IMG/VR virus record: IMGVR_UViG_3300046790_000018 | Span: 1-23,276 of that record | Length of the DNA stretch: 23,276 nucleotides | Source: a virus | Direction: 5' to 3' (one strand) | Shown here: positions 1 through 23,276 of the stretch, in pieces | Layout: each line of letters begins with the position of its first letter | Numbering within the stretch: the first letter of the stretch is position 1 | Program-made: the position numbers and the translations under genes | The notes under the pieces: model-generated | Told to the model about the DNA's origin: nothing | What the model saw: the letters and a program-made list of their open reading frames with translations, nothing else | Database searches by the model: none

Positions 1-935
1 GAAGGGAGCTTGCCCTTGTTGAAGTGTCGGTAGACGGCAACTGCCTCGTTGAACTCGTCCTCGGTGTAGGGCCGACTCGCGGTGGACTTGAACACCTTCT
101 CGCGGAGCGTCCTGACTTGCTCAGGCAGTTTCTCTGCCGACCGCGCCGCCGCCGCCGTCTCCAGCTTGGTCATGCCCGCGTTGGCGAGCTTGCCAGCCGG
201 ATACCCAAGCGCCGTGGTGACGGTATCGGCCAAGAGGCCAGCCTGATCCCTGGTCAGGCCATTGTCTTGCCCGATCTTCTGCACCAACGGATGCGTGATC
301 GCGAGCGGGCCAGCGGTTAGCGCAATCCGGCTGAGCATCTGGATCGGCGCAGCCCAGACAGCCTCCAGCATTTGCGGGGCAACCATCCCCGCCGCTGTCA
401 TGCCAGCGCCGTAGCCCACGTCTCGCGCGCCTCGGAAGTAGTTCCCCGATTGCATGTCCACGATCCCGTTGGTCATCGCGCCAACGGTGTTGTTCAGCAC
501 CGCGTCGAAGGTGTCGAGAATCAGCTTGGGGGAACTCGCAAGGCCACCGCCTCGGCCACCGGTGGCGTATTCCTCTGGCGTGAGGCCGACCGCCTGCCGA
601 TACCGATCCGACAGGTTGTAGGCGTAGTCGGGCCTGTTCGCGTCGGGATCGGGCTCGTGCGAAGCCGCCATCGACATCGGCGGCATGGGGTCCACCGGCG
701 TCATCGTGCCGCGTGAGGCCACCGGCCCGAACGCCGGTGGCGGCGCCTGGACACGCTGGGGTGCCGGAGCGACCGGCGTCATTGTGCCGCGCGAGGCGAC
801 AGGGCCATACGCCGGTGGCGGCGCGTGCGCCGGGACGAATGGACGTGCGGGCGCGGCCACCGGTGGCGGTGGCGGCGGTGCAGGTGCAGACCGGCGGGCC
901 TGCTCCGCGAGTGCGTCGTAGTCGATCTCAGGCAT
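1..935 (-). CDS. Large virion (ejection-type) protein, 3' end outside the window
   Basis: An open frame starts at the ATG at 935-933 and has no stop before the left edge, giving at least 311 residues. The start overlaps the TGA of the preceding gene by one base (TGATG). The N-terminus (MPEIDYDALAEQARRS) leads into a Pro/Ala-rich region with a duplicated segment containing GPVASRGTMTPV (residues about 38-80). After this come helical, Gly/Ala-rich stretches such as VGYGAGMTAAGMVAPQMLEA, which could be amphipathic or weakly membrane-interacting. It is the last visible gene of a string of ejection-type virion proteins, where phages of this type often carry very long internal virion proteins. A role in DNA ejection is inferred from position and composition; no enzymatic motif is visible in the part present. 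Confidence 0.7.
   Translation of the reverse strand, partial: MPEIDYDALAEQARRSAPAPPPPPPVAAPARPFVPAHAPPPAYGPVASRGTMTPVAPAPQRVQAPPPAFGPVASRGTMTPVDPMPPMSMAASHEPDPDANRPDYAYNLSDRYRQAVGLTPEEYATGGRGGGLASSPKLILDTFDAVLNNTVGAMTNGIVDMQSGNYFRGARDVGYGAGMTAAGMVAPQMLEAVWAAPIQMLSRIALTAGPLAITHPLVQKIGQDNGLTRDQAGLLADTVTTALGYPAGKLANAGMTKLETAAAARSAEKLPEQVRTLREKVFKSTASRPYTEDEFNEAVAVYRHFNKGKLP
694..824. repeat. In-frame 53-bp duplication, 78 bp apart
   Basis: The segments 694-746 and 772-824 are nearly identical and lie 78 bp (26 codons) apart. They encode two copies of GPVASRGTMTPV with a preceding APPPA(Y/F) in the N-terminal part of the left-edge virion gene. Because the period is a multiple of three the frame is kept, so this is an expanded low-complexity linker rather than damage. 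Confidence 0.85.
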
Positions 936-2746
936 CAGCGCACGCCAATCATTCGCTTGAAGTTGTCCGCTTGTTCCTGCGTGTCGAAGGGCTGCTCTTT
1001 CCCGTTGGGATCAACGACGTAGATTTTTCCCGGGATCCTCGGCGCTTGCTGCCGCGCAGTAGGCGCCGCTTGCCGTGGCGCGGGAATCGCCACCACCGGC
1101 GGGCGCGGTGTCGTCGGCGGTGGGATCGTCAGGCGCGGGGACGAGGACACCGGCGCGATAGGTGCCATCGTTCGCGGTGGCGGGGGCGTGGTGACAGGTG
1201 GCGGCGTCGTCGCGCCGCCTTCACTGCCAGTGCGGGGCGTGGGCGAACCGACGAGCGTCGAGCGCGTGGCCTGCTGCGCGGTCTGAATTTCGTGATCCAG
1301 CGAGGACATCCGGTTCGCCATGTCCTGTTTGAGCGTCCGCATGACGGCAATGGTCTGTGCGAGCGTGGCACTTTGCGGGTTGAACTCCTCGACCTCGCGC
1401 CGCGCCGTGTCGGACAGCACGCCCGTCAGGTTCGGGTTTGCGGTGAGCTTGGCAATTTCGTTGATCGCGACGAGTCGTGCCGCCTGATACGACGCCTGCT
1501 CGCCCGACCCCATGATTTGCCCCGTGACCCAGCGCACGGGACGATTGAGCAGTGGGATACCGGTATCCGCCACCTTCCCCGCCTGCGCCAGGAAGATGTC
1601 GATGTTCTTCTGCGCGGTGGCCTCAAAAGCCCCAATCGCGCCGCGCGACCGCACCAGTTGCGTGAGGTTGGAGCGGTTGGCGATGTACGCGGCCCGGTTT
1701 CCGGACATGTCCGCATCGGGGAACAGTTCGGCCTTGCGGTTGGCGATCCGGGTTTTGGTGGCAGCGGCGTTTTTTCCGTTGCCCAGCGGTGGCAGGATGC
1801 CCGACGTGGCATAGTCCGCAGCCGCTTGATCGATGGCAGCATCCGTCCACCTGATTTCTTCGTCGCCCGCATCGCCACCAGTCCCGCTGCTCGTCGGCGC
1901 ATGGTAGGGCGTCACGACATCGCCGGGCTTGATCGGAATCGGCTCGCCGGTGGCGAGCGACAGATACTTGCCACTGACCGAATTGAACAGCACGTTCCCG
2001 ACGCGCTGACCGTTGACGAGGATGTCCTGCGTGGCCAGCGTCACGTCCTGCTTTAGCTCCGGCGGCAGTAGTTCCTTCGGGATCGTTTCCCTGCCGCCTG
2101 TTTCTGACCAGAGTTCCTGGTTGATCGCCTTCGGGTTGGCATTCGGCTGGCGCAGCGCATCCCCAGCCCGCAGAATCATCGCGTCATCCATCTGCTTCTG
2201 ACGCTCCGCCGCTGCCACCTTCGGATCGGCCACCAAGTCGCTCATCGGCAACGTCTTGCCGGTCTGGCCGAAATACTGATCCTGGATGGCGTAGCGATCC
2301 GCGCCCGGCTGTCGCAGGGCGTCCGCCGACATCTGCCACATGCCTTTTTCGTTGGCCTTCTCGCTCGCTGCCAACTGCTTGTCCGCGAGCGCCTGCTTGC
2401 GGTCCTCGATGGCCTGCAACCGCGTCAGGTGCGCCTCGATCATCGGCACGAGCGTTTTGGCCTTCTCGACGCCCACCCGCTTGATGATCGAACCAAGGTC
2501 GGCGTTCCCCGAATTGATCATCGTGGCGATGTCGCTAGCCTCCCGCGCATCGTCGCGGCGCTGCATCGCGCCCACGACCATGCCGCCAGCCCCCGTGACG
2601 AGGTCCGCGACAATCGCACCCTTCCGCCCCTGCTGTTCGGCGGCGGAACGGCCCTGCTGCCGAATCAGGTCCGCAATGCGGAACGCATCGTTCATCCGGT
2701 TCGGGCCGGGCGCATACGGCGAAACAAGCGGCGGGTAAGCAGCCAT
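935..2746 (-). CDS. Putative internal virion / ejection-module protein (603 aa)
   Basis: A 603-residue protein whose ATG (2746-2744) overlaps the TAA of the preceding gene by one base and whose own stop overlaps the next start, so it is translationally coupled within the late operon. I do not recognise a named family. Residues about 20-250 are predominantly helical and charged (KANEKGMWQMSADALRQPG). A Pro/Thr-rich linker spans about 505-570. The last 30 residues form a compact separate module (GKIYVVDPNGKEQPFDTQEQ...) like a small C-terminal tag domain. It lies directly downstream of two ejection-type proteins, so an internal virion or ejection role is inferred, not shown. Confidence 0.72.
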   Translation of the reverse strand: MAAYPPLVSPYAPGPNRMNDAFRIADLIRQQGRSAAEQQGRKGAIVADLVTGAGGMVVGAMQRRDDAREASDIATMINSGNADLGSIIKRVGVEKAKTLVPMIEAHLTRLQAIEDRKQALADKQLAASEKANEKGMWQMSADALRQPGADRYAIQDQYFGQTGKTLPMSDLVADPKVAAAERQKQMDDAMILRAGDALRQPNANPKAINQELWSETGGRETIPKELLPPELKQDVTLATQDILVNGQRVGNVLFNSVSGKYLSLATGEPIPIKPGDVVTPYHAPTSSGTGGDAGDEEIRWTDAAIDQAAADYATSGILPPLGNGKNAAATKTRIANRKAELFPDADMSGNRAAYIANRSNLTQLVRSRGAIGAFEATAQKNIDIFLAQAGKVADTGIPLLNRPVRWVTGQIMGSGEQASYQAARLVAINEIAKLTANPNLTGVLSDTARREVEEFNPQSATLAQTIAVMRTLKQDMANRMSSLDHEIQTAQQATRSTLVGSPTPRTGSEGGATTPPPVTTPPPPRTMAPIAPVSSSPRLTIPPPTTPRPPVVAIPAPRQAAPTARQQAPRIPGKIYVVDPNGKEQPFDTQEQADNFKRMIGVR

Positions 2747-3816
2747 TAGTCGGAGTCCGCTTCAATGAGGCCCGCGAGTCGCATCTTTTCGAGCCACTGA
2801 TCCATCGCGGCCTTGAAGTTCAGTTCGGCCTCTTGCCGCTTCGGCAAGTACTCGGCCTCAGCACCATGCGTGGCGGCGTCCCAGGCGTCCTTCGACGTGG
2901 TGTAGGCACTGTCGTATTCGCCCTGGATCTCATCCACGCCGTACTTGTAGGCATCCTTGGATGCGCCGTAGTTCTTCGTCCAGATGTCGGAAGCATTGCT
3001 CCGGTTCGTGTCGTAGACACCCTGCTCGCGGTTGAACACGTTGTTGTAGTTCTGCTCGCCCAACTTCTGCCCGAAGCCGATCAGTTCCTTGGCCGTACCG
3101 CCCGTGCGGAGCAGCCCCTTGGACGCGGCGCTGTTGGCCAGCGCCTTGCCGCCCTGCTCCATCGCGAAGGCGAACCCAGGTTCGCTGCGCGCCTGCTCCA
3201 GCGTAGGCCGCTGGAAATCGGCGTAGCTAAACGCCGCTGGCTCTTTCCAGCTTGGGAGGTCGAGCGCGGCCGGTGGCGTAAAGACGGGCGCGGTGTACGT
3301 CGGCATCCACCCGCTGGACGTGGGCGGCGGCGCAAAGGGGCCGGTATAGCCGCTGCCGCCTTGCCCCCCGCCCCCGCCACCGCTACTGCCGCTGCCCAGG
3401 CGCGTGTCCTCGACTCCGGCATCGCTGAAGTAGCCCGAAATGAGCCGGTTCTCGTCGTGATAGTTCTTCTTGAGAAACTCCGCCGCCCATTCCGGCGGAA
3501 CGCCTGCGGCAATCGCGGCATCGTAGTCGCGCTTGGCGGACTCCTCCGTATCGCTTTCGCCCTGACCGCGCGTAATGTGCCCGTCCACGTAGCCGCCGGT
3601 TGTCCCTGCCTGCACGAACGGTAGGCTCGGATCGGCGGTCGGGTTCTTGATGTTGATCGCACCGGACGGGTTGCTGGGATCGAACGAGGCATCCGGCGGC
3701 ACCCAATAGGTGGGCGGTTCGCCGTCAGCAGAGCCTGGAGTGACCGGATCAACGACGGGCTCAAGGGTGTCCTCGTCGATGAGATTGCCTTCTTGGTCGT
3801 AGGTGTAGCGGGCCAT
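2746..3816 (-). CDS. DNA transfer / ejection-type virion protein (356 aa)
   Basis: Residues about 203-268 carry the block often seen in podovirus DNA-transfer or internal virion proteins: EPGFAFAMEQGGKALANSAA, then SKGLLRTGGTAKELIGFGQK, then EQNYNNVFNREQ. The pattern PG(F/Y)xFxxxQGxxALxxSAAxxG(L)LxxG is typical of that family. Before it is a Gly/Ser-rich linker (about residues 138-160). After it is a long helical, Tyr/Asp/Lys-rich tail that repeats an (A/S)KDA(Y/W) theme. The stop overlaps the next start by one base and the upstream gene ends 3 nt before this ATG. The expected role is as a protein packaged in the capsid and released with the DNA. Family recognition is by motif memory only. 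Confidence 0.8.
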   Translation of the reverse strand: MARYTYDQEGNLIDEDTLEPVVDPVTPGSADGEPPTYWVPPDASFDPSNPSGAINIKNPTADPSLPFVQAGTTGGYVDGHITRGQGESDTEESAKRDYDAAIAAGVPPEWAAEFLKKNYHDENRLISGYFSDAGVEDTRLGSGSSGGGGGGQGGSGYTGPFAPPPTSSGWMPTYTAPVFTPPAALDLPSWKEPAAFSYADFQRPTLEQARSEPGFAFAMEQGGKALANSAASKGLLRTGGTAKELIGFGQKLGEQNYNNVFNREQGVYDTNRSNASDIWTKNYGASKDAYKYGVDEIQGEYDSAYTTSKDAWDAATHGAEAEYLPKRQEAELNFKAAMDQWLEKMRLAGLIEADSD

Positions 3817-3819
3817 TGG

Positions 3820-4863
3820 CTATACGTCCTCGTTCGTGTTCCACAGCAATTTCTTGAACTCGCCAAGGGTGTCGAGCGAGGCCCGCCGATACGGCGCCCG
3901 CCGCGCTTCGGTCGCCTCAAAGCGCGCCTGCTCTTTCGCGGCGGTTTCGTCGTACGCGCGCATCGCGAAGTCGAGCGCAGCCTTGTCGGCGGCGGCTTGC
4001 GCGGCGGTCTGATTGTTGGCGCTGTTGTTGTTCATGTAGCTGTTGAAGGCGCCGACGCCCAACCCGGCCAAGTCCTTGAGCGTGATGCCGAACGGGAGTT
4101 GAAACGAGGTCTTCTGGCTGTTCTGCCGGTCCTGGTTCTGACTCTGATTGTTCGTCGGTTCTGGCACGTCGGGCGTGTAGGTCGATGGCGTGTTGCCAAA
4201 GAGATTCGCCACGGTGGCGGCGCCCGCGCCAGCGCCCGCAGTTGCCAGCGCGGCCGGGAGCCTCGACGCGACATTGCCGGGCAGGTTCTCCACGACCCCA
4301 GACGAAAAGTTCGGAAGCGACGACTGCGCCACCAAGGGGACTGCCGACGAGGCGACCCCTGGCGCGAGCGCACTCGCCCCAGGCAAGACGTTCGCGGCCA
4401 ACGGTGACGAGAAGGTGGCAGGCAACAGGCCCGCGTTGACAGTCGGCTCAACGATGCCGGGCACGACACCGCTGACCGTGCCGACCTGTGAGGATGCCGC
4501 ATCGGCCGCGCTCTGCCCGGCCACCTGTGCCCCGGTCTGCGCCGCGTTGCCAAACAACGACGCACCCAACGACATCGCGGTTGGTGCGATGTGTCCCCAC
4601 AGCGCCGGGTCGGCATACCACTCGGTATAGTTGGCGTCGTGGAATTTGTTCCCGTCCCACGCCATCCCTGACGTGTTGATGCCGCGCGCATTGGCGACTT
4701 GCCGCGCTTGCTCGCCTTCTGCGAGTTTCTTGTATCGCGCGTACGCCGCCGGGCTTTCGCCCGCGACCCGTGGACGGATCGGCCTGGGCGTGAAGCCAAG
4801 CGAAGCACCCGTGATGTCCTGTTTCTTGGGCTTTTGATCGACCCGAAAACCACCCGCTGCCAT
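3820..4863 (-). CDS. Ejection-type virion protein (347 aa)
   Basis: The ATG follows directly after the TAA of the upstream gene (TAAATG). The N-terminal 75 residues are charged and end in VANARGINTSGMAWDG. The middle (about 90-240) is Ala/Ser/Gly/Val-rich low complexity, as in membrane-active ejection proteins. The C-terminus is helical, with AAADKAALDFAMRAYDE followed by FEATEARRAPYRRASLDTLG. The ExRRAPYRxAS motif recurs in phage virion proteins encoded beside DNA-transfer proteins. Together with the next two genes it resembles a three-protein ejection set like P22 gp7/gp20/gp16 in arrangement, though not necessarily in sequence. Confidence 0.75.
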   Translation of the reverse strand: MAAGGFRVDQKPKKQDITGASLGFTPRPIRPRVAGESPAAYARYKKLAEGEQARQVANARGINTSGMAWDGNKFHDANYTEWYADPALWGHIAPTAMSLGASLFGNAAQTGAQVAGQSAADAASSQVGTVSGVVPGIVEPTVNAGLLPATFSSPLAANVLPGASALAPGVASSAVPLVAQSSLPNFSSGVVENLPGNVASRLPAALATAGAGAGAATVANLFGNTPSTYTPDVPEPTNNQSQNQDRQNSQKTSFQLPFGITLKDLAGLGVGAFNSYMNNNSANNQTAAQAAADKAALDFAMRAYDETAAKEQARFEATEARRAPYRRASLDTLGEFKKLLWNTNEDV

Positions 4864-5337
4864 TTACTCGCCCCCCATTGTTTCCAGCACGAGGTGTAAC
4901 TGGTAGGCCATGCCTGCGGCGACCGACGCATACGCCACCGAGTAACTGATCGGCGTGGCCGCATCGCTATGCACCATCGCCGTCCCGGTCCCGACTGACG
5001 CGGTCGTGTTCCCCGTCACCGCCAGCACGAGCGGCAGCGAGCAGACGACGCCACCGTCTACCCAATGCACCGTCACCGCTACGGAAGATGACGTAGCGGC
5101 GGGCACCGTCACGCGCACCGCCGCTGTTACCCGATAGAGGCCCGAAGGCAGCGACCCGGTGGCAATCGACGTGACCGGAATCGCCGCCGCCACCGGCGGC
5201 AACTGGACGACCTGTTGCCGCACCGGCACCGTGGCCATCGCGGCGGTCTGGTCGCGGAAATACACCTGCCACGGTTGCGTGACAAAGCGGTCCTCATCGA
5301 CCAATTCCGTCTGAACAAGTCCAGGGGTAAGCGGCAT
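4864..5337 (-). CDS. Beta-rich virion protein (tail/neck fibre-type domain, 157 aa)
   Basis: The N-terminus contains RFVTQPWQVYFRD, a short helix seen at the start of several phage tail-associated proteins. The rest looks like a beta-sandwich: PSGLYRVTAAVRVTVPAAT, then SVAVTVHWVDGG, then ATPISYSVAYASVAAG and a final LHLVLE strand. This GLYR...ATPI(S/T)Y...YAS pattern is a recurrent phage structural domain. The start overlaps the stop of the hub-protein gene by one base (TGATG). The position between the neck hub and the ejection proteins suggests a tail or neck surface component. The exact role is unknown. Confidence 0.72.
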   Translation of the reverse strand: MPLTPGLVQTELVDEDRFVTQPWQVYFRDQTAAMATVPVRQQVVQLPPVAAAIPVTSIATGSLPSGLYRVTAAVRVTVPAATSSSVAVTVHWVDGGVVCSLPLVLAVTGNTTASVGTGTAMVHSDAATPISYSVAYASVAAGMAYQLHLVLETMGGE

Positions 5338-6869
5338 CAGGCCCCTTGTCCTTGCGGCGTCCGCAGATACGCGGCGGTAATGCGCCAGTTCCGCACCGCG
5401 TCCGATACCGTGACCTCAAACGTCGTCTGTCGCCCCTGCGTAATCCGCGCCCAGTAGACGCGGGTCAGGTAGGCACCCAGCGCCCCGGCGCTCGCCTGCC
5501 GCTCGTCGCCCCAGGTGCGCCCGCCATCCTTCGACACGCGGAGCATGACCGTGGGCGGCGGGCCGAACGGTGCCGCGTCCTGGCCGATGCCGGTTTGCAG
5601 CAGCAGTTCAAACCACGTCAGGACGATCCGCATGTTCTCGTTCTGCACGGTGGGCGACTGCCGCAAGCGCCGGATCACGCGGTCGTCCACATCGCGCGGC
5701 AGCGCACTCGACATCTGATAGATGCGGGCGCTTTCGCGATCCGCCATCAGGTGCATGTTGAACGCGAAGGCGTGGAACACCGGCCGGAAGTAGACGTAAT
5801 GGCTGGCCTCAGAAATCCAGGTACCGCGCTTGTGCCAGCGCCGCCCTTCGGGTGCCTTCTCGTCATAGCCCCACGTCACGTTGGCGGTCGGGAACGTCAG
5901 CAGGTAGAACGTGTGCCCCTGCTCGGTGTATGCCTGCCCGATGGCGTCATCAATCCGGGGATAACTCGCGGCCTGAAATTCCATCGCGTGCGTCGAGACA
6001 CGCTGCGGCCGGTAGCCCTGCAACTGCATCACCTGGATGCCGCCATCCGGGGTCTTGGCCAGCCACATGACTGTTTCGCCCACCACGGCAATCGAGAACG
6101 TCGCGGCGCACCCGTAGGACAGCGCGCCAGACAGATCCGGCGCGAAGGGAATCGGAAACGTGCCCGCGTTGTACCAGATTTCGCCCGTGGTGACGCCGGG
6201 CAAGATGATCTGCCCGAACGGCGACACGATCATCGCCCGCCACGGATTCGTGATGATGCCCGGCTGGATGACTTGCGACAGATCCCAGCGCGTGCAGTCG
6301 AGCAGGAACGACATGTACACCGCGCTGGCGTTGCGGTCAAAAATCAGGAAGTAGCCGTTGACGCACGCGCCTTGCGTGGCGGTGACGCCCTCGCTTGAGA
6401 GTGCCGTGATCTCGGTGAACCGGTCTACAACCAGTTCGTAGCAATACGCGATGCCGCCAGACGTAACGAGCAGTTGCCCGCGCCCTGACTGATCCGTGTT
6501 GTCAAATTCTTCCGCGCTGCCGTAGCCGTTCGTGCTGATGGTGGCGGGATTCTGGTCTACCGCGACGACGCCGCGCTGGACCGTGGTGCCGTTCGCGAGC
6601 ACTTCCACGAAGCGATCCCCGTAGACCGCGAAGCAGCGCCCCTGCGCCGGAACCGGATCGTACGTGGTCACGTCTGCGAACATCGCGCGCCCGCCAGACG
6701 CCGGAGCGATGGCGAACGGCTGCACGCCCGGCGTCGGTGAGAGCGAGGCTTGCGCCGTCGCCCCAGGCGACTCCGAGACTTCTACGAAGAAGTTATAGAG
6801 TTCTTCGTTGTCGGTGACAGGCGATTGCGCCCTGTGGCTTCCTCCGACAAAAGCCGAAAACTCACCCAT
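5337..6869 (-). CDS. P22 gp10-like packaged-DNA stabilisation / tail hub protein
   Basis: About 510 residues with the features of the gp10 hub family, which caps the portal-gp4 channel after packaging. There is a YNFFVE-type N-terminus (DNEELYNFFVEVSESPG), and a central run of beta strands including FDRNASAVYMSFLLD and GEIWYNAG. Near the middle is TVMWLAKTPDGG, then YRPQRVSTHAMEF, and near the C-terminus MLRVSKDGGRTWG followed by RVYWARITQGR. I place the start at the ATG at 6869, which overlaps the upstream stop by 8 nt; a GTG at 6884 would add five residues. Neither start has a clear Shine-Dalgarno, consistent with coupling. It follows the gp4-like gene, as in P22-type phages. Confidence 0.85.
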   Translation of the reverse strand: MGEFSAFVGGSHRAQSPVTDNEELYNFFVEVSESPGATAQASLSPTPGVQPFAIAPASGGRAMFADVTTYDPVPAQGRCFAVYGDRFVEVLANGTTVQRGVVAVDQNPATISTNGYGSAEEFDNTDQSGRGQLLVTSGGIAYCYELVVDRFTEITALSSEGVTATQGACVNGYFLIFDRNASAVYMSFLLDCTRWDLSQVIQPGIITNPWRAMIVSPFGQIILPGVTTGEIWYNAGTFPIPFAPDLSGALSYGCAATFSIAVVGETVMWLAKTPDGGIQVMQLQGYRPQRVSTHAMEFQAASYPRIDDAIGQAYTEQGHTFYLLTFPTANVTWGYDEKAPEGRRWHKRGTWISEASHYVYFRPVFHAFAFNMHLMADRESARIYQMSSALPRDVDDRVIRRLRQSPTVQNENMRIVLTWFELLLQTGIGQDAAPFGPPPTVMLRVSKDGGRTWGDERQASAGALGAYLTRVYWARITQGRQTTFEVTVSDAVRNWRITAAYLRTPQGQGA

Positions 6870-7605
6870 GACGCTGGGCGCCACCCGTGTTGATGTTGTA
6901 GCCCGCGCCCGGCCCCTGCATCGTGAACATCGGATCGATGGCCACGTCGGTCATCTGATAATTGCTTCTTTTCATCGCCGCGAACGTGTCCCGCGCCATA
7001 CGCACCGCGTCCGGCGACGGCGTCACCTGGAACATCGGCGCGATGGCGAGCGTGAGGTTGTATTGAATCGCCGCCGCGATGCCGTCAGGAATCGGGTAGG
7101 GCGTGGTCAGGTTCTCGAAGGTCGGGACCACCTTCTCCAGATAGAGCGCGAGCGGATAGGCCACCGCCGGGATCGGCCACAGGAGAATTTCGCCAATGGC
7201 ACCCGGCCGATAGAACACCGACGTGAATTGCGAGTTCGGCTGGTTCTTCATGCGCGTGGCTTGGTACATGTCGTACGTCAGCATCGCGCACGGGATCTCG
7301 ACCTCCTGCGGCGTGTCGGCGTACAGCACGAGGCCCGCGCCGACGACCGACTGCTGCCCGACTGGGCGGGCGGTGTCGAAGTCCAGACCCGGCCCGATGG
7401 TGTAGGCACCCTTGTTGGATACCATCGGGAACACTTCGCGCTGCGTCTGCACCACCGTGAGCGCGTCGAGCGACCACGACGCGATCATCATCCGTAGACG
7501 CTGAAGGCCGTCCGCCATGTGGACGCCTTCGGCCGCTTCGCCGCCGCCCAGGACGCCCAGATCCTGCATCGACATCCGAAGAAACGTAGCGGCAGCGATA
7601 TCCAT
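6862..7605 (-). CDS. P22 gp4-like tail accessory / head completion protein
   Basis: A 247-residue protein starting at the ATG at 7605 (MDIAAATFLRMSMQDLGVLG), with GAGGA about 6 nt upstream. The open frame extends further upstream, but that part overlaps the preceding gene and has atypical composition. The N-terminal pattern of LRMSMQDLGVLGGGEAAEG followed by GLQRLRMMIASW is typical of the gp4-like tail accessory factor family. Such proteins bind the portal after packaging and extend the channel. Further support is SNKGAYTIGPGLDFDTARP, a common motif of this family, and the hub-type gene immediately downstream. Confidence 0.84.
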   Translation of the reverse strand: MDIAAATFLRMSMQDLGVLGGGEAAEGVHMADGLQRLRMMIASWSLDALTVVQTQREVFPMVSNKGAYTIGPGLDFDTARPVGQQSVVGAGLVLYADTPQEVEIPCAMLTYDMYQATRMKNQPNSQFTSVFYRPGAIGEILLWPIPAVAYPLALYLEKVVPTFENLTTPYPIPDGIAAAIQYNLTLAIAPMFQVTPSPDAVRMARDTFAAMKRSNYQMTDVAIDPMFTMQGPGAGYNINTGGAQRHG

Positions 7606-7633
7606 GCGTGTCCTCGTGCCCGCGAGGGCGCGT

Positions 7634-7957
7634 TTAGAACGTCGGGCCGTCCACGATGGGTTCCGGCTCCGGTTCCGGCTCATCGGCGGCAGCGGCGGCA
7701 GCGGCGGCAGCAGCCAGATCAGCGAACCAACCTTCCGCTTCGGCGGTGGCCTGTTCCTCGGCGCTGTTGACCGTGCGCGTGCTCAGTACTGGAGCCGGAA
7801 GCACGGGCTTCTCGACCGGGCGCTTGAGCATGAACAGTTCCTTCGGGAACTCGATGATTTCGACTTCGGCGGTGTCGGCAACCGGCTCGGCGGCGACTGG
7901 CTCGATAGCCGTGGTGGCGAATGGATCGGTGGCTGGATACGTAACTGGATCGGCCAT
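7634..7957 (-). CDS. Small Ala/Pro-rich virion-module protein, paralogue of the next upstream gene (107 aa)
   Basis: The start at 7957 has GGAGGA 8 nt upstream. The protein is acidic. It has a core of EIIEFPKELFMLKRP followed by STRTVNSAEEQATAEAEGWF, then a poly-Ala run and an EPEPEPEP tail. The core matches the upstream 153-aa protein (YVEYPRDMFLAGHP ... STRTVHSDAERSAAERDGY), which suggests duplication. The (R/K)(T/I)VNSxxEExxAxxxGW motif occurs in many small phage proteins encoded near capsid genes. Its function is unknown; a minor head or neck role is inferred from location. Confidence 0.72.
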   Translation of the reverse strand: MADPVTYPATDPFATTAIEPVAAEPVADTAEVEIIEFPKELFMLKRPVEKPVLPAPVLSTRTVNSAEEQATAEAEGWFADLAAAAAAAAAADEPEPEPEPIVDGPTF

Positions 7958-7986
7958 GTGTCTGTCCTCCGCGCCCGTGAGCGCGA

Positions 7987-8448
7987 CTATTCGATGGTGC
8001 GCTTGCCTGTCTTGGGATTGGCGCGGGGCACGTCCGCGACGTGCTCTGCCGTGGCGTCCTCGACCTCGGCCTTTTCCGTCAGCGCCTTCTCGGACATCCG
8101 ACGATCCGCGAAGTTCTGCGCGGCAGCGGCGCGGGCCATCTCGCGGTCACGGTCCTTCTGTTTCTTGATCGCCTCGTGCTGGTCCGCGTCGTAGCCGTCA
8201 CGTTCGGCCGCGCTCCGCTCCGCATCGCTGTGGACGGTGCGCGTGGAGCCGTGCAGGATTTCGATCTTGCCGGGACGGCCGTCCGGGTGCCCGGCCAGGA
8301 ACATGTCGCGCGGATACTCGACGTAGACGAAGGGACGGCCCGGCGCGCCGTACATCGTGTAGGTCGATTCCCACTTGCGCATCTCTGCGGCGTAGGCCGA
8401 CGCGGGATTGATCTGAATCGCGGGGCCGTCGTAGTGCTGTTCTGCCAT
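7987..8448 (-). CDS. Small conserved virion-module protein (153 aa)
   Basis: The first gene after the strong terminator at 8459-8514, with GAGGA before its ATG at 8448. The N-terminal half includes FVYVEYPRDMFLAGHPDG and STRTVHSDAERSAAERDGYD, shared with the shorter neighbour downstream. The C-terminal half is a highly charged helix (HEAIKKQKDRDREMARAAAA), probably coiled coil. No enzymatic motif is visible. Its place between the coat-adjacent gene and the gp4-like gene suggests a head-completion, decoration or chaperone-like role, which is inference. Confidence 0.72.
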   Translation of the reverse strand: MAEQHYDGPAIQINPASAYAAEMRKWESTYTMYGAPGRPFVYVEYPRDMFLAGHPDGRPGKIEILHGSTRTVHSDAERSAAERDGYDADQHEAIKKQKDRDREMARAAAAQNFADRRMSEKALTEKAEVEDATAEHVADVPRANPKTGKRTIE

Positions 8449-8458
8449 GCCGTCCTCG

Positions 8459-8514
8459 AAAAAAGCGCCGCAGACCGGGGCGCCCTACGTTCACTCGCCC
8501 TTCGGTCTGCGGCG
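8459..8514 (-). terminator. Intrinsic terminator between coat and neck/tail genes
   Basis: A perfect 12-bp inverted repeat, CGCCGCAGACCG (8466-8477) and its complement (8503-8514), encloses a second 5-bp stem, GGGCG (8478-8482) with CGCCC (8496-8500). On the minus strand the hairpin is followed by one C and six T residues (complement of 8459-8464). It lies 10 nt after the stop of the coat-adjacent gene and 11 nt before the start of the 153-aa gene. It would cut or attenuate late transcription after the capsid genes. Confidence 0.88.
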
Positions 8515-8524
8515 GTTGAAAAAC

Positions 8525-9169
8525 CTAGCTGAACGTGACGCCGTTGTTGGACATCACGTTCCACAAGCCCCCGGCTGCGACCACCGTGAAGCTCGCGCCC
8601 GTGAATGCACCAAACGTCGCTGTGCTCGCGGGCGAGCCCGTGACGCCCGTGCCGAACCCGCCGCCCGCCGACGTGACGACATGCGCCACGCCCGCCGCCG
8701 ACGTGAACGTCAGCGCCAACCCGTTCTGTGCAAACGTCGGCTTCGCCAGCGAGATTGCCGCCGGTGTCAGCTTGTGCAGCAGGAACGCGGTGTTCTGCCC
8801 GATGGCCGCAACCATCTCCGACGTGAGCGCCAGATCCCCGCCGATGGTGCGCGTGGTCGGTGCCCCGAGTGTCGGGAACGTGCTCGCGCCCGGCGCCAGT
8901 GCGACCTGATCGTACGGCGAGCCGGAGAACACGATGCTGGACGCGATGTCGTGCGCGACAGCGGTCGTGCCCTGGTCGCCCCGGCGCTTGACCCGCACCA
9001 CTTTGGGCGCGGGCTGACCGTCGATCAGCATCCACTCGCCGTCGATACGTGCGCGCCAGTTCTGGAGGCCAGAGACGCCCACGGGCGGAAGCCCGGTGGC
9101 ATCTACGACCGTGAGTTCAATGGCGTCCTTGGAGAACGCCGCCGCGAGTGTCTGTGAAAGCCATGCCAT
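8525..9169 (-). CDS. Coat-adjacent structural protein (214 aa)
   Basis: The ATG at 9169 is preceded by AAGGGG with 7-nt spacing. The N-terminal part contains GLPPVGVSGLQNWRARIDGE and a VKRRGDQGTTAVAHD segment, typical of small phage structural proteins encoded next to the coat gene. The rest is Ala/Gly/Thr/Val-rich and probably beta-structured (GVAHVVTSAGGGFGTG), ending in LWNVMSNNGVTFS. No named family is assigned with certainty. A decoration, head-fibre or neck role is plausible from position, directly between the coat gene and the terminator. Confidence 0.72.
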   Translation of the reverse strand: MAWLSQTLAAAFSKDAIELTVVDATGLPPVGVSGLQNWRARIDGEWMLIDGQPAPKVVRVKRRGDQGTTAVAHDIASSIVFSGSPYDQVALAPGASTFPTLGAPTTRTIGGDLALTSEMVAAIGQNTAFLLHKLTPAAISLAKPTFAQNGLALTFTSAAGVAHVVTSAGGGFGTGVTGSPASTATFGAFTGASFTVVAAGGLWNVMSNNGVTFS

Positions 9170-9209
9170 AAGAAGTCCCCTTGCCCTGATGGCCGTGCAT
9201 GCAACCCCA

Positions 9210-9243
9210 GTCCGCGCGACGAGAGGATTCCCATCGCGCGGAC
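9210..9243. other. 10-bp perfect hairpin in the coat to coat-adjacent spacer
   Basis: GTCCGCGCGA (9210-9219) pairs perfectly with TCGCGCGGAC (9234-9243) around a 14-nt loop. It lies 16 nt downstream of the coat stop on the minus strand. No T run follows, so it is not a standard intrinsic terminator. It could stabilise the coat mRNA 3' end, act as a processing site, or attenuate. Confidence 0.55.
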
Positions 9244-9259
9244 CCCCGATACGTCGAGA

Positions 9260-10498
9260 CTACCGCAGCAACCGCACCGCGAAGTACGGCTCGATAGCCG
9301 CCACACCAATCAGAATGTCCACCCTGGAGGGCTTCTGGTCGGTCTGGATGTTCCACTGTTCCGCCCACCGCAGGGACGCCTTGATGTCCTTGTTGGTGAC
9401 GACCTTCGACCGCGCGCCGGGCAGATCCGAAGTCAACGGAGCGGACACGAACGCGAATGCCGCCGGGTTGAACAAGAACTGCTGCCGCGAGGCCGTCGTC
9501 GCCATCGTCCACGGCGGAGTCGTCGGCGCAGCCGTAGGGACCGCACCGACAAAGACAATCGCCGCGCCGTTCGACGGCGATCCCGTCACCGTCTGCAACT
9601 GACCGCTGGGGATGATCGCCGGGCTGATCGGCAATGCCGCCGTGCCGGTGCCCGCGATGTCCGCCGTGAGGACGAACCGCTGCGGCTGGCCGGTCGAGGT
9701 GTACGAGAGCGGGTTGACGCCCTGGAGGGACGTGCCAAGCACGTAGAACGCATCGCCCTTCTTCAGCGAGTACGCGCCCATGCCGGAGATGTTGAGCACC
9801 GATCCGGTCTGGTTCGCACCCGAGACGATGGGGGTTGATGCCGCGAAGTTGCCGGAATTGTGAATCGGCAGCACGGCGTCGTAGTACCACTCGTCCACGC
9901 CCAAGGCCATCGCGGAGAACTGGCCGGTGCGGAAGTATTCCTGGTACTGCTTGCCGAACAACGCGAAGTTCGCGTTGAGCAGTTCGCTCTGCATCAACGG
10001 GTCAATGACCGCGACGTAGCCTTCCGGCGTGCCCGTCATCTGGAGCAGCGCAACCGCGTCCGTCCAGTCCTTGTTGACCAGCGGCGTGCCGGGCGTGCCG
10101 ACCACGTTGTAAATCGACTGGTAGACCTCGGCGCCCGCAACGGCGTCGGTCTTGTTCGCCAGCGCGACACCGGCAGGCATCGTGTAGCGGTCCTGCACTT
10201 CTTCGATCTGGAGGGTGTCCTCGATGCTGCTCCAGCCCATGCCGACGTTGTACTGATGGTTCAGCGTCAGCGGGACGGTCTGGTTGAGGATGGACTGCTG
10301 GATGAGTGCCTGCCCCTCGGTGACGGTCCAGCGTTGCGGCGTGCGGACCTGGACGGTGTCCCCGATTTGCGAGCCTTTCGGCTTGTTATTCCACTCTTTG
10401 TTCCACTGCCGGTCGAAGTTCCCAACGAGCTTGAGACTGTTGTCCCAGAACAACGCGGTGTCTTTGGTGACCCACGTCGGGGTGATGACGTAATTCAT
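9260..10498 (-). CDS. Major capsid (coat) protein, P22 gp5-like
   Basis: A 412-residue protein, near the 430 residues of P22 coat. Recognisable coat features are GSQIGDTVQVRTPQRWTVTE, then LTLNHQYNVGMGWSSIEDTL, then AGVALANKTDAVAGAEVYQS. The middle has FALFGKQYQEYFRTGQFSAM and GVDEWYYDAVLPIHN, like the P22-family segment where a peptide leads to the inserted I-domain. An Ala/Gly/Thr-rich beta region around 235-330 may be that insertion domain. It lies between scaffold and head-completion genes, the order expected for P22-type phages. The ATG is at 10498; the upstream Shine-Dalgarno is weak (GTGAGCGG). Confidence 0.9.
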   Translation of the reverse strand: MNYVITPTWVTKDTALFWDNSLKLVGNFDRQWNKEWNNKPKGSQIGDTVQVRTPQRWTVTEGQALIQQSILNQTVPLTLNHQYNVGMGWSSIEDTLQIEEVQDRYTMPAGVALANKTDAVAGAEVYQSIYNVVGTPGTPLVNKDWTDAVALLQMTGTPEGYVAVIDPLMQSELLNANFALFGKQYQEYFRTGQFSAMALGVDEWYYDAVLPIHNSGNFAASTPIVSGANQTGSVLNISGMGAYSLKKGDAFYVLGTSLQGVNPLSYTSTGQPQRFVLTADIAGTGTAALPISPAIIPSGQLQTVTGSPSNGAAIVFVGAVPTAAPTTPPWTMATTASRQQFLFNPAAFAFVSAPLTSDLPGARSKVVTNKDIKASLRWAEQWNIQTDQKPSRVDILIGVAAIEPYFAVRLLR

Positions 10499-10535
10499 TG
10501 GCCGCTCACAATGGCAGCAGCCAACGGGCCGCAGG

Positions 10536-11618
10536 CTAGCGATCTCGTCGCAAGCGTGAGCGGCGCGGCTGGTGGAACGCTGCCGCGTGATCGGCTAACG
10601 ACGCATCGTCACCGGGCAGTTCCCGTGGCGGTGCCTCTGGCGCGGTCCGCACCGGATTCGGCGGACGGGGCGCTGGTCTTGGAGCAGGGGCAGTGGCCGA
10701 TCCGGTGGTTGCGGCCGAAAGCCCCAAAGACTGTAAGCGGCGTTGCACAATCGCAACGAGGTCGGGTGTTGCGGGCCTATCGTAAGTCGCAAGCGTCAAT
10801 TCTTCAAGCAGTCCCGGCGTCTTGAGCATCGCCAACGTGACAGCGGCGCTCTGATCGCCCATGCGGACGACCGCCTGGAGGATAGCGGGCGTGATCGGCC
10901 GGTTGTCGTTCGCGAACTGTTCGACCAAGCCCTTGTTGGCCGGATCGGCAGCAATCGCGGACATGCGCGCCCAGTGCGCCTGCGTCATCGCGTGCAGTTC
11001 GCCGTCATGGCGCTCGCTCACCTTCTGCGACTGCTCCTTGTGCCACTCCACCGCCCGGCGATGGTTCTCCTCGATGTGGGTGAACCGCGCCATCGCCTTC
11101 GTGTAGTCGCGGAGCGGATCGGGCGAGTCCTTGAACTGGTCGAAGGTCGGCTCCTGGAGCGTGAACGGCGGCGGCGGCGGCGGAAGGCCCGGCCGACGTG
11201 TCGGCGGCGCGGGCGGCGCGGGCGCGGGCGGCGGCTCCAGCACCGGTGCGGCCTGCCCGTTGGAGGTGGCGGGCCTGCCACCGGACTTCAGCGAGTCGCG
11301 TTCCCGTTCGGTTTCGCGGAGCCTGCGGGTCAATTCCTGGATGCGCGGGACATCCTCGGCGCTGGCCTGCTGGCTCGCGGCCCGGCGCCGGAACCCGTTT
11401 TTCTCGAACCGGCCATCGGCGCGGCGCGGCGGCTCGTTGCCTTCGTGCGCCTCTTCCGGCTCGGAGACAAGCGCCTGCCCGGTCGCGTCGAGCCCATTGG
11501 TGCCGGTGGGCTCCGGCTTTTCGGTGTTCTGGCCCTGCGGTTCGACGGTGGGCTGGTCGGGCGATTCGGTCCAGCCGCCTGCGTCGGCGGTGGTGGTGGG
11601 ATGGTCAGCTAGTGCCAC
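10536..11618 (-). CDS. Capsid scaffolding protein
   Basis: A 360-residue hydrophilic protein immediately upstream of the coat gene, the standard position for a scaffold. It starts with GTG at 11618 with GGAG 7 nt upstream. The first 110 residues are acidic and disordered-looking and Gln/Glu/Pro-rich. A helical segment, DVPRIQELTRRLRETERERD, looks like coiled coil. A Pro-rich stretch (about 125-150) leads into helices (EQFANDNRPITPAILQAVVR). The C-terminus is a Pro-rich linker ending in the strongly basic QPRRSRLRRDR. A basic C-terminus is how P22 gp8 binds coat protein. Assignment rests on position, composition and tail, not a catalytic motif. Confidence 0.8.
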   Translation of the reverse strand: MALADHPTTTADAGGWTESPDQPTVEPQGQNTEKPEPTGTNGLDATGQALVSEPEEAHEGNEPPRRADGRFEKNGFRRRAASQQASAEDVPRIQELTRRLRETERERDSLKSGGRPATSNGQAAPVLEPPPAPAPPAPPTRRPGLPPPPPPFTLQEPTFDQFKDSPDPLRDYTKAMARFTHIEENHRRAVEWHKEQSQKVSERHDGELHAMTQAHWARMSAIAADPANKGLVEQFANDNRPITPAILQAVVRMGDQSAAVTLAMLKTPGLLEELTLATYDRPATPDLVAIVQRRLQSLGLSAATTGSATAPAPRPAPRPPNPVRTAPEAPPRELPGDDASLADHAAAFHQPRRSRLRRDR

Positions 11619-11676
11619 TTACGCGCTCCAACGTCGCTGTCGCGACGAAATAGACGAAAGAAACGAAAAAAAGAGA

Positions 11677-11714
11677 GTGCGATTCGCAGTGCGATTAGTG
11701 CGATTAGTGCGATT
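11677..11714 (+). repeat. Four direct copies of GTGCGATT
   Basis: Exact copies of GTGCGATT lie at 11677-11684, 11689-11696, 11698-11705 and 11707-11714, with start-to-start spacing of 12, 9 and 9 bp. The short regular spacing is like protein-binding iterons. Confidence 0.9.
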
Positions 11715-11750
11715 CCAAGCGAAGGAACGGCGAACAAAAAGCGCAACAAA

Positions 11751-11780
11751 AAGTGTTACGAAGTGTCACGAAGTGTCACG
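11751..11780 (+). repeat. Three 10-bp tandem repeats (AAGTGTCACG)
   Basis: AAGTGTTACG (11751-11760) is followed by two exact AAGTGTCACG copies (11761-11770, 11771-11780). The period is about one helical turn. The same heptamer in inverted form (GACACTT) begins both copies of the 21-bp unit that follows. Confidence 0.92.
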
Positions 11781-11789
11781 TTCTGCAAC

Positions 11790-11831
11790 GACACTTTTCG
11801 TCGAAAACTCGACACTTTTCGTCGAAAACTC
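11790..11831 (+). repeat. Two perfect 21-bp tandem repeats
   Basis: The segments 11790-11810 and 11811-11831 are identical. Each begins GACACTTTTCGTCG and ends AAAACTC. Each contains an internal inverted repeat TTTTCG-T-CGAAAA, and a partial third copy (GACA) follows. A 21-bp period is two helical turns, as in iteron arrays. Confidence 0.93.
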
Positions 11832-11871
11832 GACAAACTACTAATAAAACCCGACAAAGCCCTACCAAGCC

Positions 11872-11958
11872 CTACTGCCGCCGAAAAATCCAATCCGCCG
11901 CGACCCAGATGAGCGCCAAGGCGATGACGGCAATGCCGATAGAGGTCCAGACGCTCAT
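11872..11958 (-). CDS. Tiny single-span membrane protein (28 aa)
   Basis: The ATG at 11958 lies 1 nt after the stop of the 64-aa membrane gene (stop at 11960-11962). The frame encodes MSVWTSIGIAVIALAL then IWVAADWIFRRQ, then TAG. It is one hydrophobic segment of about 19 residues followed by a positively charged end. It is the last of the six tightly packed small genes between portal and scaffold. Very short length lowers certainty, but the spacing and clean membrane-segment profile support it. It could be a holin-like or accessory membrane peptide. Confidence 0.5.
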   Translation of the reverse strand: MSVWTSIGIAVIALALIWVAADWIFRRQ

Positions 11959-11959
11959 G

Positions 11960-12154
11960 TCAGGGAAACGCCTCATTCATGCCGCCAAAGGCCACCGCGC
12001 CCGCCAGGAGCACGGCGACTCCGACGAGCGCACAGACGAGATTGACCCAATCCAGCCACCCGGCGGGCGCCTCGTCTGGCGAGGTGACGTTGGCCCAGAG
12101 CAGCCACGCGCAGAGCGCCCCAAGGACCGCCAGCGCCAGAAGTTCGGGCATCAT
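11960..12154 (-). CDS. Small two-span membrane protein (64 aa)
   Basis: It starts at an ATG overlapping the preceding stop (ATGATG at 12154-12149; the second ATG at 12151 is equally possible). It has two hydrophobic segments: LLALAVLGALCAWLLWANV and VNLVCALVGVAVLLAGAVAF. Between them is a short acidic/Pro loop (TSPDEAPAGWLDW). Size and topology resemble class II holins, but such small membrane proteins are also common without a lysis role and no endolysin gene is adjacent. Membrane location is supported; function is not. Confidence 0.65.
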   Translation of the reverse strand: MMPELLALAVLGALCAWLLWANVTSPDEAPAGWLDWVNLVCALVGVAVLLAGAVAFGGMNEAFP

Positions 12155-12360
12155 TGCCGCCGCGCGCCAGCCTCCCATGCGTCATAGACCCGGTCATATT
12201 CAGGTCCAGGGGCTTGCCCGTCCTTCGCGTAGACGCGAATGAACGTCCACAGCGCGATCCGGTGCGGCAGTCGCCATGCGACCCACATCGGAAAGCCCTC
12301 TCTCCTGAACCAGTGCCACCAGTCCCTTGGTCCCCAGCCACGCGTCCAGAGTCGCCACAT
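12151..12360 (-). CDS. Trp-rich basic small protein (69 aa)
   Basis: The ATG at 12360 lies 4 nt after the stop of the 58-aa gene; a GTG directly before it at 12363 could also serve. The N-terminal half is extremely rich in Trp and Arg (MWRLWTRGWGPRDWWHWFRR). It continues WVAWRLPHRIALWTFIRVYA and ends in an acidic, Tyr-containing stretch. The WxLPxRxxxWxxIRVxA segment resembles small conserved phage proteins of unknown function. The amphipathic Trp/Arg pattern suggests membrane-interface association, which is inference. Confidence 0.65.
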   Translation of the reverse strand: MWRLWTRGWGPRDWWHWFRREGFPMWVAWRLPHRIALWTFIRVYAKDGQAPGPEYDRVYDAWEAGARRQ

Positions 12361-12364
12361 CACG

Positions 12365-12541
12365 TCACCGCAACACGTTGGGTAACGGGAAAAACCGCGT
12401 CAATAGATAGACGAGCAGGACAATCAGCGCGACGGTCTGAATCACCCGTGCCCAGTACGGCGGCATCGGGATCAGCGCCGTGATCAGGTAGATCACGAAG
12501 CCCACCACCGCCAAGCCGATCAGGAGCAGTAACAGGTCCAT
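12365..12541 (-). CDS. Small two-span membrane protein (58 aa)
   Basis: A frame from the ATG at 12541 encodes LLLLIGLAVVGFVIYLITAL, a short IPMPPYWAR turn, then VIQTVALIVLLVYLLTRFF, ending PLPNVLR and TGA at 12365-12367. The pattern (long hydrophobic helix, IPM turn, second helix) resembles a family of small bacterial and phage inner-membrane proteins. It starts 9 nt after the stop of the upstream CPGC-motif protein. It is a holin candidate by size and topology only. Confidence 0.65.
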   Translation of the reverse strand: MDLLLLLIGLAVVGFVIYLITALIPMPPYWARVIQTVALIVLLVYLLTRFFPLPNVLR

Positions 12542-12550
12542 CGCGCCTCC

Positions 12551-12787
12551 TCAGTGAATCCCCGCCGCCGGGGGCATATTCCGAATGACTTCGCGTTCCA
12601 CGGCTTCCCGTGGCGCGAAGGCCAAACAGGGCACCGATCCCCGCTCGTCCCCGTCGTGCAGGAACGCCAGCAAGAGCCCGCCACTCTCATCGACCCGCGC
12701 CAGCACATGTGACACCTGCCGCTGGCACCCTGGGCACGGCCCGGCTGCTTTCACCCGGTAGCGTTCCAGATCGGCGGGCAGTTCCAT
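12551..12787 (-). CDS. Small Cys-motif protein (78 aa)
   Basis: The ATG at 12787 overlaps the TAA of the upstream gene by one base (TAATG). The protein begins MELPADLERYRVKAAG, followed by CPGC and RQVSHVLARVDE. A hydrophobic strand, GLLLAFLHDGDERG, precedes VPCLAFAPREAVEREV. The CPGC pair plus a downstream Cys suggests a partial zinc-ribbon or redox fold. It is one of six tiny genes in this block. Function unknown. Confidence 0.6.
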   Translation of the reverse strand: MELPADLERYRVKAAGPCPGCQRQVSHVLARVDESGGLLLAFLHDGDERGSVPCLAFAPREAVEREVIRNMPPAAGIH

Positions 12788-12990
12788 TACCCGACCGGAT
12801 GCCTCCGGTTCCAGTGCGCCAACATGCCCTCCTGTAAGTGGTCCAACGAGAGCGCCGTCACCGGATGCAGGCAGATCGGACAGATTTGGAGCAACGGCGC
12901 TCGCGACGGCCGATGCGGCGTCGAAGGCGTCATCGTCGGCGGCGTAATCAGCCGGATCGGCTCGTCGGCGTCGTCCAAGTAGTCCCTCAC
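12787..12990 (-). CDS. Small zinc-finger-like protein (67 aa)
   Basis: It starts with GTG at 12990, overlapping the portal stop (GTGA), with a strong GGAGGA 6 nt upstream, which decides this non-ATG start. The N-terminus is acidic (RDYLDDADEPIRLITPP). The C-terminal half has CPIC, then HPVTALSLDHLQEGMLAHWN and a final RRHP. This gives a C-x2-C ... H-x5-H arrangement compatible with one zinc site. A DNA- or protein-binding adaptor is possible. It is the first of the tiny genes after the portal. Confidence 0.65.
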   Translation of the reverse strand: MRDYLDDADEPIRLITPPTMTPSTPHRPSRAPLLQICPICLHPVTALSLDHLQEGMLAHWNRRHPVG

Positions 12991-15611
12991 GCCGGTTCCT
13001 CCGGCGCCTGCGCGGCTGCGGCCTGATCCGCCGCCTGCTGCTGTGCCGCCTGTTCGGCCTGCGCCGCTTGCGCCTGCGCGGCTTGTTCGGCTTCCGCCTG
13101 TTCGGCTTGTGTCTGGGACGCCTGCGCGGCTTGCTGGTCGGAGAACTGCGCCTCGCGCGCGTGGCCCGCTTGCTGCGCGGTCTGGGCCGCAACCCGATCC
13201 GCCTGGATTTGCGCCTGATCGGCGGCGGCGGCGGCATCGGCGCTCCCCATCGCCATCTCGTGCGCCTGGGTGTCCTCGCGGTCGAGGTTCGCCTGGGCCA
13301 TCTTGAGCTTTTGGAGTTCGATTTGGAGTTGCGCCTGCACCTGCGCCTTGGCGACCTCGGCCTGGGCGCGCACGGCTTCGGTCTGGAGCGCCACCTGCCC
13401 GTCAAACTGCGTCCGCGCGTTCTCCGCCGACTGCTTGATTTCGTCGGTCTGGAGCTTCTTGGTCACCGCCTCCAGTTGCTTCGACAGCGCCTCGATCATC
13501 TTCTTGGCCTGATCCATTTGCTGCTGCACCTGCGGCGGCACCGGATCGCGGCCCTCTTTCTTCGCCTTGAGGTATTCCTGGACCGGCGGCGCCAACATCA
13601 GTTGCATCCGTTCGGCCATTTCCTTGTGGCCCGGCCCGTCCATCGACTTAAAGAACAAGTCCCCAATGACTTGCATCAGGTTCGGGTCAGCGGCAATGAC
13701 TTGGCCGACTGACTGATGCTCCTGTTCGCGGCGGGTGTCGTAGGTGCGCGTCACCTTGACCGCGACATTGAAGCGCGCGTGCTCCGTCAGCGTGTATTCC
13801 TGGATTTGGGGAGCCGGGGCGCCGTTGGCCCTGCTCATCGGCGGCATCCCGCTCGGCTGGCCATTCGGGAGGCCATTTGGGCGTCCGTTCATGCCCGGCG
13901 GTCCCGGTGGCGGCATCCCCGGCGGTATCCCCATCGGCATGCCCGGCATCGGCGGCGGTACCGGCACCGGACGGCGCGCCGCCGGGTCCATCGTGAACGG
14001 CTGGCCGATCAACACCGATTTCGCCTCGCCTTCGCCGGTCACAAGGTGCGCCAATCGTCCTGGCTTGCGGCCGTAGACGTGCCAGAGCAATTCGTTGATG
14101 AGCAGCCCTTCGTAGCGCACGCTGCGCGTCAGGTTGTCGAGCAGGCCAGACGTGCTCATGCCCGTTTCGTCGGTCAGGAGCTTGGCGTGCTTCGCGGACG
14201 TGACGTTTTTCTCGCTTTTGCCCAGCGCGCTGTCGTGGGTCGCGGTCGTGTCCTGAATCGCCTCGGCAAACATCTGCAACGCGAACCCGACCGGCTCGAT
14301 AGGCGAGTTGCGCGGCGGCGAGAAGGGTGGCGGCGCCTGGGCACCGGCTGAATCGGTCTGTTTGTAGTGCAGGACCGGCAGGGTGCGGGTCATGGCGGCG
14401 GCGTATTCGTGCTGGAAGCCTTCGTCCTGCCCTTCCGCGAGCATGATGGCGGGAATCGGCGCGAGCGCGACGACCTCGACCATTTTGCTGACCATCGCGT
14501 TGAAGCCCTGCTGTGAGTCCCGTGACGGCCGCACGATCCCGATGACGCGCCGCTCGTTGTCGTAGGGCTGCACTTCCTCGCCCAGCACCTTGATGATCCC
14601 GGTATACGGAATCGGCCACTCCGTCTGCTCCAGGATGTGGACGCCGTCGATGACGCAATGCGTGAACTTGCGCTCTGGAATCGAGCGGGAGTCGGTGGCG
14701 GCGCTGGCGATGTCCTCGTCGGTTTCATCTTCCCAGGCGGTATGGCCGTCTGCGAACTCCAGGAGCGTGCGGTTTTCGTACTCGCAGTAGATGTATTCGG
14801 TGACGTAGACCGCTTTGAGCACTTCGCCGGTCGGCCCACGTTCTGCGCGAAACCACTGCGGATATTGCTGCGTCAGCGACGTGAAATCCGAATCGTTGTC
14901 GTACGTTTTGAAGGGATTGTTGATTTTTTTCCCATTTTCGTTCTCCACCTTCGGATACGTCGCCAAATACCGTTCCCACGGCATCCACGAGCCAATGAAG
15001 CCCCAGTCAGCATCGCTCCCATCCGGCTGCTCATGCGTCGGATCGAGTTTGACCGCGCCCTGGTTGAAGATGCGGGCGACGACAACCTCTTGCTGCATCG
15101 TCTTGCCGGGCATGTAGCGGGTGAGCACGCGGTAGTAGCCGCGCCCGGCGATAGCGCCGCGCTGGAATGCCCAGGAGCGCGCGTCGGCCGCTTCGCTCTG
15201 GCGCTGGATGCGGCGCACGAGCCCTTCGCGCAGTTCGATTTCCTTGTCGGCAATCGGGCCGGTGAGCGACTCGAAGTCGTCGGCGGGCACGATTTCGATG
15301 CCAAGGTCTGACTGGCGCTCCTGGTTCATGACCCGAAGCACCGGCGCTTTGACTTTGTTGATGGTGAGACAGGGGCGGGCGGGCACCGGTGGCAGGCCAC
15401 CTTCGGCATTGCGCCCGGCGCGGAGGCGTTTCACATCCTCGGGCCACTGATCGTCGTTGTAGAACTTGAGATCCTCGATTTCGCGGCGGTCCTGCCCTTC
15501 ATCGAACTCGCAGGCGGTGGTGTAGCGGGTGCGCGCCAGTTCCATGAACGGCGACGAGGATTTGTATTCCCGCGTGAGCGATCCCCGGCGCCCTGGGCGA
15601 CGAATGGCCAT
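12987..15611 (-). CDS. Portal protein, P22-like
   Basis: An 874-residue portal (P22 portal is 725), starting at the ATG at 15611 with AGGA 7 nt upstream. Family features near the N-terminus are DLKFYNDDQWPEDVKRLRAG, then PARPCLTINKVKAPVLRVMN and QSDLGIEIVPADD. In the central region are AFQRGAIAGRGYYRVLTRYM, then DPTHEQPDGSDADWGFIGSW and VRPSRDSQQGFNAMVSKMVE. Residues about 545-603 are an unusual Pro/Met/Gly/Asn-rich insert. The last 170 residues are a Gln/Ala-rich helix that would form the barrel or an extended coiled coil. The portal ring is the DNA entry/exit channel and docks TerL, gp4-like and hub proteins, all encoded nearby. Confidence 0.92.
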   Translation of the reverse strand: MAIRRPGRRGSLTREYKSSSPFMELARTRYTTACEFDEGQDRREIEDLKFYNDDQWPEDVKRLRAGRNAEGGLPPVPARPCLTINKVKAPVLRVMNQERQSDLGIEIVPADDFESLTGPIADKEIELREGLVRRIQRQSEAADARSWAFQRGAIAGRGYYRVLTRYMPGKTMQQEVVVARIFNQGAVKLDPTHEQPDGSDADWGFIGSWMPWERYLATYPKVENENGKKINNPFKTYDNDSDFTSLTQQYPQWFRAERGPTGEVLKAVYVTEYIYCEYENRTLLEFADGHTAWEDETDEDIASAATDSRSIPERKFTHCVIDGVHILEQTEWPIPYTGIIKVLGEEVQPYDNERRVIGIVRPSRDSQQGFNAMVSKMVEVVALAPIPAIMLAEGQDEGFQHEYAAAMTRTLPVLHYKQTDSAGAQAPPPFSPPRNSPIEPVGFALQMFAEAIQDTTATHDSALGKSEKNVTSAKHAKLLTDETGMSTSGLLDNLTRSVRYEGLLINELLWHVYGRKPGRLAHLVTGEGEAKSVLIGQPFTMDPAARRPVPVPPPMPGMPMGIPPGMPPPGPPGMNGRPNGLPNGQPSGMPPMSRANGAPAPQIQEYTLTEHARFNVAVKVTRTYDTRREQEHQSVGQVIAADPNLMQVIGDLFFKSMDGPGHKEMAERMQLMLAPPVQEYLKAKKEGRDPVPPQVQQQMDQAKKMIEALSKQLEAVTKKLQTDEIKQSAENARTQFDGQVALQTEAVRAQAEVAKAQVQAQLQIELQKLKMAQANLDREDTQAHEMAMGSADAAAAADQAQIQADRVAAQTAQQAGHAREAQFSDQQAAQASQTQAEQAEAEQAAQAQAAQAEQAAQQQAADQAAAAQAPEEPA

Positions 15612-15625
15612 CTACGTGTCCTGTC

Positions 15626-15898
15626 TCATAGCCCCTCGGCCAGCCCTTCGGCGTCGAGTTGGTGGTAGAACGGCAGCATCCGATCCGAAATCGCGATCTG
15701 CTCGCGCTTCGGAACGGCGGTCCAGGCGGGCAACGACCGTGTCGGATCGAGCAGCACGGCGGCGAGGAGCGCCGCGAGTGCCTCCCGTGCATTCTGGATG
15801 ATGAGTGCCTCGGCGCGGGCATTCGACGCCTGCAACATGCGGGTATGCGCGGCGAGCGATTCGCCAATCAGCCGGGCCACGTCATCCTCGACACTCAC
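15626..15898 (-). CDS. Small helical protein between terminase and portal (90 aa)
   Basis: It starts with GTG at 15898, overlapping the TerL stop by four bases (GTGA), and ends 14 nt before the portal ATG. It is almost wholly helical: ARLIGESLAAHTRMLQASNA, then AREALAALLAAVLLDP, then a C-terminal REQIAISDRMLPFYHQLDAE. I do not recognise a family. Its fixed position between TerL and portal suggests a packaging-accessory or head-assembly role, which is inference. Confidence 0.68.
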   Translation of the reverse strand: MSVEDDVARLIGESLAAHTRMLQASNARAEALIIQNAREALAALLAAVLLDPTRSLPAWTAVPKREQIAISDRMLPFYHQLDAEGLAEGL

Positions 15899-17397
15899 GC
15901 CATCCAGCCCATCTCGCCGTCCTCGGTCGCAAACGGCGATTCCACGAGCCGCAAGAGGCGCGGGGCACGAACCGGCGCGGCGAACGTGAGTGCCAATGCG
16001 TCCCCGTCATCGGGCGAATGTCCGCCGCGCCGTTTTATGTCGGCTTTGCTCTCAAGCCAAATCCGTTGCTTCGGGTCATGTCGAATCCCCGGCTGCTGGA
16101 GGTCTTGCACCAGCCAGCGGTCGGTGCCAATCGCGGCCGTCAAGAGCCACATCTTGAGCTTGTCCCACATGAAATCGCGGTAATACCGCGTTTTCGTCGG
16201 GTCAGGGCTGTCCGCCCCGAAATTGATTTCCTGCACGTTCCGATAGCCCAATTCCCGCAACCGCGCCGCGACCGGCCCGGCAATGCCTGCGGAATCGAGA
16301 AACAACATCGCCACGCGGTGGCCATTGTAGGTCGTGCTCAGCACATCCGACAGTCGAGAAATCAAAATCGCGGGGTCACGCGTCAGCGACCCAGGAATCC
16401 GCACCGGCGGCACCGTGCGCGCGTCCATCCCTCGGCGGAACCGCACGACGTTGAAGTCGGACCCGCCCCACGCCAAATCACATCCGGCGATGAGGGGTTC
16501 GTCGGGCAGCACGGCAATCGATCGGGACTTCGCGGCCTCGACCCGGTCGCTGTCGATGAACTGAATGTCCCCCGCCTTCGGCGGGATCCCCTCGACACGG
16601 ACACGAAAGACATCGGAATCGGCGCCATAGTCGTCCGCAATTTCCTGCACCCACCCGGCGTTGTGCCCCTCAACGGTCCGGACATCAATGACCCAGCTTT
16701 TATAGCGATGCCGCCGCTCCCCGAACACGGCTTCGTAGAACGACCCCTGGCGCCGCGTCGGGTTCCCGAACAGGAAAATCATCGGCTCTCCCTTGGCAAG
16801 CCCGCCCTCTTGGACTTCGTGGATGACCTCGGGAACATTGGAATCTTCGTCGTTGATGTAGAAACTGGTGCTTCTTTCGCTGTGCTGTCCAGCAAAGGCT
16901 TCGGAGTTTTCTGGCGCGCATGTTTGTGGTGTCACGCGCCACGACTCCCGCGACCCGACCCGAAACAGAATTTGCGTATTCGCTTCAAACCAGTGCGACG
17001 TGAGGGACAGCTTGTTCCAGAACAGAATCGCCGCCCACGTCTTGTCGTCCAACTGCGTCGAGGTGTTCGCGGTGACGGTCCCTTTGGCATCCCGCCGCGT
17101 GCTCATCAGGAAGTTCACGAGCATCCCGGTCAGCGCACCTTTGCCCGCGCCGTGACCACTGCTCACGGCTGCGCGAATCGGCTTCACCGCGTCCATGCCG
17201 TTGAACTTCCGCGCCCGAATCTCGCCGCCCAGCCACTCCAGGAACTCCTCTTGCCAGCGGCGCGGCCCGCGATACCGCTCCAGCACCGTCCCCGGCTCGC
17301 CCCAGGGAAACGCCGCCCGCACGTAGCCCAACGGGTCCGCGTAGAACTGCCCGACAAATTCTTCGAGGTCGTCCTCTAACTCCGCCGCCGACTTCAC
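15895..17397 (-). CDS. terL: Terminase large subunit (ATPase-nuclease)
   Basis: A 500-residue packaging motor starting with GTG at 17397, overlapping the upstream TGA (GTGA), with GGAG upstream. ATPase domain: Walker A SSGHGAGKG at residues 79-87; Walker B-like segment SFYINDEDSNVP with D183/E184; coupling motif FLFGNPTRR (about 208-216). Nuclease (RNase H-like) domain: GCDLAWGGSD with D307, LFLDSAG with D368, and SPDDGDAL with D463-D466. It translocates DNA into the prohead and cuts the concatemer. The Walker B context reads YINDEDS rather than the common YIDEA(S/H), a mild variation. TerS lies two genes upstream. Confidence 0.93.
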   Translation of the reverse strand: MKSAAELEDDLEEFVGQFYADPLGYVRAAFPWGEPGTVLERYRGPRRWQEEFLEWLGGEIRARKFNGMDAVKPIRAAVSSGHGAGKGALTGMLVNFLMSTRRDAKGTVTANTSTQLDDKTWAAILFWNKLSLTSHWFEANTQILFRVGSRESWRVTPQTCAPENSEAFAGQHSERSTSFYINDEDSNVPEVIHEVQEGGLAKGEPMIFLFGNPTRRQGSFYEAVFGERRHRYKSWVIDVRTVEGHNAGWVQEIADDYGADSDVFRVRVEGIPPKAGDIQFIDSDRVEAAKSRSIAVLPDEPLIAGCDLAWGGSDFNVVRFRRGMDARTVPPVRIPGSLTRDPAILISRLSDVLSTTYNGHRVAMLFLDSAGIAGPVAARLRELGYRNVQEINFGADSPDPTKTRYYRDFMWDKLKMWLLTAAIGTDRWLVQDLQQPGIRHDPKQRIWLESKADIKRRGGHSPDDGDALALTFAAPVRAPRLLRLVESPFATEDGEMGWMA

Positions 17398-17576
17398 CCG
17401 ACCGGCTCCGGCTCCGCTGCTTCTTCTAACGGCAGTGCGACATCTGCTTCAGTGTCCTGCGCTTCTTCCGGCGCTTTTTCCTGCGGTTCCGGCGCTTTTT
17501 CCGGCGCTTCGACCGGCACCGCTTCAGCCTCATCCTTCATGTCGATGGTCCGCTCCACACCCTTGCCCAGTCTCAT
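17394..17576 (-). CDS. Small acidic protein between TerS and TerL (60 aa)
   Basis: It starts at the ATG at 17576, overlapping the TerS stop (ATGA), and its stop overlaps the TerL GTG, so it is coupled on both sides. The sequence is Glu/Pro/Ala-rich with a repeated (E/P)xEKAPE theme (VEAPEKAPEPQEKAPEEAQD). It is probably disordered. It may be a linker or a protein bridging the terminase subunits. Low-complexity composition weakens the case for a conserved function, but the double overlap supports real translation. Confidence 0.6.
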   Translation of the reverse strand: MRLGKGVERTIDMKDEAEAVPVEAPEKAPEPQEKAPEEAQDTEADVALPLEEAAEPEPVG

Positions 17577-18268
17577 ACGCCCTCTCCCTTCTCCGCGACG
17601 ACCTCGATATCCGGCAACAACCCCGCCGCCCGCCGCCGCGCCGCATCCAATTTCGCCCCCACCACGTTCACGTTAATCGTCGTCTCCGACCGATCAATCA
17701 ACATCCCGTGATACCGCGCCGCCAACTCCACGTATTTTTCTCGCGGCGCCAGTCGTATCTTCAGAATCCGGTCTACCTGCCCATCCCCCGCCACCGCATT
17801 TTTCATCACCACTTCAATCGACGTAATCGCCTGCGCTTCCGCCTCCGTCAATGCCGACATCGGCTTCAAATCCCCCTTCGACCACGTCCGCTTCACCTCC
17901 CCCTTCACCCAGGCCGGACTCAGATTCCCCAGCACGTCCTCCCGCAACGGCCCGTCCCGCGTATACAGTTCCTCCCCGTCCTCCGCGTAAAACAACCCCC
18001 TCGGGTCGAACAACGCCCCACGCCGGATCTGCTCCGCCACCACCGCCGCCGTCATCTCCGCCGTCGCCTGCAACGCCTCCGCCCGACGCCGACGCGCCCG
18101 CGACCCCTTCCACTTCGCGCCCCCACGCGCCTTCACCAACGCCGCCGCCCTCGCTCGCGCCTGCTCCTCCGTCAACCCGCGCGCCTTCGCCACCGCCGCC
18201 TCGCGGTCCCCCAATACCTTCGATACCGTCTCCACCGCCACCGCCACTAACGTGTCCTCGACGCCCAT
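17573..18268 (-). CDS. terS: Terminase small subunit
   Basis: About 231 residues from the ATG at 18268; an in-frame upstream GTG would add 16 residues of atypical sequence. The C-terminal half is recognisable as a TerS-type domain: LTEAEAQAITSIEVVMKN then RILKIRLAPREKYVELAARY then HGMLIDRSE. A preceding motif, LFDPRGLFYAEDGE, resembles the D-x-R-x-L/x-F boundary of many TerS-like proteins. The N-terminus is a highly basic helix (GAKWKGSRARRRRAEAL), plausible for DNA binding. TerS recognises the packaging signal and regulates TerL. It begins the late block. A TAGAGT box ends 8 nt before the ATG. Confidence 0.82.
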   Translation of the reverse strand: MGVEDTLVAVAVETVSKVLGDREAAVAKARGLTEEQARARAAALVKARGGAKWKGSRARRRRAEALQATAEMTAAVVAEQIRRGALFDPRGLFYAEDGEELYTRDGPLREDVLGNLSPAWVKGEVKRTWSKGDLKPMSALTEAEAQAITSIEVVMKNAVAGDGQVDRILKIRLAPREKYVELAARYHGMLIDRSETTINVNVVGAKLDAARRRAAGLLPDIEVVAEKGEGV

Positions 18269-18328
18269 GCCCCAAGACTCTAACCTAACCCACGCGCCCC
18301 TACCACACTCCTCCACCCACGTCCATAC

Positions 18329-18342
18329 CCTAACCGCTTAGG
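18329..18342. promoter_or_regulatory. Palindromic site S1 (CCTAA-N4-TTAGG)
   Basis: CCTAACCGCTTAGG is a perfect 5-bp inverted repeat with a 4-nt spacer, 61 bp upstream of the TerS ATG. It belongs to a six-member family in this window and could be an operator for the late genes. Confidence 0.65.
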
Positions 18343-18440
18343 CTAAACTGCCATGGCCACGCCGCCGCCGACAGCGGGGTAGAAAGCTAAGAGCTTAGGA
18401 GAAACAGCCACGGACACCACCGCCGCCGCGACAGGGGTAG
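18330..18440. repeat. Imperfect 57-bp tandem duplication containing S1 and S2
   Basis: The segment beginning at 18330 and the one beginning at 18387 align over about 53 bp with roughly ten differences and one small indel. Each begins CTAA-N4-TTAGG, continues AAAC-GCCA, and ends in a CCGCCGCCG...ACAG...GGGGTAG block. Confidence 0.8.
18386..18399. promoter_or_regulatory. Palindromic site S2
   Basis: GCTAAGAGCTTAGG matches the family with one arm mismatch. It occupies the same place in the second 57-bp unit that S1 occupies in the first. Confidence 0.55.
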
Positions 18441-18703
18441 GAGTCCCTGCTGCGCTCGTGCGCTTCGACTTCTGTCTTCGATCCTGTGGCCACGCTGCGT
18501 TTCGCCTCCATACCCTGGCCACCGCGCCCACGTCGAGCCAGCGGGCGAGCGCCAGCGGTCGCAGGGCGGAGCAGGGCGCAGGCGCCAGCGCAGGCGAGCC
18601 CACCGCGCGAAGGTCCAGGACGCAGGGCGCCTTGCCTCGGCAGGTGGCCATCGGTGATTGCCTCCGGCTGTCGGCTCTCGCGTTTCCCCTGCCAGCCTGA
18701 GAA

Positions 18704-18717
18704 CCTAGCCGCTTAGT
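18704..18717. promoter_or_regulatory. Palindromic site S3
   Basis: CCTAGCCGCTTAGT shares the CCGC spacer with S1 and S4. A TTGACA hexamer overlaps its right end (18717-18722), but no good -10 follows on the plus strand. A half-site, TAACCTAA, lies nearby at 18751-18758. Confidence 0.5.
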
Positions 18718-18861
18718 TGACAGTCGGCCGTAAGGCAATGGCATTACGCGTAACCTAAGGGGGCGAAAGTCCAGCCTAGACACCGCGACTATGGACGGCT
18801 GAGCCAGAACGCGAATCTTTACGAAATTTAATCGTGGCTTCGCTTTCGAGGCGAAGGTGGT

Positions 18862-18909
18862 CGTGCCTATCGGGTCGTAGGCACGGCATAGGCACGGATA
18901 GGCACGGCA
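18862..18909. repeat. Iteron-like cluster 1 (TAGGCACGG)
   Basis: Three direct units start at 18878, 18889 and 18899 (TAGGCACGGCA, TAGGCACGGA, TAGGCACGGCA), preceded by an inverted unit CGTGCCTA at 18862-18869. Periods of 11 and 10 bp put the units on one face of the helix. An AT-rich patch lies 25-50 bp to the left. Confidence 0.85.
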
Positions 18910-18944
18910 TGGAAGGCAGGCCCGACGCCCGTGCCTGTCCGGGG

Positions 18945-18969
18945 GGGAAAACCCCTTTAGGGGTTTCCC
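18945..18969. other. Strong hairpin with TTTA loop
   Basis: GGG-AAA-CCCC (18945-18955, with one bulged A at 18948) pairs with GGGGTTTCCC (18960-18969) around loop TTTA. No T run follows on either strand, so a terminator is not the simplest reading. Confidence 0.6.
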
Positions 18970-19180
18970 GGAAAAGGCCGGTCGGAGGGGGGTCTAGGCG
19001 TCGTGTCGGGGTTCGGGGTGTTTCGGCGAGCTCGCGGAACAGAGAGAAGAGGGGACGACCGCGCCAGCCGGTCCCAGGGGCGACGAACGGCGCTCGCGAC
19101 GGGGTTCGGGTCATCGGACGGCCGGATTATGGTTCCTGGGGCAATTCGTGGGTTCCGGGGTTTGGGGGTTCCTGGGGGCG

Positions 19181-19204
19181 GCTGGACGGCTGGACGGCTG
19201 GACG
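19181..19204 (+). repeat. Three 8-bp tandem repeats (GCTGGACG)
   Basis: Exact copies at 19181-19188, 19189-19196 and 19197-19204, in the noncoding region between the two iteron-like clusters. Confidence 0.85.
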
Positions 19205-19243
19205 TGGGAGGGTGTCAGGGCGGGAATTGTCCAGAAAACAGGT

Positions 19244-19265
19244 CGTGCCTATGGCCATAGGCACG
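19244..19265. promoter_or_regulatory. 22-bp perfect palindrome
   Basis: CGTGCCTATGG (19244-19254) is followed directly by its reverse complement (19255-19265). The arms are the TAGGCACG iteron in opposite orientations, so this is two iterons head to head. It is a plausible dimeric protein-binding site. Confidence 0.85.
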
Positions 19266-19345
19266 GCATAGGCACGGATAGGCACGACTAGGCAGGGCAG
19301 GTGCCAGGAGAGCGACTCTCCAAATAGGCACGGCATAGGCACGGC
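19258..19345. repeat. Iteron-like cluster 2 (TAGGCACGG)
   Basis: Units start at 19258, 19269, 19279 (variant TAGGCACGA), 19289 (variant TAGGCAGGG), 19325 and 19336. The first 29 bp (19258-19286) are identical to 18878-18906 in cluster 1. The spacing is 10-11 bp apart from one gap (19299-19324). Confidence 0.87.
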
Positions 19346-19363
19346 CACGGCTAGGTTATTGGG

Positions 19364-19384
19364 AAAAGGGCGCCGGAGCGCCCT
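19364..19384 (-). terminator. Intrinsic terminator of the leftward early operon
   Basis: GGGCGC (19368-19373), loop CGGA, then GCGCCC (19378-19383), extended by one A-T pair. On the minus strand it is followed by four T residues. It lies 10 nt downstream of the stop of the 305-aa gene. Confidence 0.75.
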
Positions 19385-19393
19385 ATGGCAGAG

Positions 19394-20311
19394 TTACGGG
19401 CGGGTTGTCGAAACCAGGATCGGCCGTTTGCCGAAGGCGAAAGTGCTATCGGTCGGGCTGACCGTGAAGGTGGCCGTCACGGTGACCACATCGCCGCGTT
19501 CGAGGCTTGCCGCGCTGGGCACGCTCAGCCAGACCTTCGCGCGGTTTTCCAGTTGAACCAACATCTTGAGCTGTTCGCCGTAGGAGCTTTCGTGCAGCTT
19601 GAGCGACAGGACCGTGCCGGTCGCCGTCTGGCGCCCGCTGGGCGCATTACCGACCGGCAGGGTTGCTTCCTGGGCGCGCTGGGCGGCTCGCTCGACATCG
19701 CGCGCCAGGGACGCCACCAGCGCCTCTACCTGCCGCTGTGAGAGCGAACCGAAGTGATTGAGCTTGCCGATCACGTCCTGGGCAAACGTGTTCCGCGCGT
19801 GGACCGGATCGGCCGCTGTCGTGAGTGCCAGCGCCAAGGCAGGATAGGCCGCTAACGTCGCTTCGCGCGCTTTCCAGACCTTCAACCGCGCGTGGCCCGC
19901 TTCGGCTTTGGACTTCAACTGAGCCAGCTTCCAGGACAGCCGATCCGCGAACCCGAGACGCGCCGTGCAATCGGCACCAAACACGACGCTATCGCCCGTG
20001 GGAATGTGCCGGGTAACCGTGATCCAGCGGATATTGCCGTTCCCGCAGTGCACGCAGCGATGCGACTTGCGCCGCCAGTCGTCGCCCAGCGCCTCGCGCA
20101 TATCGCGCTCCCAGAACTCCACGTCCGCCGCGTAGCCCTCCGAACTCCCGCCGCAGTACTCCGGCCGTTTGTTGTCGAGGTAATCCAGCACCTCATACGC
20201 GGCCGGATCAAAGTTCGTCGGATTGTGGACGGTGGGCACCCGCTTAGCGGGAACGTCCACCGCGCGATAGTCGAACCCGTCTGAATCGCCATCGAGCATT
20301 AACTGAGCCAT
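19394..20311 (-). CDS. Zinc-ribbon plus OB-like conserved phage protein (305 aa)
   Basis: The start is placed at the ATG at 20311, which has AGGAGG 4 nt upstream and overlaps the preceding stop by one base; a GTG at 20314 is possible. Early residues include TVHNPTNFDPAAYEVLDYLD. At about residue 85 is RCVHCGNGNIRW, and further on VVFGADCTARLGF, giving Cys ligands for a zinc ribbon. The middle is helical. The C-terminal 85 residues look like an OB-type beta barrel: TGTVLSLKLHESSYGEQLKM, then LVQLENRAKVWLSVP, then GDVVTVTATFTVSP and FAFGKRPIL. This pattern occurs in conserved phage early proteins. Nucleic-acid binding is inferred from the fold guess. Confidence 0.75.
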   Translation of the reverse strand: MAQLMLDGDSDGFDYRAVDVPAKRVPTVHNPTNFDPAAYEVLDYLDNKRPEYCGGSSEGYAADVEFWERDMREALGDDWRRKSHRCVHCGNGNIRWITVTRHIPTGDSVVFGADCTARLGFADRLSWKLAQLKSKAEAGHARLKVWKAREATLAAYPALALALTTAADPVHARNTFAQDVIGKLNHFGSLSQRQVEALVASLARDVERAAQRAQEATLPVGNAPSGRQTATGTVLSLKLHESSYGEQLKMLVQLENRAKVWLSVPSAASLERGDVVTVTATFTVSPTDSTFAFGKRPILVSTTRP

Positions 20312-20496
20312 CACGCCTCCTGATCCGCCTCAAACGCCGACGCGCAATCGACGCACATCACCTGACCCGCGATCACCGGATAGAACCGGTTATCGCAGCC
20401 TTCGACCTCGCACGACACCACGACCGACTTGTCGAGATACGGCTGAGCCTTTTTGATTTCTTCCGCGTGCGCCTTGAGAATCTCGTTTGCTGTCAT
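20311..20496 (-). CDS. Small zinc-ribbon protein (61 aa)
   Basis: The start at 20496 has AAAGGGA upstream. Residues 1-22 are a charged helix (NEILKAHAEEIKKAQPYLD). Cys29, Cys34, Cys48 and Cys51 (C-x4-C-x13-C-x2-C) form a likely four-Cys zinc site. The stop is next to the start of the 305-aa gene, so the two are coupled. A promoter with palindrome S4 lies upstream. Function unknown; a small regulator or adaptor is possible. Confidence 0.7.
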   Translation of the reverse strand: MTANEILKAHAEEIKKAQPYLDKSVVVSCEVEGCDNRFYPVIAGQVMCVDCASAFEADQEA

Positions 20497-20534
20497 CGCG
20501 TTTCCCTTTCGTTAAAAACCAACCGAGATCCAAG

Positions 20535-20562
20535 AGTATATCCTAGCCGCTCAGGATGCAAG
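20535..20562 (-). promoter_or_regulatory. Candidate leftward promoter overlapping S4
   Basis: On the minus strand TATACT (20540-20535) is a near-consensus -10. A -35-like CTTGCA (20562-20557, 16-nt spacer) or TTGCAT (15-nt spacer) precedes it. Palindrome S4 fills the spacer. TAGGAT (20545-20540) is an overlapping alternative -10. Confidence 0.45.
20542..20555. promoter_or_regulatory. Palindromic site S4
   Basis: CCTAGCCGCTCAGG is a family member 46 bp upstream of the 61-aa zinc-ribbon gene, placed between its -35-like and -10-like boxes. That is a typical repressor position. Confidence 0.55.
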
Positions 20563-20583
20563 CATAAAAATGCACCCTGAGCG
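20548..20583. other. 13-bp inverted repeat overlapping S4
   Basis: CGCTCAGGATGCA (20548-20560) and TGCACCCTGAGCG (20571-20583) pair at 12 of 13 positions around a 10-nt A-rich loop. ATTTATTTTT follows on the plus strand. It could be a terminator read rightward, or an extended operator. It lies just after the 113-aa gene. Confidence 0.6.
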
Positions 20584-20591
20584 ATTTATTT

Positions 20592-20933
20592 TTAGCGCCA
20601 GCCTTCAACCGTGGCGAGGGCTGAGCGCAGCGCATCAGCCGTCTGGCGCCGCACCTGGGCGGACTGTTCGACCGCTGTCGCGTGAATGCGCCCGGCTGTC
20701 TCCTGAGCTTGCGCGATCCGTTCAGACCGAACCTGCTCCGCACCCTTGATGATGTCGGCTGCATCGCGCAGAGCGACGGACGGCAGATACATCGGCGCCC
20801 AGTCGGAGCGCACGTCCCGCTCGACTTCCGCGCGTACCGACGACAGCCAAGGCCCGAGGTAGGACTGGGCGCCCAGCTTGGCGATCACGTCATCCAGGAT
20901 CGCGAGTTCCTGCGCCTTCGTGATCCCGCTCAT
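20592..20933 (-). CDS. Conserved small phage protein (113 aa)
   Basis: The start is chosen at the ATG at 20933, which overlaps the stop of the 34-aa ORF (ATGA). A longer frame beginning at 21071 would start inside an operator and lacks a Shine-Dalgarno. The N-terminus has QELAILDDVIAKLGAQSYLG then PWLSSVRAEVERDVRSDWAP, a (L/I)DxxIAxLGxxSYLGPWL pattern seen in small phage proteins. The C-terminus is a long helix with heptad-like Ala and Gln (GRIHATAVEQSAQVRRQTAD). Function unknown. It belongs to the leftward early operon. Confidence 0.72.
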   Translation of the reverse strand: MSGITKAQELAILDDVIAKLGAQSYLGPWLSSVRAEVERDVRSDWAPMYLPSVALRDAADIIKGAEQVRSERIAQAQETAGRIHATAVEQSAQVRRQTADALRSALATVEGWR

Positions 20934-21034
20934 CGCGACACCCGAAAGCCAAAGAGGCAAAACGCTTGCACCGCCAACAGAAACACCCAATCGACCACAT
21001 GGGCGCCGAACGCGTAACCAGTCAAAAAATCCAT
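20930..21034 (-). CDS. 34-aa membrane peptide at the head of the leftward operon
   Basis: The ATG at 21034 has a perfect AGGAGG (21048-21043) 8 nt upstream, the best ribosome site of this operon. It encodes MDFLTGYAFGAHVVDWVFLL then AVQAFCLFGFRVSR, with stop overlapping the next start by four bases. It has one hydrophobic span with a basic C-terminus. It may be a genuine small membrane protein or a leader peptide that couples translation of the 113-aa gene. Confidence 0.6.
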   Translation of the reverse strand: MDFLTGYAFGAHVVDWVFLLAVQAFCLFGFRVSR

Positions 21035-21054
21035 AACTAAATCCTCCTGTATTC

Positions 21055-21084
21055 AAGATACAGAAACGCATGGGCGTATGTCAA
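21055..21084 (-). promoter_or_regulatory. Leftward early promoter with internal operator
   Basis: On the minus strand TTGACA (21084-21079) is followed after 18 nt by TATCTT (21060-21055). Operator 1 lies wholly in the spacer. The 34-aa ORF begins about 20 nt downstream. Confidence 0.7.
21064..21076. promoter_or_regulatory. Operator 1 (AAACGCATGGGCG)
   Basis: One of three copies of AAACGCATNNGCG in 65 bp. It sits in the spacer of the leftward promoter. Confidence 0.65.
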
Positions 21085-21088
21085 GCAT

Positions 21089-21101
21089 AAACGCATAGGC
21101 G
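21089..21101. promoter_or_regulatory. Operator 2 (AAACGCATAGGCG)
   Basis: The second copy lies between the two divergent -35 boxes, in the same orientation as operator 1 and 25 bp from it. Confidence 0.65.
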
Positions 21102-21108
21102 AATCACC

Positions 21109-21138
21109 TTGACATCGCATATGCGTTTAATGGATCAT
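21109..21138 (+). promoter_or_regulatory. Rightward early promoter with internal operator
   Basis: Consensus TTGACA (21109-21114) is followed after 18 nt by GATCAT (21133-21138), a weaker -10. Operator 3 lies in the spacer. The 78-aa gene begins at 21181, leaving a leader of about 36 nt. Confidence 0.6.
21116..21128. promoter_or_regulatory. Operator 3 (CGCATATGCGTTT)
   Basis: The third copy, inverted relative to the other two and containing the perfect palindrome CGCATATGCG. It starts 1 nt after the rightward -35; operator 1 starts 2 nt after the leftward -35. Confidence 0.65.
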
Positions 21139-21180
21139 CAAATACGCCTGAATTTACAGGCTCGAAACGAGGTAACGACA

Positions 21181-21417
21181 ATGGCACAGCACAGCACTTG
21201 GACCGGTCGCACGTTAGGGGAACCGACAGCGGAGCAGTGGGCAGCATTGCAACGATTCTCGACCGCATACGGCCGAACGTGGAAACAGACGCTTCGCGAT
21301 GCATGGATGGACGGCAACTACCCGTGCAACGAGGACGACGCCAGCCTGCTCCAACAGCTCCGTAACCAATTCGGCCCGCGCTGGCTCATGCTGGTCGATA
21401 TCACCAAAGGCAGGTAG
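21181..21417 (+). CDS. Conserved small phage protein (78 aa)
   Basis: The start is at the ATG at 21181 with GAGG about 8 nt upstream; the frame stays open further upstream into the promoter, so the longer version is rejected. The sequence contains EQWAALQRFSTAYGRTWKQT then LRDAWMDGNYP and LLQQLRNQFGPRWLM. The pattern (F/L)xxxxGRTWKxxLxxAW...LxQ(L/I)RNxxGPxWL is common in small early proteins of diverse phages, with no established function known to me. It is the first gene under the rightward promoter, the place of cro in lambdoid phages, but no helix-turn-helix is evident. Confidence 0.75.
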   Translation: MAQHSTWTGRTLGEPTAEQWAALQRFSTAYGRTWKQTLRDAWMDGNYPCNEDDASLLQQLRNQFGPRWLMLVDITKGR

Positions 21418-21440
21418 GCGCCGCGCTCCGATCTTCCCGC

Positions 21441-21470
21441 TTGACTCTCTGTAACCTAAACACTTAGGAT
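21441..21470 (+). promoter_or_regulatory. Candidate promoter ending 6 nt before a start codon
   Basis: TTGACT (21441-21446), 18-nt spacer, TAGGAT (21465-21470). The predicted transcript start would fall on or next to the ATG at 21477, giving a leaderless mRNA. Palindrome S5 overlaps the -10. Confidence 0.5.
21455..21468. promoter_or_regulatory. Palindromic site S5
   Basis: CCTAAACACTTAGG, a perfect inverted repeat. Its right arm supplies both the TAGGAT box and a possible AGGA Shine-Dalgarno for the 56-aa gene. The flanks (GTAA before, ATAAGCA after) are shared with S6. Confidence 0.7.
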
Positions 21471-21476
21471 AAGCAC

Positions 21477-21647
21477 ATGGACTTCGCCACCTTTGAATCG
21501 TTCGCCATTGCCTACCGCGCGATGTTTCGCCGCTGGATGGAGTACACGCCCGATCAGGTCGGCTCCGTGGTCTACGCGGAGCAGATGGCGGAACTTGCCG
21601 ACCGCTATCCCGCATGGGCCGAACGCGTCGAAAACGAAAAGGAGTAA
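21477..21647 (+). CDS. Small acidic protein (56 aa)
   Basis: A frame from the ATG at 21477 to TAA at 21645 encodes MDFATFESFAIAYRAMFRRW, then MEYTPDQVGSVVYAEQMAEL and ADRYPAWAERVENEKE. It is helical, with aromatic residues on one face and an acidic end. The S5 palindrome lies directly upstream. Its end holds the AAGGAG ribosome site of the next gene, 6 nt before that ATG, so the two are coupled. No family recognised. Confidence 0.65.
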   Translation: MDFATFESFAIAYRAMFRRWMEYTPDQVGSVVYAEQMAELADRYPAWAERVENEKE

Positions 21648-21653
21648 CCGACC

Positions 21654-22343
21654 ATGACCACGAACACCGCTCGACACTTCTACCGCTGCACCGGCTGCTT
21701 AGAAGTAGTCGCGCTAACCGAACAGCAGACGATGGAACGCTGCCAGACGCGCGCCACCTGCGCCACCTGCGCCCAGCGGTTTGAGTACATGGGACGCGTC
21801 CAGGTGGATCGGCTTGTCCAGGAGCACACGCGGTGCAAGTGCGACGACCGCTGCACGTCCGCCCGTGGCCCGATCTGCAACTGCAAATGTGGCGGAGCAA
21901 ATCATGGCGCTGGCATGCTGGGCTATGTGCGGGTAACGGTAGATAAGGGCGCTGTTCCGGTCATCCAGACGCCGAGTGCTACGCGCGCTGCTATCGCCGG
22001 GCGCCAGTATCGGGAATTTACCGCGCTGCTAGCTGTCGCCGCCGACGAATTGAAAAGCTTGCTCGACCGCAAGATCGCGGGCCAGTACCTACAGCCCGCC
22101 GACTACACGCGCCTGCTTACGCTCCGTCGCGCACTGCACAAGGCGAACGACGCCCGCGTGCATGCCGCCAGGATGAAAACCTTACGCGCCGTTGTCAGCC
22201 TGCCACTGCCGCCGACGCCAGTCGCCGCAGTCGCCGCCGAAGTAACCCACGCCATCCAGACCGCTGCTCCGCTGGCTGAAGTGCCGTTCACCTTGACCGC
22301 ACAGCCCAGCACGCGCGCCGCCAAGCAGGAGAGCTTGTTTTAG
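21654..22343 (+). CDS. Cys-rich zinc-binding phage protein (229 aa)
   Basis: The start at 21654 has GGAG 9 nt upstream. Residues 11-40 contain CTGC and CATC pairs, like a zinc ribbon. At about 60-85 is HTRCKCDDRCTSARGPICNC followed by KCGGANHGAG. The (H/T)xCxxRCTxAxGPxCxCxCGGxNHG motif is widely conserved in phage early proteins, including actinophages, with unknown function. A helical region follows (REFTALLAVAADELKSLLDR) and an Ala/Pro-rich tail ending KQESLF. The Cys and His clusters imply two metal sites. A DNA-associated early role is inferred. Confidence 0.8.
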   Translation: MTTNTARHFYRCTGCLEVVALTEQQTMERCQTRATCATCAQRFEYMGRVQVDRLVQEHTRCKCDDRCTSARGPICNCKCGGANHGAGMLGYVRVTVDKGAVPVIQTPSATRAAIAGRQYREFTALLAVAADELKSLLDRKIAGQYLQPADYTRLLTLRRALHKANDARVHAARMKTLRAVVSLPLPPTPVAAVAAEVTHAIQTAAPLAEVPFTLTAQPSTRAAKQESLF

Positions 22344-22345
22344 TC

Positions 22346-22723
22346 ATGACCAACGACTGCACCATTCGCGCGCTCGCGGCCGTGACCGAGACACCCTATG
22401 CCGATGTCGTCGCCCGGCTTGTCCAGGATGGCTATCGGCCCGGACGACGCTTTCACCTCGACCGCTGGCTTACCTGCCAGATGGCGCCAGCTATCGGGGA
22501 ACCGGAAAAGGTTTTCGGCTGGAATGCCACCTGGATCAAGCTGCCGCCCGTCCAGAAAGGACAGCGCCGCCCGACGCTCGCCACCTTCGCCGCGCTCCAT
22601 CCAGGACGCTACATTCTCCGGCAGTCTAGACACGTTGTCGCCCTAGTCGATGGACGCGCCGCGATGGAAGAACGCTACGACCACGCGCCGATTTACGGCG
22701 CCTGGAAGTTCACCCGCACATAG
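22346..22723 (+). CDS. C39/papain-like cysteine-protease-like protein (125 aa)
   Basis: It begins 2 nt after the previous stop. The N-terminus NDCTIRALAAVTETPYADVV places Cys5 at the start of a helix, as in C39- and papain-like folds. Near the C-terminus, HPGRYILRQSRHVVALVDGR places His96 and Asp102 in the usual H-x5-D spacing. The protein is only 125 residues and matches a small conserved phage or prophage group (DC...RAL, then TLxxFxxxHPxGRYxxRxxxHVxAxVDG). Protease, amidase or transglutaminase-like chemistry is possible; the substrate is unknown. Confidence 0.7.
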   Translation: MTNDCTIRALAAVTETPYADVVARLVQDGYRPGRRFHLDRWLTCQMAPAIGEPEKVFGWNATWIKLPPVQKGQRRPTLATFAALHPGRYILRQSRHVVALVDGRAAMEERYDHAPIYGAWKFTRT

Positions 22724-22748
22724 CTTTGCGCCTTGACTCACTTTTGAC

Positions 22749-22777
22749 TTGCAACCAGTAACCTAAACGATTAGGAT
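22749..22777 (+). promoter_or_regulatory. Candidate promoter ending 7 nt before a start codon
   Basis: TTGCAA (22749-22754), 17-nt spacer, TAGGAT (22772-22777). A TTGACT at 22744-22749 overlaps the first box. As at S5, the transcript start would fall at or beside the ATG (22785). Confidence 0.45.
22762..22775. promoter_or_regulatory. Palindromic site S6
   Basis: CCTAAACGATTAGG, a perfect inverted repeat, differing from S5 only in two spacer bases. It lies 9 nt before the start codon of the right-edge gene. Confidence 0.7.
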
Positions 22778-22784
22778 AAGCATT

Positions 22785-23276
22785 ATGGCAAAGACAACGA
22801 CGATCCCCACCCGCTACGGCCTGAAGTTTTTCCAGGAACACTCGTACGGATACGCACACTTCCGCTTCTACATCGTCACTATCGGCCCGACTGCATCGGA
22901 GCGCCGCTACTTCGACAACGATCCGCAGAACAAGCTGGTCAACTACGACGAGGTGAGAGGCTGTAGTTCGTGGCACGACGAGGCCGCATACGACCGGCTA
23001 CAGATTGACTCGCAGGCCAACAGCGACAACCGCGAAAACCTGTATGGCTGGGACGTGCGATATCGCGAGACGGGCTCGCTCGAACTGCATGACCTGGAAC
23101 GCATGGTGAAAACCCTGCGGACCATCACGCGCAAGATGGAACAACTGAGCGCCAAGTATGGGCGCCCGGATACGTTTCCCGCGTACGTCGCCAGGGTAGC
23201 GGCAGCAGTGGGCGCCGACTCGATTGTGTTTTCGCAGCAGGACCACCCGACGCACAACGGCACCGACCACACGATC
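22785..23276 (+). CDS. Unrecognised early protein, 3' end outside the window
   Basis: An open frame from the ATG at 22785 (MAKTTTIPTRYGLKFFQEHS) runs through the right edge without a stop, giving at least 164 residues. It is rich in Tyr, Asp and Arg (ERRYFDNDPQNKLVNYDEVR). A helical stretch (ELHDLERMVKTLRTITRKME) is followed by YGRPDTFPAYVARVAAAVGA. I recognise no domain. The S6 palindrome and TAGGAT box directly upstream suggest an independent transcription unit under the same control as the 56-aa gene. Confidence 0.7.
   Translation, partial: MAKTTTIPTRYGLKFFQEHSYGYAHFRFYIVTIGPTASERRYFDNDPQNKLVNYDEVRGCSSWHDEAAYDRLQIDSQANSDNRENLYGWDVRYRETGSLELHDLERMVKTLRTITRKMEQLSAKYGRPDTFPAYVARVAAAVGADSIVFSQQDHPTHNGTDHTI

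Follow-up and report, generated by a model that had tools for sequence, protein, structure and literature searches.

A repeat-packed gap 5′ of the scaffold and coat genes of an uncultured P22-like phage is probably a sublineage-specific control leader

A non-coding, AT-rich gap packed with tandem repeats, located immediately 5′ of the scaffold gene in an uncultured phage, is probably a cis-regulatory leader (promoter, operator and 5′ UTR) of the unit formed by the scaffold gene, the coat gene and a gene for a 214-aa protein, and its repeats appear to be specific to one sublineage. The sequence analysed, hereafter the window, is the 23.3-kb uncultured virus record IMGVR_UViG_3300046790_000018, a fragment of a phage genome. 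The gap thus marks the point at which P22-like soil phages of an uncultured clade are likely to control the expression of their capsid genes.

RESULTS

Composition and repeat content of the gap

The gap (11619–11872, 254 bp) is bounded by the stop of a 28-codon open reading frame (11873) and by the GTG start of the scaffold gene (11618, minus strand). The first-pass annotation had described four families of tandem repeats in an AT-rich stretch between a cluster of tiny genes and the scaffold gene. Direct reading and a tandem-repeat search recovered all four families where it had placed them, inside the gap, and the contrast in composition was borne out, with a GC content of 47% as compared with a background of about 65%; the 200-bp interval with the lowest GC in the whole contig begins at 11651. 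The summed TRF score of the gap was 237, whereas the scores of 1000 dinucleotide shuffles averaged 6 and never exceeded 94, and in none of them were three or more arrays scoring at least 36 obtained. A weak fifth tandem array, GACGAAAGA, lies beside the four families at 11644–11668. The Rfam scan of the region returned no family, and a distant blastn search against annotated phage records gave no match. The elements are listed below in the direction of transcription; G002 is a related contig (IMGVR 3300046791_000163).

11857–11875, minus strand: pair of 10-bp direct repeats that opens the module on its 5′ side, AAGCCCTAC stepped by 10 bp (sense GTAGGGCTTG/GTAGGGCTTT); identical in G002
11846–11855, minus strand: degenerate third palindrome, GTCGGGTTTT, 21 bp upstream of the palindrome pair
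11789–11835, minus strand: 21-bp unit CGACACTTTTCGTCGAAAACT (sense GTCGAGTTTTCGACGAAAAGT), two perfect copies and a partial third (2.2 copies), from the tandem-repeat search
11795–11807 and 11816–11828, minus strand: 13-bp palindrome TTTTCGACGAAAA, one per 21-bp unit (TTTTCGTCGAAAA), candidate operators spaced by two helical turns
11751–11780, minus strand: three 10-bp repeats AAGTGTYACG, with T in place of C in the first copy (sense TGACACTTCG, but TAACACTT for the third copy), from the tandem-repeat search
11742–11760, minus strand: weak terminator-like stem that overlaps the last 10-bp copy and is followed by CTTTTTG; identical in G002
11676–11714, minus strand: four copies of AGTGCGATT at 11676, 11688, 11697 and 11706 (sense AATCGCACT), spaced by 12, 9 and 9 (in the sense direction 9, 9 and 12)
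11648–11675, minus strand: pyrimidine-rich tract, sense CTCTTTTTTTCGTTTCTTTCGTCTATTT, by direct reading
11632–11647, minus strand: inverted repeat CGTCGC-GACA-GCGACG, 2 nt before GGAG, from the comparison of relatives
11626–11629, minus strand: likely Shine–Dalgarno sequence GGAG of the scaffold gene, by direct reading

Within the window, the repeats are confined to this gap. No other occurrence of the 13-bp palindrome was detected in the window or in G002, even when one mismatch was allowed, and the 9-bp repeat AATCGCACT has no further copy in the window. Terminator-like stems are not above chance in the region (three found for 2.2 expected).

A discrete scaffold–coat–214 transcription unit

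The late genes occupy the minus strand in the order small terminase, large terminase, portal, tiny genes, scaffold, coat, 214-aa gene and further structural-type genes. The coat and the P22-type portal were named by Pfam and the large terminase by PHROG, while the other late-gene names derive from position; this applies to the scaffold-position gene, which had no match in Pfam or PHROG. Between portal and scaffold, the same strand encodes tiny predicted membrane proteins, of 28 aa (11873–11959) and 58 aa (12365–12541), the latter conserved in relatives.

10536–11618, minus strand: scaffold-position gene, 360 aa, GTG start, directly 5′ of the coat gene, a position conserved in relatives
9260–10498, minus strand: P22-type coat protein, 412 aa (Pfam P22_CoatProtein, E 9e-14)
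8525–9169, minus strand: 214-aa gene, last in the unit, with homologues in relatives
8460–8513, minus strand: intrinsic terminator 3′ of the 214-aa gene, stem GCCGCAGACCG/CGGTCTGCGGC followed by GCTTTTTT, from the comparison of relatives

In all eight sequences compared, the 214-aa gene is followed by a strong hairpin and a T-rich tail, and the stem sequences are mostly unrelated. Persistence of the hairpin despite replacement of its stem makes a good case for an intrinsic terminator. Accordingly, scaffold, coat and the 214-aa gene look like a discrete unit that needs 5′ control of its own. As a promoter or operator region would, the gap adjoins this unit directly 5′, on the same strand, and ends at the scaffold start.

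The gap in close relatives

Searches with the coat protein yielded 19 loci at first and then 80; no coat relative was confirmed in bacterial genomes. Among close-clade contigs with the scaffold 5′ flank available, two carry the repeats, namely L002, which is nearly identical to the window, and G002 (locus L003), which is about 83% identical to it in the flanking genes. Six relatives that share the gene order (L004, L005, L006, L008, L010 and L012) lack the repeats; two of the six are contigs of 41–43 kb or their near-identical sister. At the position of the gap, L012 and L008 have repeats of their own, GGCGTTT and TTTGCGCGATAAG, respectively.

Alignment of the gap with its G002 counterpart covers 234 bases at 96.6% identity, whereas third codon positions are 66% identical in scaffold (Fisher p 6e-22) and 79% in coat (1.5e-10). 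The G002 gap differs by whole repeat units plus eight substitutions: it lacks exactly one 10-bp unit and one 9-bp unit, the remaining indel(s) being of a single base. The sole substitution in the 21-bp units affects, in both copies, the central base of TTTTCG-N-CGAAAA. Since this base is neutral with respect to symmetry, the TTTTCGNCGAAAA palindrome is kept; it occurs twice at 21-bp spacing in both carriers, which represent only two lineages with exchange between them possible. Another potential operator, GTCGA-N4-TCGAC, is broken in G002, whereas TTTTCG-N-CGAAAA is intact there, and the latter is therefore preferred; a scan for the former found, within the clade, only the near-identical contig, along with eight other matches. 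The 18-mer AATCGCACTAATCGCACT was also discarded as a lead, its two matches in viral contigs beyond the clade (L026 and L027) being likely due to chance.

The high identity to G002 might be read as the mark of purifying selection. This reading is weakened by two patches, 8371–8605 and 10097–10330, which are as identical between the two contigs as the gap is, with 92–100% identity at third positions. Recent exchange between the lineages is thus a real alternative to constraint.

The only element of the gap common to all close relatives with an available 5′ flank is the inverted repeat CGTCGC-N3..6-GCGACG, found in every one of them before the scaffold ribosome-binding site. Its loop varies in length (3–6 nt) and sequence, and most of these genomes have a single copy; in L004 it appears to lie inside the upstream reading frame, and in the window RNA prediction favours a fold that competes with it. 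It is an element of the whole clade, distinct from the repeats, and may act on the translation or stability of the scaffold–coat mRNA.

Promoters and regulators in the window and in distant relatives

No sigma-70-like promoter was detected at 10400–13200 or elsewhere in the scanned late region with a tool whose coverage is confined to this class, and no DNA-binding regulator was recognized among the tested proteins of the window, itself a genome fragment. Among distant relatives, 12 of the 32 non-redundant sequences have TTGACA at most 100 bp from the start of scaffold, as compared with 0.34 expected from its rate in downstream coding DNA. Several relatives present TTGACA-N17-(C/G)ACACT immediately ahead of the scaffold start codon, and three of the 32 have GTCAA-N4-TTGAC palindromes as a tandem pair, of which the second overlaps the –35 box. 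In a scan of the collection, nine loci showed this tandem arrangement 1066–1082 bp before coat, and several of the nine are the same contigs. The presence of these promoters and palindromes indicates that the spot 5′ of scaffold is a control point in the wider family.

In L073, L077, L080 and L081, the predicted start at the TTGACA promoter-like site would leave a very short leader before scaffold. Further clusters of tandem GTCAA-N4-TTGAC palindromes were noticed in L169 (8037–8184, minus strand), about 6.8 kb before the coat relative, and these probably represent operators of this kind serving a different promoter.

The long relative G006 encodes a 206-aa protein (L029:220–840, minus strand) that matches Pfam Sigma70_r4 and PHROG 351 (RNA polymerase sigma factor). 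Judging from its sigma-70 region 4, it is a possible late transcription regulator, which makes a noncanonical late promoter plausible without demonstrating one. Searches in relatives for DNA polymerase A and, without a positive control, for phage-type RNA polymerase gave no match.

DISCUSSION

The first-pass annotation had proposed, as one of two options, a regulator-binding hub governing scaffold and coat. Of the two, this is the one that the data favour: the position of the gap, the conserved downstream terminator and the promoter/operator anatomy of distant relatives all point to it, while the search for a promoter and a regulator in the window came back empty. In the model that we favour, a regulator of phage or host origin would bind the paired TTTTCG-N-CGAAAA palindromes of 13 bp, which are separated by two turns of the helix, and perhaps also the repeats of 9 and 10 bp, and this binding would set the late expression of scaffold and coat from a noncanonical promoter inside 11619–11872. 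The repeats would be gained and lost through tandem duplication of units and be particular to the sublineage of the window. It is tempting to go further and to imagine a compact multi-operator region in which each repeat family has its own factor and which gates the capsid genes in a soil P22-like sublineage, possibly via a phage sigma-type regulator at a noncanonical promoter; this more elaborate scheme is speculative and rather improbable. More generally, a single place would harbour control anatomies that differ by sublineage, with tandem palindromes at a TTGACA promoter in one and repeat families together with an inverted repeat at the ribosome-binding site in another.

The main rival to a control region is a neutral, slippage-prone spacer. 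According to this explanation, which is possible though unlikely, the gap would be non-coding DNA that accumulates slippage duplications and is shared with G002 by recent recombination; of its elements, the inverted repeat and the ribosome-binding site alone would matter. Relatives have unrelated repeats or none at this position, as illustrated by L012 and L008; slippage yields whole-unit changes in copy number such as those separating the two carriers; and the equally identical coding patches point to recent exchange between the lineage of the window and G002. Against this, the tract of high identity stops where scaffold begins, at the start codon, and does not run into the gene. The palindromes of both 21-bp units also survive their shared substitution, a weak argument because concerted evolution of a tandem repeat would give the same result. 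Alternatively, the repeats may act in RNA, as tandem mini-hairpins or as an attenuator, for instance as a feedback target of the scaffold protein. The retention of the inverted repeat by the ribosome-binding site with a loop of variable length, the better-than-shuffled folding of the 21-bp repeat pair alone (z –2.3) and the weak terminator-like stem at 11760–11742 are consistent with such a leader, but the leader as a whole is no more stable than shuffles (z –0.67), and we regard this explanation as very unlikely. The change seen in G002 converts U-A to U-G in a small hairpin and is invisible to the DNA palindrome, so that it favours neither reading.

The other option of the first-pass annotation, a replication origin of the iteron type, unwinding at an AT-rich segment within a late operon, is not supported and now seems very unlikely. 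Its attraction is understandable, since direct-repeat families adjoin an AT-rich stretch with many T-tracts, in which the lowest GC of the contig is found, a layout resembling ori-lambda (PMC7466680). Phage lambda and Stx phage origins, however, consist of four to six copies of one iteron family and an AT-rich tract inside the initiator gene O (PMC7466680). Here, direct repeats likewise adjoin AT-rich DNA, but they belong to four unrelated families of 9–21 bp, with two to four copies each, and they are located in a gap between structural genes. Comparison of the gap among related phages, one of the checks envisaged by that annotation, spoke against an origin, the repeats being absent from the six relatives that share the gene order, a comparison in which the replication genes of the window itself have no part. 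They also have no match anywhere in the long relatives G006 (41.4 kb) and G009 (43.3 kb), the former of which is likely near complete because its first 30 bases recur 139 bases before its end. The search for a replication initiator was equally unrewarding, none being recognized among the tested proteins of the window fragment or the early genes of relatives, whose replication genes encode a primase–helicase, a 5′–3′ exonuclease and a Holliday junction resolvase. As for cumulative GC skew, there is a small maximum near 11.75 kb, but a similar one is seen in G009, a genome free of such repeats, at the boundary of scaffold, so that the skew near 11.75 kb probably follows gene composition. Repeats next to AT-rich DNA are thus insufficient for calling an origin.

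Moreover, the largest skew inversion of the contig lies elsewhere, at 18316–19390, in about 1.07 kb devoid of a convincing gene and 5′ of the small terminase gene. It contains the following elements:

18878–18910, 19256–19299 and 19324–19345: arrays of the 10–11 bp TAGGCACGGCA
19244–19265: inverted repeat CGTGCCTATGG/CCATAGGCACG

At the matching position in G006, G009 and G011 there are also tandem arrays, unrelated in sequence. This second gap is a candidate pac site or origin, and a better fit for these roles than 11619–11872.

To return to the control leader that we favour, its closest counterparts are the tandem palindromes of L073, L077, L080 and L081. As in the window, there are two of them, about 17–21 bp apart, directly 5′ of scaffold and coat. 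Unlike the window, these relatives have another palindrome sequence, recognizable –35 and –10 boxes and no further repeat families, and their site is only 40–70 bp from the start codon. A second parallel is offered by P22, in which the synthesis of scaffolding protein is under autogenous control. The window phage has the same scaffold-then-coat gene pair together with a P22-type coat and portal; in contrast to P22, there is no evidence that the scaffold protein acts on its leader. Although the anatomy of the gap is unusual, the kind of system that it would represent is already known.

Follow-up and report, generated by a model that had tools for sequence, protein, structure and literature searches.

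Palindromic sites in a metagenomic phage belong to a promoter-associated candidate operator family linked to the small KGGRP domain

The window analyzed here, i.e., the whole 23,276-nt stretch of the viral record IMGVR_UViG_3300046790_000018, contains six palindromic sites related to CCTAA-N4-TTAGG (S1 to S6) within 4.4 kb, with no exact site elsewhere and thus none left of 18329. The terminase genes lie on the minus strand. The large subunit TerL (15895..17397) matches phrog_5902 (E = 1.1e-43) and the terminase family phrog_2 (E = 3.9e-24), and the small subunit TerS (17573..18268; PHROG E = 0.031) lies beside it, behind both S1 and S2. S1 (CCTAACCGCTTAGG, 18329..18342) is an exact copy, the best position of the window, and precedes the TerS start codon (ATG at 18268) by 60 bp. 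S2 (GCTAAGAGCTTAGG, 18386..18399; one mismatch, rank 4) is a second site 57 bp from S1. S3 (CCTAGCCGCTTAGT, 18704..18717; two mismatches) is weak, adjoins a TTGACA, and lies in a 1.1-kb stretch without called genes. S1 to S3 are outside any promoter spacer.

The three remaining sites coincide with putative promoters. S4 lies in a minus-strand promoter-operator (20533..20561), read by eye, in which TTGCAT (20561-20556) and TACTCT (20538-20533) enclose a 17-bp spacer containing CCTGAGCGGCTAGG (20555-20542); S4 faces left, which corrects the first-pass annotation. Each hexamer matches the consensus at three of six positions, and the promoter scan did not flag this promoter; its architecture is repeated in the related loci L009/L010 and L005. 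Behind S4 is a gene call for 61 residues (20311..20496, minus strand) with a weak zinc-ribbon-like match below the Pfam cut-off (E = 0.012), followed by 19394-20311; no relatives of 19394-20314 were found in viral contigs. S5 belongs to a plus-strand promoter-operator (21441..21470; TTGACT, 18 bp, TAGGAT; promoter scan 9/12), with the exact palindrome CCTAAACACTTAGG (21455-21468) overlapping the −10. A 56-residue gene (21477..21647, plus strand) starts 6 nt after TAGGAT, and the frame at 21654-22343 has seven related loci in viral contigs. S6 (CCTAAACGATTAGG, 22762..22775, plus strand; exact, rank 2) overlaps TTGCAA-17-TAGGAT, again read by eye, 7 nt before the ATG of a gene of at least 164 residues (22785..23276, plus strand) that is cut by the contig end and has no relatives in viral contigs.

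The palindrome family reported by the first-pass annotation is borne out: three exact copies (18329, 21455, and 22762) compare with a mean of 0.01 in shuffled sequences, none of 100 shuffles reaching three. When up to two mismatches were allowed, nine sites were found against 2.43 expected, namely S1 to S6 and those at 19248, 21086, and 21361. We also scored the window with a weight matrix trained on 40 operator strings, all from loci other than the window, and its six top-ranked positions were exactly S1 to S6 (S1, 23.3 bits; S6, 21.2; S5, 17.6; S2, 12.1; S3, 8.7; S4, 8.6). In 100 first-order Markov windows, ranks one to six had medians of 8.0, 6.1, 5.1, 4.0, 3.8, and 3.1 bits and maxima of 15.9, 11.2, 11.2, 9.7, 9.0, and 8.3 bits. 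S1, S5, and S6 therefore exceed chance, scoring above the best simulated window; S2 is moderate, and S3 (below the rank-five maximum of 9.0 bits) and S4 are weak alone. All six sites lie outside the script-made gene calls, as had been stated, whereas other details needed revision. The shared 5-bp arms are exact in S1, S5, and S6 but carry one mismatch in S2 and two each in S3 and S4; the 4-nt spacer is constant in length, but its bases are constrained too, being mostly nCGn outside the window and giving a 14-bp near-palindrome. S5 and S6, likened earlier over about 27 bp, share 23 identical positions of 25, from GTAACC to AAGCA.

Sites of this kind have the consensus CC(T/C)AAnCGnTT(A/G)GG and usually occupy the 17-bp spacer that separates a −35 hexamer TTGACA from a −10 resembling TATAAT. 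A scan of viral contigs with TTGACAN{0,20}CCTAANCGNTTAGG returned 37 sites, at spacings of 0 (two sites), 1 (16), 2 (10), and 14 (nine), the other 17 spacings being empty. The nine matches at spacing 14 are one sequence family, and outside it 26 of 28 sites have a spacing of 1-2, which fits a 17-bp promoter spacer. These 26 promoters occur in 24 viral contigs, including the near pairs L102/L125 and L112/L126. The fixed register between −35 and −10 thus seen in the scanned promoters applies likewise to the 17-bp spacer of S4; S5 and S6 differ from it in overlapping the −10.

The promoters are associated with a domain of about 36 residues, here called KGGRP (LGRKGG..S..K..A.R.NGkkGGRP). It is encoded in 23 of the 24 contigs with spacing 1-2, compared with none of 11 control loci (spacing 0 or 14), and is the most widely common family of the operator loci (up to 23/24); within the stretches fetched, the next family reached 5/24 and was of low complexity. 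In 21 of the 24 contigs, KGGRP follows the operator downstream, no more than 1.5 kb away and in the same orientation, i.e., the operon behind the operator encodes it; in the clade of this phage, the operon behind the site also encodes KGGRP in L009/L010 and L094. The one contig of the 24 in which the domain is absent is L116/L123, although its 23.8-kb record carries two perfect promoter-operators.

The association also holds when the search starts from the domain. Among 71 distinct viral loci, drawn from the best 80 of at least 106 confirmed, the operator pattern occurred within 1.5 kb upstream of KGGRP in 13 loci versus one downstream, and among 22 chromosomal loci in 10 versus none; 58 of these 71 viral and 12 of the 22 chromosomal loci had no recognizable operator. 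In the same sets, 29 permuted half-sites averaged 1.7 of 71 and 0.48 of 22; the best, ACCNA (7/71 and 4/22), is the motif itself in a shifted register. The reverse strand gave 3/71 and 2/22. Again among the best 80 of at least 106 loci, an operator with at most one mismatch was present at 13 of 76, six of them near-identical (L158-L161, L172, and L175), against 0-4 for 20 control palindromes. A further count found 23 of 80 loci (shuffles: 8 of 400), which fell to 15 distinct ones once three repeated contigs and five near-identical loci had been set aside.

In an Acidobacteria phylum sample, 29 of 297 genomes encode KGGRP domains, as does one of 301 in a second phylum sample. The same operator link is seen in Acidobacteria chromosomes where KGGRP is fused to DUF2442; of four DUF2442-KGGRP loci whose proteins were checked by Pfam, two (L231 and L245) have the operator pattern. 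In chromosomes, small KGGRP genes have the operator right within the promoter that serves them (both genes of L218, and those of L224, L229, L230, L232, and L247), unlike the short frame in L222. Operators with a 6-bp center accompany a KGGRP variant with additional residues in helix 1. In phages, the N-terminal part of KGGRP proteins is a different one or is missing altogether.

Relatives of this phage were found with the window TerL as query, which returned no relative among genome contigs, and their TerS genes by tblastn. In six of six relatives with TerL 85-88% identical (L005-L009/L010, L009 repeating L010), the best match of the locus is a counterpart of S1, 59-99 bp upstream of TerS. 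This site is absent upstream of TerS in four more distant relatives (L011, L012, L014, and L078). Sites of the S4 and S5/S6 types were found again at promoters of relatives. The S6 counterpart in L010 (4452, minus strand; TTGCAA-17-TAGGAT-6-ATG) has the form TTGCAA-CGAGTAACCTGAACGCA-TAGGAT-AAGGAT-ATG, shared by L009, and heads a same-strand run of seven ORFs, the last encoding KGGRP. In L094, on the contig of L008, a KGGRP-terminated run is headed by ATAACCTACCTGTGTAGGATAACGCC-ATG, in which both arms are altered and the palindrome is kept. A strict promoter pattern had no matches beyond the L009 and L010 contigs. Nine TerL loci have a KGGRP domain, with no operator seen in L019, L036, and L077, and the domain was present in seven of 20 records searched whole. 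A loose pattern (CCTARNCGNYTAGG, one mismatch) was not enriched in 20 phage records (12 matches versus 18 for the reversed control); 12 records had no match, the maximum was three per record, and the 41-kb record of L010 had two.

No KGGRP gene is present in the 23-kb window, and no repressor family matched among ten window proteins (right half plus TerL and TerS). The S6-headed genes, cut by the contig end, are where relatives would place the KGGRP gene, and that of this phage probably lies beyond the end; a gene like that of L009/L010 is predicted there, no further than about 2-3 kb past 23.3 kb. For ten KGGRP proteins, no described family scored above the Pfam or NCBIfam cut-off; the best PHROG match had E = 0.014, and one protein matched the KGG repeat PF10685 at E = 0.083. 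The predicted fold comprises two short helices and a basic GGRP tail, in a model with pTM 0.41 and no PDB match. Against cultured phages and plasmids, the domain found nothing at E 0.01. A longer KGGRP protein had two cultured matches: vir555 (E = 0.01), with TTGACA-ATACCCAAGCTGTTGGC-TATTAT before a KGGRP operon, and another with nothing of note (E = 7). A 46-base promoter query found nothing better than E 3 in cultured phages. The accessible part of the open literature yielded no description of the domain or operator.

In other phages and some bacteria the sites lie in the promoter of the operon encoding KGGRP, which makes KGGRP a likely candidate for the switch, and we consider it probable that the palindromes are operators of a phage-encoded KGGRP autoregulator. 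In most phages found, a single operator lies between the −35 and −10 of an early promoter, with KGGRP encoded in the operon behind. KGGRP would bind as a dimer and when bound would block RNA polymerase, so that its own synthesis would be limited. In this clade, the sites are spread over several promoters (S4, S5, and S6) and upstream of TerS (S1 and S2); a single regulator would thereby coordinate the packaging operon with early genes. The earlier proposal of dispersed operators of one phage regulator is to this extent strengthened by the intergenic positions, the TerS sites in relatives, the recurrent S4 and S5/S6 types, and a candidate regulator.

Other readings were weighed against KGGRP autoregulation. 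That the palindromes arose by chance has a negligible probability: random windows can match or nearly match S3 and S4 taken singly, and the loose pattern does not outnumber its control in 20 phage records, but chance is already contradicted for S1, S5, and S6 by their numbers and scores, and sites are conserved both close to TerS and where KGGRP operons begin. It is unlikely, though not extremely so, that the sites serve another phage regulator and KGGRP is merely a regulated early gene product. Binding by KGGRP is an inference, the domain is often encoded behind one or more other genes, and the L116/L123 contig has operators without it. Nonetheless, no other protein family was common to more than five of 24 operator loci in the stretches fetched, and the small chromosomal genes have the operator in their own promoters. 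The nCGn center, presumably the sole likeness to LacI/GalR operators, prompted a search for a LacI-type HTH (PF00356), which was present in none of 26 records.

Some phages use a host regulator, LexA, and the sharing of one operator by phages with little other common protein content, together with the occurrence of KGGRP in genomes of the two phylum samples, could point to an adopted host operator. This seems improbable, since the promoter TTGACA-N1-2-CCTAAnCGnTTAGG occurs in only three stretches of an 84,980-species collection, two of them adjoining a KGGRP domain (one divergently), and chromosomal variant sites go along with a KGGRP gene. There is a very slim likelihood that S5 and S6 act in RNA, the TTAGGA arm being a ribosome-binding site and a 5-bp hairpin controlling translation. 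AGGA does precede the ATG by 7-8 nt at both sites, with the ATG equally near in the L010 and L094 counterparts, but S4 and the sites of the 26 scanned promoters sit between −35 and −10 and are not part of the transcript, which means that action in RNA cannot account for the family.

KGGRP autoregulation would resemble several known systems in part. Lambdoid cI/Cro operators are short palindromes over early promoters, read by a small dimeric regulator; the sites here similarly overlap early promoters, but there is usually one per promoter and the candidate binder is a domain of about 36 residues. The KGGRP tail GGRPKK (RGRPKK in L130) resembles the GRP core of the AT-hook motif, whereas the site is palindromic with GC ends and KGGRP has two predicted helices in addition. 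As outlined in PMC9283540, the repressor of mycobacteriophage L5 and other Cluster A phages reads an asymmetric sequence at numerous sites genome-wide. One phage repressor with several dispersed sites is the likeness; the analogy to L5 stoperators drawn earlier nevertheless lacks support, as those are asymmetric, in one orientation, and many over the genome, whereas the sites here are 14-bp near-palindromes, few in number, in promoters or just upstream of genes. DUF4160/DUF2442 pairs form type II toxin-antitoxin systems, as outlined for dhiTA of Dickeya (PMC8198452). Some DUF2442 proteins of the Acidobacteria sample end in a KGGRP domain, and at some of these loci the operator lies upstream, an arrangement that would be expected if an antitoxin repressed the promoter of its own gene. 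However, among 30 DUF2442 loci taken from those 297 genomes, some shorter than the intended 1.5 kb, 27 lacked the KGGRP motif and all 30 lacked the operator pattern.

On balance, we favor the broader view that KGGRP, two helices with a GGRP tail, represents a widespread and so far undescribed module for DNA binding that has an operator code of its own, CC(T/C)AA-N2-6-TT(A/G)GG in the promoter, and whose operator center changes in length together with the domain. It would have been joined to unrelated partner domains as a plug-in autorepressor in phages, in small genes standing alone, and in DUF2442 proteins that resemble antitoxins. The pairing of an orphan 36-residue domain with a precise operator turns a set of palindromes into a testable prediction. 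If true, it would assign a function to a subset of DUF2442 proteins as well as to many small phage proteins that lack annotation, and would identify the probable switch of a phage group that is represented here by metagenomes alone.

The first-pass annotation had proposed a family of six palindromes, CCTAA-N4-TTAGG, lying outside genes at 18329, 18386, 18704, 20542, 21455 and 22762 (S1–S6). Three are exact (S1, 18329; S5, 21455; S6, 22762) against 0.01 expected in the window, which is the complete record of a virus fragment. With up to two mismatches, nine sites were found versus 2.43 expected, so that S3 and S4 are weak proof taken singly. To exclude hindsight, we trained a weight matrix on 40 operator strings, all from outside the window, and scored every window position. 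The six highest-scoring positions were, in order, S1, S6, S5, S2, S3 and S4, i.e., exactly the sites originally proposed, and script gene calls likewise placed all six between genes. S1, S6, and S5 each scored above 15.9 bits, the top score among 100 simulated windows; S2 (12.1 bits) exceeded the rank-4 maximum of those windows (9.7), S3 (8.7) fell below the rank-5 maximum (9.0), and S4 (8.6) was slightly above the rank-6 maximum (8.3).

S1 and S2 lie outside any promoter spacer, upstream of TerS. A search with the window's TerL returned 93 relatives, of which 80 were kept (the first eleven 74 to 100% identical). Clear sites were observed upstream of TerS in loci L005, L006, L009, and L010, and weaker ones at the same position in L007 (CCCAACTGGTTCGG) and L008 (GCTAAGCGGGTGGG). 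This site was the top-scoring position of the locus in 6/6 of these close relatives (TerL 85–88% identical), which include one repeat, the L009 stretch being identical to L010. It lies 59–99 nt from the TerS start codon in these loci and 60 nt in the window. The flanks differ between L006, the window, and L005/L009, and the site therefore stands out. Four less closely related loci that also match TerS (L011, L012, L014, and L078) had no such site at this position. A separate noncoding element, GGGACTCCTACCCC, is conserved upstream of TerS in L005–L010 (window about 18433–18446, minus strand). Elsewhere, iteron-like TAGGCACGG repeats, including CGTGCCTATGGCCATAGGCACG, occupy 18860–19355 within a 1.1-kb stretch without called genes, a possible replication or packaging region; L005, L007, and L009 carry different short repeats near the matching position.

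S4, S5, and S6 coincide with promoter-like sequences. S4, read leftward, lies in TTGCAT-CCTGAGCGGCTAGGATA-TACTCT with a 17-bp spacer; each hexamer matches the consensus at only 3/6 positions and the promoter scan of the window did not flag it. Its weight as a promoter-operator comes from similar sites in L009/L010 (TTGCAT-CCTAAACGGCTAGGTGC-TACTGT and TTGACA-GCCTAAGCGCCAGGGTA-TCTACT), in L005 (TTGCAT-CCTAGACGGCTGGGCTG-TCTAAT), and ahead of small genes in L067 and L080 (TTGACATACC(C/T)AA(G/A)CGCTTAGG). S5 (TTGACT-18-TAGGAT, promoter scan) and S6 (TTGCAA-17-TAGGAT, by eye) differ from S4 in register: the palindrome overlaps the -10 hexamer and ATG follows 6–7 nt downstream, a layout compatible with either an AGGA ribosome site or a transcript that lacks a leader. 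The interval 21055–21135 also contains a divergent pair of promoter-like sites, TTGACA-18-TATCTT facing left and TTGACA-18-GATCAT facing right, plus another group of repeats and palindromes (AAACGCATGGGCG, AAACGCATAGGCG, CGCATATGCG), perhaps a further operator family.

Viral contigs were scanned for TTGACA followed by the palindrome at a variable gap of 0 to 20 nt. This yielded 37 sites in 36 stretches, at gap 0 (n = 2), 1 (n = 16), 2 (n = 10), and 14 (n = 9), and none at any other gap in this range. At most gap-1 and gap-2 sites, a hexamer resembling TATATT or TATACT comes next. The contigs L097, L100, L104–L106, L119–L121, and L131, nine in all, carry TTGACA-N14-CCTAATCGWTTAGG in a common AT-rich sequence and served as a negative control. 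Only three stretches in an 84,980-species genome collection carried the gap 1–2 pattern, indicating that phages are the main carriers of the exact promoter-operator form. When the promoter was left out of the pattern and the palindrome loosened, 20 phage records showed no enrichment (12 matches versus 18 for the reversed control).

Genes behind the gap 1–2 promoters share the motif A..LGRKGG..tS..K..A.R.NGkkGGRPkK, within a domain of about 36 residues (KGGRP). By HMM, KGGRP was detected in 23/24 contigs with gap 1–2 versus 0/11 loci with gap 0 or 14; it follows the operator in the same orientation at a distance of at most 1.5 kb in 21/24, lies elsewhere in the locus in L109 and L118, and is found nowhere in the whole record of the L116/L123 contig, which has operators. 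When the 24 loci (268 kb) were compared all against all, no other protein family reached more than five, and that one was low-complexity. None of ten KGGRP proteins passed a Pfam or NCBIfam cut-off, and any PHROG matches were at E 0.014 or weaker; the single protein tried had no PDB sequence match. AlphaFold2 (42-aa protein, 65 sequences; mean pLDDT 82.7, pTM 0.41) predicted helices at 6–16 and 21–32 with a loose GGRPKK tail, and Foldseek with this model returned no PDB match; we infer from the model a putative minimal helix-turn-helix plus AT-hook-like tail. Operators with 6-bp centers co-occur with a KGGRP variant bearing extra helix 1 residues in L218, L232, and L247, although these three look closely related. 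A second KGGRP subfamily (MPISVHAAGRKGGRSTSPKK...) occurs in L065 (about 86–118), L114 (just before 5812), and L095 (just before 4433), in the first two directly after the variant palindrome TTGTAAACCCAAGGGCTTCGGGTTACAAT.

In a reverse test, viral contigs were searched with the domain alone; the best 80 of at least 106 confirmed loci were reduced to 71 by dropping four contigs that were repeats and five loci nearly identical to others. The pattern TTGN3-N0-4-CCNAA-N2-6-TTNGG occurred within 1.5 kb upstream in 13/71; downstream it occurred in 1/71 and on the reverse strand in 3/71, and 29 permuted half-sites averaged 1.7. KGGRP was also found in 29/297 genomes (E 1e-6) of the phylum of an Acidobacteria MAG. 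Among 22 chromosomal loci with a placeable motif (30 fetched), the operator was upstream in 10 and downstream in none. Several small KGGRP genes carry it in their own promoters (L224, L229, L230, L232, L247, and both L218 genes); other chromosomal copies form the C-terminal part of DUF2442 proteins. Four of these were checked by Pfam, two with the pattern (L231, L245) and two without (L228, L241). The pattern occurred in 0/30 loci fetched from the same genomes by the DUF2442 model, 27 of which lacked the KGGRP motif. In Dickeya, DUF4160/DUF2442 is listed as the type II toxin-antitoxin system dhiTA (PMC8198452). No recognizable operator accompanied KGGRP in 58/71 of these viral and 12/22 chromosomal loci. 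One locus (L223, 2173, minus strand) has AATAACCTAAGCGATTGGGATTATG ahead of an ATGCCGAC start located upstream, which the pattern's requirement for TTG left undetected. The KGGRP operon of L216 (BK063671.1, vir555), recorded with an archaeal host (Methanomicrobiales), has a sigma70-like promoter and Shine-Dalgarno-like GGAGG despite that label, which may deserve a check; a nearby gene carries PHROG 5902, also matched by the window's TerL.

Within this phage's clade, KGGRP is absent from the window by HMM, found in 9/80 TerL loci (E 0.01), and not universal among TerL relatives, occurring in 7/20 records searched (19 from TerL relatives, many being fragments). The contigs of L008, L009, and L010 encode it. 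In L010, KGGRP is the last of seven ORFs that run on one strand from 4426 to 2666 behind an S5/S6-type site (TTGCAA-CGAGTAACCTGAACGCA-TAGGAT-AAGGAT-ATG). Two of 21 fixed positions in this site depart from the S5/S6 consensus, although its weight-matrix score is only 7.8 bits. In L094 (contig of L008), a run at 3182–5294, KGGRP last, begins after ATAACCTACCTGTGTAGGATAACGCC-ATG, its palindrome preserved though both arms are altered (CCTAC/GTAGG). By analogy with these relatives, this phage's own KGGRP run would start behind S6, where the first gene is truncated by the contig end. The operators may also act on TerS, in either direction. The operator family is real and strongly tied to an undescribed domain, KGGRP, which is, judging from sequence, its candidate binder or repressor.
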